A DNA stretch of 64,000 nt. It comes from Betaproteobacteria bacterium (GTDB lineage: Bacteria; Pseudomonadota; Gammaproteobacteria; Burkholderiales; JACQAP01). Below the pieces are notes generated by a model. The model did no database searches. It saw only the letters and a program-made list of their open reading frames with translations, and was not told the DNA's origin. The translations under genes were made by a program, and so were the position numbers. The DNA lies in NCBI GenBank assembly GCA_016194905.1, contig JACQAP010000008.1:1-64000 (forward strand). Direction: 5' to 3'. Positions 1 through 64,000 of the stretch are shown one piece after another. Numbering within the stretch: position 1 is the first letter of the stretch; every line of letters starts with the position of its first letter.

Positions 1-124
1 GGCGGCCCACGAAACAGGCAATGAGGCAGACGAGGACTAGCGCCAGCAACATCGCTGGCGCTCCCCATATCAGAAAACCGGCCTGTCGATTTTTAGGATA
101 AACCGGTCTTGACGTATTAGTCAA
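1..124 (-). CDS. Partial ORF, possible small membrane protein (runs off left edge)
   Basis: On the minus strand a TTG at 122-124 overlaps the TGA stop of the upstream gene (TTGA). It opens a frame that runs off the window. The visible part has a short polar start and then a strongly hydrophobic stretch (MLLALVLVCLIACFVG), as in an N-terminal membrane anchor. No Shine-Dalgarno sequence is obvious and no family is recognisable from about 41 residues. The overlap suggests translational coupling to the 121-894 gene; a chance open frame is also possible. Confidence 0.3.
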   Translation of the reverse strand, partial: MTNTSRPVYPKNRQAGFLIWGAPAMLLALVLVCLIACFVGR

Positions 125-894
125 GTACTGCGTAATCGCCTATCTTTGATTGTCGCTAAATCGCTAAAATCAGAGCCACTCAATAAAAAGGTCCCCATAC
201 TTTGCGACAGATCAAATCGATGGGCTGCAAGCTCTGAAAGGTCAATCGATTTCAGACTAAACCTTCCTTTGGTGTTTGGATGAGTAGCGAGCTCCTGTGA
301 AACCTCTGGATGTGCATTTACATGTGCCATAAATATGTCGCGCGAAAGAACTTCGACAGCGCCCCAAGCTAGCACCGCCCCTTGGAGGAGTAGTTCGATC
401 GATGCTGTGCGGAACTCCTCGTTTTCCAAACTAGAAGTCAAATACCTATAGGCTTGAAAGGCGAGACTGCGTAGCCCGTCAGTTGACTCAAATTCATCAG
501 AAAACTTCTTCCGTGTGCTTTCTAAAGCTGCCTCCTCGAGCTCTGGAGACATATCGCCGCTGCATTCGCCCTCCGATACCTCAAGAGGTATTTTCCGAAT
601 TCGTTCCGCCATTAGTAGTTGCTGAAATCGCATGTCGCTCGCACGATTGCTCGCAAACGTAATCGGTAGAGCGACAACAGCAATCAGAGCGTCAATATTT
701 CCAACAAACGCTTCCCCTGCGGACTTATACGTCCCGGGCAGCTTACCCGCCGCATCCCTAAGAGGGGAAAGATACCAATCCTTATCGAAGCTAGAAAAGA
801 AGTTCTGATAAACCGTGTTCCCTATCCGCCGCTCTTCGGGCGTGAGATGGCCCCATGACCTTCCTTTGGAAGCCATTGGAGCTTTAGAACGCAT
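121..894 (-). CDS. Hypothetical protein
   Basis: A 257-residue protein I do not recognise. It has no signal peptide; one mildly hydrophobic segment (IDALIAVVALPITFA, about residues 67-81) could be buried or a single membrane helix, and the rest is mixed charged and helical. Base composition is visibly more AT-rich than the catabolic genes to its right, and codon use is less GC-biased, which suggests recent acquisition. It may be coupled to the fragment at the left edge through a TTGA overlap. The ATG at 894 is taken as start, although the initiation region shows no clear ribosome site. Confidence 0.6.
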   Translation of the reverse strand: MRSKAPMASKGRSWGHLTPEERRIGNTVYQNFFSSFDKDWYLSPLRDAAGKLPGTYKSAGEAFVGNIDALIAVVALPITFASNRASDMRFQQLLMAERIRKIPLEVSEGECSGDMSPELEEAALESTRKKFSDEFESTDGLRSLAFQAYRYLTSSLENEEFRTASIELLLQGAVLAWGAVEVLSRDIFMAHVNAHPEVSQELATHPNTKGRFSLKSIDLSELAAHRFDLSQSMGTFLLSGSDFSDLATIKDRRLRST

Positions 895-1070
895 TTATCA
901 AACCGTTCAAATTGTTGATCGAGTTGGACGTTGAAATACTTGCTCTCGTGACCTGGCAACAACCCAGTATCCGGGAACTCTAGTTCTTAAAGAAGATTCG
1001 AAAGAAGATTCCTGGCCCCGCTCCCCCTCCCCGCTGCTGGTATCGATCGAAGAAAAATATTCTGTCTTTC

Positions 1071-1110
1071 GCGTTCCTTTGCGTCCTTTCTTGCCCTTCC
1101 TTTGCGCCCT
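1071..1110. repeat. Iterated CGCAAAGGA-type motif
   Basis: Read on the minus strand, this stretch repeats units of the form GCAAAGGA/GCAAAGGAA. The same units occur on the plus strand at 39121-39141. It lies in the roughly 290-base gap between the hypothetical gene and dihydropyrimidinase. I see no convincing gene in that gap; the open frame at 907-1155 is low-complexity and unsupported. Confidence 0.5.
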
Positions 1111-1182
1111 AAAAGGGTACTCCGACGTGCTGGGCACGTAGGGTATTTGCGTCAACGCCCCTGCGCTTGGGGTACTAGATAT

Positions 1183-2673
<1,491 letters not shown>

Positions 2674-3978
2674 TCAGGATGTTGCGATCCGGCTCGGATT
2701 GTTCGGATGCGTGGTCCAGTCGCCATAGCCGCCGACCTTGTCACCGGTGCGCGGGTCGATTGCGCCGTCCGGTAATGTCACCAAGGTCAGGCAACCCTCG
2801 ACCGGACAGACGTTCACGCACAGGTTGCAGCCGACGCATTCCTTGTCGATCACCTCGAAGTGGCGCCGGCCGTCCTTTTCCTTCGAGATGGCCTGGTGCG
2901 ACGTGTCCTCGCAGGCAATGTAGCAGCGGCCGCACTTGATGCAAAGATCCTGGTCGATGCGGGCCTTGGCCACATAGCGCAGATTCAGGTGCTCCCAGTC
3001 CACGAAATTCGGCACGGCCTTGCCCACGAATTCCGGCACGCTGCGATAGCCTTTGCCGTCCATCCAGTTGTTCAGGCCATCGATCATGCTCTCGACGATC
3101 TTGAAGCCGTACACCATCGCCGCGGTACAGATCTGAACGTTCGCCGCGCCCATCGCCATATATTCCGCCGCATCGCGCCAGGCTTCGATGCCGCCGATGC
3201 CGGAGATCGGCAGTCCGGCGCATTCCGGATCGCGCGCGATCTCGCCGACCATGCGCAGCGCGATCGGCTTCACCGCCGGACCGCAATAGCCGCCGTGCGC
3301 GCCGCGTCCGCCCACGCTGGGTCCCGGCGACATCAGGTCCAGATCGACGTTGACGATCGAACTGATGGTGTTGATCAGCGACACGGCGTCCGCGCCGCCT
3401 TTTTTCGCGGCCCGCGCCGGCGTGAGAATATTGGTCACGTTCGGCGTGAGCTTGACGATCACCGGCAGGCGGCTGTACTGCTTGCACCAGGCCGTCACCA
3501 TCTCGACGTACTCCGGCACCTGGCCGACCGCCGCGCCCATGCCGCGCTCGGACATGCCGTGCGGGCAGCCGAAGTTCAGTTCGATGCCGTCGGCGCCGGT
3601 GTCCTCGACCATCGGCAGGATGTGCTTCCAGGATTGTTCCTCGCAGGGCACCATCAGCGACACGACCAGCGCGCGGTCCGGCCACTCGCGCTTGATCTCG
3701 CGGATCTCGTTCAGGTTCGTCATCAGCGGCCGGTCGGTGATGAGCTCGATGTTGTTGAAGCCGATGAGCCGGCGGTCGTTACCGAACACCGCGCCATAGC
3801 GCGGCCCGCTGACATTCACGATCGGCGGATCTTCGCCGAGCGTCTTCCAGACCACGCCGCCCCAGCCGGCTTCGAAGGCGCGGCGCACGTTGTAGGCCTT
3901 GTCGGTCGGCGGCGCGGACGCCAGCCAGAAGGGATTCGGCGAGGGGATGCCGACGAAAGAAGAAGACAGGTCAGCCAT
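2674..3978 (-). CDS. preA: NAD-dependent dihydropyrimidine dehydrogenase, subunit PreA
   Basis: Catalytic subunit that reduces uracil or thymine at the 5,6 double bond with electrons from PreT. Residues 1-330 form a dihydroorotate-dehydrogenase-like FMN barrel (LNFGCPHGMSERGMG near 134-148, KLTPN at 176-180). The C-terminus carries two [4Fe-4S] motifs: C346/C349/C352/C356 and C381/C384/C387/C391. The start codon has AAAGGAG upstream and overlaps the 3' end of preT by 8 bases, so the two subunits are probably translated together. Confidence 0.95.
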   Translation of the reverse strand: MADLSSSFVGIPSPNPFWLASAPPTDKAYNVRRAFEAGWGGVVWKTLGEDPPIVNVSGPRYGAVFGNDRRLIGFNNIELITDRPLMTNLNEIREIKREWPDRALVVSLMVPCEEQSWKHILPMVEDTGADGIELNFGCPHGMSERGMGAAVGQVPEYVEMVTAWCKQYSRLPVIVKLTPNVTNILTPARAAKKGGADAVSLINTISSIVNVDLDLMSPGPSVGGRGAHGGYCGPAVKPIALRMVGEIARDPECAGLPISGIGGIEAWRDAAEYMAMGAANVQICTAAMVYGFKIVESMIDGLNNWMDGKGYRSVPEFVGKAVPNFVDWEHLNLRYVAKARIDQDLCIKCGRCYIACEDTSHQAISKEKDGRRHFEVIDKECVGCNLCVNVCPVEGCLTLVTLPDGAIDPRTGDKVGGYGDWTTHPNNPSRIATS

Positions 3979-5353
3979 GGGCAGCTCCTTTGGCCGGCGC
4001 GGCGCGCAGCACGTTGTTATGAAACCAGGCGTCTATCGATGCGGCGGCGCGCTTGCCGTTTTCCACTGCCGCGACCGTGAGGTCGAGCCCGCCTGCCACG
4101 CAGTCGCCGCCGGCCCAGACACCGGCAAGCGAAGTCTGGCCGTCGTCATCGGCCTCGATGCGGCCGTCGCGCATTTCCAGCACCTGTTTGCCGCCTTCGA
4201 CGAAAGGGTCCGTGACCAGCACCTGGCCGATGGCCTTGAACACCATGTCCGCCTCCAGGGTGAATTTCTCGCCGGTGCCGGCAAGACGGCCGCTCGCCTG
4301 CGCCTTCGTATATTCGAACTCGATGCCGGTGAGCGCTCCGTTCGCGGTGACCAGCCGCAGCGGCTGCGACCAGTGCTTGATGCGCACGCCGTTGACCTGC
4401 GCCCAGTCCCGTTCCTTATGGCTCGCGCCCATCTGTTCTGCGCCGCGACGATAGACGATGGTCACGTCTTCCGCGCCGAGGCGCTTCGTCTGGCAGGCGA
4501 TGTCGATCGCCGTCATGCCGCCGCCGATGACGACGATCCTGCGCCCGACCGGCAGCGCGGACAGATCCTTCGCCTGGCGCAGGGTCTCGATGTACTTGAT
4601 GGCGTCGTGTACGCCCGAAATCCCGCCATCCTCGATGCCGAGCCCGTTCACGCCGGCGAGGCCGATGCCGAGGAAGACCGCATCGTGATCGCGGCGCAGT
4701 TGCGCGAGCGCGATGTCGCGCCCGAGGACTTTTCCGGTTTGCACGTCGATGTTGCCGACAGCCAGCAGATAGTCCACTTCGTGCTGCGCGATACCGCCGG
4801 TCACTTTGTAAGCGGCGACGCCATATTCATTCAGGCCGCCGAGCTTCGGCCGCGCATCGAACACCGTAACCTTGTGGCCCAGCGTCGCCAGCCGGTGGGC
4901 ACAGCCCAGCCCGGCCGGCCCGCCGCCGACTACTGCAACGTGCCTGCCGCTCGCCGGACCGGCCTTGAACAACTGCACGCCCGCATCGAACAGCCAGTCC
5001 GTCGCGTAGCGCTGCAAGGCCCCGATCCTGACGGGACGTTCTTCCTGTGCCGTTCGCACGCACACACCTTCGCACAGCACCTCGGTCGGACAGACGCGGG
5101 CGCACACCGAGCCCATGATGTTCTGCGTCAGGATGTCCTTCGCCGCGCCCTTGGGATCGCCGGTGGCGATCTTGCGGATGAAGCTCGGGATGTCGATGGC
5201 CGTCGGACAGGACTGCACGCACGGCGCGTCGTAGCAGAAGTAGCAGCGGTCGGCCTCGACCAGCGCCTGCGCCGGAGTCAGCGGTGGGTGCGAGTCCGCG
5301 AAATTGCGCGCGTACTGTTCGGGCGGAAGTCGTTTGTCGCGGATGTCGCCCAC
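3971..5353 (-). CDS. preT: NAD-dependent dihydropyrimidine dehydrogenase, subunit PreT
   Basis: GltD-type flavoprotein that passes electrons from NAD(P)H to PreA. The N-terminal cysteine groups C37/C40/C45/C49 and C84/C88/C94/C98 match the iron-sulfur region of this family. An FAD Rossmann motif (VVGGGPAGLG) is at 141-150 and the pyridine-nucleotide motif (VIGGGMTAID) near 275-284. The 460-residue length is normal. The start is GTG with GAGGAA in front, 9 bases after the beta-ureidopropionase stop. Confidence 0.95.
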   Translation of the reverse strand: MGDIRDKRLPPEQYARNFADSHPPLTPAQALVEADRCYFCYDAPCVQSCPTAIDIPSFIRKIATGDPKGAAKDILTQNIMGSVCARVCPTEVLCEGVCVRTAQEERPVRIGALQRYATDWLFDAGVQLFKAGPASGRHVAVVGGGPAGLGCAHRLATLGHKVTVFDARPKLGGLNEYGVAAYKVTGGIAQHEVDYLLAVGNIDVQTGKVLGRDIALAQLRRDHDAVFLGIGLAGVNGLGIEDGGISGVHDAIKYIETLRQAKDLSALPVGRRIVVIGGGMTAIDIACQTKRLGAEDVTIVYRRGAEQMGASHKERDWAQVNGVRIKHWSQPLRLVTANGALTGIEFEYTKAQASGRLAGTGEKFTLEADMVFKAIGQVLVTDPFVEGGKQVLEMRDGRIEADDDGQTSLAGVWAGGDCVAGGLDLTVAAVENGKRAAASIDAWFHNNVLRAAPAKGAAHG

Positions 5354-5362
5354 GGGATTCCT

Positions 5363-6229
5363 CTACAGCGCCGCGCTGATCGCGCCGTAGCTTTCCGGCC
5401 GCCGGTCGCGGAAGAACTGCCACAGTTCGCGCACTTCGCGCACCATCTCCAGGTCCAGGTCCGCCACCAGCAGCTCATCCTTGTCGCCGCTCGCCTGCGC
5501 GACGATCTTGCCGCGTGGGTTCACGAAGTAGCTGGAACCGTAGAACTTGCCGATGTCCCATGGGGACTCGGTGCCGACGCGATTGATCGCGCCGACGTAA
5601 TAGCCGTTTGCCACCGCCGCGGCGGGTTGTTCGATTTCCCACAGGTACTGGCTTAAGCCGGCCACCGTCGCCGAAGGGTTCACCACGTACTCGGCGCCGT
5701 TCAATCCCAGCGCGCGCCAGCCTTCCGGGAAATGCCGGTCGTAGCAGATGTAGACACCGAGCTTGCAATACGCGGTCTGGAATACCGGGTAGCCCAGGTT
5801 GCCCGGCTTAAAGAAGAATTTCTCCCAGAAGCCCGCCACCTGCGGGAGGTGGTTCTTGCGGTACTTGCCGAGGAATGTGCCGTCCGCGTCGATGACCGCG
5901 GCCGCGTTGTAGTAAACGCCCGTCATCTCCTCTTCGAAGATCGGCACGACGATCACCATCGAATATTTCTTCGCGTATTCGCGCATCAACTGAGTGGTCG
6001 GGCCATCGGGAATTTTCTCGACGGCGCGATACCACTTCTTGTCCTGGCTCGGACAGAAATACGGCTGCGTGAAGACTTCCTGGAAACACAGTACCTGCAC
6101 GCTTTGTTTGCCCGCCGCATCGATCAGCGGCAGATGCGCTTCCACCATCTTGTCGCGGATTTGCTGGGGCGACATGCCGGTGTCGCCCTTGAGACCCATC
6201 TGGATCAGTCCCGCTTTCAATGTTGTCAT
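5363..6229 (-). CDS. Beta-ureidopropionase (N-carbamoyl-beta-alanine amidohydrolase)
   Basis: Nitrilase-superfamily enzyme, 288 residues, completing the pathway by hydrolysing N-carbamoyl-beta-alanine to beta-alanine, CO2 and ammonia. The catalytic triad is visible: E51 in CFQEVF, K125 in YRKNHLP and C162 in ICYDRHFPEG. The ATG at 6229 has AAGGAAAG upstream. It sits first among the four catabolic genes and is separated from the ABC importer genes by a palindromic intergenic element. Related carbamoyl-amino-acid hydrolases cannot be excluded from sequence alone, but the preA/preT/dihydropyrimidinase context fits this role. Confidence 0.9.
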   Translation of the reverse strand: MTTLKAGLIQMGLKGDTGMSPQQIRDKMVEAHLPLIDAAGKQSVQVLCFQEVFTQPYFCPSQDKKWYRAVEKIPDGPTTQLMREYAKKYSMVIVVPIFEEEMTGVYYNAAAVIDADGTFLGKYRKNHLPQVAGFWEKFFFKPGNLGYPVFQTAYCKLGVYICYDRHFPEGWRALGLNGAEYVVNPSATVAGLSQYLWEIEQPAAAVANGYYVGAINRVGTESPWDIGKFYGSSYFVNPRGKIVAQASGDKDELLVADLDLEMVREVRELWQFFRDRRPESYGAISAAL

Positions 6230-6250
6230 GCTCTTTCCTTTCTCCTCGTG

Positions 6251-6328
6251 CCCTCACCCTCGGTCCCTCTCCCGGAGGGAGAGGGAGGAAAAGCCCTTCT
6301 CCCTCCGGGAGAAGGGTTGGGATGAGGG
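6251..6328. repeat. Nested palindromic intergenic element
   Basis: Two perfect or near-perfect hairpins (CCCTCTCCC/GGGAGAGGG around 6265-6285 and CTTCTCCC/GGGAGAAG around 6297-6313) lie inside an outer pair, CCCTCACCC at 6251 and GGGATGAGGG ending at 6328. It lies between the binding-protein gene and beta-ureidopropionase. The form is that of a dispersed proteobacterial palindromic repeat, and it could act as an mRNA stem-loop or partial attenuator inside the operon. Confidence 0.6.
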
Positions 6329-6357
6329 AAAGCGGCGCAATCGAACAGTGGCGCCGC

Positions 6358-7350
6358 TTATTTCTGCGCGGCTTCCCACACCTTGTGCGTCCACGCACCC
6401 TGCGGTTTCTTGCTGATGACCGGATCGGACTTGCCGGTCAGCAGCGTCTTGACCGTGCGATCGTAGGCCGCCGGCTCCAGGAAGCCCAGCTTGCCGCCTT
6501 CCACCAGCTTGGCGATTTCGCTCATCTGCGTGGTCTGATGCCCCTTGGTCTGGGCGCCGGAAGCGTCGTTCTCGAGCACGATCTTAACCGCTTCTTCCTG
6601 ATGCTTGATGGCGTAGTCCCAGCCTTTCAGCGAGGCCTTCAGGAAGCGCGCAAGCTTGTCCGCCATCTTCGCGTCGGCGAGCGATTTCTCCAGCGTGTAC
6701 AAGCCGTCTTCCAGCGTCGCCACGCCCTGGTCTTCGTACTTGAAGACGATCAGGTCGTCGGCCTTCATGCCGGATTCGATCACCTGCCAGTACTCGTTAT
6801 ACGTCATGGTCGAAATACAGTCGGCCTGCTTCTGCAGCAGCGGATCGACGTTGAAGCCCTGCTTCAGTACCTTGACCGCATTGGCGTCGCCGGAAGTTTT
6901 GTAGCCGAGCTTGTCCATCCACGACAGGAAGGGATATTCGTTGCCGTAGAACCAGACGCCGAGCGTGCGTCCGGCGAAGTCTTTCGGCGTCTTCACGCCG
7001 GAATCCTTGCGGCAGGTCAGCATCATCCCGGAGCGCTTGAACACCTGCGAGATGTTGACGAGCGGCACCCCCTTTTCGCGCGTGGCGAGCGCGGAAGGCA
7101 TCCAGTCCACGATCACGTCGGCGCCGCCGCCGGCGATCACCTGGCTCGGATTGATGTCCGGACCGCCGGCCTTGACCGTCACGTCCAGGCCCGCCTCCTT
7201 GTAGAAGCCCTTGTCCTTCGCCACGTAATAGCCGGCGAACTGCGACTGGGTCACCCACTTCAGTTGCAACGTCAGCTTGTCCTGCGCGAAGGCGATGCTG
7301 TTACCGAACGCAAACAGTGCCAGACCCAACAAAAAATTGCGGCTTTTCAT
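6358..7350 (-). CDS. NMT1/THI5-like ABC transporter substrate-binding protein
   Basis: Periplasmic binding protein of the NMT1/THI5 (SsuA/TauA-like) superfamily, 330 residues from the chosen ATG. A typical signal peptide ends near residue 22 (LFAFGNSIAFA), followed by LTLQLKWVTQSQFAGYYVAKD, characteristic of the pyrimidine/riboflavin-type members. The start at 7350 is preferred over an upstream in-frame codon at 7515 because it has AGGAGAGG directly upstream and begins the signal peptide. It is followed by beta-ureidopropionase and preceded by two permeases, so a pyrimidine, dihydropyrimidine or hydantoin ligand is inferred. Confidence 0.88.
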   Translation of the reverse strand: MKSRNFLLGLALFAFGNSIAFAQDKLTLQLKWVTQSQFAGYYVAKDKGFYKEAGLDVTVKAGGPDINPSQVIAGGGADVIVDWMPSALATREKGVPLVNISQVFKRSGMMLTCRKDSGVKTPKDFAGRTLGVWFYGNEYPFLSWMDKLGYKTSGDANAVKVLKQGFNVDPLLQKQADCISTMTYNEYWQVIESGMKADDLIVFKYEDQGVATLEDGLYTLEKSLADAKMADKLARFLKASLKGWDYAIKHQEEAVKIVLENDASGAQTKGHQTTQMSEIAKLVEGGKLGFLEPAAYDRTVKTLLTGKSDPVISKKPQGAWTHKVWEAAQK

Positions 7351-7396
7351 TTTTCCTCTCCTGAGTTCCGCCAAAAAACGTAACTGCGAAATGCGA

Positions 7397-8494
7397 TCAC
7401 CCGCGATAGGACGGGTGCCAGAACGTGCAAACCCGTTCGATCGCGGCGATCGCGCCATAGAAAACCGATCCAGCCAGGGCGGCGACCGCGATCGCCGCCC
7501 AGACGACATCGACATTTAGTTTTGCCACTTCCGTGCTGATGCGAAAACCCAACCCCAGTATCGGCGAACCGAAGAACTCGGCGACGATCGCGGCGATCAG
7601 CGCCAGCGTGGAATTGACCTTGAGTGCATTGAACACGAACGGCAGCGCCGAGGGCAAGCGCAGCTTGGCGAAGGTCTGGCCGAAGCTGGCGCCATAGGAA
7701 TGCATCAGATCGCGCTGCATGGCGTCGACCGAGGCCAGGCCGGCCAGCGTGTTGACCAGCATCGGGAAGAAGGTCACCACGGTGACTACCGCCGCTTTCG
7801 ACTGCCAGTCGAACCCGAACCACATCACCATGATAGGCGCGATGCCGACGATCGGCATCGCGCTCGCAAGATTGCACAGCGGCAGCACACCGCGCTTGAG
7901 GAAGGCGATGCGGTCCGCGATCATTGCGGTGACGAAGCCGGCGGCGTTGCCGATCGCGAAACCAGCAAGCACCGCCTTCATGAACGTCTGCCGGAAGTCC
8001 GGCCACAGGATGTCGGCGCGATTACCGAGTACCGTCGCTACCTGCGACGGCGAGGGTAGCAATACCTGCGGAACCGCGAAGCCGGTCACCACGACCTGCC
8101 AGAGATACAACAGCGCCAGCCCGAACAATCCCGGTGCGAGCAGCGCGGCGACGCCGTGGCCTGTCGACCGCGCAAGAACGTCGAGCCGCTGCCAGAGAAA
8201 CAGCGTCCAGCCGGCGACGAACAACCACAGTCCCGGCGCCTGCATGCCGAAGGGGCCTGGTCCGCCAAGGAGGATCAGTGTTCCCGCTGCGCCAGCAATC
8301 AAGCCTACCGCGGCGGCCACATGATCGACCGCGAAAGAGCGCGGCCACAGACACAGCACCGCTCCCGCGCAGGCAATCAGCGCAAAGGCGAACGCGGCGG
8401 TATTGGCCATCCAGCTCGCGCCCCCCGCCGGCACCATCAGGCCGGCGGCCATCAGGATGATGGCGATCAGGTAAGTGCGGCGGCTGGCGTTCAT
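7397..8494 (-). CDS. ABC transporter permease (SsuC/TauC-like)
   Basis: BPD-type inner-membrane permease of 365 residues. The N-terminal third holds several extra membrane helices (up to about residue 145) before the conserved domain, which has the EAA-like loop near LMHSYGASFGQTFAKLRLPSALPFV. The start at 8494 has GGAGGTG in front. It pairs with the second permease upstream (minus-strand order) and the NMT1-like binding protein downstream, forming a heteromeric importer. Confidence 0.88.
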   Translation of the reverse strand: MNASRRTYLIAIILMAAGLMVPAGGASWMANTAAFAFALIACAGAVLCLWPRSFAVDHVAAAVGLIAGAAGTLILLGGPGPFGMQAPGLWLFVAGWTLFLWQRLDVLARSTGHGVAALLAPGLFGLALLYLWQVVVTGFAVPQVLLPSPSQVATVLGNRADILWPDFRQTFMKAVLAGFAIGNAAGFVTAMIADRIAFLKRGVLPLCNLASAMPIVGIAPIMVMWFGFDWQSKAAVVTVVTFFPMLVNTLAGLASVDAMQRDLMHSYGASFGQTFAKLRLPSALPFVFNALKVNSTLALIAAIVAEFFGSPILGLGFRISTEVAKLNVDVVWAAIAVAALAGSVFYGAIAAIERVCTFWHPSYRG

Positions 8495-8603
8495 GCGGGG
8501 GCCACCTCCTTCACCGCAAGTAGCATGCGTGCATCGAGCTGTCGGTGTCCGGCGGCAATCGCGGGCGGTCGCATCCCCATGGAATGGGGCCCCTGCTTCC
8601 TGC

Positions 8604-9524
8604 TCATGCCGCCCCCTGCCTGCTCATGACCAGTCGTTCGGCAACGGCAACCATGGACACCAGGACCACGCCGACCAGTGACGCCATGATCAATGCCGAC
8701 CAGATCTGCATCGTCTGTCCGTAATACGACCCGCTCAGCAGCCTTGCTCCCAGGCCCGCTTGTGCGCCGGTGGGCAATTCGCCGACGATGGCGCCGATCA
8801 GGCTCGCCGCAATCGCCACTTTCAGACTGGCGAACAGGAACCCGGTGGCAGAGGGCCAGCGCAGTTTGCGGAATACCTGGGCGCGGCTGGCGCTGTAGGT
8901 GCGCATCAGATCCAGTTGCAGGGGATCGGGCGAGCGCAGCCCCTTGACCACACCGACGGTGACCGGAAAGAAACACAGATACATCGAGATGATCGCCTTT
9001 GGTAACAGCCCGCCGAAGCCCAGATTGCCGAGCACGACGACGATCATCGGCGCGATCGCGAGTATCGGCACGGTCTGGGAGGCGATGATCCACGGCAGCA
9101 GGCTGCGATCGAGCATCGGCAGATGAATGATGCCGATGGCGAGCGCAATCCCGAGCGCTGCGCCGAGAACGAAGCCGAGCAGGGTCGCGGACACGGTCAC
9201 GCCGGCGTGATAGATCAGGCTGCGCTTGCTGTCGATGGGGGTGGCGAAAACCGTCTGATAGAAATCCCGCGCGATCTGATGCGGCGCCGGCAGCACCGGT
9301 CGCTCCATCGACCAGGTCGCATCGACCAGTTGTCGAACCGTCCAGTTGCCACCGTCGCGCGCGAAACGGTCGATCACCTGCGGCGCGTTGAGCCATACGG
9401 CGAGCGCGTACCAGCCCACGACCACGATCGCGAGGACCGCCACCACCGGCGCAGCGTGAAATGTGAACCGGGTTCCCGCTGTCGTCCAGGCGGCCGCGGG
9501 CAATGCGGAGACCTCAGTCGTCAT
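8604..9524 (-). CDS. ABC transporter permease (SsuC/TauC-like)
   Basis: Second BPD-type permease, about 306 residues, with an EAA-type loop at [22 protein letters not shown] chose the ATG at 9524, which overlaps the ATPase 3' end by 11 bases; a GTG at 9539 in the same frame is an alternative. Neither has a clear ribosome site, so translation is probably coupled to the ATPase gene. A gap of 109 bases separates it from the next permease. Confidence 0.87.
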
Positions 9525-10395
9525 AACTGTGTCCGGCACGCAACGCCTGGCGCACGCGGTGCGCCACTTCCAGGAAGCCGGTCGTGTCGCGAATGTCCAG
9601 ACCGCGATCGGGCGGCAGCTTGTTTTCGACGATTTCCAGGATGCGCCCGGGCCGCGGACTCATCACGACGATCCGGTTCGACAGGAATACCGCTTCCGAG
9701 ATCGAATGCGTGACGAACACGACGGTCTTCCCGGTCTGATGCCATAGCTGCAGCAGTTGCTCGTTGAGGTGATCGCGGGTGATCTCGTCCAGTGCCCCGA
9801 ACGGTTCGTCCATCAGCAGGAGTTCGGGTTCGAAGGCGAGCGCGCGCGCGATGGAAACGCGTTGCTGCATGCCACCGGACAATTGCCACGGGAATTTCCG
9901 CTCGAATCCCGCCAGGCCGACCATGGAAAGATATGCGGCGGCTCGGACCTTGCGCTCCGCGGCCGGTATGCCGATGATTTCCAGGGGCAGCAGCACGTTG
10001 CGCAACACATTGCGCCACGCGTAGAGCGCCGGCGCCTGGAACACATAGCCGTATGCACGCTTGAGACGCGCCTGTTCCGGACTGACGCCATTGACCGTGA
10101 TGCGGCCGGCGCTCGGTGTCGCCAGATCGGCGATGACGCGCATCAGCGTCGTCTTGCCGCATCCGGAGGGACCGATGAAAGAGACGAATTCGCCGCGCCG
10201 GATCTGCAGGTCGATGTTTTCGAGCGCGGTGACCGGCGCATCGGCGGTTTGAAACGTCAACGAAAGCCCGCTGATATTGACGGCAATCCCGGACGGTTCG
10301 GCGAATTTCTCCACTGCTTGTAGCGGTGATGCGGCGCGCACGGCAGCCCGTTCGGGCAATGCAAAAGCCTTGTCAGGAGTCGACACTGCGGTCAC
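9514..10395 (-). CDS. ABC transporter ATP-binding protein (SsuB/TauB-like)
   Basis: Importer ATPase. It has Walker [10 protein letters not shown], signature LSGGMQQR, Walker [13 protein letters not shown] and the switch histidine in FVTHSISEA. The reading frame is open upstream to 10755, but that extension has arginine/serine-rich, unconserved composition, so I place the start at the GTG at 10395 (another GTG is at 10386). The first 40 or so residues remain a nonconserved lead before the ABC domain. It is the first gene of the transporter block. Confidence 0.87.
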
Positions 10396-10680
10396 CGTAC
10401 AAACCACTCTCGAGGGATGAACTGAAGTTGGGACACGACGTTTGTGCTCCGCTAGTACGCAACCGCTGTGCCAATACACAGTCGCTCTGCTAACGCAATC
10501 GCTGTGCCACGGTTTTGTGCCAGCGCGGCGCCGCGATCCGAAGCCTGGCGCGTCGAATCCTAAGCGCAATTCGGATTCCGACAGCCTACTCCGCGACGAA
10601 GGCGGAGTCCACGCGCCTATCGGTGGTGCGGACCGGACTAGCCGTGCACCGGCGTGTGGCGCCAGGGAGGGACCGTGACA

Positions 10681-10837
10681 GGTTACGGATGACGGGTGTG
10701 GTGATCGACTACAGGGCCGAGGTTCGAGGGCCGAGTGGAAAAAGGCATCAGGCACCTACTCGAACCTCGAACCTCGGCCCTCGTCCCTCGGCCGCGGTCT
10801 CAGGCGGCAGAGCTACGTCGGGTGACGGATGACGGGT
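10681..10837. repeat. Inverted-repeat element flanked by 17-bp direct repeat
   Basis: Iterated GGGCCGAGGTTCGA units occur in one orientation at 10713-10735 and in the opposite orientation at 10761-10793. The block is flanked by near-identical 17-mers (GGTTACGGATGACGGGT at 10681, GGTGACGGATGACGGGT at 10821, one mismatch), which looks like a target duplication. The right copy is inside the 3' end of the OsmC gene. The rest of the 417-base gap between the ATPase and OsmC genes (10396-10680) holds nothing I recognise. Confidence 0.55.
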
Positions 10838-11286
10838 TCGCAGCCCACCGGGAAATTCACCGAGCTGGCGATGAAACATTTCTCGTGCGCATCGTGATGC
10901 AGCCGCCTGGCGGTTTCGAGATCCGATTCCGGTGTGACCGTTATCTGCGGCCGCAGCGTCACTTCCAGAAAACGACCACCGCCGTCTCCGGTTTCTTCCA
11001 TGATCCCACCCGCCTGATCCTCGTAGTCGAGCACGACGACCTTGTTGACCGCACACACATGCAGATACCAGAGCATGTGGCAGGTCGACAGCGAGGCGAC
11101 CAGCAATTCTTCCGGGTTGTATCGCGATGCGTCGCCATGAAATGCCGAATCGGACGACGCCGGTATCGCCGGTTTGCCCGGACCGCGGATTTCATGATTG
11201 CGGCTGTAGGCGCGATACGCGGACGTGCCCGTGCCCATGTTGCCGGTCCAGCGCACCGTGGTTTCGTAGTGATGATGCTTGGCCAT
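10813..11286 (-). CDS. OsmC family protein
   Basis: A 157-residue OsmC-fold protein, a family that includes hydroperoxide-reducing thiol enzymes. The two family cysteines are present, in SLSTCHMLWYLH and in HEKCFIASSVNFPV, as is the RYNPEELLVASL lead to the first. It probably acts on organic peroxides in the cytoplasm. It lies 18 bases after the aminotransferase stop, so the two are likely co-transcribed. Its last codons lie in one of the direct repeats flanking the neighbouring inverted-repeat element. Confidence 0.9.
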   Translation of the reverse strand: MAKHHHYETTVRWTGNMGTGTSAYRAYSRNHEIRGPGKPAIPASSDSAFHGDASRYNPEELLVASLSTCHMLWYLHVCAVNKVVVLDYEDQAGGIMEETGDGGGRFLEVTLRPQITVTPESDLETARRLHHDAHEKCFIASSVNFPVGCEPVIRHPT

Positions 11287-11304
11287 GCCAGCTCCTGTAA
11301 CAGA

Positions 11305-12480
11305 TTAGCGATGAGCGATGAACTTCTTCAAGCGTTCGATGCCTAGCGCCAAGCGGTCTTCGCTGGCCGCGAAGCACCAGCGGACAAAGCCTTCGCCTTC
11401 CGGTCCGAAGGCAATGCCCGGCGCCAGCCCGAGTCCCGTCTCCGCGACCAGGCGCTTGCAAAACGCCAGGCTGTCCGTCACGCCGCGCACCCTGAAGAAG
11501 GTGTACATCGCGCCTGCAGGCAGCGGCGCTTCGATGTCCGCAATTTCCCGCAGTTGCGCGGAAAGAAAATCGCGTGCTTTGTGAAAACGCCGCTGCGTGC
11601 GCGCAATCACCGCATCCCCCTGCTCGATGGCGACGATGCCGGCGCGCTGGACGAATCCGGGTGCACAGGATGTGTTGTACTCGATCAGCGTGCCGATTCC
11701 CGGCATCAATTCCCGGGGCGCCACGATCCAGCCCAGCCGCCAGCCGGTCATCAGCCAGGATTTGGAGAACGTATTGGTGCTGACGATGCGGTCCTCGGCA
11801 TTGCCGATGTCCAGGAACGAGGGAGCCACGCCATTGCCGTAGTAGAGGCGCTCGTAGGCGTCGTCGCCGAGCATCCAGATGCCGTGCCGGCGGCAATGCG
11901 CGAGGATCGCGGTCTGCTCCTCCCGGCTGACGGTCCAGCCGGTCGGGTTGTTCGGCGAGTTGATGTAGATCGCACGCGTGCCGGGAGTCAGCGCATCGAG
12001 CAGGCGTTCCAGATCGAGTGCCCAACCGTTTGCGCTGAAAGTCAGCGGGAAGGTCAGTGCTTGCGCGCCGAGGATCCTGGGGATTTCCACCAGGTTGGGC
12101 CACACCGGCGTGACGATCACGACGCGGTCGCCCGGACCAATCAGTGCCTGGGTCGTCAGCATCAATGCCGACATGCCCGAATTGGTGACCGCGATGTTGT
12201 CGGGGGCCGCCTCGACCTGCGAGCCGTGCAGCCGCGACACGTAGGCGGCGATCGTATCGCGCAGTTCGGGAATGCCGAAATTCTGCGTATAGAAGGTGTC
12301 GCCCCGCTGCAGCGCCTCGATGCCGGCCTGGCGAATGAACTCGGGGGTCACTTCGTCAGGCTCGCCGAACCAGAAAGCGAGCAGGTCTTTTCCTCCCATT
12401 GCGGCATTGGCGACTTCGCGGATCTTGGAGTTGCGCAGGGCCTGGACGGCGGGGCGGGCGGCTAGGGAACTGACGTTCAT
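11305..12480 (-). CDS. PLP-dependent aminotransferase, class I/II
   Basis: Fold-type I aminotransferase of 391 residues from the chosen ATG at 12480 (MNVSSLAARPAVQALR). The PLP region is complete: the internal aldimine lysine is in NTFSKSWLMTGWRLGW, with INSPNNPTG and DDAYERLYY upstream and the carboxylate-binding arginine in FVRWCFA. A second in-frame ATG at 12507 and an open frame to 12639 exist, but that longer frame would cover the palindromic operators. The substrate is unknown; its place upstream of the pyrimidine genes makes an amino acid or beta-alanine acceptor conceivable but unproven. Confidence 0.9.
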   Translation of the reverse strand: MNVSSLAARPAVQALRNSKIREVANAAMGGKDLLAFWFGEPDEVTPEFIRQAGIEALQRGDTFYTQNFGIPELRDTIAAYVSRLHGSQVEAAPDNIAVTNSGMSALMLTTQALIGPGDRVVIVTPVWPNLVEIPRILGAQALTFPLTFSANGWALDLERLLDALTPGTRAIYINSPNNPTGWTVSREEQTAILAHCRRHGIWMLGDDAYERLYYGNGVAPSFLDIGNAEDRIVSTNTFSKSWLMTGWRLGWIVAPRELMPGIGTLIEYNTSCAPGFVQRAGIVAIEQGDAVIARTQRRFHKARDFLSAQLREIADIEAPLPAGAMYTFFRVRGVTDSLAFCKRLVAETGLGLAPGIAFGPEGEGFVRWCFAASEDRLALGIERLKKFIAHR

Positions 12481-12564
12481 AGGCCTGAATCTCGGAAGGA
12501 GCGGCATTTTCTCATACCGGAGGCCCACCTCTCCCCCACCGGGCGGGGAGAGGTAGTGGGGGGC

Positions 12565-12593
12565 TTGACAGGGTTTGGTAATTGTACCAAACT
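12565..12593 (+). promoter_or_regulatory. Putative promoter of the TetR-efflux operon
   Basis: A perfect TTGACA at 12565-12570 is followed after 17 bases by CAAACT (12588-12593), a weak -10 match. The spacer and -10 lie within the first operator palindrome, so repressor binding would block RNA polymerase. This is inferred from spacing and motif only. Confidence 0.4.
12574..12591. promoter_or_regulatory. TetR-type operator palindrome 1
   Basis: TTTGGTAATTGTACCAAA is a perfect inverted repeat (TTTGGTA / TACCAAA, 4-base spacer) between the divergent aminotransferase and TetR genes. Its centre is 21 bases, two helical turns, from that of the second palindrome. Confidence 0.72.
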
Positions 12594-12595
12594 TT

Positions 12596-12611
12596 TTGGT
12601 AATCATACCAA
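12596..12611. promoter_or_regulatory. TetR-type operator palindrome 2
   Basis: TTGGTAATCATACCAA repeats the half-site of the first palindrome (TTGGTA / TACCAA, 4-base spacer) and ends 9 bases before the TetR start codon. Two helically phased copies suggest cooperative autorepression and possibly control of the divergent aminotransferase side. Confidence 0.72.
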
Positions 12612-12620
12612 GGAACGGCG

Positions 12621-13223
12621 ATGGCCCCGGACAACGCAACCGACGTGAGACAGAGAATCCTCGATGCCGCCCTCGCCCTGATGGCCGAGCATGGCTTCAT
12701 GGAAGTGACGCAGCCCAAGATCGCCAGGGCGGCCGGGGTGCGCCAGAGCCACCTGACTTATTACTTTCCGACCCGCAGCGAGCTGTTGAAGGCGGTCGCG
12801 GTGCATTCCATCGAGACCCTGCTCGGTTCGCTGGTGGCCGGTGCATCGGCGGGGAAGCTGACGCCTGAACTGTTCGCGCAGTTCGCCGGCGAAGCGCTGG
12901 CCGACAAGCGGCGCGCGCGTGTCATGCTCGGGCTGATCGTCAGTTCGGAGCAAGACCGGGAGATCAAGCAGTTCCTGCGCGACTTCATCGTGCGCGTACG
13001 CGCCGCGATGACCGATGTCGCACAACTGCTCGGCAGGGAACCGGATCAAATCAATATTGTGGCGCTGCACATGCTCTTCGTAGGCGCCACTATTCTGAAT
13101 GTCGCGCGGGACGACGCGAACTCCAGGCGCGAATGCGCCGAGATTGCGCGCATTGCGATCGAGACCTTTCTGCCCGGGGGCGAGCCCGTACCTCCGCAGG
13201 AACGTCAACGGAGAAGGAAATGA
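12621..13223 (+). CDS. TetR/AcrR family transcriptional regulator
   Basis: A 200-residue one-component regulator. The N-terminal helix-turn-helix (about residues 12-58) shows RILDAALALMAEHGF, KIARAAGV and LTYYFPTRSELL. The C-terminal ligand domain is variable and the inducer cannot be inferred. Its stop overlaps the start of the efflux fusion protein (ATGA at 13220-13223), so it is the first gene of that operon. Two tandem palindromes directly upstream are the probable autoregulatory sites. Confidence 0.92.
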   Translation: MAPDNATDVRQRILDAALALMAEHGFMEVTQPKIARAAGVRQSHLTYYFPTRSELLKAVAVHSIETLLGSLVAGASAGKLTPELFAQFAGEALADKRRARVMLGLIVSSEQDREIKQFLRDFIVRVRAAMTDVAQLLGREPDQINIVALHMLFVGATILNVARDDANSRRECAEIARIAIETFLPGGEPVPPQERQRRRK

Positions 13224-14185
13224 AGGCCGCTTTACGCAGTTGTCGCTTTATTTTTATCGCCCCGATCGCGCTCCTGGCGGCGGGTTGCGGCGAACCGAAA
13301 GCTGTCGCCTACCAGGGTTATGTCGAAGGCGAGTATGTGCTAGTTGCATCGCCGGATGCGGGGTCGCTGCAGTCGCTGAATGTCGCGCGCGGGCAGAATA
13401 TCGAGAGCGGCGCGGCGTTGTTCACGCTGGAGCGCGAAAACGAAACGGCGGAAAAGCGCGAAGCCGAGGAGAGATTGCGTGCCGCGCAGGCCAAGCTGGA
13501 GAACCTGCGCAAGGGACAGCGCGCGCCGGAACTGGAGACCTTGATCGCCGAAGCGGAGCAAGCCGAGGCCGCGCGCAAGCTTTCGGCTTCGCAGCTCGCG
13601 CGCAATCAGCAATTGTTCGAAAGCGGATTCATCTCGTCAGCGGGGCTGGACGAAGCCAAGGCCAACCTCGCACGCGATCGGGCGCGCGTGGAACAGGCTC
13701 AGGCGCAGATCCGGGTCGCGAGGCAGAGCGTCGGACGTACCGGCGAACTCGCCGCGGCGCAGGCGGAAATCGACGCCGCCAAAGCGGTAGTGGCGCAGGC
13801 CGACTGGAAACTCGCGCAGAAAGCCCAGCGCGCGCCGCAGGCTGCACTCGTGCAGGACACCTTCTTCGTGCAGGGCGAGTGGGTGCCCGCCGGCAAACCG
13901 GTGGTCAGCCTTCTGCCGCCTGCCAATATCAAGTTACGCTTCTTCGTGCCGGAAGCCGTGGTCGGTCAGTTGCACACCGGCCAGGGCGCGAAAGCCAGTT
14001 GCGACGGTTGCGGTGCGCCAATCGCCGCAACCATCAGCTATGTCTCGCCGAAAGCCGAGTTCACGCCTCCGGTCATTTACAGCAAGGAGTCGCGCGCCAA
14101 GCTGGTCTTCATGGTGGAAGCGCGGCCTGCGGCGGCCGACGCGGTGCGCCTGAAGCCCGGACAGCCCGTGGATGTCACCCTGTGA
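13220..14185 (+). CDS. HlyD-family membrane fusion lipoprotein (YbhG-like)
   Basis: Periplasmic adaptor of a tripartite efflux system, 321 residues. The lipobox LLAAGC places the lipidated cysteine at residue 23. A lipoyl-like segment (VASPDAGSLQSLNVARGQNI) precedes an alanine/glutamate-rich alpha-helical hairpin (about residues 75-205). The barrel domain follows (PPANIKLRFFVPEAVVGQLH). The start at 13220 overlaps the TetR stop, and the stop overlaps the GTG of the ATPase gene. Confidence 0.9.
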   Translation: MKAALRSCRFIFIAPIALLAAGCGEPKAVAYQGYVEGEYVLVASPDAGSLQSLNVARGQNIESGAALFTLERENETAEKREAEERLRAAQAKLENLRKGQRAPELETLIAEAEQAEAARKLSASQLARNQQLFESGFISSAGLDEAKANLARDRARVEQAQAQIRVARQSVGRTGELAAAQAEIDAAKAVVAQADWKLAQKAQRAPQAALVQDTFFVQGEWVPAGKPVVSLLPPANIKLRFFVPEAVVGQLHTGQGAKASCDGCGAPIAATISYVSPKAEFTPPVIYSKESRAKLVFMVEARPAAADAVRLKPGQPVDVTL

Positions 14186-15108
14186 ACGCCGGTTACGTCA
14201 TCGACGTGCAGGGGCTGAACAAGCATTTCGGCGACAAACACGTCGTCAGGGATTTCTCCCTCAGGGTAAAGCGCGGCGAGATCTTCGGCTTCCTCGGTCC
14301 CAACGGCAGCGGCAAGACCACGTCCATCCGCATGCTGTGCGGATTGCTGACCCCGGACAGCGGCAGCGGCACCTGCCTCGGCTACGACGTGATTCGCGAG
14401 ACCGCGGCGATCAAGCGCGAAGCCGGCTACATGACGCAGCGCTTTTCGCTGTGGGAAGACCTCACGATCCGCGAGAACCTGGATTTCGTCGCACGCATGT
14501 ACGGCATGCCGAACCGCCGCCAGGCGGTTGACGCTGCGATCGCGCAACTCGGACTGAGCGCGCGCCAACGACAACTTGCCGGCTCGCTGTCGGGCGGATG
14601 GAAGCAGCGACTGGCACTGGCCGCCTGCATGCTGCACAACCCGAAACTGCTGTTGCTCGACGAGCCGACCGCGGGTGTCGATCCGAAGGCGCGTCGCGAT
14701 TTCTGGGAACAGATCCATGCGCTGGCCGCCGGCGGCATCTCGGTGTTGGTTTCCACGCATTACATGGACGAAGCCGAGCGCTGCCACCGGCTGGCCTACA
14801 TCGCCTACGGCAGGCTGCTATCCTCGGGCACGGTCGAGGAAGTGATCGCCCAGCAACAGTTGGTAACGTGGATGGTGTCGGGCCAGGATCTGCATTTGCT
14901 GGAAAATCAATTGCGCGAACTGCCCGGCGTCGGGCAAGTCGCACCGTTCGGTTCGACGCTTCACGTCACCGGCCTGGATGCAGCGGCGCTGGACGCAGCG
15001 ATCGCGCCGTTCAAGGATGACCCGCGTTATCGCTGGCAGCGGACCAACGCGACCTTGGAAGACGTATTCATCCACCTGATGGATAACGTGGCGGATAACT
15101 TCCAATGA
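14182..15108 (+). CDS. ABC transporter ATP-binding protein (YbhF/DrrA-like)
   Basis: A 308-residue ATPase that would energise the ABC-2 permease encoded next. Walker A GPNGSGKTT is at about 39-47, followed by signature LSGGWKQRL, Walker B LLLLDEPTAGVD and switch histidine STHYMDEA. The C-terminal 80 residues form the accessory domain common in DrrA-type exporters. The frame is open much further upstream, but the GTG at 14182, overlapping the adaptor stop (GTGA), begins directly at the conserved domain. It overlaps the permease by ATGA. Confidence 0.92.
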   Translation: MNAGYVIDVQGLNKHFGDKHVVRDFSLRVKRGEIFGFLGPNGSGKTTSIRMLCGLLTPDSGSGTCLGYDVIRETAAIKREAGYMTQRFSLWEDLTIRENLDFVARMYGMPNRRQAVDAAIAQLGLSARQRQLAGSLSGGWKQRLALAACMLHNPKLLLLDEPTAGVDPKARRDFWEQIHALAAGGISVLVSTHYMDEAERCHRLAYIAYGRLLSSGTVEEVIAQQQLVTWMVSGQDLHLLENQLRELPGVGQVAPFGSTLHVTGLDAAALDAAIAPFKDDPRYRWQRTNATLEDVFIHLMDNVADNFQ

Positions 15109-16244
15109 AGTTCAACCGTTTCTCCTTTTCGCGCTGGATCGGTATCGTGGTCAAGGAGTTCATCCAGCTCAGGCGCGACCGGCTCACCTTCGGCATGATC
15201 GTCGGCATCCCCGTGATCCAGTTGCTGCTGTTCGGTTTCGCCATCAATTCCGATCCGAAGTCGCTGCCGACCGCGGTACTGTCGCAGGACAACAGCCAGT
15301 ACGCCCGCACGATCGTGGCCGCCCTGCAAACCAGCGGCTACTTCAGGGTGGTACGGCAGGTATCCACGGAAGCGGAGCTCGAGGACTTGCTGGCGCATGG
15401 CAAGGTGCAGTTCGTCGTCACCATCCCGGCGGGATTCGAGCGTGACCTGGTGCGCGGCGGGCGGCCGACGCTGCTGATCGAGGCCGATGCAACCGATCCG
15501 TCGGCCACCGGCAATGCGATTGCGGCGCTCGGGCCGTCGATCGAAACCGCGCTGTCGCACGATCTGAAAGGCGTGCTGGGTGATCAGGCGCCGGCATTGC
15601 CTGCCGTGGATCTGCGCATCCATCGCCGCTACAACCCGGAAGGCGTGACGGCCTACAACATCGTGCCCGGTTTGCTTGGCGTGATCCTGACCATGACCAT
15701 GGTGCTGATGACCGGGCTGGCGATGACCCGCGAACGGGAGCGCGGCACCTTCGAGAATCTGCTCGCCACGCCGGCGCTGCCGATCGAGGTGATGACCGGG
15801 AAAATCGTTCCCTACATTCTCATAGGCCTGATCCAGGTCACGCTGGTGCTGCTGGCGGCGCGCTACATATTCTCGGTGCCGATGCAGGGCAATATTCTGT
15901 TGCTGTACGGCGTGGTGCTGATTTTCATCGCGGCGAACCTGACGCTCGGCATTACGTTCAGCTCGCTCGCCAGGAATCAGTTGCAGGCCATGCAGATGAC
16001 TTTCTTCTTCTTCCTGCCTTCGATGCTGCTGTCGGGATTCATGTTTCCGTTCCGCGGCATGCCCGACTGGGCGCAGGTGATCGGCAACGTGCTGCCGCTG
16101 ACGCATTTTCTCTCGCTGGTGCGCGGGCTGATGCTCAAGGGAAATGGAATCTACGACCTGTGGCCGCAACTCTGGCCGATCCTGTTGTTCATGGCGGTGG
16201 TGCTGGGGGTGGGGCTCAAGGCGTATCGAAGAACGTTGGACTAA
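15105..16244 (+). CDS. ABC-2 type transporter permease (YbhR/YbhS-like)
   Basis: Inner-membrane permease of 379 residues. It has one N-terminal helix (FGMIVGIPVIQLLLFGFAI), a large periplasmic domain (about residues 50-180) and five more helices beginning at IVPGLLGVILTMTMVLMTGLA. The ABC-2 motif region ERERGTFENLLATP is present. It is the last gene of the four-gene operon. The adaptor/ATPase/permease set resembles the E. coli YbhGFSR multidrug exporter, but with a single permease gene. Confidence 0.9.
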   Translation: MKFNRFSFSRWIGIVVKEFIQLRRDRLTFGMIVGIPVIQLLLFGFAINSDPKSLPTAVLSQDNSQYARTIVAALQTSGYFRVVRQVSTEAELEDLLAHGKVQFVVTIPAGFERDLVRGGRPTLLIEADATDPSATGNAIAALGPSIETALSHDLKGVLGDQAPALPAVDLRIHRRYNPEGVTAYNIVPGLLGVILTMTMVLMTGLAMTRERERGTFENLLATPALPIEVMTGKIVPYILIGLIQVTLVLLAARYIFSVPMQGNILLLYGVVLIFIAANLTLGITFSSLARNQLQAMQMTFFFFLPSMLLSGFMFPFRGMPDWAQVIGNVLPLTHFLSLVRGLMLKGNGIYDLWPQLWPILLFMAVVLGVGLKAYRRTLD

Positions 16245-16277
16245 AAAAACGGCCGGTCCCTGGACCAGGACCGGCCG
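16243..16277 (-). terminator. Rho-independent terminator (minus strand)
   Basis: A 10-bp perfect stem (CGGCCGGTCC at 16250-16259, GGACCGGCCG at 16268-16277) is followed on the minus strand by seven Ts (A-run at 16243-16249). There is no T-run on the plus side. It therefore terminates the small minus-strand gene at 16324, while also lying directly after the ABC-2 permease stop. Confidence 0.8.
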
Positions 16278-16323
16278 AAGCGGTGAGGCTTTTGGACCCC
16301 ACCCGCACAGGTGGTGAAGTGCG

Positions 16324-16524
16324 CTACATGTGGTTTGCAGCCGCCGTGATCATTCCGATACGACGCTGGATGATCTGATCGCGATCGGTGGCGCTGTTGC
16401 GCAGCGCGGTGAGCAGCGTCGTATCGTCGGTGGAGCCCGGGCCGAATCGCGCCGGAACAGGCGCTGCGTCGCGGGTGCGCGTCTGGGCGATGGCGAAAGC
16501 AGTGAACAAAGTCTGGGTTTTCAT
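16324..16524 (-). CDS. Small hypothetical protein
   Basis: A 66-residue protein beginning MKTQTLFTAFAIAQTRTRDA, with a short hydrophobic N-terminus that could be a weak signal sequence. No family is recognised. Two things support it as a real gene: AGGAGG lies 8 bases before the ATG at 16524, and a strong minus-strand terminator follows 46 bases after the stop. It converges on the efflux operon. Confidence 0.5.
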   Translation of the reverse strand: MKTQTLFTAFAIAQTRTRDAAPVPARFGPGSTDDTTLLTALRNSATDRDQIIQRRIGMITAAANHM

Positions 16525-16677
16525 CCTTGTTGCCTCCTGGCTGCTGCGGTTGATCGGCGGGCGCGGCGCCATGTTGCTCAGCAGCGCGACGTCATGGAAG
16601 CGTTATGAAAGGGGTTGCTACCTCGGCGCCTCGCGGTATCATCTGGTTAGCCTTTCAGGCTTCCCGGGGGAGGGACC

Positions 16678-17433
16678 ATGTCGCAGGCAGTCGCGGTGGT
16701 GGAGGCGCTGAAGCGCTCGCTCAAGGCAAAGAAGCTGACCTATGCGCACGTGGCGCGCGGGCTCAAGATGAGCGAGGCCAGCGTCAAGCGCATGTTTTCG
16801 TCGCATCACTTCACGCTGGAGCGTTTCGAGCAGGTTTGTCAGATCGCGGGGCTCGGCCTGACCGAACTGGCGCGGGAGGTGGACAGCGAGAAGAACTACA
16901 TCTCCCACCTGACGCTCGAGCAGGAACGTGAAGTCGTGGGCAACGCCAAGCTGTTCCTGGTCGCTGTCTGCACGCTCAATCACATGACCCTGGAACAGAT
17001 TCTCGCGACCTACGACGTCCCGAAATCGGAGTGCATCCAGTTGCTGCTCAAGCTGGACAAGATCAAGTTCCTCGAACTGATGCCCAACAACCGCATCAAG
17101 CTCAAGGTGTCGCCCAATTTTGCCTGGCTGCCGAATGGGCCCATCCTGCAGTACTTCAAGACGCAGGCCCAGCACGAATACTTCCGTTCCCGCTTCGACG
17201 GCCCGAACGAGATCATCATGGTGATCAATGCCATGCTTTCGCCGGCATCGAGCGCACAGGTCGTTGCCAAACTGCGCAAGCTGGCGAGCGAGTTCTCCGA
17301 ACTGCACAACGACGACAAGCAGCTGTTGATCGGCGAACGCCGCCCGGCCAGCGTGGTGCTCGCGCTGCGTCCCTGGGAGCTGGATGACTTCAACAAGCTG
17401 CGCCGCAAGCGTCGGACGCGCGCCGCTGCCTGA
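16678..17433 (+). CDS. XRE-type helix-turn-helix regulator
   Basis: A 251-residue protein with an N-terminal HTH (about residues 10-65: LTYAHVARGLKMSEASVKRMFS) and a C-terminal region of about 180 residues without a motif I recognise, probably a sensor or dimerisation domain. Its lysine/arginine-rich tail (RRKRRTRAAA) may be disordered. GGGGGAGG lies upstream of the ATG. It is monocistronic, so the target genes cannot be deduced; the aldehyde dehydrogenase follows after 185 bases. Confidence 0.85.
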   Translation: MSQAVAVVEALKRSLKAKKLTYAHVARGLKMSEASVKRMFSSHHFTLERFEQVCQIAGLGLTELAREVDSEKNYISHLTLEQEREVVGNAKLFLVAVCTLNHMTLEQILATYDVPKSECIQLLLKLDKIKFLELMPNNRIKLKVSPNFAWLPNGPILQYFKTQAQHEYFRSRFDGPNEIIMVINAMLSPASSAQVVAKLRKLASEFSELHNDDKQLLIGERRPASVVLALRPWELDDFNKLRRKRRTRAAA

Positions 17434-17513
17434 AGGGGTCCTGACTCCGGGTTCACGGCCGTGCTAGCATCGTCGGCGTCGCGGAGCGTGCGATTGAGCG
17501 CGGCGCTTCGCCA

Positions 17514-17544
17514 GGGGCTAGGGAAGAGGGACTAGGGGCTAGGG
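17514..17544. repeat. GGGGCTAGGG iterated motif (single arm)
   Basis: Two GGGGCTAGGG units separated by AAGAGGGACTA. The same unit forms both arms of the inverted-repeat element at 32302-32437. Here only one orientation is present, between the XRE regulator and the aldehyde dehydrogenase. Confidence 0.5.
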
Positions 17545-17618
17545 TTCAAGCGGCTAGTGCTTCCGGCCCGCTGGTCCGGGACCAAATCAAGCCTGATAAC
17601 AAAATCCAACGAGGAGTT

Positions 17619-19061
17619 ATGAGCACAACACAACTGCAGAATTACATCGCCGGCGAATGGGTTGCCGGCGCCACGATGTCGAAGGACGTCAATCCGTCCG
17701 ACACCGGTGACGTCATTGCCGAATACGCGCAAGCGGACAAGGTACAGGCCGAGCGGGCAGTGGAAGCGGCACGCGCCGCCTTCCCGGCATGGGCGACGTT
17801 TGGCGTGCAGGCACGCGCCGACCTGCTCGACAAGGTCGGCAACGAGATCATCGCGCGCAAGGACGAACTCGGCAAACTGCTGTCGCGCGAAGAAGGCAAG
17901 ACGCTGCCGGAAGGCATCGGCGAAGTGGTCCGGGCGGGGAACGTCTTCAAATTCTTTGCCGGCGAAGTGCTGCGCCGTTCCGGCGAACTGATACCGTCCG
18001 TGCGTCCCGGCATCGACGTCGAACTCACGCGCGAACCGGTCGGTGTCGTCGGCATCATCGCGCCGTGGAATTTCCCGGCTGCCATTCCCGCATGGAAGAT
18101 CGCGCCGGCGCTGGCCTACGGCAACTGCGTGGTGTTCAAGCCGGCCGATCTGGTGCCGGGCATGGCGCACGCGATTGCAAAGATCCTCGTCGACGCCGGC
18201 GTTCCGAAGGGCGTTTTCAATTTTGTCATGGGCCGCGGCAGCGTCGTCGGCGAAGTGCTGGTCAACGACAAGCGCGTCGATGCCATCACTTTTACCGGCT
18301 CGGTCGAGACCGGCAGGCAGGTCGCCGCCAAGGCGATCGCGCGCATGGCCAAGTTCCAGCTCGAAATGGGCGGCAAGAACCCGCTGGTGGTGCTCGACGA
18401 CGCGGATCTGAAGACCGCGGTCGAATGCGCGGTCAATGGCGCGTTCTTTTCGACCGGCCAGCGTTGCACGGCCTCGTCGCGGCTGATCGTGACCAAGGGC
18501 ATTCATGACAAATTCGTTGCGGCGGTAGTCGAGCGCCTGAAGGGCGTGAAAGTCGACAACGCGCTCAAGCAGGGCACCGACATCGGCCCCGTGGTGGACA
18601 AGAACCAGCTCAACCAGGACCTCTTCTATATAGAGGAAGCCAAGAAGGAAGGCGGCAAGCTTGCTTTCGGCGGAAATCCGGTCAAGCGCGAAACCGACGG
18701 CTTCTATCTGGAGCCGGCGCTGTTCACCGAGACCGTGAACACCATGCGCATCAACCGCGAGGAAGTGTTCGGTCCGGTCGCTTCGGTGGTGGCGGTGAAG
18801 GATTACGAGGAAGCGCTGGCGGTCGCCAACGACACGCCGTTCGGCCTTTCATCCGGCATCGTCACGACCTCCCTGAAACAGGCCTCGCATTTCCGCAAGA
18901 ACGCGCAGGCCGGCATGGTCATGGTGAACCTGCCGACCGCGGGTGTGGACTATCACGTGCCTTTCGGCGGACGCAAGGGCTCGAGCTACGGTCCGCGCGA
19001 GCAGGGACGCTACGCGGCGGAGTTTTTCACCACGGTGAAAACCAGCTACGTGCTGGCCTGA
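17619..19061 (+). CDS. NAD(P)-dependent aldehyde dehydrogenase (ketoglutarate-semialdehyde type)
   Basis: A 480-residue ALDH-superfamily enzyme oxidising an aldehyde to an acid. The active site is complete: oxyanion asparagine in APWNFP, general base glutamate in LEMGGKNP and nucleophilic cysteine in STGQRCTASSRL. The C-terminal FGGRKGSSYGPREQG resembles the alpha-ketoglutaric semialdehyde dehydrogenase group, which act in sugar-acid and hydroxyproline catabolism. The exact substrate is an inference. GAGGAG precedes the ATG. A cupin-like secreted protein gene starts 2 bases after its stop. Confidence 0.9.
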   Translation: MSTTQLQNYIAGEWVAGATMSKDVNPSDTGDVIAEYAQADKVQAERAVEAARAAFPAWATFGVQARADLLDKVGNEIIARKDELGKLLSREEGKTLPEGIGEVVRAGNVFKFFAGEVLRRSGELIPSVRPGIDVELTREPVGVVGIIAPWNFPAAIPAWKIAPALAYGNCVVFKPADLVPGMAHAIAKILVDAGVPKGVFNFVMGRGSVVGEVLVNDKRVDAITFTGSVETGRQVAAKAIARMAKFQLEMGGKNPLVVLDDADLKTAVECAVNGAFFSTGQRCTASSRLIVTKGIHDKFVAAVVERLKGVKVDNALKQGTDIGPVVDKNQLNQDLFYIEEAKKEGGKLAFGGNPVKRETDGFYLEPALFTETVNTMRINREEVFGPVASVVAVKDYEEALAVANDTPFGLSSGIVTTSLKQASHFRKNAQAGMVMVNLPTAGVDYHVPFGGRKGSSYGPREQGRYAAEFFTTVKTSYVLA

Positions 19062-19063
19062 GC

Positions 19064-19771
19064 ATGAACCGGCGACGTCTTCGATCCGGCGCATCGGCGG
19101 CATTGTTGTGCCTGGCGTGCAGTGGTGTCTTCGCGGCCGACGATGAGCGCATCGTGCCGGCCAATGAGGAGCCGCGCCATGTGGTCAAGCTGGAAAACGA
19201 ATGGGTGCGCATCATCGACGTCGAAATTCCGGAGGGCGAACAGACGCTGTATCACACCCATTCGCTCGACTATCCCTACGTACTGGTGACAAGTGTCACG
19301 CTCTACAACCAGATCCACGGGCAGGAACCCAGGGACGTGAAAATGCAGGCGGGCTTCATCGGTTACTACAACGCCTCCTCGAAAGGCGCCTACACGCATC
19401 GCTTCATCAATCGCGGGCCGGGCACGTTCCGCGCGATCGGCATCGAACTGCTCAAGCCGATGGAGGATCCCGCAGCGCCGAACGCAGCATTGCCGACCTT
19501 GACCGGCGCCGAGACCGCGCTCGACAACGCGCGCGTCGGCGCTTACCGCGTCAAGCTCGCACCCGGGGCAACGATCGGTCCGCTGACGATACCAGGCCCG
19601 AGTATCCGCGTGGCGATGGGCGAGGGAAAAATGGTGCATGAAACCGAGGGCACGCAAACCGAAATGCATCTTGCGCCGGCACAATTCGTGTTCCAACCGC
19701 AGACCACCGCAGTGACCTTCACCAATACAGGCGCCGCGGAACTGGAACTGGTCGAATTCGTGCTGAAGTAA
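19064..19771 (+). CDS. Secreted cupin-like protein
   Basis: A 235-residue protein with a signal peptide ending near residue 25 (LLCLACSGVFAADD). The body is beta-rich with two cupin-like repeats: HVVKLENEWVRIIDVEIPEGEQ followed by YHTHSLDYPYV, then a second half around LAPGATIGPLTIPGPSIRVAMGEG. The HTH motif could bind a metal. It is likely periplasmic. It begins 2 bases after the aldehyde dehydrogenase stop and is closed by a strong terminator, so the two form an operon. Function unknown. Confidence 0.7.
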   Translation: MNRRRLRSGASAALLCLACSGVFAADDERIVPANEEPRHVVKLENEWVRIIDVEIPEGEQTLYHTHSLDYPYVLVTSVTLYNQIHGQEPRDVKMQAGFIGYYNASSKGAYTHRFINRGPGTFRAIGIELLKPMEDPAAPNAALPTLTGAETALDNARVGAYRVKLAPGATIGPLTIPGPSIRVAMGEGKMVHETEGTQTEMHLAPAQFVFQPQTTAVTFTNTGAAELELVEFVLK

Positions 19772-19793
19772 GCGTTGCCGGGACAAGAAAAAA

Positions 19794-19817
19794 GGGCGCC
19801 TCGCGGCGCCCTTTTTT
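19794..19817. terminator. Bidirectional rho-independent terminator
   Basis: A perfect stem GGGCGCC/GGCGCCC with TCGC loop has six Ts on the plus side (19812-19817) and six As on the left side. It can therefore end the aldehyde dehydrogenase operon and also stop the converging maeB transcript. Confidence 0.88.
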
Positions 19818-20017
19818 GCTCCGTTGCCGATGCAACCGGCATCGAAGACTTGTTTCCCTCCAACCAACAGCCTTTCCCGGGAAAGGTAAGAAGGAGACCA
19901 GCGGGACCGCCCGGACAGGCAGGCCATAAGCAGGCCATAAGACATGCGTGCCAGCGCGGTTTTAGATACCTTACTGCCGTGTCTGACATTGGCGCAGGCT
20001 TCAGGTTCCCAGTCGCC

Positions 20018-22300
20018 CTAGGAAGACTGCGCTTGAGCACTCGCGTCCACGGAGCATAACGCCGTCATGTTGACGAGGCGCCGCACCGTCGCGCTGGGCG
20101 TCATGATGTGAACCGGCATCGCCGCTCCGAGCAGGATGGGGCCGACCGTAATCCCTTCCCCTCCGAGCATCTTGAGCAGGTTGAAGGAGATGTTGGCGGC
20201 GTCGAGGTTGGGCATGATCAGGATGTTGGCTTCGCCCTTGAGTCGGCCGTCGGGATGAACGTGCGACCGGATCGCTTCCGAGAGCGCCGCATCGGCATGC
20301 ATCTCGCCGTCGATTTCCAGTTCCGGCGCAATCCGCTCGATCGCATCCAGCGCCTGGCTCATCTTCAGCGCCGAGGGAGAATCGTCGGAGCCGAAATTCG
20401 AGTGCGAAAGCAGCGCCACCTTCGGCGCGATGCCGAAGCGGCGCACTTCCTCGGCCGCCATTACGGTGATTTCGGTCAGTTGTTCGACCGACGGATCTTC
20501 GTTGACATAGGTATCGCTGATGAACACGGTGCGCTTCGGCAGCATCAACACGTTCATCGCCGCAAAAACGCTGGAACCGCGCCTCAGGCCGATGATGTTG
20601 GCGACATGCCGCAGATGGTCCTTGTGCCGGCCGAAGGTACCGCACAACAATGCGTCGCCGTCCCCCCGGCGCAACAGCATGGCCCCGATCAAAGTATTGG
20701 ACTGGCGCACATGCACCTTTGCGTCATCCGGAGACACGCCGCGCCGGCGCATCAACTTGTAGTACTCGGTCCATACCTCCTTGTAGCGGGTATCGGACTC
20801 CGGGTTCACCAGCTCGAAATCCCGACCCGGCGCGAGCCGCAGGCCGAAGCGCTCGATGCGCGTCTCCACCACTTCCGGACGCCCGATCAGGATAGGCCGT
20901 GCGAGCTTCTCGTCCACCACGACCTGCGCGGCGCGCAATACCCGTTCGTCCTCGCCCTCGGCATAGATCACGCGCTTGGGTGTTTTTTTTGCCGCGGCGA
21001 ACACCGGCTTCATGAAGAAGCCGGACTGATAGACGAAGTTGGTGAGTTGCTCGCGGTAGGCCTCCAGATCGGCGATGGGCCGAGTGGCGACCCCGCTTTC
21101 CATCGCCGCTTTCGCCACCGCCGGTGCGATACGGGTAATGAGCCGCGGATCGAAGGGCGTGGGAATGATGTAATCCGGACCGAAGGACAGGTTCTCGCCC
21201 CCATAGGCCATTGCCACCACGTCGGATTGTTCGGCCTGCGCCAACTCGGCGATGGCGTGCACGCAGGCGAGCTTCATTTCCTCGGTGATTTTGGTGGCGC
21301 CGACGTCGAGCGCGCCGCGGAAGATGAACGGGAAGCACAGCACGTTGTTGACCTGGTTCGGATAGTCCGAGCGGCCGGTGGCGATGATTGCGTCGGGCCG
21401 CACCGCCTTGACCTCCTCCGGCAGGATTTCCGGCGTGGGATTGGCAAGCGCGAACACCATCGGCCTGTCGGCCATCTTCTTGACCCAATCCTGCCTCATT
21501 GCGCCGGGCCCGGACAGGCCGAGAAAGATATCGGCGCCGGCGATCACGTCGGCGAGCTGGCGGGCGTCGGTCTTGCATGCATAGCGGGCCTTGTTCGGCT
21601 CCATTTTGTCGTCGCGGCCCTCATAGATCACGCCTTTCGAGTCGCAGACGAAAATGTTTTCGCGCTTGAGTCCCAGGCCGCACAGCAGATCGAGGCAGGC
21701 GATGGCCGCGGCGCCGGCGCCGGAGCACACCAGCTTCACCGAGCCGATTTTCTTGTTTACTACCTTGAGTCCGTTGCTCACTGCCGCGCCGACGATGATC
21801 GCGGTGCCGTGCTGGTCATCATGGAACACCGGTATCTTCATGCGCTCGCGCAGCTTGCGCTCGATGTAGAAACATTCGGGCGCCTTGATGTCCTCGAGGT
21901 TGATGCCGCCCAACGTCGGTTCGAGCGCCGCGATCATGTCCACCAGCTTGTCGGGATCGTTTTCGGCGAGCTCGATGTCGAACACGTCGATGCCGGCGAA
22001 TTTCTTGAACAGGCAGCCCTTGCCTTCCATCACCGGCTTGCCGGCGAGCGGGCCGATGTTGCCCAGTCCAAGCACCGCGGTGCCGTTGGTGATCACGCCG
22101 ACCAGGTTGGCGCGCGAGGTCAGTCGTGCAGCGCGTGAGGGATCGGCTTCGATGGCCTTGCAGGCATAGGCAACGCCTGGAGAATAAGCGAGCGCAAGAT
22201 CGCGCTGATTGATGAGCCCCTTGGTCGGGGTAACGGATATTTTTCCAGGCGTCGGTTTCTCGTGATACTCGATCGCCGCCGCTTCGAGCTGGTCGTTCAT
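20018..22300 (-). CDS. maeB: NADP-dependent malic enzyme (MaeB type)
   Basis: A 760-residue hybrid malic enzyme converting malate to pyruvate with CO2 and NADPH. The N-terminal half (about 1-430) is the malic catalytic part: [29 protein letters not shown] and the dinucleotide site [14 protein letters not shown]. The C-terminal half resembles phosphotransacetylase ([19 protein letters not shown]), usually regulatory in MaeB. AGGAGG lies upstream of the ATG at 22300. It is monocistronic. Confidence 0.96.
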
Positions 22301-22519
22301 GATGCGCTCCTCCTGTAGATGGATTTTTATAACGGCGATGATACTCGGGGCGCCCGATTTGTCATCATCCGGTTATGAATTTCACAATGCGGGATAACTC
22401 GCGCCGGGTTGGGCGCAGCAACCTTTGCTGCGCCGCGAGCATCCTGCTTCGCGTTATTCTATCGACCGCTTGCAGGCGGACCCCCCAATTTTGCTCCGGC
22501 AATCACAACCCAGGTAAGC

Positions 22520-24310
22520 ATGAACTCCGAAGCGCATAACCTTTCCGAGCCGATGCCGCCCGTCCGCGTTGCAGCCAGCCTGCGCGCGCTGTCGGTGTTG
22601 TTGCGTTTCGCGACGCCTTATCGGCGGCGCATGGTCCTTTTCAGCCTCGCGTTGATCGTGTCCGCCGGCTGTTTCCTGGTCATCGGCCAGGGACTCAAAC
22701 AAGTGGTCGACCGCGGCTTTTCCGGTGGCGATCCGGCAGCGCTGAACCAGGGGTTGTTCTTCCTGTTGACGGTGATCGTGGTGATGGCGAGCGCGACCTG
22801 GGTGCGCTTCTATCTGATTTCCTGGTTGGGCGAGCGCGTGATCGCGGACATCCGCCGCAAGGTGTTTTCGCACTTGCTTACGCTGTCGCCCGCCTGGTTC
22901 GAGCAGACCCGCACCGGCGAGATGATTTCGCGGTTGACCACGGATACCGCGCTGCTCGAGCAGATCGTCGGCACCAGCGTGTCGATGGCGTTGCGCAACG
23001 GCCTGCTCGGAGCCGGCGCGCTGGTCATGCTGACGCTCACCAGTTGGAAGCTCACGCTGCTGGTATTGCTCACTGTGCCGGTTGTGATCGTTCCGATCGT
23101 GTTGTTCGGCCGCCGCGTGCGCAAGCTGGCGCGCGCCAGCCAGGATCGCGTCGCGGACCTCGGCGCCTATGTGGACGAAGCGCTGCACGAGATCCGCACC
23201 GTGCAGGCCTACGGCCACGAGGAAACCGACCGCAAGCTGTTCGGCCGCCGCATCGAGGCCGCGTTCGATACCGCGCGGCAGCGCATCCAGGTGCGCGCAT
23301 CGCTGATATCGGCGGTGATCGTGCTGGTGTTCGCCGGCATCGGCATCATCCTCTGGATCGGTGGGCACGACGTGCTGGCCGGAAAGCTGACCGCGGGCGA
23401 GTTGTCCGCCTTCGTATTTTATGCCGCGATGGTGGCCGGCGCGGCGGCGGCGCTGAGCGAAGTCATGGGCGACCTGCAGCGCGGCGCCGGCGCCGCCGAA
23501 CGGCTGATCGAAATCCTCGACACGAATCCCGCGGTCGTCGTACCGGAGAATCCGCTTGCGTTTCCGCAGCCGGCGGTCGGATCGGTCGAGTTCGACGCGC
23601 TGACTTTCCACTATCCGTCCCGACCCGCCAGTGCCGCGATACAAGACTTCACGCTGGATATCGCGCCCGGCGAAAAGCTGGCGCTGGTGGGGCCATCGGG
23701 CGCGGGCAAGTCGACGGTGTTCCAGTTGCTGCTGCGCTTCTACGATCCGCAGCGCGGCACGATTCGCATCGACGGCGTCGACATCCGGCGCGTGGATCCG
23801 ATGCAGCTGCGCAACCGCATCGCGCTGGTGCCGCAGGAGCCGGCGATTTTCGCGGCCAGCGTCACTGAGAACGTACGCTACGGCAGGCCCGACGCGGCCG
23901 ATTCCGATGTCAGGCAGGCCTGCGATGCGGCGTTCGCCACGGAATTCATCGAGCGCCTGCCGGAGGGATTCGACACTTACCTGGGCGAGCGTGGCGTGCG
24001 CTTGTCGGGTGGCCAGCGCCAGCGACTGGCGATCGCCCGCGCGGTTCTGTCGAATCGCCCGATCCTGCTGCTGGACGAAGCCACGTCCGCGCTCGACTCC
24101 GAGTCTGAACGCATGGTGCAGATCGCACTCGAGCGGCTGATGGAGTCACGCACCACGCTGATCATCGCGCACCGGTTGTCCACAGTGAAAAGCGTGGATC
24201 GCATCGCGGTGATCGACCGGGGCCGGCTCATCGGGGCGGGCACGCACGAAGAACTACTTGCCTCCAATCCCCTCTACGCCCGGCTCGCCGAACTGCAGTT
24301 CGGTGTCTGA
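22520..24310 (+). CDS. MsbA-like ABC exporter (fused permease/ATPase)
   Basis: A 596-residue half-transporter that dimerises to export lipids or amphiphilic compounds. Six membrane helices span about residues 30-300, then the ATPase: Walker A GPSGAGKST, signature LSGGQRQR, Walker B ILLLDEATSALD and switch IIAHRLSTV. I placed the start at the ATG at 22520 rather than upstream in-frame codons because the conserved N-terminal region begins there. Substrate not inferable. Confidence 0.9.
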   Translation: MNSEAHNLSEPMPPVRVAASLRALSVLLRFATPYRRRMVLFSLALIVSAGCFLVIGQGLKQVVDRGFSGGDPAALNQGLFFLLTVIVVMASATWVRFYLISWLGERVIADIRRKVFSHLLTLSPAWFEQTRTGEMISRLTTDTALLEQIVGTSVSMALRNGLLGAGALVMLTLTSWKLTLLVLLTVPVVIVPIVLFGRRVRKLARASQDRVADLGAYVDEALHEIRTVQAYGHEETDRKLFGRRIEAAFDTARQRIQVRASLISAVIVLVFAGIGIILWIGGHDVLAGKLTAGELSAFVFYAAMVAGAAAALSEVMGDLQRGAGAAERLIEILDTNPAVVVPENPLAFPQPAVGSVEFDALTFHYPSRPASAAIQDFTLDIAPGEKLALVGPSGAGKSTVFQLLLRFYDPQRGTIRIDGVDIRRVDPMQLRNRIALVPQEPAIFAASVTENVRYGRPDAADSDVRQACDAAFATEFIERLPEGFDTYLGERGVRLSGGQRQRLAIARAVLSNRPILLLDEATSALDSESERMVQIALERLMESRTTLIIAHRLSTVKSVDRIAVIDRGRLIGAGTHEELLASNPLYARLAELQFGV

Positions 24311-24313
24311 TTC

Positions 24314-24515
24314 TTGAACCACGGAGGACGCGGAGGACACGGAGGAAAAGCAAGAGCAAAAAATGCTCCGACTACACTGTTGCCGTGGCTGATCATGATC
24401 CGTCGCAGCAAGAGTTGGCGGCGCAGCTTTGCGAACAGTCACTTTCCTTTTAACCCCGAATGGTTTTTTCTCGCTTTGTTTTTCCTCCGTGTCCTCCGTG
24501 TCCTCCGCGGTTCAA
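24314..24515. repeat. Inverted-repeat element, copy 1 (CGGAGGACA family)
   Basis: A 202-base element bounded by 35-base terminal inverted repeats matching at 33 of 35 positions (24314-24348 and 24481-24515). The arms begin TTGAACC and contain iterated CGGAGGACA units. The interior aligns over much of its length with the second element at 37314-37490, including GCAAGAGCAA near the left arm, ATGATCCGTC in the middle and AGTCACT...TTAACCCC near the right. It has no coding capacity. It starts 3 bases after the MsbA stop and ends 2 bases before the SNase remnant. Confidence 0.75.
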
Positions 24516-24517
24516 AA

Positions 24518-24850
24518 CTAACTGCTTCGAGCAGTGCGGCGCTCGCGGCGCCACTGCCACGGGGGTTCGGGATCGTTGTCGCGCCACAATCCGCGGCACT
24601 CGCTTTTTGCCTGGCGCTCCGCTTCCAGATAGGGCTTGCGGTCTTCGACCGGCAGTTCGCGCAGGCATTGCGCAAACACCCAGGCCGAACCTTTCCCGAT
24701 CTGTTCAAGATCGACGTCGACACCGTCTCGATTTTGCCGACGATGCGGCCATAGCGATCGGTCTTGGACCACTCGACCACGACCGGCTGGCCGGATAGCT
24801 GGCGTGCGTACCGGTGGATCTGGTTTCGGGCGCGCAGTATGACATCGCTT
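24518..24850 (-). pseudogene. Staphylococcal-nuclease-like (thermonuclease) remnant, frameshifted
   Basis: Minus-strand fragments of an SNase domain in two frames. One frame reads YARQLSGQPVVVEWSKTDRY then GRIVGKI. After a shift near 24725 the other frame reads DGVDVDLEQIGKGSAWVF, then AEDRK-like VEDRKPYLEAE and GLWRDNDPEPPWQWRRE. These match the C-terminal half of bacterial SNases in order. The N-terminal half with the first catalytic arginine and glutamate is missing. The last codon abuts the inverted-repeat element. I regard it as a dead gene. Confidence 0.7.
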
Positions 24851-24934
24851 CGAATAGCATGCCGCCGCGCGTCGCCAAATCCCTGCTGTTAGAATCCGGC
24901 TACTTTCCAACTCCGCAATTCAGACGAAACCTCC

Positions 24935-26020
24935 ATGAGCATCCAGCTTTTCACGCCCTTCCCCATGCGCGGCCTGACGTTGCCGAACCGTATTGTCGTC
25001 TCCCCGATGTGCCAGTACATGTCCGTGAACGGCTCGGCGAACGACTGGCACCTGATGCACCTCGGCCAGTTCGCCATGGGCGCGGCCGGCCTGGTCATCA
25101 CCGAAGCCACTCATGTTTCTCCCGTCGGACGCATCTCGCCGCGTTGTCTCGGGCTGTACAGCGACGAGAACGAGAAGACGATCAAGCATGTGGTGGATTT
25201 CTGCCGCAAGCACGGCGTCGCCAGGCTCGGCATCCAGCTCGCGCATGCCGGCCGCAAAGGTTCGGCGCACACGCCGTTCGAAGGCGGCAAAGCGCTTGCC
25301 GCGAACGAGGGCGCCTGGACCACAGTGGCGCCGTCCGCCTTGCCGTACGGCCCCGGCTGGCACGTGCCGGAAGCACTCAGTCCGAGCGGTCTGGCGGACG
25401 TGAAGCAGCAGTTCGTCGAATCCGCGAAGCGGGCGCTGCGCATCGGCTTCGACCTCGTCGAGTTGCATGCCGCGCACGGTTACCTGATGCACCAGTTCCT
25501 GTCGCCGATTTCGAATCAGCGCACCGACGATTACGGCGGCTCGCTGGAAAATCGCATGCGCTTCCCGCTCGAGGTATTCGAGGCGGTACGCGCTGTGTGG
25601 CCGCAGGACCGCGCGCTTGGGGCGCGCGTGTCCGCCACCGACTGGATCGACGGCGGCTGGACGCCGGAAGAAACCGTGATGTTCGCCAGGGAACTGCGGT
25701 CGCGCGGCTGCGACTTCATCGACGTGAGTTCCGGCGCGCTGGATCCGCGCCAGCAGATCCCTTTCGGACCGGGATTCAATTTGCCTTTCGCCGAGAAAAT
25801 AAAAAAGGCCGCCGGCATCGCCACAATGTCGGTGGGCATGATCACGAAGCCGGCACAGGCCGAGGAAATCGTTGCCAGCGGCAAAGCCGATCTGATCGCG
25901 ATCGCGCGCGCGGCGATGGACGATCCGCGCTGGGCCTGGCGCGCGGCGCGCGAACTCGGCGGCGAGGCGCCCTATGCGCCGAACTACGTGCGCTGCAGTC
26001 CCGCGGTGTGGAAGCCCTGA
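24935..26020 (+). CDS. NADH:flavin oxidoreductase, Old Yellow Enzyme family (YqjM-like)
   Basis: A 361-residue FMN-dependent ene-reductase that reduces activated C=C bonds. YqjM-type marks are present: redox cysteine in SPMCQYM, AHAGRKGS, and the substrate-binding HAAHGYLMHQFLSPISNQR. The C-terminal region DLIAIARAAMDDPRW followed by PNYVRCSPAVWKP completes the barrel. A partial second copy of its 3' end lies at 26944-27079 beyond the pirin gene. Confidence 0.93.
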   Translation: MSIQLFTPFPMRGLTLPNRIVVSPMCQYMSVNGSANDWHLMHLGQFAMGAAGLVITEATHVSPVGRISPRCLGLYSDENEKTIKHVVDFCRKHGVARLGIQLAHAGRKGSAHTPFEGGKALAANEGAWTTVAPSALPYGPGWHVPEALSPSGLADVKQQFVESAKRALRIGFDLVELHAAHGYLMHQFLSPISNQRTDDYGGSLENRMRFPLEVFEAVRAVWPQDRALGARVSATDWIDGGWTPEETVMFARELRSRGCDFIDVSSGALDPRQQIPFGPGFNLPFAEKIKKAAGIATMSVGMITKPAQAEEIVASGKADLIAIARAAMDDPRWAWRAARELGGEAPYAPNYVRCSPAVWKP

Positions 26021-26051
26021 CCCTCGATCCGGAATCCGGAAAGGTCGTTAC

Positions 26052-26924
26052 GTGACTGCGATCGCGCATGTTGTGGAGAGCCGCCGCCGCGAACTCGGCG
26101 GCGGCTTCGAGGTCAGGCGAATTTTGCCGTTCGGCGGCGGGCGCATGGTCGGACCTTTCATCTTCCTCGATCACATGGGGCCGGTTACCTTCCCCGCGGG
26201 ACAGGGCGTCGACGTGCGCCCGCACCCGCATGTCTGCCTGGCCACGGTGACTTATCTCTTCGATGGCGAGATCGAGCATCGCGACAGCCTCGGCGTGGTG
26301 CAGACCATTCGTCCGGGCGACGTCAACTGGATGACGGCGGGCAGCGGCATCGTGCATTCGGAGCGTACGGGTGCGGCATTGCGCGCGTCGGGCCACAAGC
26401 TGCACGGGCTGCAATCGTGGGTGGCCTTGCCGCTTGCCGATGAAGAAACCGGGCCCGCGTTCCATCATTTTCCGGCAAAGCAGTTGCCGTTGCGGGATGT
26501 AGACGGCGTTCGCATGCGGCTCATTGCCGGCGGGGCCTTCGGCCTGCGCTCGCCGGTGCAAGTGTTCTCCGAAACGTTCTATGTCGATGCGACATGCGAT
26601 TCTGGCGCAATACTCGAATTGCCGATCGAGCATGCGGAGCGCGCGGCTTACGTGGTCGAAGGCAGCATCGAAGTGGAAGGCCGGACCTTTGCGGAAGGAA
26701 CGCTGTTGGTGTTCATCGAAGGCGAAGGTGTGAAGTTGCGCGCGAAGAATCCGAGTCGTGTCGCGCTGCTGGGTGGAGCGCCACTCGAAAGCCGGCGCCA
26801 TATCTGGTGGAATTTTGTGGCGAGCTCGCCGGAACGCATCGAGCGGGCAAAGCGCGAATGGGCGGATGGAAAGTTTCCGCGCGTTCCCGGCGAGAGCGAG
26901 TTCATCCCGTTGCCGACCGGCTGA
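26052..26924 (+). CDS. Pirin family protein
   Basis: A 290-residue bicupin. The pirin signature is visible: RMVGPFIFLDHMGP, RPHPHVCLATVTYLFDGEIEHRDSLG and the VNWMTAGSGIVHSER segment, with the metal-binding histidines in place. Some pirins have quercetinase activity, others regulate metabolism; no choice can be made here. The GTG at 26052 is preferred because the conserved sequence begins there and GGAAAGG lies upstream. It starts 31 bases after the ene-reductase stop and is probably in the same operon. Confidence 0.9.
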   Translation: MTAIAHVVESRRRELGGGFEVRRILPFGGGRMVGPFIFLDHMGPVTFPAGQGVDVRPHPHVCLATVTYLFDGEIEHRDSLGVVQTIRPGDVNWMTAGSGIVHSERTGAALRASGHKLHGLQSWVALPLADEETGPAFHHFPAKQLPLRDVDGVRMRLIAGGAFGLRSPVQVFSETFYVDATCDSGAILELPIEHAERAAYVVEGSIEVEGRTFAEGTLLVFIEGEGVKLRAKNPSRVALLGGAPLESRRHIWWNFVASSPERIERAKREWADGKFPRVPGESEFIPLPTG

Positions 26925-26943
26925 AGCAACCGGAATCGGCCGC

Positions 26944-27079
26944 ATCGACGCGAGTTTCGGCTCACTGGACCCGCGCCATCAGATTCCGTTCGCGCTGGGC
27001 CTGGCCGCGCTAGCTGGGCGGCGAGACGCCGTGCGCGCCGAACTACGTGCGTTGCAGCCCCAGCGTATGGAAGCTTTGA
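26944..27079 (+). pseudogene. Remnant of a second Old Yellow Enzyme gene (3' end)
   Basis: This stretch resembles two separated parts of the upstream ene-reductase gene joined together. TCGACGCGAGTTTCGGCTCA and what follows to about 26998 matches the segment encoding IDVSSGALDPRQQIPFG. From about 26995 it matches the very end, WAWRAARELGGEAPYAPNYV to the stop codon (TGA at 27077). About 160 bases between the two are missing and there are many substitutions. It appears to be a decayed tandem duplicate. Confidence 0.7.
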
Positions 27080-27118
27080 ATGATTCGCGTCGCCACACAG
27101 TTCGGAAACGGCTGGCAG

Positions 27119-27892
27119 TCAGAATGAATCCAGTGGTAGAAAGCCGAGCACTTCGGCCGTGGAGGAATCGAGGAGCACGGTCCAGAACACTTTTCTTCCC
27201 ACGAGTGGCAGGTAAAGCACTGCATCGGGGGCGCGCCCGGTCCGTTCGATCGCCTGGTCGATATCCGCCGCCCTGTCGGGGAAGCGTTTCTTGAGCAAGA
27301 CGGCAGGCTTGGCGGACTCAATCACCCGGATGCGTGCGTCCGGGTAGGGTTGCCACAGGTCCGGTCGCGCGCCGAGCGGCAACCCCTGCAACGCCGCCAT
27401 CGTGGTATTGAATTTCTCGTCGGCATCCCGGAAAGGGCGCAATGCCAGCACAGTGGTCCCGAACGGAGGCAGTGTGCGCAATTCGGGTGGTGCCTGAGCA
27501 AGTAGTTCCTTCGGCACTTCGATCGCGTGGACCACGCGAAAGCGGTCGTACTCGAAAACCAGATGCACGGGGCGCGCTACGAACGCCGTCCACATGCCAT
27601 AACCGAGGGCAACGAGCTGGACCACGCCAACGCAAACCAGATCGCGGCGAAGAACCAGCCAGGGCTTGGCGCGGTTGAAAATCGACAGGGTGATCAGTGG
27701 TCCGAGGATGACGTCAACCGATACCAGAATCAGAAATAGTTCACGTCCGCCGGAAATCTCGCGGTAGGGATCGGGATACCAGAAGACAAATACGAACAGC
27801 GCGGAGACGACCGCGATGATGGCACTGATGAAGAAGTGAACGGCGCAGGCCCGCAGTCGGTCTCGCCAAGAGAAATGGATTGCATTGAGCAT
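27119..27892 (-). CDS. TfpX/TfpZ-family type IV pilin accessory protein
   Basis: A 257-residue membrane protein. Three N-terminal helices span about residues 15-105 (FFISAIIAVVSALFVFVFWYP, LILVSVDVILGPLITLSIF, LVCVGVVQLVALGYGMWTAF), followed by a periplasmic domain of about 150 residues with the family's RFRVVHAIEVP and LPLVGRK. Such proteins sit beside type IV pilin genes and help pilin maturation or assembly, but no pilin gene is visible here. The start at 27892 begins the conserved MLNAIHFSWRDRLRA. The frame upstream is unconserved. Confidence 0.8.
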   Translation of the reverse strand: MLNAIHFSWRDRLRACAVHFFISAIIAVVSALFVFVFWYPDPYREISGGRELFLILVSVDVILGPLITLSIFNRAKPWLVLRRDLVCVGVVQLVALGYGMWTAFVARPVHLVFEYDRFRVVHAIEVPKELLAQAPPELRTLPPFGTTVLALRPFRDADEKFNTTMAALQGLPLGARPDLWQPYPDARIRVIESAKPAVLLKKRFPDRAADIDQAIERTGRAPDAVLYLPLVGRKVFWTVLLDSSTAEVLGFLPLDSF

Positions 27893-28082
27893 GGTCGCAA
27901 TGATTCGTGAGGCGCGCTTGATCGTTTGTCTCGTCGGCCAACGTCGGTTTCGTCGCGCCGGAACGCCTCCGGAATCCGTCCGGGCGCACGATAAGAATAT
28001 CGCAATTTTCCGATCAATCAAGAGTGACGCTGCCACCGGGTCAGAGCGACGTGGCAACCCGCAGTGCTGAAAGCGGCGCAGC

Positions 28083-29405
28083 TTAGAATATCAGCCGTAC
28101 CAGGTACAGGCTGACGATCGGGAACACGAACAGCAGGATCACGCGCAGGAAATCCGAGACCAGGAAGGGAATGACGCCCTTGAAGGTTTCCATCATCGGC
28201 ACGTCCTTGGCGAGACTGTTGATCACGAAAATGTTCAGCCCCACGGGCGGATGCACCAGCCCGATCTCGACCACCATCAGCATCAGGATCCCGAACCAGA
28301 TCGCCTTCTCGGTGTATTCGAGCCCCCACAGGTCGAGGCCCATGATCGCCGGGAAGATCACCGGAATGGTCAGGATGATGGTGGCGAGTTCGTCCATGAA
28401 AAAACCCATGACGATGTACATGGCGATGACGATGGCGACGATCGCCAGCGGCGACCAGCCGATGTGCGTGACCCAGTCGGCAAGCTGCTTCGGCATCTGC
28501 GACAAGGCCAGCGCGCCGTTCAGCATGTCGGCGCCGAGGAAGACCATGAAGATCATGCCGGAGGTTACGGCGGTGCCGAGGAAGCTGCGGCCGACGCCCT
28601 TGAGGCTGAGTTCACGCCGCAGCAGGGCTGCGGCGAACATTCCCGCCGCGCCCACCGCGGCGCCTTCGGTGGGCGTGAAGAATCCGCCGTAGATGCCGCC
28701 GAAGACGATGACGAACACCGCCGCAATCGGCCAGATCTCGAGGAAGGCGCGCAGGCGCCCGGCATTCGAGACGCGCGGCTGCGCCGGTCCGAGGTCGGGG
28801 CGCAGCGTCACGGTGATGGCGATCACGATGCAATAGCCGATCGCCGCGATGATGCCGGGGATGAAGGCCGCCATGAACAGCTTGGCGATATTCGTCTCGG
28901 TCAGGATCGCATACACCACCAGCGGCACCGATGGCGGAATCAGGATGCCGAGGGTGCCGCCGACAGCGAGCGTGGCCGTGGACAACCGGCCGGAGTAGTT
29001 CAGCCTGCGCATTTCCGGCAGCGCCACTTGCGCCAGCGTTGCCGCAGTGGCGACCGACGATCCGCACACCGCACCGAACATGGCACAGGCGACGATCGCC
29101 GCCATGGCCACGCCGCCGCGCAAATGCCCGATCAGCGAACTGGCGAACTTGAACAGGGAGCGGCTCAAGCCTCCCTGGGTGGCGAACTGCCCCATCAGGA
29201 TGAACAGCGGGATCACCGACAGGTCGTAATTGGAAAAACGCGCGTAGGTCGCGCCTTTCAGGTGATTGAACAGTGCCGCATCGCCGGCGAGCAGCCAGTA
29301 ACCGACCGCGCCGGGCAGGAACATCGCGACCGAAATCGGCACGCGCAGGATCATCAGCGCAAGCATCGCGCCGAACAGAGACAGGCCGAGGCTGAAATTA
29401 TTCAT
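28083..29405 (-). CDS. TRAP transporter large permease (DctM-like)
   Basis: A 440-residue, about 12-helix membrane subunit of a sodium- or proton-driven TRAP importer. Family features include LMILRVPISVAMFLPGAVGY at the N-terminus and the GVVHPPVG-like GLVHPPVGLNIFVINS near the C-terminus. The ATG at 29405 overlaps the small-permease gene by 8 bases. No DctP-type binding protein gene is adjacent; the next gene upstream encodes an NMT1-like protein of another family. Confidence 0.92.
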   Translation of the reverse strand: MNNFSLGLSLFGAMLALMILRVPISVAMFLPGAVGYWLLAGDAALFNHLKGATYARFSNYDLSVIPLFILMGQFATQGGLSRSLFKFASSLIGHLRGGVAMAAIVACAMFGAVCGSSVATAATLAQVALPEMRRLNYSGRLSTATLAVGGTLGILIPPSVPLVVYAILTETNIAKLFMAAFIPGIIAAIGYCIVIAITVTLRPDLGPAQPRVSNAGRLRAFLEIWPIAAVFVIVFGGIYGGFFTPTEGAAVGAAGMFAAALLRRELSLKGVGRSFLGTAVTSGMIFMVFLGADMLNGALALSQMPKQLADWVTHIGWSPLAIVAIVIAMYIVMGFFMDELATIILTIPVIFPAIMGLDLWGLEYTEKAIWFGILMLMVVEIGLVHPPVGLNIFVINSLAKDVPMMETFKGVIPFLVSDFLRVILLFVFPIVSLYLVRLIF

Positions 29406-29907
29406 CGCCGGCTTTCTTCCACGCGGTGCGCGCCGACTGCAGCGCCGCAAATACCGTAAGGAGCAGGCCCGGGATCATGGCGACATAGCCGATCCACAAC
29501 GGGAAGCCGAGGATCATGGTGCTTTCGTTGCTGGCTTTGACGGCGATCGCGCCGGCACAGGTTCGCCATGTCACCAGCGCCATGACCAGCGCGAACAGCG
29601 CTGCGCCCATGGCGTCGAGCCGGCGTTGCTTTGTCTTGCGCAGGCGTACGGTAAAGAAATCGACGGTGAGGTTGCCGCCCTGCAATTGGCACCATGGCAG
29701 CATCAGCGCAATGCAGCCCGCCAGCGCGACCTGTACCAGTTCGAAGTCACCCTGAATCGGCTGGAAGCCGAGCGAGCGCATGACGATGGACGCGACCGCC
29801 ATCGCGGCAATCGTGGTCAGGATCGCACCGCCCGCGAACGCCGATACGGCGGCGAGTTTTTCGATGAGTGACGGCTTGCCTGCCGGAGGGTTTGCGGTCG
29901 TGCTCAC
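29398..29907 (-). CDS. TRAP transporter small permease (DctQ-like)
   Basis: A 169-residue, four-helix membrane subunit. The helices are FAGGAILTTIAAMAVASIVM, VQVALAGCIALMLPWCQLQG, LFALVMALVTWRTCAGAIA and LWIGYVAMIPGLLLTVFAA, with the family's GNLTVDFF loop. It overlaps the DctM gene by 8 bases, so the pair is coupled. There is a 147-base gap to the NMT1-like gene upstream. Confidence 0.9.
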   Translation of the reverse strand: MSTTANPPAGKPSLIEKLAAVSAFAGGAILTTIAAMAVASIVMRSLGFQPIQGDFELVQVALAGCIALMLPWCQLQGGNLTVDFFTVRLRKTKQRRLDAMGAALFALVMALVTWRTCAGAIAVKASNESTMILGFPLWIGYVAMIPGLLLTVFAALQSARTAWKKAGDE

Positions 29908-30054
29908 GATTTTCGTTGTTGTCGGGCCCGGACCCGCTTCTCCGTGTGACCTTTGGCTCCAGCATGGCCGCCGGATGTCGCGCCCTTTTATCGGACGGCC
30001 AACTGTTGGAAGTCCAATATTCTCACATTGCCGGCCGCGATGGGTGCCGCTGCG

Positions 30055-30948
30055 CTACTTTGGCGGTGCAACCACCACCTTGTCGTAGGGATGGCGCCGC
30101 GTGATCAGCTTCGAGTGGGCAAATACGTCCAGCGCGGTTTCGTAGTGCGCGGGATCGATCGCGATATCGCCGGCCCAGCAACCGAGTTCCTGGTAATAGC
30201 GTATCGCGGCGATCATGGCGTCCGGCGCGATGTCCGGAAAGAAAGATTGTTCCGCCCCGGCAACGGTCGTGGCGGACGCCGCCTGCACCCAGGCGCGGGC
30301 CTTGCGATAGGCGCGCGCGAAGCGAATCGCGTCCGGCGATGCCAGCCATCGCGGCGCCGCAGCAAGGCTGCTGAAAGCGACCGGGCCGATGGCTTCGCCG
30401 ACCGAGGCGACGACTTCGGCCAGGCCCTCGTGCCGCAGTTGCTGCGGGTAGGGCGCCTGTTCGTGGTACCAGTCGCCCTGGCCTTTGCGGAATGCCGCCA
30501 TCGATTTTTGCGGATTCCCCGCGTCGATGTCGGAGGTCTTGTCGAGCGAGACGCCTTTCTTGTGCAGTGCGTAAGCCAGCATCGCCTGCGGCTGGCCGCC
30601 GTGAGCGTACATGAATTTCCCGGTGGTCAGCTTGGCCCAGCCGAACTCCGGCACCGGATGGCGCGATGCGATGAGGAAACCGTCACGCTGGTTGATCTGC
30701 GCAAAACTGACGAAGGGCGGCCGCTCGCCTTTCTCCAGATAAGGCCAGGCTCCGGACACGGCGGTCTGCGAAACATGAATTGCGCCGGATACCAGCATTT
30801 CGCCGACGCTTTTTCCCGGCGGCATCACGCTATAAGTCGGTTCGAAGCCTTCCGCCGCGAAGAAGCCCTCGGCGATGCCGGCGATCAGCGGGCTGTAGAA
30901 CGCTGAATGACGATAGACCATCAGATTGAGAGTTCCCATCGCGGCCAT
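30055..30948 (-). CDS. NMT1/THI5-like substrate-binding protein without signal peptide
   Basis: A 297-residue periplasmic-binding-protein-fold protein: LNLMVYRHSAFYSPLIAGIAEGFFAAEGF is the typical opening of NMT1-like proteins. No signal peptide precedes it, with the start either at 30948 or at the second ATG, 30939. It may therefore be cytoplasmic or use a nonclassical route, or the true start may be misjudged. It lies upstream of the TRAP permeases in the same direction and diverges from the membrane gene at 30970. Confidence 0.75.
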   Translation of the reverse strand: MAAMGTLNLMVYRHSAFYSPLIAGIAEGFFAAEGFEPTYSVMPPGKSVGEMLVSGAIHVSQTAVSGAWPYLEKGERPPFVSFAQINQRDGFLIASRHPVPEFGWAKLTTGKFMYAHGGQPQAMLAYALHKKGVSLDKTSDIDAGNPQKSMAAFRKGQGDWYHEQAPYPQQLRHEGLAEVVASVGEAIGPVAFSSLAAAPRWLASPDAIRFARAYRKARAWVQAASATTVAGAEQSFFPDIAPDAMIAAIRYYQELGCWAGDIAIDPAHYETALDVFAHSKLITRRHPYDKVVVAPPK

Positions 30949-30969
30949 TATGATTCGTTCCGGCCGGAA

Positions 30970-31401
30970 ATGTCCGGTATTGCGGGGGAGGGCACTTTGT
31001 CGGAAAGCAGGCGTAGGGGAATCTTTGCGTTGATCCGCAGCCGCCAGGACGCGCTGAACGTCGTCACCGACACGTCCATCGTGTTCCTGCTCGTGGCCGG
31101 CATCCTGGCGCTGCTCTATCTGATAGAAGGCGAGCGGACACTGCTCGACGTGGGACTGTTCGGGTTCCTCGGCGGTTTGCTCTGGCGTTTCAAAAGTCCC
31201 GCCGCCGCGATCACGCTGCTGCTCGTATCGGTCATGAGACTGTTCGTGACGCTGGCGCAGATTCTCGACACCGGCGAGGTCAACTGGATATTCGTGGTGA
31301 TCACGGCCGTTGCTATCTTCACCAGCATTCGCGCGGCCGAGGCAACGCTGAAGCTGATCGGGCGTTTCCACCTTCCCGCAGCGCAGGACGAACAGCCCTG
31401 A
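30970..31401 (+). CDS. Predicted small membrane protein
   Basis: About 143 residues with three predicted helices (VFLLVAGILALLYLIEG, DVGLFGFLGGLLWRF, AITLLLVSVMRLFVTLAQ) and a fourth, IFVVITAVAIFTSI. Unrecognised. The start is uncertain: an in-frame TTG at 30997 has GGGGGAGGG just upstream and may be the real one. It diverges from the NMT1-like gene and converges on the EamA gene with a 4-base gap. Confidence 0.6.
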   Translation: MSGIAGEGTLSESRRRGIFALIRSRQDALNVVTDTSIVFLLVAGILALLYLIEGERTLLDVGLFGFLGGLLWRFKSPAAAITLLLVSVMRLFVTLAQILDTGEVNWIFVVITAVAIFTSIRAAEATLKLIGRFHLPAAQDEQP

Positions 31402-31405
31402 GCGT

Positions 31406-32296
31406 TCAGTTCTTCGGGGCTCGCCTGTTGACGAGAAAAATCCCGGTTCCCACCATGGCGAGCGCGCCGAGGAAGGCCGGGCGCAGCGGTTCCGCGAGCA
31501 CGACCGCTCCCATCATCACGCCGAACAGCGGTGTCAGGAATCCGAACACCGCCAGCCGTCCCGCGAGATAGCGGGTCAGCAGCCAGAACCAGGCCAGATA
31601 AGTCGCGAATGCGACAATCATGCCCTGATAGACCAGGCTTGCCACCGCGATCGGCGTGAGCGCTATCACACCCGCTTCCCCCATCAGCCACGACGCGATC
31701 GGCAAGGTCAGCGACGAAACCGCGAGCTGATAGAACAGCACTTTTGCTGCGCTGATGCGGGTGAGTCCGGTGGCGCGTATCCACACGGTGGTGGCCGACC
31801 AGAGGATGCCGCCGATGACTCCGAATGCATCGCCGAGCAGGGAAGCGGGTGACGACGCGAAGCCGTCGCCAAATGCGGTAACGATGCCGCCGAACGCCAG
31901 CAGGATGCCGATCCATTGCGCCGGATGCAGCCGCTCGCCCGGCACGAACCAGTGAAGCCCAAGCGCGGTCAGGCACGGCGCCGTGTAGACGAACACCACC
32001 ATGCGCGATGCGCCGGTATGCGCGAGTCCGGCGTAGATGAACAGGAATTCCCCCGCGAACAGCGCGCCGGCAATCAGTCCGGCTTTCAGCGTGCCATCGC
32101 CGTCGAACAGCGGGATGTTGCGCATCCGCGCCCAGATCGTCAGCAGCACCGTGGCGAGTATCGAACGCAGGCCGCTCTGCATCACCGGGGAGATGTCCGC
32201 GGCCGCGAGCTTGGTCGCCACGTTGGTGAAGCCCCAGACAAAGCAGCACAACACCATCGTCGCAAAGGCGACGGAATCGAGAGGGACGCGTTTCAC
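31406..32296 (-). CDS. EamA/DMT family transporter
   Basis: A 296-residue, ten-helix transporter of two EamA repeats (about residues 8-140 and 150-290). The first opens FATMVLCCFVWGFTNVATKL and the second ends APLFGV-like LTPLFGVMMGAVVLAEPLRPA. Such proteins export metabolites or amino acids; substrate unknown. It is followed on its upstream side by the GGGGCTAGGG inverted-repeat element. Confidence 0.9.
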   Translation of the reverse strand: MKRVPLDSVAFATMVLCCFVWGFTNVATKLAAADISPVMQSGLRSILATVLLTIWARMRNIPLFDGDGTLKAGLIAGALFAGEFLFIYAGLAHTGASRMVVFVYTAPCLTALGLHWFVPGERLHPAQWIGILLAFGGIVTAFGDGFASSPASLLGDAFGVIGGILWSATTVWIRATGLTRISAAKVLFYQLAVSSLTLPIASWLMGEAGVIALTPIAVASLVYQGMIVAFATYLAWFWLLTRYLAGRLAVFGFLTPLFGVMMGAVVLAEPLRPAFLGALAMVGTGIFLVNRRAPKN

Positions 32297-32301
32297 TTGT
32301 T

Positions 32302-32437
32302 GAGGGGCTAGGGGTTAGGGGCTAGGGAGGAAATTAAGTCAATGGAATCTCAATAATATTGCGGAGCGCTTATCGTCGAAGACCGGTACTAGAGTTTTTG
32401 TTTTTCCCTAGCCCCTAGTCCCTAACCCCTAGCCCCT
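32302..32437. repeat. Inverted-repeat element of GGGGCTAGGG units
   Basis: The left arm 32302-32327 (GAGGGGCTAGGGGTTAGGGG, continuing GCTAGGG) is the reverse complement of most of the right arm 32406-32437. About 78 bases separate them. There is no coding capacity. It lies between the EamA and LysR genes. One arm of the same type is at 17514-17544. Confidence 0.65.
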
Positions 32438-32469
32438 CGCCGCCCGCGCAGCTTAGCGCATCGGCGGTT

Positions 32470-33375
32470 TCACCGACGTGCGAGATAGGCGCGGAAGAAG
32501 TCGAGGAAGGCGCGTACTTTTGCGGAAGTGTAGCGCGCGTTCGGGTACACGGCGTGCACGCCACCCTGCGGCAGCGACCAGCCCGCCAGCAATCGCACGA
32601 GGCGGCCGGCGCGAATATCGGCATCCAGCATGTATTGCGGCAGGATCGACACCCCCACGCCTTCGCGCATGAACGCACGTAATGACGCCGTGCTGTTGGT
32701 GCTGACCGTCGACGAGACTCGAACCGTCTGCGTCTTGCCGTCTTTCGCGCTGAAGGTCCAGGTGAGTGCGCCGCACAACAGAGTCAGCGCGATCCAGAGG
32801 TGCTTCGCCAGATCTTCCGGGCGCTTGGGTGTGCCGAATTTCTTCAGGTACGCCGGCGCGGCCGCGACGACCTGATCGAATCCACCCAGCCGAGCGGCAC
32901 GCAGGCTCGAGTCGCGCAGCCAGCCGGTGCGGATGGCCAGGTCGAAGCGCCCGGCGACAAGGTCGACCACCTGATCGGTGGCAACGAATTCGACCTTTAC
33001 CTCCGGGAACCGGTGCATGAATGCCGCCAGCGCAGGCACGACAACCGCCGAACCATAATCCTCCGCGGTCGTCAGCCGCAGTGTGCCGCTCGGCACTTCC
33101 GATCCGCCACCCACCCGCGCGATGGCCGCTTCCAGTTCCTGCAGCACCTGTGCGCAGTCGGCGTAGAACACCGCACCCGTCTCCGTCGGTGTCACCTTGC
33201 GCGTGGTCCGGGTCAGAAGACCGATACCCAGTTCCTTTTCCAGCCGGCTGACGTGCTGGCTGACCATGGCCTTGGTCAGCCCGAGTTTTTCCGCGGCTGC
33301 CGTGAACGAACCGGATTCCACCACGGCCGCGAAGGCCGCGAGGCGGTTGAGGTTGACCGAAGAGGCGACGGGCAT
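32470..33375 (-). CDS. LysR family transcriptional regulator
   Basis: A 301-residue regulator with the N-terminal winged HTH (residues 8-65: FAAVVESGSFTAAAEKLGLT and VSQHVSRLEKELG) and a periplasmic-binding-like effector domain. It diverges from the NmrA-type gene at 33485 with a 109-base spacer, the usual arrangement for a LysR protein controlling its neighbour. The probable target is therefore the NmrA gene and any gene following it. Confidence 0.93.
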   Translation of the reverse strand: MPVASSVNLNRLAAFAAVVESGSFTAAAEKLGLTKAMVSQHVSRLEKELGIGLLTRTTRKVTPTETGAVFYADCAQVLQELEAAIARVGGGSEVPSGTLRLTTAEDYGSAVVVPALAAFMHRFPEVKVEFVATDQVVDLVAGRFDLAIRTGWLRDSSLRAARLGGFDQVVAAAPAYLKKFGTPKRPEDLAKHLWIALTLLCGALTWTFSAKDGKTQTVRVSSTVSTNSTASLRAFMREGVGVSILPQYMLDADIRAGRLVRLLAGWSLPQGGVHAVYPNARYTSAKVRAFLDFFRAYLARR

Positions 33376-33484
33376 GGCGATTGTTTAGCTTTGGTTGACA
33401 GAGAATTATGATTTGGACGCTTTATCCGATCAATACCCGGGAGGAAGATGGGCGGGTCGAAATATATCTGCGGAGGATCGAGTC

Positions 33485-34375
33485 ATGATCGTACTGATGG
33501 GTGCAAACGGTAACATCACGTCCAGGCTGGCGAAGTTGCTGCTTGGCCAGGGCAGGAAAGTCAGGGTTGTCGGGCGCGATGCCGCGCACATGAAATCGCT
33601 GAAAGATGCCGGGGCGGAACTCGCTGTCGGCAGCGCGGCCGATGCGGCTTTTCTGGCGCAGCAGTTCAAAGGGGCCGATGCGGTGTACGCGATGATCCCG
33701 CCGGACTACTCCTCGGCGGATCACCGCAAATATCAGAATGCGGTGGGCGAAGCGGTCTCGCTGGCCATCGTCAGGAGCGGAGCGAAGAACGTCATCAGTC
33801 TTTCCAGTGCGGGCGCTGCATTACCCGGCGGCACCGGACCGATCGCCGGCCTGCACGACCAGGAAGAACGCTTGAAGAAGCTCCCCGGCGTCAACATCCT
33901 GCATCTGCGCGCGGCCTATTTCATGGAAAACCACTTGCATGCGATCGGGCTGATCAAGGCGTTCGGCGTCTATCCCGGCATGATCGTGCCGGACGCTCCG
34001 ATGGCGATGATCGCGGTGCAGGACATCGCGGCGCATGCGGCAAAGGAACTGGTGCAGCCGACCTTCAAAGGCCAGTCGGTGCGTCATCTGATCGGGCCGC
34101 GTGACTACACCATGAGCCAGGCGGCGGGCATTCTCGGCGCGGCGATCGGCAAACCCGACCTCAAGTATGTCAAGGGCGATCCGGTGCAGGCCAAGGCCGG
34201 CATGGTGCAGAACGGCTTCTCGCAGAATGTCGCCGACCTGTTCGAGGAAATGAGCAACGCCATGTCCGACGGCCGCATTACCCGATCCATCGACGCCGGC
34301 ACCACGATCCGCACGTCGACAACGCTGGAGCAGTTTGCCCCGGTGTTCAAGGCGGCGTTTGCCGGCGCCCACTGA
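33485..34375 (+). CDS. NmrA-like NAD(P)-binding oxidoreductase/sensor
   Basis: A 296-residue atypical short-chain dehydrogenase with an N-terminal Rossmann motif (VLMGANGNITSRLAKLLLGQG) and no YxxxK dyad evident, as in NmrA redox sensors. The start at 33485 has GGAGG in front; upstream in-frame codons are unconserved. It is divergent from the LysR regulator. Its stop is directly followed by a SnoaL-like fragment. Confidence 0.85.
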   Translation: MIVLMGANGNITSRLAKLLLGQGRKVRVVGRDAAHMKSLKDAGAELAVGSAADAAFLAQQFKGADAVYAMIPPDYSSADHRKYQNAVGEAVSLAIVRSGAKNVISLSSAGAALPGGTGPIAGLHDQEERLKKLPGVNILHLRAAYFMENHLHAIGLIKAFGVYPGMIVPDAPMAMIAVQDIAAHAAKELVQPTFKGQSVRHLIGPRDYTMSQAAGILGAAIGKPDLKYVKGDPVQAKAGMVQNGFSQNVADLFEEMSNAMSDGRITRSIDAGTTIRTSTTLEQFAPVFKAAFAGAH

Positions 34376-34564
34376 ATCGAGATCAAGCGCGTGCTTGCCG
34401 ACGGCGACTTCGTCATCCTGCACGTGCACGGCATTCCCGAGCCGGGCGCGCGCGGCCTGGCGATCGTGGACATCTTCCGGGTGGACGGCGAGCGCATCGT
34501 CGAACACTGGGACGTAATCCAGGATATCCCCGAAAAAGCGGCCAACAATAACGGCATGTTCTGA
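34376..34564 (+). pseudogene. SnoaL-like (NTF2-fold) C-terminal remnant
   Basis: From the base after the NmrA stop, a frame reads IEIKRVLADGDFVILHVHG, then GLAIVDIFRVDGERIVEHWD and IQDIPEKAANNNGMF, ending in TGA. This is the C-terminal half of a SnoaL-like polyketide-cyclase-family protein. It has no start codon and no N-terminal half, so the gene has been truncated at the NmrA boundary. Confidence 0.7.
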
Positions 34565-34658
34565 GACAATCGCACTCTTAAGTCTGGCGCGCCGTCCGTC
34601 CAGAGTGGACGGCCGGTTTGCATTCATGCTGCCGGATCTTCAGGGAGGAGCGAAAAGC

Positions 34659-35369
34659 ATGGCCGATGTTGCCGGTTACCGGCGGCCCCCGAAGGGCACA
34701 CAGCCCGAATATCTTCATCCGCCTTACGCATCCACGCGCAAGCGCGCGCCGACCCGGCCGCTGATCCTGCTGCCGCATACATTGTCCGAGGTGACCGGCC
34801 CGGTGTTCGGCGAGGACGACGTGCGGCCGGAGGATCACGACCTCACGCGCCAGCACGCCGGTGACCCGCTGGGCGAGCGCATCATCGTCAGCGGCCGCGT
34901 GCTCGACGAAAACGATCGCCCGGTGCCGCATTCGCTGGTCGAGATCTGGCAATGCAATGCCGCGGGCCGCTACCGGCACCAGAACGACAATCACGACGCG
35001 CCGCTGGACCCGAACTTTACTGGCGCCGGCCGGGTGCTCACCGACAAGGAAGGCCGCTACCGCTTCGTCACCATCAAACCGGGCGCTTATCCGTGGCGCA
35101 ATCATCACAACGCCTGGCGTCCCGCCCATATCCATCTTTCGCTGTTCGGCCGCGCGTTCGTGACGCGGCTGGTGACGCAGATGTATTTCCCCGGCGATCC
35201 GCTGTTGCCTCACGATCCGATTTTCAACGGTACTGCGAACGAAGGAGCGCGCCACCGGCTGGTGGCCGACTTCGACTGGGACACCACTGCGCCCGAATAC
35301 GCACTGGGGTACCGTTTCGACATCGTATTGCGCGGCCGCAACGCGACGCCGCTGGAAAAAGTGAAATGA
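34659..35369 (+). CDS. pcaH: Protocatechuate 3,4-dioxygenase, beta subunit
   Basis: A 236-residue iron(III)-binding subunit that cleaves protocatechuate to 3-carboxy-cis,cis-muconate. The ligands are visible: tyrosine in GRYRHQNDN, tyrosine in PGAYPWRN and the two histidines in WRPAHIHLS. GGGAGGAG lies 8 bases before the ATG at 34659, which decides this start over an upstream one at 34605. The stop overlaps pcaG by ATGA. Confidence 0.95.
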   Translation: MADVAGYRRPPKGTQPEYLHPPYASTRKRAPTRPLILLPHTLSEVTGPVFGEDDVRPEDHDLTRQHAGDPLGERIIVSGRVLDENDRPVPHSLVEIWQCNAAGRYRHQNDNHDAPLDPNFTGAGRVLTDKEGRYRFVTIKPGAYPWRNHHNAWRPAHIHLSLFGRAFVTRLVTQMYFPGDPLLPHDPIFNGTANEGARHRLVADFDWDTTAPEYALGYRFDIVLRGRNATPLEKVK

Positions 35370-35926
35370 ATCTCACGGCCACCGCATCGCAGACCGTCGG
35401 CCCGTTCTACCGCATCGGGCTGGAGCATCTCTACGTCAACGATCTCGCACCATCGGCAGCAGCGGGCGACAAGATCGTGATCCACGGTCGCGTGGTCGAC
35501 GGCGATGGCAAACCCGTCAACGACGCCATCCTCGAAATCTGGCAGGCGGATGCGCACGGAAAATATGCCCACCCCGACGATGCACAGGACAAGCCACTGA
35601 CGCCGGGTTTCAAGGGTTTCGGCCGCGTGCCGACCGATGAGAACGGCGGATTTCGCTTTACTACCGTCAAGCCGGGGAGCGTCGCCGGGCCGCGCGGAAT
35701 GCCGCAGGCATCGCATCTGCTCGTCGCCGTGTTCATGCGCGGGCTGTTGATCCATTTGCTGACGCGCATTTATTTTCCGGACGATCCGGCCAACGCCACC
35801 GATCCCGTGTTGAAACTGGTTCCCGCGGAGCGTCGGTCCACGCTGATTGCAACGAAGGCCAACGACGGGCTCGAGTGGAATGCGATCCTGCAAGGCGAGA
35901 ACGAAACGGTTTTCTTCAGCTACTGA
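35366..35926 (+). CDS. pcaG: Protocatechuate 3,4-dioxygenase, alpha subunit
   Basis: A 186-residue non-catalytic partner of PcaH with the intradiol fold: TATASQTVGPFYRIGL at the N-terminus and NDAILEIWQADAHGKYAHP. Iron ligands are absent, as expected for alpha subunits. Its start overlaps the pcaH stop (ATGA at 35366-35369), ensuring equal expression of the two subunits. pcaB follows after 23 bases. Confidence 0.95.
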   Translation: MNLTATASQTVGPFYRIGLEHLYVNDLAPSAAAGDKIVIHGRVVDGDGKPVNDAILEIWQADAHGKYAHPDDAQDKPLTPGFKGFGRVPTDENGGFRFTTVKPGSVAGPRGMPQASHLLVAVFMRGLLIHLLTRIYFPDDPANATDPVLKLVPAERRSTLIATKANDGLEWNAILQGENETVFFSY

Positions 35927-35949
35927 ACCGTGACCCGTACTCTTGAATC

Positions 35950-37305
35950 ATGACCCGTCTTCTCGACCCGTTGTTCCGGACCGATGCGATGCGCGAGATC
36001 TTTTCCGATCGCGGGCGCCTGCAAGGCATGCTCGATTTCGAAGCGGCGCTTGCGCGGGCCGAAGCGCGCCTCGGAGTGATTCCGAAGGCGGTGACGCCGG
36101 CGATCGAGGCCCAATGCCAGGCGAAGTTGTTCGACATCGAAGCGCTGGCGCGCGCGGCGGCAACGGCCGGCAATACGGCTATTCCCATGGTGAAGGCGCT
36201 GACTGCCCTGGTCGGGAAGAAGGACAAGGAAGCGGCGGACTTTGTCCACTGGGGGGCGACCAGCCAGGATGCGATGGATACCGGACTGGTATTGCAACTG
36301 CGCAGCGCATTCGATTTGATCGACGCCGATCTCGCGCGGCTTGCGGATGTACTGGCACGCCTCGCGAAAAAACACAAACGCACGCCGATGGCGGGGCGCA
36401 CCTGGCTGCAACAGGCGGTGCCGGTTACCCTCGGTCTGAAGGTGGCCGGCGCATTGAGCGCAGTGGAGCGGCATCGCGCGCGCCTGAGTGAGTTGCGTGC
36501 GCATGTGCTGGTCATCCAGTTCGGCGGTGCTGCGGGGTCGCTGGCGTCGCTCGGCGATTGCGGCCTCGACATCGCCAAGGCGCTGGCAGCGGAGTTGAAG
36601 CTCGGCGATCCGGATATTCCGTGGCATGCGCATCGCGATCGTGTCGCGGAAGTGGCCACGACGCTGGGTCTGCTGGTCGGCACGCTGGGGAAGATCGCGC
36701 ACGACGTTGCGCTGATGATGCAGACCGAAGTCGGCGAAACTTTCGAACCGGCGGCACCCGGGCGCGGTGGGTCTTCGACCCTGCCGCATAAACGCAACCC
36801 GGTCGGCTGCGCTGTGGTGCTGGCCGCGGCAACGAAGGTGCCCGCGCTGGTGTCGGTGATGCTTGCGGCGATGGTGCAGGAGCACGAGCGCGGGCTCGGC
36901 AACTGGCACGCCGAGTGGGAAACGCTGCCGGAGATCTGCATGCTCTCGGCCGGCGCGTTGGAACAACTCACAAAGATAATCGAAGGTCTGCAGATCGACG
37001 CGGTGCGCATGCGCCATAATCTTGACGCCACGCATGGCCTCATCCTGGCCGAGGCAGTCTCCGCCGCGCTCGCGCCGAAGCTCGGCCGCGAAGCGGCGCA
37101 TGGGCTGATCGAGGAGGCTTGCCGCCGCGCCATCGAACAGAACAAGCCGTTGCGCGATGTGCTGGCGAAAGATGCAAAGGTCCGCAAACATCTTTCCGCG
37201 TCCGATCTGGACCGGTTGTTCGACCCGGCCAACTATCTCGGCATATCCGAACAATTCGTCGAACGTGTGCTGGCCACGCGCACCCACTGGAAGAAACAAA
37301 CATAG
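35950..37305 (+). CDS. pcaB: 3-carboxy-cis,cis-muconate cycloisomerase
   Basis: A 451-residue member of the fumarase/aspartase superfamily that lactonises 3-carboxymuconate. The family signature GGSSTLPHKRNPVGC and DFVHWGATSQDAMDTG are present. There is no good Shine-Dalgarno sequence; just upstream, GTGACCCGTACTCTTGA nearly repeats the first codons ATGACCCGTCTTCTCGA, so the region may carry a small duplication. It follows pcaG in one operon. pcaC comes next but is separated by an inverted-repeat element. Confidence 0.95.
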   Translation: MTRLLDPLFRTDAMREIFSDRGRLQGMLDFEAALARAEARLGVIPKAVTPAIEAQCQAKLFDIEALARAAATAGNTAIPMVKALTALVGKKDKEAADFVHWGATSQDAMDTGLVLQLRSAFDLIDADLARLADVLARLAKKHKRTPMAGRTWLQQAVPVTLGLKVAGALSAVERHRARLSELRAHVLVIQFGGAAGSLASLGDCGLDIAKALAAELKLGDPDIPWHAHRDRVAEVATTLGLLVGTLGKIAHDVALMMQTEVGETFEPAAPGRGGSSTLPHKRNPVGCAVVLAAATKVPALVSVMLAAMVQEHERGLGNWHAEWETLPEICMLSAGALEQLTKIIEGLQIDAVRMRHNLDATHGLILAEAVSAALAPKLGREAAHGLIEEACRRAIEQNKPLRDVLAKDAKVRKHLSASDLDRLFDPANYLGISEQFVERVLATRTHWKKQT

Positions 37306-37313
37306 GAAAATCG

Positions 37314-37490
37314 TTATTCACGGAGGACACGGAGGAAAGGCAAGAGCAAGGATGTATTTGGGTAGGAACGTGTCAATGGGTGATGATCCGTCACGGCAAA
37401 ATCTGGCAGTACAGGTTTTCGGATAGTCACTCTGCTATTAACCCCCGATCCGCTCTTCTCCATTTTTTCTCCGTGTTCTCCGTGATTCAA
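37314..37490. repeat. Inverted-repeat element, copy 2 (CGGAGGACA family)
   Basis: A 177-base relative of the element at 24314-24515, lying between pcaB and pcaC. The left arm has TCACGGAGGACACGGAGGAA and the right arm, in reverse, TTGAATCACGGAGAACACGG. Interior blocks GGCAAGAGCAA, TGATGATCCGTC and AGTCACT...TTAACCCCCGA align with copy 1. Its arms are shorter and less perfect than those of copy 1. Confidence 0.75.
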
Positions 37491-37524
37491 TGGTCTTCCT
37501 TATCGAGATAAAAGAGGAGTGGGA

Positions 37525-37911
37525 ATGGACGAACGAGAACGCTATGGCAAGGGACTGGAAGTGCGTCGTGCGGTGCTCGGCGATGCGCACGTGGATTGGA
37601 CGCTGAAGACCCGGACGCCGTTCAACGACGATTTCCAGGATCTCATCACGCGTTACGCCTAGGGTGAAATCTGGACCCGCCCGGGCCTGCCGAAGCACAC
37701 GCGCAGCATCGCCACGCTGGCGATGCTGGTCGCGCTCAACCGTCCCGACGAACTGAAGCTGCATCTGCGCGCGTCGGTCAACAATGGCGTGACCCGGGAC
37801 GAGATCAAGGAATTGCTGATGCAATGCGCGATCTACTGCGGCGTGCCCGCCGCCAATGCTGCTTTCCACATGGCGAAGGAAGTCTTTGCCGAGATGGACG
37901 CCGGCAAGTGA
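37525..37911 (+). pseudogene. pcaC: 4-carboxymuconolactone decarboxylase gene with in-frame amber codon
   Basis: The frame from ATG 37525 (GAGGAG upstream) gives MDERERYGKGLEVRRAVLGD, then FNDDFQDLITRYA, a TAG at 37660-37662 (codon 46), then GEIWTRPGLPKHTRSIATLA and on to AAFHMAKEVFAEMDAGK and a normal stop. Everything except the single TAG matches PcaC, where RYAWGEIWTRPGL is usual, so a TGG to TAG change is likely. The gene is otherwise full length (128 codons) and undecayed. It is either a recent null allele, a suppressed codon or a sequencing error. Confidence 0.85.
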
Positions 37912-37928
37912 ATCGGTAAGCGATCGTT

Positions 37929-39104
37929 TTGTCCGAAAGGCATTTCCGTACCACGCTGATCCTCAGCGCGCTTGTCGCATTCGCGCCGATGTCGATCGAC
38001 ATGTACCTGCCGGCGTTGCCGGCGCTCGAACGCTATTTCGCCACCGACACCGCATCGGTGCAGCACACGCTGGCGTCCTTCTTCATCGGGCTCGCGATCG
38101 GGCAGCTTTTCTACGGGCCGCTCGCGGATCGTTACGGCCGCAAGCCGCCGCTGTATTTCGGACTCACCCTATATATAGCGGCTTCCGCGGGCTGCGCGCT
38201 GGCGCCGGGCATCGGCAGTCTCATCGGATTGCGTTTCCTGCAGGCGGTCAGCGGCTGCGCCGGCATGGTGGTGGCGCGCGCGGTGGTCCGGGATCTTTAC
38301 GACTATCAGGAATCGGCGCGGGTGTTCTCCATATTGCTGATGGTGATGGGCATTGCGCCGGTGCTGGCGCCGCTGGCCGGTGGATACCTGCTGGCCTGGC
38401 TCGGCTGGCGTTCGATTTTCTGGGTGCTCGCGCTGTTCGGCGTGGCGTGCCTGCTCGCGGTGAAGTTCAGGCTGCCGGAGACACTTCCCAAAGACATGGC
38501 TCGTATTCCTCTCTCTTCTGCACTCGCGAACTACGCCAGCCTGCTGGCAGACCGGCGCTATCTCGGCTACGCCTTGTCCGGCGGATTCGGGCAAGCGGGG
38601 ATGTTCGCCTACATCTCCGGCTCGCCGTTCGTGTTCATCGACCTGTACGGTGTGCCGGCGCACGCGTACGGCTGGCTGTTCGGTCTGAATGCGGCCGGCA
38701 TCATCGCGTTCACGCAGGCCAACCGCCTCTTGCTTTTGCGTTACGACGCCGACCGGGTTCTCGGTATCGCAAACCTCGTGAATTTCCTGTTCTGCCTCGT
38801 GCTGCTCGCGATGGCGTTTACGAACGCAGTTGGATTGATCGGGATCCTGGTTCCGCTGTTCTTCGTTGTGTCCTTGCGCGGCTTGACGTTCCCGAATGCT
38901 TCCGCCGGCGCAATGGCGCCGTTTCCCGACAAGGCGGGAAGTGCGTCGGCATTGCTGGGCAGCGTGCAGTTTGTGATTGCCGCTATCGCCAGTGCGGCGG
39001 TGGGAATCTTGCACGACGGGACTGCGGTGCCGATGGCTGCGGTAATCACGGTTTGCGGGTTGCTGGCGTTCGTTACTTACCGCTGGCTTGCGCGAATGGA
39101 CTAG
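37929..39104 (+). CDS. MFS transporter, Bcr/CflA family
   Basis: A 391-residue, 12-helix drug/metabolite exporter of the Bcr/CflA group: APMSIDMYLPALPAL in the first helix and GPLADRYGRKPPLYFG as the conserved loop 2-3 motif. The probable start is the TTG at 37929, giving MSERHFRTTLILSALVAF; no ATG lies before the first helix. It begins 17 bases after pcaC and may be co-transcribed with the pca genes. Confidence 0.9.
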   Translation: MSERHFRTTLILSALVAFAPMSIDMYLPALPALERYFATDTASVQHTLASFFIGLAIGQLFYGPLADRYGRKPPLYFGLTLYIAASAGCALAPGIGSLIGLRFLQAVSGCAGMVVARAVVRDLYDYQESARVFSILLMVMGIAPVLAPLAGGYLLAWLGWRSIFWVLALFGVACLLAVKFRLPETLPKDMARIPLSSALANYASLLADRRYLGYALSGGFGQAGMFAYISGSPFVFIDLYGVPAHAYGWLFGLNAAGIIAFTQANRLLLLRYDADRVLGIANLVNFLFCLVLLAMAFTNAVGLIGILVPLFFVVSLRGLTFPNASAGAMAPFPDKAGSASALLGSVQFVIAAIASAAVGILHDGTAVPMAAVITVCGLLAFVTYRWLARMD

Positions 39105-39120
39105 AGCGAAGAGCGTTGAC

Positions 39121-39141
39121 GCAAAGGGCGCAAAGGAAAAA
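39121..39141. repeat. Iterated CGCAAAGG motif
   Basis: Units CGCAAAGGG and CGCAAAGGA run in tandem just after the MFS stop. They are the same type as the inverted copy at 1071-1110. The gap between the MFS gene and the DpnI-like gene (39105-39575) also holds the antitoxin remnant and otherwise nothing I recognise. Confidence 0.45.
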
Positions 39142-39332
39142 AGAGAGGGCGCGAAGTAAGTGCGGGATGGGGCGGTGCGGGAGCGTCGCCCCTTTTGTTT
39201 TGGCTTTCTCCCGGGATTCTTCCCCTTGAAGCCGCGTGGCACTCAGCACGCATCCGTTAACGCATAAGTTGCGCTTGCGCACTAATCCGCAGCAGAATGA
39301 TGCTGTATCGACTATGACGCGGAGGTTTTATC

Positions 39333-39510
39333 CATATCCACGGCAAAAAAGAAGAACTCACTCGTCTGATCCAGGAGCAACCGGAGGACAGATCGCGCGA
39401 GGAAATCGTGTGCGAGCTTGCCTTTTATGTCATGGTGGAGCGGGGCTGGCTGACTCGGACGCAAAACGCACGATTTCCAGTGAATTGTCGTCACTTCTGA
39501 TGTTTATTTT
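39333..39510 (+). pseudogene. Decayed antitoxin-like gene
   Basis: One frame reads KKEELTRLIQEQPEDRSREE then IVCELAFYVMVERG; after a frameshift of one base near 39440 another frame reads LADSDAKRTISSEL. Joined, they resemble the short antitoxin-type proteins that end in VERGLADSDAGRTIS-like tails. There is no proper start codon in frame although GGAGG is present at 39321. No toxin gene follows; the DpnI-like gene does. Confidence 0.5.
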
Positions 39511-39575
39511 CCATTGGAATGCAAAATACATCAGTGGCCCATCGATATTGGGAGATGTATCTTGGAGTGTCGAAC

Positions 39576-40424
39576 ATGCTCGCCTATGACACAGATTTGA
39601 ATCTTGATCTTGCTTTGGGCGACCGCTACAAAAGCGAGACGCAAAAGGCAAGGGTTATTTCGGAAGCATGGACCGAAAGAAATGCATTCTGCTGTTCATG
39701 CGGAGGCACCCTGACAAGAGGACAAAACAATGCGCGTGTGCTTGATTTCACCTGTGTGAAATGTGAAAACGAATTCGAATTAAAGAGTACTCGTGGAAAT
39801 TTCTCTACCAAGATACCCGATGGAGCATTTGAGGCGATGATGGCCCGCCTAAGTGATGCTTCTAGTCCGGACTTCTTTTTTCTCACTTACGATGTCAGCT
39901 CTTCTCGCGTGACAAATTTCTTTGCAATTCCAACCTACTTCCTTGATGCAACCGTAATTGAGAAGCGAAAGCCGCTGAGCCCTCAGGCGAGACGCGCAGG
40001 CTGGGTAGGATGCAATATCGTCATGAATCGCATTCCAGAAGCTGGTAGGGTTTTCTACGTAAGGAACAGCGAAATCCTAAAAAGGTCGGCTGTCATAGAA
40101 ACGTGGGGACGAACTGCTTTTCTGCGGCGTGAAACGAACCTCGAAGCTAGAGGATGGACACTGGAGATTCTTCGTAATATCCAGTCTCTAAATGTCCGAG
40201 AATTCACGCTTCAAAAAATGTATGACTTCGAGGCTCAATTGAAGCGGCGATTCCCGCGCAACAATTTCATTCGAGCTAAAATTCGCCAGCAATTGCAGGT
40301 CTTAAGAGATGCCGGCCTCATAGTGTTCGAAGGTCGGGGACGCTACGTGGCCAATTTTGGTCCCTCTATCGAACCATCGCAACATATGCAGCCCGCGAAC
40401 TCGGTAATCTCTGTAACAAATTAG
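39576..40424 (+). CDS. DpnI-type methyl-directed restriction endonuclease
   Basis: A 282-residue homologue of DpnI, which cuts GATC only when its adenine is methylated. The catalytic PD-(D/E)xK residues are D57, E68 and K70 (LDF...FELKSTRG), four positions later than D53/E64/K66 of DpnI. Zinc cysteines lie at C39/C40, C42, C60 and C63. RRAGWVGCN includes W143, the counterpart of the methyl-sensing tryptophan. The C-terminal winged helix (RGWTLEILRNI ... IRQQLQVLRDAGLI) is also matched. The ATG at 39576 has GGAG upstream and matches the DpnI start. It is clearly more AT-rich than its neighbours, suggesting transfer. No methylase is nearby. Confidence 0.92.
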   Translation: MLAYDTDLNLDLALGDRYKSETQKARVISEAWTERNAFCCSCGGTLTRGQNNARVLDFTCVKCENEFELKSTRGNFSTKIPDGAFEAMMARLSDASSPDFFFLTYDVSSSRVTNFFAIPTYFLDATVIEKRKPLSPQARRAGWVGCNIVMNRIPEAGRVFYVRNSEILKRSAVIETWGRTAFLRRETNLEARGWTLEILRNIQSLNVREFTLQKMYDFEAQLKRRFPRNNFIRAKIRQQLQVLRDAGLIVFEGRGRYVANFGPSIEPSQHMQPANSVISVTN

Positions 40425-40435
40425 GAGGGGAATCG

Positions 40436-40621
40436 GTGTCTTATCTTAACTACTATCACTGCTCTTGTGGAACGCGTTGGGTCGATACGTGGAGTTGTAC
40501 GTGCAATGATCGATGCCCAGTATGCAATAAGGAAATCGAGCCTTATCGTTCGGATGACTTTCCTCAGAACGAAGGCCAGAGTTCGGTCGCACCCGCGCAA
40601 CGCAATGATGCGGCCATATAA
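40436..40621 (+). CDS. Small zinc-ribbon protein
   Basis: A 61-residue protein starting at GTG with AGGAGGGG upstream. Cysteines in HCSCGTRW, SCTCNDRCPVCNKE form a likely zinc ribbon. The C-terminal 25 residues are polar. It starts 11 bases after the DpnI-like stop and shares its AT-rich composition, so it is probably the second gene of that unit. It does not look like the pneumococcal DpnD partner from memory. Role unknown. Confidence 0.65.
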   Translation: MSYLNYYHCSCGTRWVDTWSCTCNDRCPVCNKEIEPYRSDDFPQNEGQSSVAPAQRNDAAI

Positions 40622-40751
40622 GCCCGCAAAATAGGCGCAGCAAAAAAGGGGGGTCAGAGCAGCAGAAAAGAGGGCCAGTTCTTTACCTTATAGGCGACAC
40701 GGACCGTGTACGTGCTTCATTGACGGGATCGACTGAACCGCGGCAGAGCGA

Positions 40752-41321
40752 ATGCGCGCGGTAAGACCACTGCGTAGTCAGGTGTCCAGCGTGATCGAAT
40801 TTTGGTGCAAATGCTGCATGGTATTGGCTTGGTTGCTGCCAGTTGTAGCCGCCGCTGCGGATGGCCGGCATTCCGTCGCATTCGACCTCGGATCGGCTGC
40901 GATCCGCTACCATAAGCAATACCGCCTCCCGGTGGACGATGCGCCGAAGCACGTTCTGCGCATTTACGATCTGAGCCGCGAGTTCGCGCCCGGGTTTTTT
41001 GCTCTCGGTGCGGTCGCGGTCACAACGATCCGGGAATGGGGATCGAGCGACCTTGTCGACGAGAACGGGACCGAGTCGGCGTACGTGATGTTCGTTCTGG
41101 AAGACGGCAACCGCGTATTCGGGCGTTATCGCGGGACGGTCGAGACCCGGCGCTGGCCGGATGGCTCGCGCCACTACGACATCCGGGGCGTCATCAATCT
41201 TACTGGCGGCACCGGCGAGTTCGGGAACATCCGCGGCGCGATCAGCACCTGGCAGGCGCTCGACCCAGGCGCGGACAGCAGTCAGGGGCGAGCCGAGGGC
41301 GAATACTGGTTCGAACGGTGA
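40752..41321 (+). CDS. Hypothetical secreted protein
   Basis: A 189-residue protein. A hydrophobic segment (CCMVLAWLLPVVAAAADG, about residues 21-38) looks like a signal peptide, so a later start such as the ATG at 40818 is possible. The mature part is beta-rich with repeated glycine turns (GVINLTGGTGEFGNIRGAI), reminiscent of small beta-barrel lipocalin or allene-oxide-cyclase-like proteins. No firm family is assigned. Composition returns to GC-rich here, marking the end of the acquired patch. Confidence 0.6.
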   Translation: MRAVRPLRSQVSSVIEFWCKCCMVLAWLLPVVAAAADGRHSVAFDLGSAAIRYHKQYRLPVDDAPKHVLRIYDLSREFAPGFFALGAVAVTTIREWGSSDLVDENGTESAYVMFVLEDGNRVFGRYRGTVETRRWPDGSRHYDIRGVINLTGGTGEFGNIRGAISTWQALDPGADSSQGRAEGEYWFER

Positions 41322-41385
41322 ATGATTTTCAGAACGACCGCGTCGGCCCTGCGGCATTGTCTTACTCTTGCGGTTGTCCGGACTG

Positions 41386-42030
41386 ATGGCAAAGGCGAAA
41401 TCGTCTCGTGATGCGGTCGCCCCCAAAGAGCGGGTGAAGCGAAAAGAACCACGTCGCCTCGACCGCGCCGCGTTCAACCGGACCACTCTCCAAGTCGCCC
41501 GTGACCTCTTAGGTAAATTTATCGTGCGGAGTTATCGAGGTCGCAATATCTCCGGGATGATCACCGAAGTGGAAGCGTACAAGGGTCCGAGGGACGCCGC
41601 TTCTCATGCCCGCGGAGGGCGACGTACTGCGAGGGTCGAACCCCTCTATGCCGCTGGCGGGACGGTGTACGTGTACTTCATCTACGGCATCCACTGGATG
41701 CTCAACTTCAGCACTTCCGGCAAAGACATACCGGAGGGCGTTCTGATTCGCGGCATCCTGGCCGACCCCAACGGGGAGCGGAAACTCCTCGCCGGACCGG
41801 GCAGAGTCACCAAATATCTGAAGATCGACAAGAAGCTCGACGGCGCGGACGTGACAGACTCGAAGCAGATCTGGCTCGAGGATCGGGGAGTCCGCATACC
41901 AGCGCGATCCATCAAGCGCGGACCCCGCATCGGCGTCGACTTCGCGGGGCCGTACTGGGCTGCGCGGCCTTGGCGATTCTGGATCGAACGTAGTACGGCC
42001 GCACTGGTCACTAACCGGCTGTTGAAATAA
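41386..42030 (+). CDS. DNA-3-methyladenine glycosylase (AAG/MPG family)
   Basis: A 214-residue monofunctional base-excision glycosylase that removes alkylated purines. The family marks are RDLLGKFIVRSYRGR, the catalytic glutamate in MITEVEAYKGPRDAASHA, the intercalating-tyrosine region GTVYVYFIYGIHWMLNF and GPGRVTKYLKIDK. An in-frame TTG at 41368 is an alternative start. It appears monocistronic. Confidence 0.93.
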   Translation: MAKAKSSRDAVAPKERVKRKEPRRLDRAAFNRTTLQVARDLLGKFIVRSYRGRNISGMITEVEAYKGPRDAASHARGGRRTARVEPLYAAGGTVYVYFIYGIHWMLNFSTSGKDIPEGVLIRGILADPNGERKLLAGPGRVTKYLKIDKKLDGADVTDSKQIWLEDRGVRIPARSIKRGPRIGVDFAGPYWAARPWRFWIERSTAALVTNRLLK

Positions 42031-42041
42031 GGCGGGCTTCC

Positions 42042-42824
42042 TCAGCGTGCTTTCGCATGCTCGCTTGCCCACCGAATGGCGTAATCGGCGACTTCCTCCC
42101 ATCCAGGTTCGGCGCAGAGGAAGTGCGAGCGGCCCGGGAATAATTTGAAGTCCGTCCTAACCGGCGACTTGCTGTGCTTGCGGTAGGCCGCTTCGACCAT
42201 GCCGGGCGTGACGGTACGGTCCTTCTCCCCGGCAATCAGCAGCAGCGGGGCGCGATCCGGGTTCTTCCAGTTCACGCCGGTGCCGATACCAATTGCGCCC
42301 TCAAAGTAAATGCGTCCGGGCGTGGGCACGATCTGTCGTTCATAAGTCGCGCGCTTTTCCGCCTCCGGCAATCCGTTGGCGAAATCCCTGGAGAAGTTCT
42401 CGAATTTCATCGTCAGCGTGCGGTTCCATCCGTTCCAGGCGAACAGCACCGGAAGCGCGCTGAGTAATGCGGTTGGCCCGACGATGACCCCGCGCGGAGC
42501 CGCGGGATCGATGGCCACGCCCGCCGCCCCCAGGCCGCGATCCAGAAGCAACTGGGTGAATAACCCTCCGAAGGAATGCCCCATGATGATGGGCGGTTCG
42601 GGCAGTTCGCGGATCTTGGCGGCGTAGTGATCGACGATTTTCCCGACCGTCAGATTTTTCAATTCCGGATGCGGCGCGCGTTTCAGTTCCGCGACCGGAC
42701 GATCGTCATAAGGCCAGGCCGGCGCAATGACCTTGTAACCCTGTGCTTCGTAGCGGGTCTTGAACGACTCCCAGCCCGCGGGGGTGAGCCAGGCGCCATG
42801 GATGAGCATTACAGTCTTGGCCAT
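42042..42824 (-). CDS. Alpha/beta hydrolase
   Basis: A 260-residue serine hydrolase. The nucleophile elbow is GHSFGG (about residues 101-106), the oxyanion region HGAWLTPAGW, an acid candidate is in AGEKDRTVTP and the histidine in GRSHFLCAEPGW. Natural substrate unknown. It converges on the glycosylase gene (11-base gap) and a 224-base gap without features follows toward the methyltransferase. Confidence 0.9.
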   Translation of the reverse strand: MAKTVMLIHGAWLTPAGWESFKTRYEAQGYKVIAPAWPYDDRPVAELKRAPHPELKNLTVGKIVDHYAAKIRELPEPPIIMGHSFGGLFTQLLLDRGLGAAGVAIDPAAPRGVIVGPTALLSALPVLFAWNGWNRTLTMKFENFSRDFANGLPEAEKRATYERQIVPTPGRIYFEGAIGIGTGVNWKNPDRAPLLLIAGEKDRTVTPGMVEAAYRKHSKSPVRTDFKLFPGRSHFLCAEPGWEEVADYAIRWASEHAKAR

Positions 42825-43048
42825 TCCAGTCTCCTCTTGAGAATTCTCAGCGGATCAGTGCATCCTAGCTTGATCAGGTTGAGCGTGGGCAGAACCTGCT
42901 GCAACCGGCCGCCGGCGGCGAGTGTTGCGATTTTCCCGCAAGATCGGAATCGCGCCCATCCCGATGATCGCGTGAGCGATACCATGGCGTGTGCGCCGAC
43001 TTCCAAGCCTGACCATCCGCCGCCCAAACCGTTCCCCGGCACCCGTGC

Positions 43049-43681
43049 ATGAAGCTCCATTCAAACGACCTGGATAAAATATCCGCCCTGACCCTGGAAC
43101 ACTACAACCAGCGCGCCGAGGATTTTCGCGACGGCACGTACGATCATGACGTGAGCCAGAACATCGCCGCACTGCTGGGCCATATCGAAGCCGAGCCACC
43201 CTTCACGATTCTCGATTTCGGCTGTGGACCGGGGCGCGACCTCAAGACATTCGCCGCTCTCGGCCACCTTGCGATCGGGCTGGATGGCGCCGCGCGTTTT
43301 GCGGAGATGGCGCGAACGGAGTCAGGCTGCGACGTATGGCAGCAGGATTTCCTCAAGCTCGATCTGCCGGACGGGCACTTCGACGGCGTATTCGCCAATG
43401 CCGCGCTGTTTCATGTTCCGTCCCAGGAGCTGCCGCGCGTGCTGCGGCAATTGCATGCTACGCTGAAGCCCGGCGGCGTGCTGTTCAGCTCCAACCCGCG
43501 CGGCCGCAATGAGGAAGGCTGGAACCACGGTCGTTACGGCGCCTATCATGATCTTGAAGCCTGGCGCGCCCGGATGTCGGATGCGGGATTCATCGAACTC
43601 GATCACTACTACCGGCCGGCCGGATTGCCGCGCGAAGAGCAGCCCTGGCTGGCGAGCGTATGGCGCAGACCGGCACCTTGA
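43049..43681 (+). CDS. Class I SAM-dependent methyltransferase
   Basis: A 210-residue Rossmann-fold methyltransferase. Motif I is ILDFGCGPGRDL (about residues 53-64), motif II LAIGLDGAARF, and motif IV DGVFANAALFHV. The N-terminal YNQRAEDFRDGTYDHDVS is common in small-molecule methyltransferases of the UbiE type. The acceptor cannot be assigned. Confidence 0.9.
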   Translation: MKLHSNDLDKISALTLEHYNQRAEDFRDGTYDHDVSQNIAALLGHIEAEPPFTILDFGCGPGRDLKTFAALGHLAIGLDGAARFAEMARTESGCDVWQQDFLKLDLPDGHFDGVFANAALFHVPSQELPRVLRQLHATLKPGGVLFSSNPRGRNEEGWNHGRYGAYHDLEAWRARMSDAGFIELDHYYRPAGLPREEQPWLASVWRRPAP

Positions 43682-43702
43682 GCGGACCATGAAAGACGCG
43701 GT

Positions 43703-43900
43703 ATGAATGAACTCTTTGCCGGGTTGATCGCCGGCGTGTTCGGAATGGCTTATTTTGTGTACGGGAAACGTCAGGCAAAATTCGCTCCGATGATCTGCGG
43801 CGTTCTGCTCTGCCTGTATCCCTACTTCATCGATAGTCTTGCCTGGTTGTGCGTTATCGGGGCGGCGCTGCTCGTCGTGCCGTTCGTGACGGATTTCTAG
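43703..43900 (+). CDS. Small membrane protein
   Basis: A 65-residue, mostly hydrophobic protein with two or three helices (LFAGLIAGVFGMAYFVYG, MICGVLLCLYPYFI, LCVIGAALLVVPFV). The positively charged KRQAK loop suggests inner-membrane insertion. It lies 21 bases after the methyltransferase and 14 bases before the DUF2127 gene, so is probably part of one transcript. Function unknown. Confidence 0.65.
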   Translation: MNELFAGLIAGVFGMAYFVYGKRQAKFAPMICGVLLCLYPYFIDSLAWLCVIGAALLVVPFVTDF

Positions 43901-43914
43901 ACCTTCGATTGCCC

Positions 43915-44400
43915 ATGCGATTATCCGACGGACTGCGCGCGGTCGCCGCATACGAAGCGGCCAAGGGAGCATTGGTACTCTTTGCGGGATTCGGGCTGCT
44001 ATCGCTTTTGCAGCACGATGCGCAGTACTTTGCCGAGCAGTTGGTGGCGCATCTTCACCTCAATCCCGCCAAAGGATATCCACGCATCTTCATCGATGCG
44101 ATGACGAACGTCACGGACGCCCGGCTGTGGCTTCTCGCCGGGTTGGCGCTCGTTTATGCCGCGGTCAAAGGGATCCTGGCGTATGGCCTCTGGCTGGAAA
44201 GGCGCTGGGCGGAGTGGTTTGCCGTTGCCAGTGTCGGCATCTACGTGCCGGCAGAGGTATACGAGATCGTTCGGGGGGTTACCTGGACAAAAATACTGCT
44301 GTTGATCGTCAACGTCTGTATCGTGGCGTATCTGATTTATGTGTTGTGGCGTTTGAAAGGCAGCCGGATCGAACAGCAGAACAAAGAGACCGGATCCTAA
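43915..44400 (+). CDS. DUF2127 domain membrane protein
   Basis: A 161-residue membrane protein of the DUF2127 type: AYEAAKGALVLFAGFGLLSL in the first helix, WLLAGLALVYAAVKGILAYG in the middle and EWFAVASVGIYVPAEVYEI toward the end. About four helices are predicted. The start at 43915 begins at the conserved sequence. Function unknown. Confidence 0.8.
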   Translation: MRLSDGLRAVAAYEAAKGALVLFAGFGLLSLLQHDAQYFAEQLVAHLHLNPAKGYPRIFIDAMTNVTDARLWLLAGLALVYAAVKGILAYGLWLERRWAEWFAVASVGIYVPAEVYEIVRGVTWTKILLLIVNVCIVAYLIYVLWRLKGSRIEQQNKETGS

Positions 44401-44464
44401 AGTCCTGGCCTCAGGCGCCGCAGCGCGTATTTCGATGACCGAATAACATTTTTCCGGAGGAATA

Positions 44465-44971
44465 GTGAAGATCTCGATGTATCAAGCCTCAGTACCCGTG
44501 TTTGTCCGCGCGCTCAATAACCTTGCCGCCATTCTCGAAAAAGCGGCCGCGCACGCCGAAGCCAGGAAGGTCGATCCCGCGGCACTGATCAACTACCGCC
44601 TCTACCCCGACATGCTTCCGTTTGCGAAGCAGGTCCAGATCGCCAGCGACAGCGCCAAGGGAGGCGTGGCGCGGCTCGCAGGCGTCGAACCGCCCAAGTA
44701 CGAAGACAACGAAGCAAGCTTTCCCGAATTCATCGCCCGCCTGCGCAAGACGGTGGCTTACCTCGAATCGATCAAGCCGGAACAGATCGACGGTTCCGAA
44801 GACAAGACCGTTACGTGGAAGACGCAAACCACCACCAGGACCATGCAGGGCATGCCATATCTTCTGAGTCACGTGACCCCGAACGTCTATTTCCACGTCA
44901 CCACGGCCTACGACATTCTCCGGCACTGTGGCCTCGAAATCGGCAAACAGGATTTTCTCGGAAAGACCTGA
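44465..44971 (+). CDS. DUF1993 family protein
   Basis: A 168-residue protein starting at GTG with a good CCGGAGG upstream. MKISMYQASVPVFVRALNNL, PDMLPFAKQVQIASD and TPNVYFHVTTAYDILRHCG are typical of DUF1993, a DinB-like helical-bundle fold. Cytoplasmic, function unknown. Copy A of the small secreted protein family lies on the other strand 16 bases downstream. Confidence 0.88.
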   Translation: MKISMYQASVPVFVRALNNLAAILEKAAAHAEARKVDPAALINYRLYPDMLPFAKQVQIASDSAKGGVARLAGVEPPKYEDNEASFPEFIARLRKTVAYLESIKPEQIDGSEDKTVTWKTQTTTRTMQGMPYLLSHVTPNVYFHVTTAYDILRHCGLEIGKQDFLGKT

Positions 44972-44986
44972 GCGTTTTGCTGCCGG

Positions 44987-45199
44987 TCAGCGCGACACGG
45001 ATCGGTCCTTCAAGGAGGGGCGGGTCTGAACTACCGTTCCGCAGCCTCGCTCGGTCGTCGACGAGGCCACGCGGATCGGGGTGCGGGGCATGGGCTGGCA
45101 GTGGATCTTGTCGTCGATCATGACGCACTTGTCGTTGCCGTTGAGGCTAAAGTCGACGCGCTGCTTGCCGTTTTCCATATTTCCCTGTGAGATATTCAC
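44987..45199 (-). pseudogene. Small secreted protein family, copy A (truncated)
   Basis: The core MENGKQRVDFSLNGNDKCVM, then IDDKIHCQPMPRTPIRVASS, is almost identical to the intact copy at 50457-50672. The signal peptide is replaced by a short unrelated lead (MNISQGN) and the stop codon is lost, so the frame runs on into unrelated sequence. There is no ribosome site. I read it as a decayed paralogue. Confidence 0.72.
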
Positions 45200-45244
45200 G
45201 TCGCGAGGTCGGGTTCCCGCCCGGGAAGCCTGTATTCCGTGACA

Positions 45245-45331
45245 AATTCACACTTGCGGCGCGCGCCCTGGCTGCTGGAAGGACTGGGTATGGGGTACGA
45301 TATCGAACGCTACCAGTGCGATCCGGCGTGA
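45245..45331 (+). pseudogene. GST N-terminal remnant
   Basis: The frame NSHLRRAPWLLEGLGMGYDI then ERYQCDPA and a stop matches NNSRSQRILWLLEELGLEYD then IKRYQRDPK of the intact GST at 46793, with many substitutions. Only about 29 codons remain. It lies upstream of the GGDEF gene, on the opposite side from the complete GST gene. Confidence 0.65.
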
Positions 45332-45362
45332 ATCTTGATGGTGTTTGACCGAAAGGTCTCCT

Positions 45363-46706
45363 ATGCGACCCAAGGAAAATGCAGAAGTCAGGAATCTCGC
45401 GGAGAGCGAAAGTTCGCTACGCGAGAGCGAGGCGCGCTTCCGCGATCTGATCGAGCTGTCCTCCGACTGGTATTGGGAACAGGACGCCGAATTGCGTTAC
45501 ACGATCCTGTCAGGCGGCGTTTTGCAGACGGCCGGATTCCGTCCCCAAGACAGCATCGGCAAGACCCGACGGGAACAACCCGGAATAGCGTTGTCCGAGG
45601 AAGAATGGGCCGCGCACCAGTCGGTGCTGGATGCGCACCAGCCGTTCTACGACTTTACGTATAAGCGAATCAATCCCGATGGCGAGGCGCGCTACGTGTG
45701 TATAAGCGGCCGTCCGGTCTTCGATCCGCAGGGAAAGTTCAAGGGCTATCGCGGGATTGGGCGAGATATCACCAAACGCGTAAACGCCGACAATGCCTTG
45801 AATGAAAGCGAGGCGCGCTTCCGTGACCTGATCGAGTTGTTCTCCGATTGGTACTGGGAGCAGGACGAGAATTTACGCTTCACAATTCTTTCCGGAGGGG
45901 TTCTACAAAAAGCCGGGCTCCGTCCCCTGGACAGCATCGGCAAGACCCGACGGGAGCAACCCGGAATCGTGTTGTCCGAGGAAGAGTGGGCGGCGCACCA
46001 GGCGGTGCTGGATTCACGCCAACCCTTTTACGACTTGACGTATAAGCGCGTCAACCCCAAGGGTGAGACGCGCTACGTGTCGATTAGCGGACGACCGATT
46101 TTCGGTGCACAAGGCGATTTCAGGGGTTATCGCGGTATCGGCAAAGACATTACCGAACACGTGCTTGCCGAAGACCTTCAGTATCTTGCCTATCACGACG
46201 CTCTCACGACGCTGCCTAACCGCACCATGTTCAGCCAAATCCTGAACCGCGGAATCAGGCAGGCGCATCGCCGCAACAAGAGACTTGCCGTACTCTTCCT
46301 CGACCTCGACGGTTTCAAGAATATCAACGACACGCTCGGGCACAATGCGGGCGACTTGCTGCTGCAAGAGGTTGGGACACGAGTCAAACGCAGCCTGCGC
46401 GACAGCGACATCGTCGCCCGTTTGGGGGGCGATGAGTTCGTCGTATTGCTGGAAGAAGTGAGCCAATCCAGGCCTGTGCGCACGGTTGCGGACAAGATCC
46501 TTTCCGCCATAGTCAAGCCATTTCGCATAGTCGGTCAGGAGGTCAGCGTCACGGTGAGCATCGGCATCAGCATCTACCCTGATGATGGCAAAGACCAGCA
46601 ATCGCTAATGAAGGCTGCGGACATCGCGATGTACCGGGCGAAGGTACAGGGCAAGAACAACTGCCAGTTCTATTTCGAGAAAACAGACACCCCTTCGTTC
46701 GAGTAG
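45363..46706 (+). CDS. PAS-PAS-GGDEF diguanylate cyclase
   Basis: A 447-residue enzyme predicted to make cyclic di-GMP. Two PAS domains with PAC tails (about residues 22-148 and 149-272) are nearly the same sequence, for example FRDLIELSSDWYWEQD versus FRDLIELFSDWYWEQD. The GGDEF domain follows, with its motif at 355-359 and an inhibitory RxxD site (RDSD, 346-349). There are no membrane helices, so it is soluble. The start is the ATG at 45363; an in-frame TTG at 45345 is possible. Confidence 0.92.
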   Translation: MRPKENAEVRNLAESESSLRESEARFRDLIELSSDWYWEQDAELRYTILSGGVLQTAGFRPQDSIGKTRREQPGIALSEEEWAAHQSVLDAHQPFYDFTYKRINPDGEARYVCISGRPVFDPQGKFKGYRGIGRDITKRVNADNALNESEARFRDLIELFSDWYWEQDENLRFTILSGGVLQKAGLRPLDSIGKTRREQPGIVLSEEEWAAHQAVLDSRQPFYDLTYKRVNPKGETRYVSISGRPIFGAQGDFRGYRGIGKDITEHVLAEDLQYLAYHDALTTLPNRTMFSQILNRGIRQAHRRNKRLAVLFLDLDGFKNINDTLGHNAGDLLLQEVGTRVKRSLRDSDIVARLGGDEFVVLLEEVSQSRPVRTVADKILSAIVKPFRIVGQEVSVTVSIGISIYPDDGKDQQSLMKAADIAMYRAKVQGKNNCQFYFEKTDTPSFE

Positions 46707-46792
46707 GCTGGTTTGGAGCGCAACAAAGCCGGACGGCTCTTGGTGGCGGCATACCTGACAACGCTAAGAAAACCTTTGGAAAGCCCAAACCG

Positions 46793-47464
46793 ATGATCAT
46801 CGTCCACCATCTCAACAATTCGCGATCCCAGCGAATTCTCTGGCTGCTGGAAGAACTCGGCCTCGAATACGACATCAAGCGTTATCAGCGCGATCCGAAG
46901 ACCATGCTGGCGCCGCCGGAGTTGCGCCAGATCCATCCGCTCGGCAAGTCGCCGGTCATTACCGACGGCGATCTCACGCTCGCCGAGTCCGGCGCGATCA
47001 TCGAATACCTGGTGGGTCGTTACGGCAACGGACGCCTGGTGCCTGCCGCCGATACGCCGGAGAAGCTGCGCTACGCCTACTGGCTGCATTACGCGGAAGG
47101 TTCGGTGATGCCGCCCCTGCTGCTACAGCTCGTCTTTGGCCGTCTCGACAAGGGCAAGATGCCGTTTTTTGTGCGACCGATTGCCCGCGCCATCAAGAAT
47201 CGGGTGAAGAGTTCGTTCATCGAGCCGCGGATCAATCAGCATCTTGACTACATGGAAGCCGAACTCGGCAAGGCGGCCTGGTTTGCCGGGCCGGCGTTCA
47301 CCGCGGCCGACATCCAGATGAGTTTCCCGCTGGAAGCGGCGGTCGCGCGCGGCGGCCTCGACGCGAAACGGCCGAAACTCATGGCGTTCCTGGATCGCAT
47401 CCACGCGCGGCCCGCCTACAAGAAGGCGATCGAGCGTGGCGGCGAGTATCAATTGCTGAAGTAG
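46793..47464 (+). CDS. Glutathione S-transferase
   Basis: A 223-residue GST. The thioredoxin-like N-terminal domain shows HHLNNSRSQRILWLLEELGL, the cis-proline in HPLGKSPVI and the glutathione-binding acid/serine in LAESGAIIEYLV. The C-terminal helical domain has FTAADIQMSFPLEAA. Likely detoxification of electrophiles. A GNAT gene follows after 9 bases and is probably co-transcribed. Confidence 0.93.
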   Translation: MIIVHHLNNSRSQRILWLLEELGLEYDIKRYQRDPKTMLAPPELRQIHPLGKSPVITDGDLTLAESGAIIEYLVGRYGNGRLVPAADTPEKLRYAYWLHYAEGSVMPPLLLQLVFGRLDKGKMPFFVRPIARAIKNRVKSSFIEPRINQHLDYMEAELGKAAWFAGPAFTAADIQMSFPLEAAVARGGLDAKRPKLMAFLDRIHARPAYKKAIERGGEYQLLK

Positions 47465-47473
47465 AGGAAGACG

Positions 47474-47980
47474 ATGTCGTGGACACATCGGCAGGCGACG
47501 CGCGAAGATTTGCCGGCTATCGTCGAAATCTACAACGCGACCGTTCCTTCCCACCTGGCTACGGCGGACCTCGAACCGGTGTCGATCGAAAGTCGCATCG
47601 AGTGGTTCGAGGAACACCGGCCGGATTTCCGTCCGCTCTGGGTGGCGGAGCGGGACGGGCGCACCGCCGGATGGCTGAGTTTTTCCACTTTCTACGGGCG
47701 GCCTGCCTACAACAAGACCGCCGAGCTGAGCATCTACGTCGACGAACCCTTCCGCCATCGCGGCCTGGGTTCCTATTTCCTGGCACAGGCCGTCACCCAT
47801 GCGCCCTCCATCGGGGTCGACAGGCTGCTCGGATTCGTTTTCGGACACAACCAACCCAGCCTGGACTTGTTCGAAAAGTTCGGCTTCGCGCGCTGGGGTG
47901 GATTGCCCGGCGTTACGCTGCTCGATGGCGTGGAACGCGACGTGATTATCCTTGGCCGGCGAGTGGCGAACTCGACATGA
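47474..47980 (+). CDS. GNAT N-acetyltransferase (phosphinothricin-acetyltransferase-like)
   Basis: A 168-residue acyltransferase. The acetyl-CoA loop is in YVDEPFRHRGLGSYFLAQAV, with REDLPAIVEIYNATV at the N-terminus and LDLFEKFGFARWG near the end, as in the PAT/YncA group that acetylates small amines such as phosphinothricin or methionine sulfone. The natural substrate is unknown. The following 395 bases (47981-48375) hold no gene I can support. Confidence 0.9.
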   Translation: MSWTHRQATREDLPAIVEIYNATVPSHLATADLEPVSIESRIEWFEEHRPDFRPLWVAERDGRTAGWLSFSTFYGRPAYNKTAELSIYVDEPFRHRGLGSYFLAQAVTHAPSIGVDRLLGFVFGHNQPSLDLFEKFGFARWGGLPGVTLLDGVERDVIILGRRVANST

Positions 47981-48375
47981 AGATGGCGTATCGGCGGAAA
48001 GACGACCGCATCGTCATGGACTGATTTCTCGCGAAGTCAGTGCCTACCTGAAGCTTTCGGGATCGAGGCTGTCCCGGCGTTTGCCGCCGACTTCCGCCTG
48101 CGGATACTTCCGAGTTTGCTGGGTTCGTGTCGAAGCGTCGCCAATTTCAGGCGCACTGGACGCGAGCGGCAGCGGGAAAACATTTCTTTTGCGAATGGAT
48201 ATCGCAATCTGTTGCGCGTCTCAGCGATGAATATAGCGGAGACAACTGTCCGACCCGACGTGTCGTCAAATGGTGACATTCGACCAAAACAATTTGCAGG
48301 CGATATTGCAACAATCCGATAATTCGAGTTGTCTATTGGATCGCATGTGTCTTACCAAACAAGGAGGCCTTCATC

Positions 48376-49047
48376 ATGCGTAATGGAAATCTTCGATTCT
48401 TGCTGGGCATCATCGCACTGGGATTTGCCGTCACCGGCGGCGGATCGCTGCGTGCAGCCGATACGGATGACGGCTCGACGACCGTGAGTACGGCGGCATC
48501 CCATCCCACCGAAGAACTCGTCGAGAAGTTCAGTGCCTTTGCCGGATCGACGCAGAATGCGGAAGCGTTGGTCAACGGGCTGCGCAACGGGACGTCGATC
48601 ACTCTGACCGACAGTGGTGGATCGAGCACGGCCATCACGCCGTCCACCAAACCCATGGGCTTCGGCAACGTGAACATCGCGCTTTCCCTCGCGCGCCAGG
48701 AACTCGTACAGCAGGGCATCACACAGCCGACGCCCGCGCAAATCCAGGCAGCGCTGACCGGGGGAACGATTACCACATCCACCGGATCGGTGGCCTTGAC
48801 GGGTATTCTGACTTTGCGCGGCCAGGGCATGGGCTGGGGTGCAATCGCCAATTCCCTGGGATTCAAGCTCGGAGAAGTGGTGCGGTCGACCCGTGCCGAG
48901 AAAATCGGAAAGGCGGAGAAATCCGACAAGGCGGACGCCGATGACAAGTCGGCGAAGCCCGAGCGCATCGAAGTGGGTCGCATGGACAAGGTGGAGCGAC
49001 CTGAGCGTCCGGTCCGACCGGAGCGCCCCGAACGCGCGGGTAAGTAG
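48376..49047 (+). CDS. Hypothetical secreted protein with charged repeat tail
   Basis: A 223-residue protein with a signal peptide ending near residue 27 (GFAVTGGGSLRAAD). A central region is rich in serine, threonine and glycine (about 60-160). The C-terminal 50 residues are lysine/aspartate- then proline/arginine/glutamate-rich (ERPERPVRPERPERAGK), probably disordered. AAGGAGG precedes the ATG. No family recognised. Confidence 0.7.
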   Translation: MRNGNLRFLLGIIALGFAVTGGGSLRAADTDDGSTTVSTAASHPTEELVEKFSAFAGSTQNAEALVNGLRNGTSITLTDSGGSSTAITPSTKPMGFGNVNIALSLARQELVQQGITQPTPAQIQAALTGGTITTSTGSVALTGILTLRGQGMGWGAIANSLGFKLGEVVRSTRAEKIGKAEKSDKADADDKSAKPERIEVGRMDKVERPERPVRPERPERAGK

Positions 49048-49071
49048 ACTGCCGGATTGCAGCGTCCCGGA

Positions 49072-49103
49072 TTGACCTGCGGCACCGGCGTGCTGCAGGT
49101 CAA
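49072..49103 (+). terminator. Possible terminator hairpin
   Basis: A 9-bp perfect stem (TTGACCTGC / GCAGGTCAA) with a 14-base loop lies 25 bases after the stop of the secreted protein gene. The following TTCGTTTATT is only weakly T-rich, so it may not be a strong terminator. Confidence 0.45.
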
Positions 49104-49147
49104 TTCGTTTATTCACCCAATGTAAATCGGATCAGAACATCGGGAAC

Positions 49148-49945
49148 ATGAACCCTCGTCATTTCACGGCGCGTTTTTGCGCGACCCTGGTATTCACGTT
49201 TGCCTGCGCGGGAGCGTGGGCGGCCGACGGACAACTCAGTCTTTCCACCGGCTTCGATTACAGTTCGGGCGACTACGGCGGGTCGACGTCGACCGACATC
49301 CTGTCGATCCCCGTCATCGGAAAATACGAAACCGGGCCGTGGACCTACAAACTCACGGTTCCTTTTATCGAAGTGACCGGTCCGGGAAACGTCGTTCCCG
49401 GCGTCGGACGCGAGAACGCGGTCAAGGGCAAAAAAGGAGCGGCTGTCAGCGGCACATCGACCGAATCTGGCCTCGGCGACATTACCGGCGCGGTGACCTA
49501 TAACCTCTTCGCAGGGAGCGCGTCCGCGCCCGCCATCGATCTCACCGGCAAGATCAAGCTCGGTACCGCAGACCGCGATAAGGGGCTGGGCACCGGCGAG
49601 AACGACTATTCGGTGCAGGTTGACGCCTATCAAATCTTTGGTCGGGTCACCGGATTTGCCACGCTCGGTTACAGCATCCTGGGCAGTTCCAGCGCCATCC
49701 CGCTGGATAATGTTTTCTACGTGGCGATCGGTGCCGGTTACAAGTTCGATGACAGGCTCAGCGGCGGCTTGATGCTTGATCTGCGCCAGGCTGCTTCATC
49801 CACCAGTGGAGAGCGGCGGGAGCTGACCGGTTACGTCAACTACAAACTCGACAAGGACTGGAAAGTGCAGGGCTACCTGTTGCAGGGTTTTGCAGATGGC
49901 AGCCCGGACTTCGGATTTGGCGCGCTCGTGACGCGCATGTTCTGA
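49148..49945 (+). CDS. Predicted outer-membrane beta-barrel protein
   Basis: A 265-residue protein with a signal peptide (FTFACAGAWAADG, cleavage near residue 26). The mature part alternates polar and hydrophobic residues in amphipathic strands and ends in LVTRMF, with the C-terminal phenylalanine used in outer-membrane assembly. It resembles transporter-like proteins annotated with phenol-degradation meta-pathway genes, but that link is weak. Stand-alone. Confidence 0.72.
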   Translation: MNPRHFTARFCATLVFTFACAGAWAADGQLSLSTGFDYSSGDYGGSTSTDILSIPVIGKYETGPWTYKLTVPFIEVTGPGNVVPGVGRENAVKGKKGAAVSGTSTESGLGDITGAVTYNLFAGSASAPAIDLTGKIKLGTADRDKGLGTGENDYSVQVDAYQIFGRVTGFATLGYSILGSSSAIPLDNVFYVAIGAGYKFDDRLSGGLMLDLRQAASSTSGERRELTGYVNYKLDKDWKVQGYLLQGFADGSPDFGFGALVTRMF

Positions 49946-50010
49946 GCGCTTACCGGATGAATGCCGGTGCGGATCGTGCATTGTCCGGCTATACCGAACT
50001 CGAATGAAAA

Positions 50011-50034
50011 GGCCGGGTAGTTTCATGCCCGGCC
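50011..50034. terminator. Hairpin after the beta-barrel gene
   Basis: GGCCGGG / CCCGGCC with a 10-base loop. There is no T-run on the plus side and only four Ts on the minus side, so direction and function are uncertain. The remainder of 49946-50402 holds no gene I can support. Confidence 0.35.
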
Positions 50035-50402
50035 CGATGTTTCCCGGCAAATGTGAGGAAAAAGGATGACGGGAATCCTGCGTGGTCGCGATACTCACGC
50101 GCGCCAGGCACTCGCCCTGGTCGGCAGCGATGCCGTATTCTCGATCGCACGCCCGACTTTCAAGCTGTCTGCCTGACCAGAAGTCTTCCTCATTGCGAAC
50201 CTAGGCTGGCGCGCCGACCGAAGGCAGCGGCGACCAAGCTTCGTAACACTTTCGGTTTCGGAATCACGAAGCGGGAAATGATTTCGAACGTAAGCCGGCC
50301 GGCCAATCGCCCTTCGAAATCTGGTTGTGTTAAGCCGTACGTGGGCAGCGCCTGCTCTGAGAAAGACACGACGATCCATCGCCCGCCTTCGTAACCACCG
50401 GC

Positions 50403-50429
50403 AAAAAAAAGCCGGCAATCACGCCCGGC
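50403..50429 (-). terminator. Rho-independent terminator of small secreted protein copy B
   Basis: On the minus strand the stem GCCGG/CCGGC (50411-50429) is followed by eight Ts (A-run 50403-50410). It lies 28 bases after the stop of copy B, supporting that gene as expressed. Confidence 0.75.
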
Positions 50430-50456
50430 AAATAGTACTACGGGAGGAATTCTTGG

Positions 50457-50672
50457 TCAGTTGGACTCGGAGGAGGCCATGCGGATCGGGGCTTTCGGCA
50501 TCGGTGCGCAGTGGATCTTGTCGTCGATCATGACGCACTTGTCGTTGCCGTTGAGGCTGAAGTCGACGCGCTGCTTGCCGTTTTCCATGGACACGCGGAA
50601 ATTGTCTTCCGCGAAGGCGGTGGAGCTGGACAGGACGGCCGCGATCAGAAGGGCGCCGAGAATCTTGTTCAC
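50457..50672 (-). CDS. Small secreted protein family, copy B (intact)
   Basis: A 71-residue protein: a signal peptide (KILGALLIAAVLSSSTAFA) then a mature part of about 50 residues, EDNFRVSMENGKQRVDFSLN, GNDKCVMIDDKIHCAPMPKA and a short tail. Two cysteines eight residues apart (C-x8-C) could form a disulfide. The start is GTG at 50672 with GGAGGAA 7 bases upstream; a TTG at 50687 is unlikely. Related copies are at 44987-45199 (truncated), 62160-62207 (tail only) and 63815 onward (cut by the edge). Function unknown. Confidence 0.78.
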   Translation of the reverse strand: MNKILGALLIAAVLSSSTAFAEDNFRVSMENGKQRVDFSLNGNDKCVMIDDKIHCAPMPKAPIRMASSESN

Positions 50673-50970
50673 GATCTGTTCCTCCAAAAGCGTTTCGTGT
50701 TGGAGAAACTTTACGATTGAGGGGGGTGGCGGCGCGGTGAACTCTTGCCGCTGTTGCGTGTGATTTATTCACATCCTGGCGCCTTGCCGACTGTCGGTTC
50801 AGATAGTAGGGTGATCCAGTCGCCTGTCATGGCCTTGTCGGATCGGGAAGATTCCGGTTCTCCCGGGAGGCGTTTCCGGACCCGGCCTGTCTTGATCGAA
50901 AGCTGCAAAGGGGCCAGAGTTCCCTGACTTCAGCTCACAAAAGCGACAGACCGCCTCGGGAGGAGAGTCC

Positions 50971-51156
50971 ATGCGTGTGCGTCGGTGGGAAGAAAGATGG
51001 TCGATTGGTCGCCATGATCGTCGCGAAGTGCGGTTTCAATCGCTGATGAGGCGCGTGACGCAATCTGCGCTCACAGTCAATCTGAAGGTCGCGAAACCGC
51101 ATGGGATAAGGATCCCGCAGTCGATTCTGCTGCGTGCCGATGAGGTGATCCGATGA
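50971..51156 (+). CDS. Leader ORF with truncated binding-protein tail
   Basis: A 61-codon frame with GGGAGGAGAG just upstream of the ATG. The first 30 residues are arginine-rich and unrelated to anything I know. The last 30 (LTVNLKVAKPHGIRIPQSIL, then LRADEVIR) match the C-terminus of the TrpX-like binding proteins that follow. Its stop overlaps the start of the first binding-protein gene (ATGA). It may be the remnant of an upstream array member that now serves as the translational entry point. The 298 bases before it hold no recognised feature. Confidence 0.55.
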   Translation: MRVRRWEERWSIGRHDRREVRFQSLMRRVTQSALTVNLKVAKPHGIRIPQSILLRADEVIR

Positions 51157-52160
51157 ATCAACAGCATTCTCGTCGCGCCTTTACGTTCGCTCTTACCGTC
51201 CTGATCGCCTGCCTCGGCTTATTCGGACTCGCCAGTGCTGCCGATTCGCAGCAACCGATAGCGCCGCGGCGCATCGGGGTGCTCCTAGCGGCCTCGTTAC
51301 CCGAGGAAAAGGTGCCACAGGCATTCCGCCAGGGGCTGCTGGACGCGGGCTACGCCGAAGGGCGTGACGTGGTTATCGAGTGGCGATCCGCCAATGGCGA
51401 TTACAATCGGCTACCGCAGTTGGCCGCGGATCTGGTCCAGAGCAGAGTCGATGTAATTGTCGTGGGGAGTACGGCTGCAGCCCAGGTGGCCAAGCGTGCC
51501 ACGTCCACCATTCCCATCGTTTTGGCCATCGTCGCCGATCCAATTGCAAGGGGCTTGGTTGCAAGTTTCGCCCATCCTGACGGAAACATCACCGGGCTCT
51601 CGGCGATGACGGAAGACCTCAGCGCCAAGCGGCTGCAGCTGCTCAAGGAAGCTATTCCCCGAGTCGCTCGGGTGGCAGTCCTGTGGAATCCTGATGCGCC
51701 GTGGCACGCGAAGGTGATCGAGCAGCTTAAGGCAGCAGCGCCCTCGCTGTCGATCAAGTTGAATTTCGTGCCCGCGCGAACGCCCGAGGAGTTCGATGCG
51801 GCATTCTCCGCAATGAGACAAGCGCACGCCCAGGCGCTGTACGTGATCGAGGATGCCTTTTTCTTCGGCAATCGAATGACGCTTCTCAAGTTGGCGTCGA
51901 AGGCGCGGCTACCAATCATCTACTGGGTGAAGGAATTCGCCGAAGGAGGGGGATTGATGTCTTACGGGGCGAGCTACGGGGACCTGATGCGCCGATCGGC
52001 CGGATACGTCGACAAGATACTCAAGGGCGCGAAGCCCGGCGATTTGCCGATCGAACAGCCGACAAAATTCGAACTCGTCGTCAATCTGAAAACCGCCAAG
52101 GCGCTGGGTATCACGATCCCGCAGTCGATTCTGGTGCGTGCAGATGAGGTGATCCGGTGA
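51153..52160 (+). CDS. TrpX-like ABC substrate-binding protein 1
   Basis: A 335-residue periplasmic protein of the ABC_sub_bind (TrpX-like) family. The signal peptide ends at about residue 30 (GLFGLASAAD). Family marks are FRQGLLDAGYAEGRDVVIEW, VGSTAAAQVAKRATSTIPIV and LTIPQSILVRADEVIR-type end (ITIPQSILVRADEVIR). It overlaps the leader ORF at its start and the next binding protein at its end (GTGA). No permease or ATPase is in the operon. Confidence 0.9.
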   Translation: MNQQHSRRAFTFALTVLIACLGLFGLASAADSQQPIAPRRIGVLLAASLPEEKVPQAFRQGLLDAGYAEGRDVVIEWRSANGDYNRLPQLAADLVQSRVDVIVVGSTAAAQVAKRATSTIPIVLAIVADPIARGLVASFAHPDGNITGLSAMTEDLSAKRLQLLKEAIPRVARVAVLWNPDAPWHAKVIEQLKAAAPSLSIKLNFVPARTPEEFDAAFSAMRQAHAQALYVIEDAFFFGNRMTLLKLASKARLPIIYWVKEFAEGGGLMSYGASYGDLMRRSAGYVDKILKGAKPGDLPIEQPTKFELVVNLKTAKALGITIPQSILVRADEVIR

Positions 52161-53134
52161 TGCACCGTCTTGTAGTTCTCTCAATTGCCCTCGGCTTAAC
52201 TGCCATAGTGACCGTCGCGGGCGCACAGCAATCCAGCAACGTGCCGGTCGTGGGCGTTCTCAGAATTTCTTCCCCGGTCCGAAATGATCTGTCGATGGAG
52301 GCCTTGCGCAATGCGCTTCGCGAGTTAGGCTACTCAGAAGGCAAAAGCATTAAGATCGAACAGCGTTTTGCTCAAGGCCAGGCTGATCGGTTACCTGAGC
52401 TTGCCGACGAGATCGTCAGGCTGCACGTCGACGTCATCATCGCAACAAACGAAGCATCGGTACGTGCCGCGCAGCACGCGACCAGTACGATCCCAATTGT
52501 CATGGTTGCTTATGATCACGACCCTGTGGCATCGGGCATGGTTCAGAGCCTAAGCCACCCAGGTGGCAACATCACCGGAATTTTTTCCCGGCAAATCGAG
52601 CTGGCCGGAAAACGACTCGAGCTGCTGAAAGAGACGCTGCCAGGTGTGTTGCGCGTTGCCGTCTTTCATGATTCCTCCAACCGGCGTCCGATCGACGACC
52701 TTGAGGCGGCGGCCCGTTCCCTTGGTATCCGGCTACAGGTCGTCAACTTGCACCCGGACGAAGATCCTGCAAGCGCTTTCAAGACCGCCAGGAAGAAAGG
52801 AGCCGGCGCTGGAATCGTGCTGTTCTCCCCCGTGTTTTACGCAAAGCGTGTGCGTCTTGCGGAGGTCGCTGTCGAGGCAGGGCTGCCGACGATGTCGCAA
52901 GAACGCGATTTCGTGCAAGCGGGGTTCCTGATGTCCTATGCGCCCGACCGTGACGCGATTGTGTCGCGGGTGGCTTATTTTGTGGACCGGTTGCTGAAGG
53001 GCGCGAAGCCGAGTGACCTCCCCGTCGAGCAGGCCGACAAATTCAAATTGACGGTGAACTTGCGAACCGCAAAGGCGCTCGGCATCACCGTCCCGCAATC
53101 GATCCTGTTAAGTGCGGATGAGGTGATTAGATGA
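52157..53134 (+). CDS. TrpX-like ABC substrate-binding protein 2
   Basis: A 325-residue paralogue; the start is GTG at 52157 overlapping the previous stop, or the ATG at 52160. The signal peptide is short (LSIALGLTAIVTVAGA). It is divergent from protein 1 in the ligand cleft region (VAYDHDPVASGMVQSLSHPG), suggesting a different ligand. It ends ITVPQSILLSADEVIR. ATGA overlap with protein 3. Confidence 0.9.
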   Translation: MMHRLVVLSIALGLTAIVTVAGAQQSSNVPVVGVLRISSPVRNDLSMEALRNALRELGYSEGKSIKIEQRFAQGQADRLPELADEIVRLHVDVIIATNEASVRAAQHATSTIPIVMVAYDHDPVASGMVQSLSHPGGNITGIFSRQIELAGKRLELLKETLPGVLRVAVFHDSSNRRPIDDLEAAARSLGIRLQVVNLHPDEDPASAFKTARKKGAGAGIVLFSPVFYAKRVRLAEVAVEAGLPTMSQERDFVQAGFLMSYAPDRDAIVSRVAYFVDRLLKGAKPSDLPVEQADKFKLTVNLRTAKALGITVPQSILLSADEVIR

Positions 53135-54123
53135 GTTACTCGTCCCGAGTCCTCCTGATAGCGCTTACCGCTTTCCTGGCGTCGGGTTGGGTAGCCGAGG
53201 ACATCTATTCGCAGCAACCCAAAAGCCCACGGCACATTAGGGTCGTGGCAATCGCCATAAGCGAACAAAGCGATGAGGCAAAGGCGTTCCGCCAGGGACT
53301 GCGCGACGCCGGCTATGCTGAAGGGAAGGACATCTTGATCGAATGGTGGTTCGGCGGCGGCCGTTACGACCGTGCGCCTGAGGCGGTTGCCGACCTGGCC
53401 AAGCGTAAAGCAGATGTGATAGTCGTGGAAGGTACCCCGGCGGCGCTCGCAGCCAAGGGCGCAACAAGCACCATTCCCATTGTCATGGCACTGGTCGGCG
53501 ATCCAGTCGGGTCCGGTCTGGTTGCAAGCCTGGCGCGCCCGGGTGGCAACGTCACCGGGGTGACCAACCAGACCGTCGACCTCGCGGCCAAGCGCCTGCA
53601 ACTGCTCAAGGAAGCGATTCCCGGAGCGAGGCGCGTGGTTGTTATCTTCAATCCGGAAACACGTCCCAACAGCATAATGATCAGCCGTTTAAAGGAGGCG
53701 GCACCGGGAATAGGTGTCGAATTGAAGTTCATCAGCGTACGAAATGTAGAGGAGCTGCGTGCAGCGTTCGCGGGGTTAAGTCGCTCGAACGTGGACGCTC
53801 TGTTTATTGTCGACGACGGCTTTATGTTTACCCACGGAGAAGAGATTCTTCAAATGGGAATGAGTGCCCGGCTGCCGATTGTTTTTGCCAACAAACCCCT
53901 CGCAAGGAAGGGGGTGCTGCTTTCCTACGCAGTCGACCACCCCGCGCTGTTTCGGCGTGCCGCGGACTATGTGGACAAGATCTTCAGGGGAGCAAATCCA
54001 GCCGACCTTCCCATTGAGCAGCCGACCAAGTTCGAGTTGGTCGTCAACCTCAAAACCGCACGGGCACTCGGTCTCACGATCCCTCAATCGATTCTATTGC
54101 GAGCGGATGAGGTGATCCGGTGA
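53131..54123 (+). CDS. TrpX-like ABC substrate-binding protein 3
   Basis: A 330-residue paralogue close to protein 1 (RLQLLKEAIPGARRVVVIFN versus RLQLLKEAIPRVARVAVLWN). The signal peptide (RVLLIALTAFLASGWVAED) is somewhat atypical but hydrophobic. FRQGLRDAGYAEGKDILIEW and VALVGDPVGSGL-type motifs are present. It ends LTIPQSILLRADEVIR and overlaps protein 4 by GTGA. Confidence 0.9.
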   Translation: MSYSSRVLLIALTAFLASGWVAEDIYSQQPKSPRHIRVVAIAISEQSDEAKAFRQGLRDAGYAEGKDILIEWWFGGGRYDRAPEAVADLAKRKADVIVVEGTPAALAAKGATSTIPIVMALVGDPVGSGLVASLARPGGNVTGVTNQTVDLAAKRLQLLKEAIPGARRVVVIFNPETRPNSIMISRLKEAAPGIGVELKFISVRNVEELRAAFAGLSRSNVDALFIVDDGFMFTHGEEILQMGMSARLPIVFANKPLARKGVLLSYAVDHPALFRRAADYVDKIFRGANPADLPIEQPTKFELVVNLKTARALGLTIPQSILLRADEVIR

Positions 54124-55106
54124 GGATGGCGTCATTCCCTACACGCAAGTTTATGACTTGGGTCCTGACCGGCGTTGCGCTGCTATCGTCGATCGCCTTT
54201 GCTGATCAGCCCTCGACCATCCCTCGGATCGGAGTCCTCAATCCGCAAACGGCGAGCGCATCGATGGAAGACGCGCTACGGCACGGGCTCAACGAGCTCG
54301 GCTATGTCGAGGGCAAGAACATCAAAATCGAATGGCGGCGTGTTGCAGGCACGCAGGACGAAATGCGCTCGCTCGCAGCCGATCTGGTCAACTCGAATGT
54401 AGATCTGATTGTAGCGATGGGTTCACCGGCTACTCGCGCCGCGCTGGATGCGACGGCCAAACCGGTCGTGTTCCTCGCGGGGGATCCCGTCGCCAGCGGA
54501 TTCGCTTCGAGCCTGGCCAAGCCAGGCGGCAATGCGACGGGTGTGTCGGTCGTCTACACCGAACTGATCACGAAGCATCTGGAAATTCTGCATGAGCTTG
54601 TGCCCCGGGCGCGGCGAATCATCGTGCTCACCAATTTTTCCAACCCGGGTACGCCGCCATCACATAAAAAGCTGCAGCAGGCTGCCAAGACACTCGGCAT
54701 AAAACTGGTGAACTTGAGTGCCTCAAACGTAGCTGAAATGGATGTGGCGGTAAATGCCATTGAGCATACGCGGGCGGACGCGGTCCTTGTCGGCGGCGAT
54801 CTTCTCGCCCTGGCGAACAGAGATAAGATTGCTAAAGCCATCCACCATGCGAGATTGCCCGCGGTGTTTCCCTTCAAGCAGTACCACGAAGCCGGCGTGT
54901 TGATATCCTACGGGCCAAATTACGAGGCGGCGATGAGCCAGATCGCTACTTACGTCGACAGAATACTCAAGGGTGCGAAGCCATCCGACTTGCCGATCGA
55001 GCAAGTTTCCAGATACGAGTTGGTTGTGGATCTCCGGATCGCGCGCGAACTGGGGCTCACGGTCCCGCAGTCGATTCTTCTGAGGGCCGATGAGTTGATC
55101 CGATAG
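54120..55106 (+). CDS. TrpX-like ABC substrate-binding protein 4
   Basis: A 328-residue paralogue starting at GTG. The signal peptide is MTWVLTGVALLSSIAFADQ. With protein 5 it forms a subgroup: both have GYVEGKNI(K/L)IEWR, DAVLVGGDLLALANRDK versus EAILVGGDLLYLANKGK, and a KQYHEAGVLISYGP versus EDYHEHGALMSYGP segment. It ends LTVPQSILLRADELIR, the only member with TAG and an 8-base gap before the next gene. Confidence 0.9.
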   Translation: MRMASFPTRKFMTWVLTGVALLSSIAFADQPSTIPRIGVLNPQTASASMEDALRHGLNELGYVEGKNIKIEWRRVAGTQDEMRSLAADLVNSNVDLIVAMGSPATRAALDATAKPVVFLAGDPVASGFASSLAKPGGNATGVSVVYTELITKHLEILHELVPRARRIIVLTNFSNPGTPPSHKKLQQAAKTLGIKLVNLSASNVAEMDVAVNAIEHTRADAVLVGGDLLALANRDKIAKAIHHARLPAVFPFKQYHEAGVLISYGPNYEAAMSQIATYVDRILKGAKPSDLPIEQVSRYELVVDLRIARELGLTVPQSILLRADELIR

Positions 55107-55114
55107 GGCTGGCC

Positions 55115-56086
55115 ATGAGCCGACTATTCCTACTAGCTATTGGACTCGCGCTTTGGTTTGGTGCGGGAGTAATTGGCGCGGCACCGGCAGACCCTCCGCG
55201 CATTGGTTTCCTGACGCTGCTACCGGAGTCGGGGCCGGACCGAGAGGGTTTCCGCCAGGGACTCCGCGAGCTAGGGTACGTCGAGGGCAAAAACATCCTC
55301 ATCGAATGGCGGCAACATGGAGGTGCCGGTCAAGAGTTGCGCGCGTTGACGGAAGCGTTGGTCAACGCAAAAGTGGACGTCATCGTCGCATCCGGCACAA
55401 CGGCCGCCGACGCGGCGATGCGGGCTACTGCGACGATCCCTGTGGTGTTTGGAAGCGTTGGCGACCCTGTGGCGAGTGGCTTCGCGGCGAGCCTGGCGAG
55501 GCCCGGTCGAAACGGCACCGGCGTATCCATAGACTCCACAGAGTTGTACCCAAAGCGCTTGGAATTCCTGCACCAGCTTGCACCAAAAGCCAGACGGATC
55601 ACCTACCTCGTCAACTCATCCAACCCGATAGCGGCCAAGATGCTCGAAGAAACAGAGATCGCGGCACGCACGCTGAGTGTGCGGCTACAGACGCTCGATG
55701 CGCGCAACGCCGTTGAGCTAGGCGCCGTGCTGCAGACTCTGAGCAAAAATCCACCCGAGGCGATTTTGGTCGGCGGAGACCTGCTCTATCTCGCCAATAA
55801 GGGTAAGGTCGCCGCAGCAGTGCGCAAGGCTCGGGTCCCGGCGATTTTCGCTTACGAGGACTATCACGAGCACGGTGCGCTGATGTCCTACGGTCCGAGC
55901 GTGAGAGAAGCGGCGCGCCTTGCGGCCGGGTACATCGACAAGATCCTCAAAGGCGCGAAACCTTCCGAATTGCCCATCCAGCAGATCTCGAGGTTCGAAC
56001 TCATTATCGACCTGCGCCTGGCGCGCGAGCTGGGAATCGATGTGCCTCGCGAGCTATTGGCGCGTGCGGACAGGGTGATCAAGTGA
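55115..56086 (+). CDS. TrpX-like ABC substrate-binding protein 5
   Basis: A 323-residue paralogue with signal peptide LLAIGLALWFGAGVIGAAP. It resembles protein 4 most. The C-terminus has drifted (IDVPRELLARADRVIK). Its stop overlaps the GTG of the histidine kinase gene (GTGA at 56083-56086), so binding protein and kinase are translationally coupled, the strongest hint that this array is sensory. Confidence 0.9.
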   Translation: MSRLFLLAIGLALWFGAGVIGAAPADPPRIGFLTLLPESGPDREGFRQGLRELGYVEGKNILIEWRQHGGAGQELRALTEALVNAKVDVIVASGTTAADAAMRATATIPVVFGSVGDPVASGFAASLARPGRNGTGVSIDSTELYPKRLEFLHQLAPKARRITYLVNSSNPIAAKMLEETEIAARTLSVRLQTLDARNAVELGAVLQTLSKNPPEAILVGGDLLYLANKGKVAAAVRKARVPAIFAYEDYHEHGALMSYGPSVREAARLAAGYIDKILKGAKPSELPIQQISRFELIIDLRLARELGIDVPRELLARADRVIK

Positions 56087-59000
56087 TCTGGCGCGGCAGC
56101 CTCTTCCTCAAGTACGCGTTACCCCTGGTGATTCTGGTGATCGGCGGGCTTGTCGTCAGCGGGCTGGTCGAAATTTACTTCTCATATCAGGAAAACAAGG
56201 TGGCGCTGGCGCGCATCCAGCACGAAAAAGCGGTCGCCGCGGCGCTGCGGATCGAGCAATTCGTCAAAGAGCTGGAGCACGACCTCTCCTGGATTGCGCA
56301 GATGCCCTGGGGACCACGCGGGGTTTCGCTCGATCAGCGGCGGCTCGATTCTCTGCGATTGCTGCGCCAGGTGCCGGCCATCACCGAAGTCAGCCACCTC
56401 GATCCGATAGGGCATGAACAATTGCGAGTGTCGAGACTGGCAATGGACGTCGTCGGCAGCAACGCCGATTTCTTCCGCGATCCCAAATTCCGGGAACCGA
56501 TGGCCCACAAGACGTACTTCAGCCCGGTCTATTTCCGCAAAGAGTCCGAACCTTACATGACCATCGCAATGGCGGGTTCAGGCGAGGACGCGGGCGTCGT
56601 GGCGGCGGAGGCAAACCTGAAGTTCATCTGGGACGTGGTGTCGAATCTGAGAGTCGGTAAGGGCGGGTATGCCTACGTCGTCGATTTCCAGGAACGCCTC
56701 ATCGCTCATCCGGACATCAGCCTGGTGCTCAAGAAGACCGAACTAGCGACGCTGCCACAGGTGCAGATCGCGCACGCCGCATCGGCCGCAAGGACAAGCG
56801 ATACGGTCGAAGCGATCGTGGGAAAGGACCGATCCGGGAGTGAGGTCCTGTCTGCTTATGCCGTCATTGCTCCGCTTAACTGGACCGTGTTCGTCGACTT
56901 GCCGATCGCCGAGGCGTTCGCGCCGCTCTATGCCTCGATCTGGCGGACCGTGGTGCTCGTATTCGTGGGCGTCGCGATTTCCCTTATCGCGAGCCTGTTC
57001 CTGGTGCGGCGAATGGTCGCGCCGATCCACGCGCTCCGCGCCGGTGCTGCCCGCATCGGCGCTGGATCGCTCGATCATCGGATCGCGGTAAAAAGCGGTG
57101 ACGAATTGCAGGCGTTGGGCGACGAGTTCAATCGCATGACCGAACGCCTCCAGGAGTCGTATGCGGGCCTGGAGCGAAAGGTTAAAGAGCGCACTCGCGA
57201 TCTGACCGAAGCGCTCGAGCAGCAGACCGCGACCAGCGAGATCCTGCAGGTGATCAGCAGCTCGCCGACTGACTTGAAGCCAGTATTGGACGCGGTTGCC
57301 GAAAGTGCGGGACACCTGTGTGACGGCGATACAGTCGCAATCCTGCGCGTTGACGGTGATGGACTTAAATTTGCTGCGGCGTGGGGCCCACTTCCTTCGC
57401 TTCCATCTTACGAGACCATACCGATCCGCCGCGATTTAATAAACGGCCGGGCAATTCTCGATCGAAAAGTTATCCATATTCCAGACTACCGGAGCGAGTC
57501 AGACGAAGAATTCGGGGGTGCCAAGGGTTACGCAGCGCGTTTGGGATTTCAAGCGGCGCTCGCGGCACCCATGCTTCGAGAAGACCTTGCTATTGGTGTA
57601 ATTCTCGTTGAGCGTGTCGAGGCCCGCGCGTTTTCAAACAAGCAAATCGAGATGCTCAAGACCTTCGCCGACCAAGCGGTCATCGCCATTGAGAACGTGC
57701 GGTTGTTCAAGGAGCTTGAAGAGCGCAATAAGGCGCTTACCGAATTGCTCGAGCAACAAACCGCAACCAGCGAGATTCTTCGCGTCATCAGCCAGTCCCA
57801 GCGCAATGTGCAGCCAGTGTTCGAGGCGATCGCGGCAAACGCTCAGAAGCTGTGCGAAGGTACTTTTAGCGGCGTGTGGACTTATGACGGGGAGCTGATT
57901 CACCTTGAATCCGCAGTGGGCTTTACCCCAGATGAGGCTGAGGCGATGCGGCAAACATTTCCCAGGCGACCGGGGCACGGGGGAACCAACGAACGCGCGA
58001 TCCTGACCGGAGCGGTCGTCTACCTCCCGGATGTCCTGGAAGATGCGGAATATGAGTTACAACACCTAGCTCGTGAAATCGGGTTCCGCAGCATGTTGTC
58101 TGTCCCGATGCTGAAAGATAGCAGGCCGATCGGAACGATCGGCGTCTCCGGTGCCGAACCGGGAATGTTCTCCCCAAGGCAGATCGCCATGCTGGAGACG
58201 TTTGCTGATCAGGCGGTGATTGCAATCGAGAACACGCGCCTGTTTAAGGAGCTCGAGGAGCGCAACAAGTCACTCACGGAAGCGCTGGAGCAGCAGACCG
58301 CAACGAGTGAAATCCTGCGGGTCATCAGCAGTTCGCCGACCGATCTGCAGCCAGTGCTGGACGCGGTAGTGGAGCGAGCTGCACGCCTGTGCTCGGCAAG
58401 GGATGCTGTGATCTTTCGAGTTGAAGGCGCGTCGCTGCGGGCAGTAAAGCAATACGGGTCTTTACCGCCGGTCCCGGGAGAGGGAGTGCTGCCGATCAGC
58501 CGCGAGTTCGTATCCGGGCGAGCTGTCTTGGATCGACAGACTATTCACGTGGCCGACATTCTGGCCGAGCCGGAAATCGAGTTCGCGGGCGGGCGAGAGA
58601 TCGCAATTCGTATGGGTTACCGAACGGTGATCGTCGCACCGATGATGCGTGAAGGCGAGCCGATCGGCGTTATCGGTGTGTGGCGCACCGAGGTACGTCC
58701 CTTTTCGGATACGCAGATCGCGCTCCTCCAGACCTTCGCCGATCAGGCGGTGATCGCCATTGAGAACGTGCGATTGTTTACCGAGTTGCAAGAGCGGCTG
58801 GAGCAGCAGACAGCTACCAGCGAGATTCTGCGGGTGATCAGCAGTTCGCCAACTGATTTACAACCGGTTCTGGACGCGGTGGCAGAGAGTGCGGCGCGGC
58901 TGTGCGATGCCAGTGAGGCCATGATCTTTCGTAGCGGGAGCGACGGGCTCCAAATGGCCACACAATACGGATCACTACCAACGATCCGCGCCGACGAGCG

Positions 59001-60579
59001 TATCCCGATCCGCCGTGACATGGTTGCCGGACGGGCCGTGATCGACCGCCACATCGTTCATGTGTCCGACCTCCTCGCAGAATCCGACGAAGAATTCGCC
59101 GGCTCAAAGGCCTATGCGGCCCGTTTGGGCCACCGAACCGTGCTCGCGGCACCGATGCTTCGGGAAGGGGAGTCCATCGGGGTAATCTACATTCGCCGTG
59201 TGGAAGTGCGACCATTCACGGACAGGCAAATCGAACTCCTCAAGACCTTCGCCGACCAGGCCGTGATCGCCATCGAGAACGTGCGGCTGTTCAAGGAGCT
59301 GCAGGCACGCACGGAGGAACTCGCGCATTCTGTCGAGCAGCTGCAAGCACTTGCCGAGGTCAGCCAGGCAATCAACTCGACACTCGATCTCCAAGAATTG
59401 CTGTCGGCAATCGTCATGCGAGCGGTGGAACTCTCATCGACGGACGGAGGCGCCATTTACGAATATGACCAGGCAAGTGGCGAGTTCCGGCCGCGGGCAA
59501 CGCACGGATTCCCTCAGGAGCTGGTCGAGATGCTGCTGGCCACGCCTTTGCGAATCGGTGAGGGCGCCACCGGACGGGCGGCAGCAACGCGTGCGCCGGT
59601 TCAGATCCCGGACGTACAAGCCGAGGGCGCATATTCCAGTCCGCTTCAGGAGGCGACCATTCGGGCAGGAGCGCGTGCAGTGCTGGCGGTGCCGTTGCTG
59701 CGCGAGGGGCGCGTTCTTGGCGGACTTGTCGTCTCACGAAACAGCGTTGGAGACTTTCCGCCCGATGTGGTCGACCTTCTGCAGACCTTCGCAGCACAGT
59801 CGACTCTCGCGATCCAGAACGCGCATCTGTTCCGCGAAATCGAACAGAAGAGCCACGAGCTGGAGGTCGCGAGCCAGCACAAGTCGCAATTCCTTGCCAA
59901 CATGAGCCACGAATTGCGCACGCCGCTCAACGCGATCCTCGGTTATACCGAACTGATCGTCGACGGGATCTACGGCAAGGTGCCGCAGAAGATACGCGAC
60001 GTCCAGGAGAGGGTGCAGAAGAGCGGGCGCCACCTGCTCGGCCTCATCAACGATGTGCTGGACCTGTCGAAGATCGAGGCCGGACAACTCGTGCTGGTGC
60101 TCAGCGACTACTCGTTCAACGACGTCGTGCAGACAGTCATCACTTCGGTCGAATCTCTTGCCGCCGAAAAAGGGCTGCGACTGACTGCAGACGTCGCGCC
60201 CGATCTTCCGGTAGGGCGGGCTGACGAGCGGCGCATCACGCAGGTTCTGCTGAATCTGGTCGGCAATGCAATCAAGTTCACGGACAAAGGAAAGGTCTTG
60301 GTGAGCGTAACGGTCGCCGACGGCAAATTCGTAGTTTCAGTCAAGGACACCGGTCCGGGAATTGCCGTGGCCGAGCAGGACAGGATTTTCGAGGAGTTTC
60401 GTCAGGTCGACAGCTCGTCGACACGCGCCAAGGGTGGCACCGGGCTGGGGCTCGCCATCGCCAAGCGCATCGTGGAGTTGCATCGCGGGCGGATCTGGGT
60501 CGAATCTGCCATCGGGAAAGGTTCGAACTTCTTCATTAGCATTCCGGTCAAGGCGGATCTACAGGGAGGCACCTCATGA
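56083..60579 (+). CDS. Cache-HAMP-(GAF)5 sensor histidine kinase
   Basis: A 1498-residue membrane sensor kinase. Order: helix 1 (about 9-30), periplasmic Cache-type sensor (about 35-285), helix 2 (about 291-312), HAMP (to about 365), a coiled linker, then five GAF domains (about 400-550, 578-728, 757-900, 928-1068, 1095-1240). The first four are preceded by LEQQTATSEIL linkers at 378, 556, 735 and 906. HisKA has phospho-acceptor H1276 in MSHELRTPLN; HATPase has NLVGNAIKFTDKG near 1388, DTGPGIA near 1422 and GGTGLGLAI near 1451. No receiver is fused. Its stop overlaps the response-regulator start (ATGA). Confidence 0.95.
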   Translation: MIWRGSLFLKYALPLVILVIGGLVVSGLVEIYFSYQENKVALARIQHEKAVAAALRIEQFVKELEHDLSWIAQMPWGPRGVSLDQRRLDSLRLLRQVPAITEVSHLDPIGHEQLRVSRLAMDVVGSNADFFRDPKFREPMAHKTYFSPVYFRKESEPYMTIAMAGSGEDAGVVAAEANLKFIWDVVSNLRVGKGGYAYVVDFQERLIAHPDISLVLKKTELATLPQVQIAHAASAARTSDTVEAIVGKDRSGSEVLSAYAVIAPLNWTVFVDLPIAEAFAPLYASIWRTVVLVFVGVAISLIASLFLVRRMVAPIHALRAGAARIGAGSLDHRIAVKSGDELQALGDEFNRMTERLQESYAGLERKVKERTRDLTEALEQQTATSEILQVISSSPTDLKPVLDAVAESAGHLCDGDTVAILRVDGDGLKFAAAWGPLPSLPSYETIPIRRDLINGRAILDRKVIHIPDYRSESDEEFGGAKGYAARLGFQAALAAPMLREDLAIGVILVERVEARAFSNKQIEMLKTFADQAVIAIENVRLFKELEERNKALTELLEQQTATSEILRVISQSQRNVQPVFEAIAANAQKLCEGTFSGVWTYDGELIHLESAVGFTPDEAEAMRQTFPRRPGHGGTNERAILTGAVVYLPDVLEDAEYELQHLAREIGFRSMLSVPMLKDSRPIGTIGVSGAEPGMFSPRQIAMLETFADQAVIAIENTRLFKELEERNKSLTEALEQQTATSEILRVISSSPTDLQPVLDAVVERAARLCSARDAVIFRVEGASLRAVKQYGSLPPVPGEGVLPISREFVSGRAVLDRQTIHVADILAEPEIEFAGGREIAIRMGYRTVIVAPMMREGEPIGVIGVWRTEVRPFSDTQIALLQTFADQAVIAIENVRLFTELQERLEQQTATSEILRVISSSPTDLQPVLDAVAESAARLCDASEAMIFRSGSDGLQMATQYGSLPTIRADERIPIRRDMVAGRAVIDRHIVHVSDLLAESDEEFAGSKAYAARLGHRTVLAAPMLREGESIGVIYIRRVEVRPFTDRQIELLKTFADQAVIAIENVRLFKELQARTEELAHSVEQLQALAEVSQAINSTLDLQELLSAIVMRAVELSSTDGGAIYEYDQASGEFRPRATHGFPQELVEMLLATPLRIGEGATGRAAATRAPVQIPDVQAEGAYSSPLQEATIRAGARAVLAVPLLREGRVLGGLVVSRNSVGDFPPDVVDLLQTFAAQSTLAIQNAHLFREIEQKSHELEVASQHKSQFLANMSHELRTPLNAILGYTELIVDGIYGKVPQKIRDVQERVQKSGRHLLGLINDVLDLSKIEAGQLVLVLSDYSFNDVVQTVITSVESLAAEKGLRLTADVAPDLPVGRADERRITQVLLNLVGNAIKFTDKGKVLVSVTVADGKFVVSVKDTGPGIAVAEQDRIFEEFRQVDSSSTRAKGGTGLGLAIAKRIVELHRGRIWVESAIGKGSNFFISIPVKADLQGGTS

Positions 60580-60944
60580 GCAAGCGGATACTGGTGGTCG
60601 AGGATCAGGAGGACAATCGGCAGATCGTGCGCGATCTGTTGACGGCCAAAGGATTCGAATTGTATGAGGCGGTCACCGGCGAAGAGGGGGTCGCGTTCGC
60701 CAAACGCGAGCGACCCGACCTTATCCTGATGGACATCCAGCTCCCGGGGATCGACGGTTATGAGGCTACGCGACGGATCAAGGCCGATCCCGAGCTGTGG
60801 CATATTCCCATCATTGTCGTTACGTCGTATGCACTGAGCGGGGACGATCAGAAGGCGTTCGCGGCGGGGTGCGACGGTTACGTGACCAAGCCGTTCAGCC
60901 CGCGGTTGCTTCTGGCCAAAATCCGCGAGTACTTGCCGAAATAG
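60576..60944 (+). CDS. CheY-like single-domain response regulator
   Basis: A 122-residue receiver domain without output. Acidic pocket E9/D10/D13, phospho-acceptor D53 in LILMDIQLPG, T83 in VVTSY and K105 in YVTKPFSP are all present. It overlaps the kinase gene by ATGA, so is its probable direct partner or a phosphorelay intermediate (DivK-like). The next regulator starts 6 bases later. Confidence 0.95.
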   Translation: MSKRILVVEDQEDNRQIVRDLLTAKGFELYEAVTGEEGVAFAKRERPDLILMDIQLPGIDGYEATRRIKADPELWHIPIIVVTSYALSGDDQKAFAAGCDGYVTKPFSPRLLLAKIREYLPK

Positions 60945-60950
60945 CTCGCC

Positions 60951-62066
60951 ATGCACGTGCCGCCGCGCATCCTCGTCGTCGACGACAACCAGGCCAACGT
61001 AGATATTCTGCGCGCTCGCCTCGCCGCGCAAGGGTACGACATCGTCACGGCGACGGACGGGGAGGAAGCACTCACGGCGGTGAGCAAGCACCTGCCGGAC
61101 CTCGTCCTGCTCGACGTCATGATGCCCAAGCTCGACGGCATCGAAGTCTGCCGCCGGCTGCGCGCCGATTCCACGCTACCTTTCATCCCGATCGTGCTGG
61201 TCACCGCAAAATCCGACTCGAAGGACGTGGTGGCGGCACTCGAAGCCGGCGGGGACGAGTACCTGACCAAGCCGGTGGATCACGCGGCATTGGGGGCTCG
61301 CGTCAAATCCATGCTGCGCATAAAGGCGCTCCAGGACACAGTTCACGAACAGGCGGCGCAACTTCAGGAATCCAATTGCACGCTCGAACAGCGAGTCGCG
61401 GGCCAGGTTTTCGAACTGGAGCGGCTCGGCCGGCTCAAGCGTTTCTTCTCGCCGCAACTCGCCGAGTTGATCCTGGCCGGCGGCGCCGAAGATCCGCTCA
61501 AAAGCCATCGCCGCGAGGTAACCGTCGTGTTCCTCGACCTGCGCGGCTTCACCGCTTTTGCGGAAACCAACGAGCCCGAAGAGATCATGGACGTGCTGCG
61601 CGAGTACCACGCGGCAATGGGGCAGGTGATCCTCGCCCACGAAGGCACGCTCGAGCGCTTCGCCGGCGACGGCATGATGGTGTTCTTCAACGACCCGGTT
61701 CCGGTGCCGGATCCCGCGGCGCGGGCAGTGCGGATGGTTCTGGAGATGCGCGAGCGGCTCGGCGACCTGACGGCGAAGTGGCGAAAACGTGGTTTCGATC
61801 TCGGTTTCGGCGCCGGCATCGCTCAGGGATTTGCGACCATCGGCGCGGTCGGATTCGAAGGAAGATGGGACTATGGCGCGATCGGAACGGTTACCAACCT
61901 CGCGGCACGCCTGTGCAGCGAAGCGAAACCCGGGCAGATCCTGATCTCGCAGAAAGCATCCACGGCAATCGAGGGCTTCGTCGAGTTGGAATCCGTCGGC
62001 GAACTCCAGCTCAAGGGTTTTCTGAAGCCGGTATCCGCATACAACGTGATCAGGCTCACTGTGTAG
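60951..62066 (+). CDS. Response regulator with class III nucleotide cyclase output
   Basis: A 371-residue protein. Receiver (residues 5-125): D11/D12, phospho-acceptor D55 in LVLLDVMMPK, K107 in YLTKPVD. A coiled linker (about 125-165) leads to an adenylate/guanylate cyclase domain: metal aspartates D196 in VFLDLRGFTAF and D240 in RFAGDGMMVFF, and WDYGAIGTVTNLAARLC as the catalytic asparagine/arginine region. It probably makes cAMP in response to the upstream kinase; nucleotide preference is not certain. It is the last gene of the coupled operon. Confidence 0.93.
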   Translation: MHVPPRILVVDDNQANVDILRARLAAQGYDIVTATDGEEALTAVSKHLPDLVLLDVMMPKLDGIEVCRRLRADSTLPFIPIVLVTAKSDSKDVVAALEAGGDEYLTKPVDHAALGARVKSMLRIKALQDTVHEQAAQLQESNCTLEQRVAGQVFELERLGRLKRFFSPQLAELILAGGAEDPLKSHRREVTVVFLDLRGFTAFAETNEPEEIMDVLREYHAAMGQVILAHEGTLERFAGDGMMVFFNDPVPVPDPAARAVRMVLEMRERLGDLTAKWRKRGFDLGFGAGIAQGFATIGAVGFEGRWDYGAIGTVTNLAARLCSEAKPGQILISQKASTAIEGFVELESVGELQLKGFLKPVSAYNVIRLTV

Positions 62067-62159
62067 GTCTCTGTCGGTGCACGGTCCGGCGAGTCACCGC
62101 ACTGCGCTCGGAAGTCCCGGCAGCGAGTCTTCGTCGATCCAGGATGTGAAGTGCTGAAC

Positions 62160-62207
62160 TCACTCGTTGGTGGAGGACGCCACGCGGATCGGGGTTTTCG
62201 GCATCGG
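62160..62207 (-). pseudogene. Small secreted protein family, tail fragment
   Basis: On the minus strand this reads PMPKTPIRVASSTNE and stop, matching the C-terminus of copy B (PMPKAPIRMASSESN). At 62208 the similarity ends abruptly and plus-strand LamG sequence begins, so this is a recombination junction. Confidence 0.65.
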
Positions 62208-62631
62208 CTTCAAGCTGTTCGATCCCAACGGCGCCTTCATGATTCGCTACGGGGCCACGGTGCTGCAGTTGAACCAGTGGGTGCACGTCGCCGGGGTGTA
62301 CGACGCGGCGGCGCAGACCATGGCGGTCTACCTCAATGGCGTGGCCGACAACGGCACGCTGCTCGGCACGGTGGCCGGCATGCAATTGAACTCGACGCTG
62401 GATCTGTTCATCGGACGGCGCGCCGACACGGCCGGGCAGTACAATTTCAACGGCACGATCGACGAGGTGCGCCTCTACAACCGCGCGCTGTCCCAGGCCG
62501 AGATCCAGGCCGACATGAACACGGGACTGGGGAGTACGTCGCCGGTGGCGCTCTACTTCATCCAGCCGGACCCATTGAACACCCCGCGGGTCATCACCAA
62601 GGAGGGGGGCTACGGGGTCGTGCCTGCATAA
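62208..62631 (+). pseudogene. LamG/concanavalin-like domain remnant
   Basis: The plus strand reads FKLFDPNGAFMIRYGATVLQ, then LNQWVHVAGVYDAAAQTMAV and TIDEVRLYNRALSQAEIQAD, the second half of a LamG_3/jellyroll carbohydrate-binding domain. The N-terminal half, signal peptide and start are missing; the only open start (TTG 62167) lies in the antisense of the small-protein tail. A strong terminator follows, so it is the 3' end of a once larger surface protein gene. Confidence 0.7.
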
Positions 62632-62651
62632 CTGTATAACGAAGCCCTCCA

Positions 62652-62677
62652 ACGCCCGCATTCCTGCGGGCGTTTTT
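62652..62677 (+). terminator. Rho-independent terminator
   Basis: A perfect 9-bp stem ACGCCCGCA / TGCGGGCGT with TTCC loop, followed by a run of five Ts. It ends the LamG remnant and perhaps read-through from the sensory operon. Confidence 0.85.
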
Positions 62678-62690
62678 GTCTCAGCCGCTC

Positions 62691-63110
62691 TCAGGCGCCG
62701 GCGATGATCGCCAGTGCTGCGGTTGCGGTGAGGATGCGGATGCGCCGATAGCTTTTGAGATCGAGCAGATGCGCATCTCCCGACACGATGAGATCGGCCT
62801 GGGCCGAGAGCGCACAGGCGATCACGTGCTCATCGTTGGGATCGGCGCTGCCGGTGCCTTCGATCATCGCGGCAGCCGTCAAATTCGCGATCGTCATGAA
62901 ACGGCCGATGCACCGATCGACCGAATCACCGTTGGCGGTGATGCGCTTGGCGAACTTCGCATAGGCGAGCGCCTCGCGTAACTCCATGGCGAGCACCGCG
63001 CTGGTATAGATATCAACCGTCCCGCTGATCGCCGCATCGAGCAGTCTGCGCGGCGGGCCGTTCCATAAAAGCCCCGAAATGACGATGTTGGTATCGAGGA
63101 CCAGGCGCAT
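62691..63110 (-). CDS. PIN-domain toxin (VapC-like)
   Basis: A 139-residue putative ribonuclease toxin of the PIN family. The first acidic site is D6 in LVLDTNIVISG; later acids lie in MELREAL, DPNDEHVIACA and VSGDAHLL. The ATG at 63110 overlaps the antitoxin stop (TGATG arrangement), the usual coupling of toxin-antitoxin pairs. The 13-base gap to the LamG terminator is empty. Confidence 0.88.
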   Translation of the reverse strand: MRLVLDTNIVISGLLWNGPPRRLLDAAISGTVDIYTSAVLAMELREALAYAKFAKRITANGDSVDRCIGRFMTIANLTAAAMIEGTGSADPNDEHVIACALSAQADLIVSGDAHLLDLKSYRRIRILTATAALAIIAGA

Positions 63111-63358
63111 CAAGTAGCGCCGCGCTTGCGCCGCTCGGCGCGCACCGCGCGCACTTCAGCCACGATCTCCTGCTCCATCGCTTCGGTGAGTTCCTCTTGC
63201 GGCATGCGCGCCCACATCGCGCGCAGTTCCTCGCCGGCCTGACGGCGCTGCTCCTGTGTTGCCAGGAAATCCACGAAGTCGGCGATCTGCCCCAGACGCT
63301 CGGGCGGCAGGGCTTTTAACTTGGCGAGCAATGCTTCGGCGGTAATAGGGGCGTTCAT
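63110..63358 (-). CDS. Antitoxin of the PIN toxin
   Basis: An 82-residue, highly charged helical protein. LLAKLKALPPERLGQIADFV then DFLATQEQRR is typical of DUF2281/VapB-like antitoxins with an N-terminal amphipathic helix. The C-terminal arginine-rich tail likely contacts the toxin. First gene of the pair; GGAGG-like sequence precedes the ATG. The 456 bases upstream (63359-63814) hold no gene I can support apart from the terminator at 63765-63793. Confidence 0.82.
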   Translation of the reverse strand: MNAPITAEALLAKLKALPPERLGQIADFVDFLATQEQRRQAGEELRAMWARMPQEELTEAMEQEIVAEVRAVRAERRKRGAT

Positions 63359-63764
63359 GGGCTGGCCTCCTTTAGCGGCTTGCTTGCGCGAGCACAGTCA
63401 TCACGCTTCAATTGTCTCGAATTATCTACCTGTTTCGTTTGCCTTACAAAAGCTTGCTCAAATCACGCGCGCAACTAAAAGTGCGCCTCTAGGCAAAAAT
63501 CTGGAATGAGTGGAGGTGTATCTTCGTTTCGCGCGTGCAACTGAATGAGGCGTCTTGAGAAATCGCCTGCGACTACGACGAATGCGCGTCAGGCGGTTCT
63601 GTTTACAAGTACTTCAGGGATTACTCGCCTGATATTGGTGCGCACGCGCCCTTCGATGCTATTGCCTCTCTACCGCAGGCGGCTTGGGTGACCCCTTTCC
63701 GCTCCTGTTTACGAGAGCTTGCGTTGACACGGTATTCACCTGTCCCCTAGTCGCGAAGCCGACC

Positions 63765-63793
63765 AAAAAAAAGGCCCGCTGTAAAGGCGGGCC
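63765..63793 (-). terminator. Rho-independent terminator of small secreted protein copy C
   Basis: On the minus strand, stem GGCCCGC / GCGGGCC (63773-63793) is followed by eight Ts (A-run 63765-63772). It lies 22 bases after the stop of copy C. Confidence 0.85.
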
Positions 63794-63814
63794 AAAGCCG
63801 GGAGGGTCTTCGGT

Positions 63815-64000
63815 TCAGTTGGAGGTGGACGAAGCCACGCGCACCGGTGCGGCCGGAATCGGTGCGCAGTGGATCTTGTCGTCGATCAGAACGCACTTGT
63901 CGTTGCCGTTGAGGCTGAAGTCGACGTGCTGCTTGCCGTTTTCCATGGAGACGCGCAGCGTGTCTTCGGCGAAGGCGGTGGAGCAGGACAATATGGCTGC
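63815..64000 (-). CDS. Small secreted protein family, copy C (5' end beyond window)
   Basis: The visible 61 codons give AILSCSTAFAEDTLRVSMEN, GKQHVDFSLNGNDKCVLIDD and KIHCAPIPAAPVRVASSTSN then stop. This matches copy B along its whole visible length, including the C-x8-C cysteine pair and the end of a signal peptide. The start lies outside the window. A strong terminator follows. Appears intact. Confidence 0.75.
   Translation of the reverse strand, partial: AAILSCSTAFAEDTLRVSMENGKQHVDFSLNGNDKCVLIDDKIHCAPIPAAPVRVASSTSN

What the first reader, a model, noticed from the sequence alone, without database searches (positions are those of the whole stretch)
39576..40621. DpnI-type methyl-dependent restriction enzyme on an AT-rich island in a GC-rich genome
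The catalytic D57/E68/K70, zinc cysteines, W143 and winged helix all match DpnI in order and spacing. Such an enzyme cuts GATC only when adenine-methylated, so the host cannot have Dam-type methylation without self-damage. The composition differs sharply from both sides, and a zinc-ribbon ORF follows 11 bases later. It would defend against phage or plasmids from Dam-positive hosts.
Basis: partly seen in the sequence, partly recalled or inferred. Interest (0 to 1): 0.65.

Follow-up and report, generated by a model that had tools for sequence, protein, structure and literature searches.

The report
DpnI-type enzyme with zinc-ribbon partner
This bacterium carries a horizontally moving gene pair: an enzyme almost certainly built to cut only adenine-methylated GATC DNA, and a tiny zinc-ribbon protein that travels with it; in related genomes such enzymes sit in, or are broken by, a restriction-modification system that probably makes that methyl mark.

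Summary
Window 39576-40424 (+) encodes a full-length DpnI homologue: Pfam DpnI 2.6e-62, DpnI_C 1.9e-27, 47% identical to S. pneumoniae R.DpnI, with every catalytic, zinc and methyl-sensing residue kept. It is the lowest-GC kilobase of the window. The host (99.8% complete) has no Dam-family (D12) methylase, though two other DNA methylases have unknown targets. The 61-residue ORF is real: its ribosome site overlaps the DpnI stop, it is under purifying selection, and it follows DpnI in four of five DpnIs of this clade, found in three phyla at unrelated loci. It also follows a distant DpnI (43%) in another genome. It is not DpnD, the partner downstream of other DpnIs. It is not DpnI-specific: relatives occur on plasmids and phages without DpnI. 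New beyond the finding: close relatives lie inside the wreck of a BglII/BstYI-type restriction-modification locus with an MT-A70 adenine methylase. A distant DpnI lies in the same kind of locus, and in a third genome the intact methylase sits where the catalytic half of a broken DpnI should be. This parallels drg/dam in Neisseria and DpnI/DpnII in pneumococcus, and predicts that the MT-A70 enzyme methylates GATC. Known enzyme; new cassette variant.

The parts
39576..40424 (+). DpnI-type m6A-dependent restriction endonuclease gene (catalytic + winged-helix domains)
40423..40430 (+). ribosome-binding site AGGAGGGG for the small ORF, overlapping the DpnI stop codon (translational coupling, inferred)
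   Evidence: sequence
40436..40621 (+). 61-aa zinc-ribbon partner ORF (six cysteines: CxC...CxC...CxxC), conserved downstream of DpnI
39348..39484 (+). frameshifted, truncated remnant of an antitoxin gene just left of the cassette; 77% identical to an intact antitoxin-toxin pair elsewhere in the genome (G000:C21)

Best explanation
A horizontally acquired two-gene cassette. Gene 1 is a DpnI-type Type IIM restriction enzyme that cuts GATC only when the adenines are methylated, so it needs no protecting methylase and destroys DNA coming from Dam- or DpnII-type-methylating hosts or phages; it is tolerable only in a host without m6A-GATC. Gene 2 is a co-translated small zinc-ribbon accessory protein, standing where other DpnI loci carry dpnD; the most likely role (inferred, about 0.3) is to bind nucleic acid or the enzyme and tune its expression or activity. 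Shown here: homology, residue conservation, composition, absence of Dam family in host, conserved adjacency, purifying selection. Inferred: cleavage specificity, defence role, partner function.
For: Domain and residue matches; Drg of Neisseria, a family member (37% identical to the window protein), was shown to cut only GmeATC (PMC4269198). No PF02086 in own genome nor in same-genus G001 that carries the cassette. Cassette at different loci in G000 and G001, only the cassette being shared DNA there, and in MAGs of two other phyla at 75-78% protein identity. dN/dS 0.08-0.17 for DpnI and 0.17-0.35 for the partner in all pairs with unsaturated dS. Partner present in exactly the 2 of 4 genus members that have DpnI; in 396 genomes of the phylum only 4 have the partner family and 2 of those 4 have it directly after DpnI (Fisher p 0.003 with the window's own genome included).
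Against: No activity or methylome data. Two resident PF01555 methylases of unknown target (L003, L004) could in principle methylate GATC-containing sites. Partner family also occurs on plasmids and phages with no DpnI, and is missing after most DpnIs sampled, including an interrupted DpnI of the same clade in G829.
Confidence: 0.88

Rival explanations
1. The zinc-ribbon ORF is a passenger: a common small mobile-element gene that happens to lie after DpnI and has nothing to do with it.
For: Relatives on Burkholderia, Methylomonas and Phaeobacter plasmids and Pseudomonas phage KPP25 lie among unrelated genes.
Against: Follows DpnI in 4 of 5 members of the clade at loci that share little else, ribosome site overlapping the DpnI stop, purifying selection, and an independent occurrence after a 43%-identical DpnI in G220 that falls in another supported clade.
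Confidence: 0.35
2. The enzyme is DpnI-like but its main role is regulatory, as proposed for gonococcal Drg, or its site preference has drifted.
For: Drg loss changes expression of 195 genes (PMC4269198).
Against: All catalytic and methyl-contact residues are kept and DpnI dN/dS is low, 0.08-0.17 where dS is not saturated.
Confidence: 0.08
3. The host does carry GATC adenine methylation through another methylase, so the enzyme must be silent or inactive.
For: Seven PF01555 matches in the genome, two of the methylases without known target.
Against: No Dam/D12 match; assignable systems point elsewhere: XhoI-family RM and a type III-like mod beside a helicase. Intact ORF under purifying selection.
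Confidence: 0.07
4. The restriction-modification remnants around related DpnIs are chance neighbours rather than displacement.
For: The window and L009 show no such remnant; small fragments in L010/L011/L098 have E only 1e-3 to 2e-6.
Against: In L010 the R start lies before and a 73%-identical MT-A70 end lies after the cassette, in the same order and strand as intact R-M pairs; L098 repeats this with another DpnI lineage; L100 shows an intact MT-A70 gene in place of the DpnI catalytic half. One of 100 runs with shuffled queries reached 0.002, the rest 0.007 or worse.
Confidence: 0.3

Closest known systems
R.DpnI (dpnC) with dpnD, Streptococcus pneumoniae DpnI cassette
   Same: Same two-domain enzyme, all key residues, stand-alone without methylase, exchangeable cassette, small ORF downstream.
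   Different: Partner is a zinc ribbon, not DpnD-PcfM (PF14207); locus unrelated; 47% identity.
drg (dam-replacing gene; NmeBII / Drg) of Neisseria
   Same: DpnI-type gene of lower GC than its genome; relatives of the window's cassette interrupt a methylase-bearing locus just as drg interrupts dam.
   Different: In the window the cassette lies beside a broken antitoxin gene, not in a methylase gene; the displaced system in its relatives is BglII/BstYI R + MT-A70 M rather than Dam.
BglII/BstYI-family R + MT-A70 M systems (e.g. Comamonas pZM22-2, Roseomonas p5)
   Same: Their ends bracket the DpnI cassette in L010.
   Different: An ordinary R-M pair; site of the methylase not determined in what I read.
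Small zinc-ribbon proteins of plasmids and phages
   Same: Same CxCG.xW.D.WSC.CNDrCPvCnKEIEP motif.
   Different: There not next to DpnI, often part of longer proteins.

Membership tests
DpnI / Dam-replacing family (Type IIM endonuclease) | Pfam DpnI catalytic domain over its gathering score | tested here: met
   210.1 bits against 26.7
DpnI / Dam-replacing family (Type IIM endonuclease) | Winged-helix DpnI_C domain | tested here: met
   95.6 bits against 23
DpnI / Dam-replacing family (Type IIM endonuclease) | PD-(D/E)XK residues D53/E64/K66 and four zinc cysteines | tested here: met
   D57/E68/K70, C39/C42/C60/C63
DpnI / Dam-replacing family (Type IIM endonuclease) | methyl-sensing L129, R135, W138 | tested here: met
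   L134, R140, W143
DpnI / Dam-replacing family (Type IIM endonuclease) | cuts Gm6ATC and not GATC | not testable with these tools
   needs protein
DpnI / Dam-replacing family (Type IIM endonuclease) | host lacks m6A-GATC | tested here: inconclusive
   no PF02086 and no PF05063 match (no positive control); specificity of two PF01555 methylases unknown
Canonical dpnC-dpnD operon | DpnD-PcfM protein downstream | tested here: not met
   small ORF has no PF14207 match, whereas L014/L015/L024 do
drg insertion in a methylase locus | gene lies inside a broken GATC methylase locus | tested here: not met
   no R or M remnant near the window cassette; met for relatives L010 and L098 only with respect to an MT-A70 R-M locus

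The most novel reading that the evidence does not exclude
DpnI cassettes and BglII/BstYI-type R + MT-A70 M systems are antagonistic alternatives that repeatedly replace each other at the same locus across phyla, a general form of the pneumococcal DpnI/DpnII switch; this class of MT-A70 enzyme therefore methylates the adenine of GATC-containing sites (RGATCY or AGATCT), and the zinc ribbon is a functional alternative to DpnD.
Probability: 0.45. Interest if true: 0.6.

Novelty: new variant of a known kind. Interest (0 to 1): 0.42.

Why it matters
It places a self-sufficient methyl-dependent enzyme with a new small partner in little-studied bacteria of several phyla, so it bears on which organisms can accept Dam-methylated plasmids (for example from E. 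coli). The locus histories give a direct, cheap test of whether conflict over one methyl mark drives replacement of restriction systems, and assign a likely target to an uncharacterised bacterial MT-A70 class.

Tried and rejected
Clean empty site: in G002 the flanking genes pcaB-CMD-MFS and abhydrolase-methyltransferase keep their order, but other genes fill the gap, so the insertion point cannot be read. Dam absence as a statistical signal: of the sampled genomes with a DpnI match over cut-off, G259, G296 and G308 (all f45) have a D12 match; in the whole phylum sample 145 of 398 have one over cut-off, so this says nothing. AlphaFold model of the DpnI protein had pLDDT 47 with four sequences and was not used. 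Fold search with the partner model gave only zinc-ribbon look-alikes with E >= 0.27, no function. Sigma-70 promoter and terminator scans found nothing. GATC is not avoided in the window (557 seen, 543 expected), as expected for a methyl-dependent enzyme. A 36-residue R-like match in L103 (E 0.003) is no better than shuffled queries and was dropped.

Full report
OBSERVATION. The ORF 39576-40424 (+) encodes 282 residues and is followed after 11 bases by a 61-residue ORF, 40436-40621. The first is a complete DpnI homologue: Pfam DpnI 2.6e-62 and DpnI_C 1.9e-27, PADLOC Type II methyl-directed enzyme 7.8e-88, R.DpnI structures 4esj/4kyw 8.7e-73, 46.6% identity over 249 aligned positions. The cassette is 48% GC in a 61% window and is the lowest-GC kilobase there; codon third positions drop from 0.71-0.80 to 0.48.

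HOST. The genome (4.75 Mb, 36 contigs, 99.78% complete) has no match to PF02086, the Dam family, while the same search rings in four control genomes, and none to MT-A70 (without a positive control). It has seven PF01555 matches: one is a type III-like mod gene beside a helicase, one is paired with an XhoI-family endonuclease, two (L003, L004) have no assigned target, the rest are partial. So the lack of Dam is shown, the lack of all m6A-GATC is not.

MOBILITY. In the same genus, G001 has the cassette at an unrelated locus with 78% DNA identity limited to the two genes, and G002 and G003 lack both genes. MAGs of Methylomirabilota (L010) and Deltaproteobacteria (L011) carry it at 75-78% protein identity. 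The left side in the window is a broken, frameshifted antitoxin gene whose intact cousin sits elsewhere in the genome.

PARTNER. The small ORF follows DpnI in the window, L009, L010 and L011, and a 90-residue relative follows a 43%-identical DpnI in the single-contig genome G220, which falls in a different supported clade, so adjacency arose twice or was lost in between. A fifth clade member, in G829, is split between two contigs within the gene and has no partner after it. The ribosome site AGGAGGGG overlaps the DpnI stop in the window. dN/dS is 0.17-0.35 for the partner and 0.08-0.17 for DpnI in the pairs where dS is not saturated; in one DpnI pair (L009-L011) dS is saturated and no ratio is meaningful. 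The model is a confident small beta fold (pLDDT above 90 in the first 40 residues) whose closest solved folds are mostly zinc-binding domains with insignificant scores. Other DpnI loci (L014, L015, L024) instead carry a DpnD-PcfM protein, and many carry neither. The family is rare on chromosomes of the phylum (4 of 396 genomes at E 1e-5, two of them directly after DpnI; candidates per genome were capped, so some may be missed) but also occurs on plasmids and phages without DpnI. Its function is therefore not implied by the neighbourhood alone.

DISPLACEMENT. Upstream of DpnI in L010 and L011 lie the first ~41-47 residues of a BglII/BstYI-family endonuclease. Downstream of the partner in L010 lies the C-terminal part of an MT-A70 methylase, 73% identical to residues 64-200 of that of Comamonas pZM22-2. 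In Comamonas and Roseomonas plasmids R and M lie in this order on one strand and overlap by four bases; in Rhizobium and Roseivivax plasmids they are convergent. Thus the cassette appears to have replaced the middle of an R-M pair. A distant DpnI (35% identical, L098/L104) also has an R-like fragment before it and an MT-A70 C-terminal fragment after it. In G296 (L100) an intact MT-A70 gene starts where the catalytic half of a DpnI gene is missing. No remnant is present at the window or L009. BglII and BstYI cut GATC-centred sites (established knowledge) and m6A at RGATCY is recorded in Azospirillum and Sinorhizobium (PMC4706337, PMC11711589), but I found no paper that assigns such a site to an MT-A70 enzyme of this group. 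The pattern is the one expected if the methylase makes the mark that DpnI cuts, as with drg in dam (PMC4269198) and the alternative GATC cassettes of pneumococcus (PMC12707154).

VERDICT. A real, intact DpnI-type enzyme (confidence about 0.9 for m6A-GATC-dependent cutting), in a mobile two-gene cassette with a partner that I did not find described next to DpnI (one full-text search for the two terms together). The enzyme is a known kind; the partner and the locus history make it a new variant.

Noticed in passing
window 39109-39160: A ~50-base intergenic sequence (gcgttgacgcaaagggcgcaaaggaaaaaagagagggcgcgaag) is dispersed in more than a dozen copies in the genome and present in same-genus genomes.
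   Followed up: no
L100 6686-7984 (G296:C11): Intact MT-A70 methylase gene head-to-head with a DpnI gene that has lost its first ~85 codons, including the catalytic residues.
   Followed up: partly
L097 and L099 (G829): A DpnI of the window's clade is split between two contigs near the same codon (after VIET), as if interrupted by an inserted repeat.
   Followed up: partly
L087 817-1683: DpnI winged-helix domain fused to what looks like a phospholipase-D-type nuclease domain (motifs read by eye), a possible other m6A-reading nuclease.
   Followed up: no
phage hits H17-H18 and L035: DpnI winged-helix-like domain alone in Haloarcula hispanica pleomorphic virus 4, in a protein annotated as HNH endonuclease in one of its two records.
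   Followed up: no
L002 (G000:C9:147298-151005): XhoI-family restriction endonuclease next to a PF01555 methylase in the window's genome.
   Followed up: partly
L104 939-1184: An unnamed 82-residue acidic ORF takes the partner slot between a distant DpnI and the MT-A70 remnant; no Pfam match.
   Followed up: partly

Follow-up and report, generated by a model that had tools for sequence, protein, structure and literature searches.

A tandem array of PF04392 genes in which a conserved C-terminal motif doubles as a predicted ribosome-binding site for the next gene

The Shine-Dalgarno (SD) sequence lies in the 3' end of the upstream gene in around or above 50% of overlapping pairs in 20 of the 24 prokaryote groups surveyed in PMC6728339, where it is also reported that removal of the SD substantially lowered re-initiation in four of five E. 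coli pairs. The coupling of termination to re-initiation at -4/-1 overlaps with an intragenic SD is among the subjects reviewed in PMC12548453. Gene packing with the SD in the preceding gene is a common bacterial arrangement.

The window analysed here is a stretch of 64,000 nucleotides from contig 8 of a 36-contig, 4.75-Mb assembly. Positions 51153-56086 are occupied by five PF04392 (ABC_sub_bind) genes in tandem, each scoring 143-193 bits against a Pfam cut-off of 25.9 (Table 1). The second has two candidate starts, GTG at 52157 or ATG at 52160. In passing the cut-off and in sharing the C-terminal tail A-D-x-V-I-x, the five are like other PF04392 (TrpX-like) solute-binding proteins. They are unlike the usual members in that the genes are tandem and overlapping and adjoin a histidine kinase, and a scan of 11 proteins at 49148-63110 gave no transporter permease or ATPase. 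Similarly, the gene pairs are like known termination-reinitiation pairs in being co-directional, with an ATGA or GTGA overlap and an SD in the upstream 3' end at the usual spacing, but are unlike typical coupled pairs in that the neighbours are paralogues and the same motif would supply successive sites. A promoter and terminator scan of 50500-51300 gave no terminator and a single promoter-like site, on the minus strand. No PF04392 match was found in three genomes of the same genus (G001-G003); this lineage may have gained the array recently, or the other same-genus genomes may have lost it.

Table 1. Coordinates of the array, its junctions and the genes that follow it (window positions).
Feature	Coordinates	Strand	Details
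61-aa ORF	50971..51156	+	own upstream SD GGGAGGAG, predicted energy -11.0
Junction 0	51139..51152	+	GATGAGGTGATCCG, then ATGA overlap
ABC_sub_bind gene 1	51153..52160	+	335 aa, 192.9 bits
Junction 1	52143..52156	+	GATGAGGTGATCCG, then GTGATG
ABC_sub_bind gene 2	52157..53134	+	325 aa, 143 bits
Junction 2	53117..53130	+	GATGAGGTGATTAG, then ATGA
ABC_sub_bind gene 3	53131..54123	+	330 aa, 174.4 bits
Junction 3	54106..54119	+	GATGAGGTGATCCG, then GTGA
ABC_sub_bind gene 4	54120..55106	+	328 aa, 161.8 bits; ends DELIR*, TAG
Junction 4	55089..55114	+	GATGAGTTGATCCGATAG + 8-nt gap; no overlap, weak site
ABC_sub_bind gene 5	55115..56086	+	323 aa, 166.2 bits; ends RADRVIK*
Junction 5	56069..56082	+	GACAGGGTGATCAA, then GTGA = kinase start
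Sensor histidine kinase, dCache-HAMP-GAF(x5)-HisKA-HATPase	56083..60579	+	1498 aa
Response-regulator receiver	60576..60944	+	-4 overlap with kinase
Receiver + adenylate/guanylate cyclase domain protein	60951..62066	+	

From the ORF at 50971 through to the kinase there are six junctions, five of which have a 4-nt stop/start overlap; the exception is 55106/55115. At four of them (51139, 52143, 53117 and 54106) the tail reads GAT GAG GTG ATC/ATT CGN/AGA, and GAGG ends 7 nt before the ATG or GTG start. An earlier note on this DNA had described these four, with the GAGG core 7 bases before the start, and had claimed that the C-terminal motif and a well-placed SD share their bases. All four junctions are real, the spacing is as described at each, and the dual use of the bases is borne out at the overlapping genes, but the first of the supposed genes is a 61-codon ORF, probably a remnant, and the four are not the whole set, since there are two more junctions, at 55106 and 56086. 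At the former, GATGAGTTGATCCG ATAG is followed by an 8-nt gap and the ATG at 55115, and GAGTTG replaces the SD, so that the site is lost; at the latter, AGGGTGATC runs into the histidine kinase. The SD:anti-SD energies predicted for junctions 0-3 are all -12.2 kcal/mol, compared with -5.2 at 55115 and -10.3 at 56083. The anti-SD was assumed to be the common one, because the one pattern tried did not locate the 3' end of the 16S rRNA in the assembly. The exact 14-mer GATGAGGTGATCCG occurs three times in the 4.75-Mb assembly, all within the array, and allowing one mismatch brings the total to nine places; the reversed 14-mer has no occurrence. As a baseline for SD strength, a simple ORF caller gave only four overlaps elsewhere in the genome, which is too few to use. 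The junctions are of the ordinary kind, with a -4 overlap and the SD inside the upstream gene, for which translational coupling is predicted.

The 61-aa ORF upstream of gene 1 is likely to be the remnant of a deleted family gene. Its last 33 or so residues align to the PF04392 C-terminus, although below the cut-off (12.8 bits against 25.9, E = 0.067), and its tail is identical to that of gene 1 at 42 of 45 nt. It may now be a leader for the first full gene, to which it would be coupled, and it suggests that the array can drop a gene body yet keep the coupled end.

Recombination between tails that leaves the coupling intact is a hypothetical consequence of the layout alone. The earlier note had expected it at the module ends, and the codons give no sign of it: at sites encoding the same residue, codon identity within this genome is 0.389 in the tails (0.376 expected) and 0.374 in the bodies (0.384 expected). 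No local homogenization of the tails was thus found in the array, and the only pointer to a recent tail exchange is the likeness of the presumed remnant to gene 1. In the last seven codons, identity in this genome is 0.537 against 0.418 expected. Recent gene conversion within genomes is not supported as the cause, because the excess is also seen between lineages (0.559 against 0.390 expected); in Bradyrhizobium, identity in these codons is 0.667 within genomes, little above the 0.625 between genomes.

For the comparison of tail codons, family loci were collected in two groups, one belonging to the same order and the other to the genus of a Bradyrhizobium locus. For many of the loci the search patterns were neutral to most synonymous codons, but fixed RAD-x-VI (with CGN for Arg) and omitted Lys at x. 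Family ORFs carrying the motif A-[DE]-x-[VIL]-[IVM]-x-stop were retained (167 of 221), and the final set was 197 motif-bearing tails, or 174 after an 80% redundancy filter. The tail A-D-x-V-I-x is common to the array, the same-order members and the Bradyrhizobium members. A tail was classed as coupled when it is followed, at a start position of -4 or -1, by another member of the family. This gave 24 coupled and 47 uncoupled tails from the same order and 91 uncoupled tails from Bradyrhizobium; genes overlapping in another frame (7 same order, 4 Bradyrhizobium) and one coupled Bradyrhizobium tail were placed outside the tests. By a hand count, 9 genomes contribute the 24 coupled tails, so the p-values below overstate the evidence.

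Independent overlapping arrays of the family occur in other genomes of the order, at L060 (G148), L162 (G387), L058 (G135), L146 (G325), L064 (G137) and L052 (G104), and their junctions are ATGA, GTGA or TTGA. Bradyrhizobium loci, for example L370 (G633:C1:6915000-6933000), have many copies per genome, mostly spaced apart or alone; these often stop with TAG or TAA yet carry GAGGTGATCGAA tails.

The array is very probably a PF04392 operon with ordinary 4-nt overlaps, in which the tail is a ready-made SD and the codons are not demonstrably tuned for arrays. By analogy with the known systems, a ribosome finishing one gene would halt beside the start of the next, and GAGGTG in the last codons would help that ribosome, or another 30S subunit, to start again. 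The C-terminal A-D-x-V-I-x is a family trait, and where x is Glu the usual codons of the family would already spell GAGGTG, so that a gene could become coupled to whatever comes next by gaining only an overlapping TGA/start.

The earlier note had gone further, proposing that the DEVIR codons are selected in array members as an extended SD, so that recombination at the ends can duplicate or delete modules with the coupling kept. We consider this improbable. The codons that make up the site are used about equally by array members and by stand-alone relatives, an outcome that the note itself had named as counting against its proposal: GAGGTG is present in 13/16 coupled tails, in 6/9 uncoupled tails of the same order (p = 0.63, with these nine being the only Glu-Val tails of that class) and in 51/72 uncoupled Bradyrhizobium tails (p = 0.54), and the motif Val is GTG in 19/23, 31/42 and 72/90 respectively, which is not significant. 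The Glu codon is GAG in 16/16 coupled tails, as selection would predict, and in 9/10 and 58/73 of the uncoupled ones (p = 0.063 against Bradyrhizobium). Extension of the SD through ATC is not supported, as ATC is less used when coupled (14/24, against 30/38 in the same order and 73/89 in Bradyrhizobium; p = 0.026 for the latter). Among the 174 non-redundant tails, no synonymous codon is significantly commoner when coupled. Predicted SDs are stronger in coupled than in uncoupled tails of the same order (p = 0.006), which counts in favour of selection, but there is no difference from uncoupled Bradyrhizobium tails (p = 0.39). Measured as z against a synonymous null, coupled SDs are again stronger than same-order uncoupled ones (p = 0.027), and the comparison with Bradyrhizobium also differs (p = 0.029), but the means point no single way (0.94 for coupled; 0.93 for Bradyrhizobium genes alone and 1.17 for those with a spaced family gene). 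Within the order, the difference in SD goes with a residue, Glu at -4 (16/24 coupled against 10/47 uncoupled, p = 0.0003), and is confounded by clade; the final Arg is likewise commoner in coupled tails of the order (9/24 against 5/47, p = 0.011). Selection on Glu at -4 for coupling is conceivable. Three further observations fit selected codons, namely the loss of the SD at the single non-overlapping junction in the window (55106), the coupled tail retained by the putative remnant, and the absence of an SD from the one other family member in the host genome, a stand-alone gene ending CAA GAG GTA GTT CGA TAG, although this last is one gene. Against it stand the tails of the window genome, with no excess codon identity. 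In TAA/TAG-stopped Bradyrhizobium genes, GAGGTGATC is found in 31/52 Glu-Val-Ile tails, though a TGA overlap is impossible there. Dual use of the tail does not by itself show that codons are selected for it.

Less probable still, and in our view very unlikely, is that the site arises by chance and codon preference, GC-rich usage making GAG GTG ATC the default. These are indeed common codons in this genome (GAG 0.48, GTG 0.45, ATC 0.77), and GAG and ATC in the tails are near host usage; it is for GTG only that the controls tell against chance. About 80% of tails, whether coupled or uncoupled, have GTG for the motif Val (third from the end), compared with 30-40% in gene bodies. In non-redundant genes the counts are 66/81 in Bradyrhizobium and 49/63 in the same order, compared with no more than 0.56 at each of the other Val columns tested in the same genes. 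A codon-pair effect of the following ATC is ruled out, given that Val before ATC in gene bodies is GTG at only 0.42-0.44. A gene-end effect is ruled out as well: Val in the last eight codons of neighbouring or sampled other genes is GTG at 0.35-0.49 (0.49 of 87 and 0.46 of 35, and in a second control 44/101 and 32/92).

When column-residue sets are ranked by codon bias, the motif Val comes 2nd of 278 and 3rd of 246 in the two lineages; among genes stopped by TAA or TAG it is 2nd of 274, and among coupled genes 1st of 205. The top of three of the four rankings is a Ser column; the AGY and TCN codons of Ser are more than one step apart. Selection for hidden stops was considered and rejected, since there is hardly any enrichment of GTA, with which an out-of-frame stop would also arise (5/81 in Bradyrhizobium, 7/63 in the order of the array). 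Nor is the GTG cleanly independent of the SD core: in uncoupled tails it is used 81/94 times after a codon ending in G and 22/38 times otherwise (p = 0.0009), a link that favours a GGTG element or shared descent. Between proteins of 60-75% identity the motif Val codon is kept in 0.87 of 53 pairs, against 0.55 for body Val, with the pairs being non-independent; at 75-90% identity there is no clear difference (0.67 of 12 against 0.59). The final Glu is GAA in 60/74 Bradyrhizobium tails, compared with 2/10 among 199 genes sampled from one genome and 1/5 among flanking genes; in the same order it is GAA in 19/38. Something, perhaps descent from a coupled ancestor or a present role before the stop, keeps GGTG here in genes without a coupled neighbour. 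It is possible, but rather doubtful, that the tail is held at the nucleotide level whatever gene comes next, in two proteobacterial lineages whose family genes are mostly uncoupled, with the motif Val kept as GTG in both and the last Glu kept as GAA in Bradyrhizobium. Arrays would then exploit a permanent SD-like element directly ahead of the stop codon, whose action would be on termination, recycling or re-initiation. Alternatively, and no less plausibly, the held tail may be the trace of a coupled ancestor.

The array is followed at 56083-62066 by genes for a histidine kinase with dCache, HAMP and five GAF domains, for a receiver and for a receiver-cyclase. Over its N-terminal 420 aa the kinase matches ORFs in family loci of at least 11 other genomes at 41-69% identity (Bradyrhizobium included, one match being partial and the genomes counted by hand). 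The loci were picked for holding PF04392, and hence this counts co-occurrence and is not a rate. In locus L062 the start of the kinase lies 102 nt beyond the last array gene, and in L068 9 nt beyond it. Stimulation of receptors by solute-binding proteins is known in general, as described in PMC9602780. The array and the genes after it may form a sensory operon without a transporter.

The array illustrates clearly how successive junctions between paralogues can draw their ribosome site from a conserved protein tail. The bias towards GTG in uncoupled genes across the family is a minor puzzle, and a testable one. The association of the array with the kinase may matter more than the tail: the recurrence of dCache-HAMP-GAF kinases beside these binding-protein genes suggests a sensory role for part of the family.
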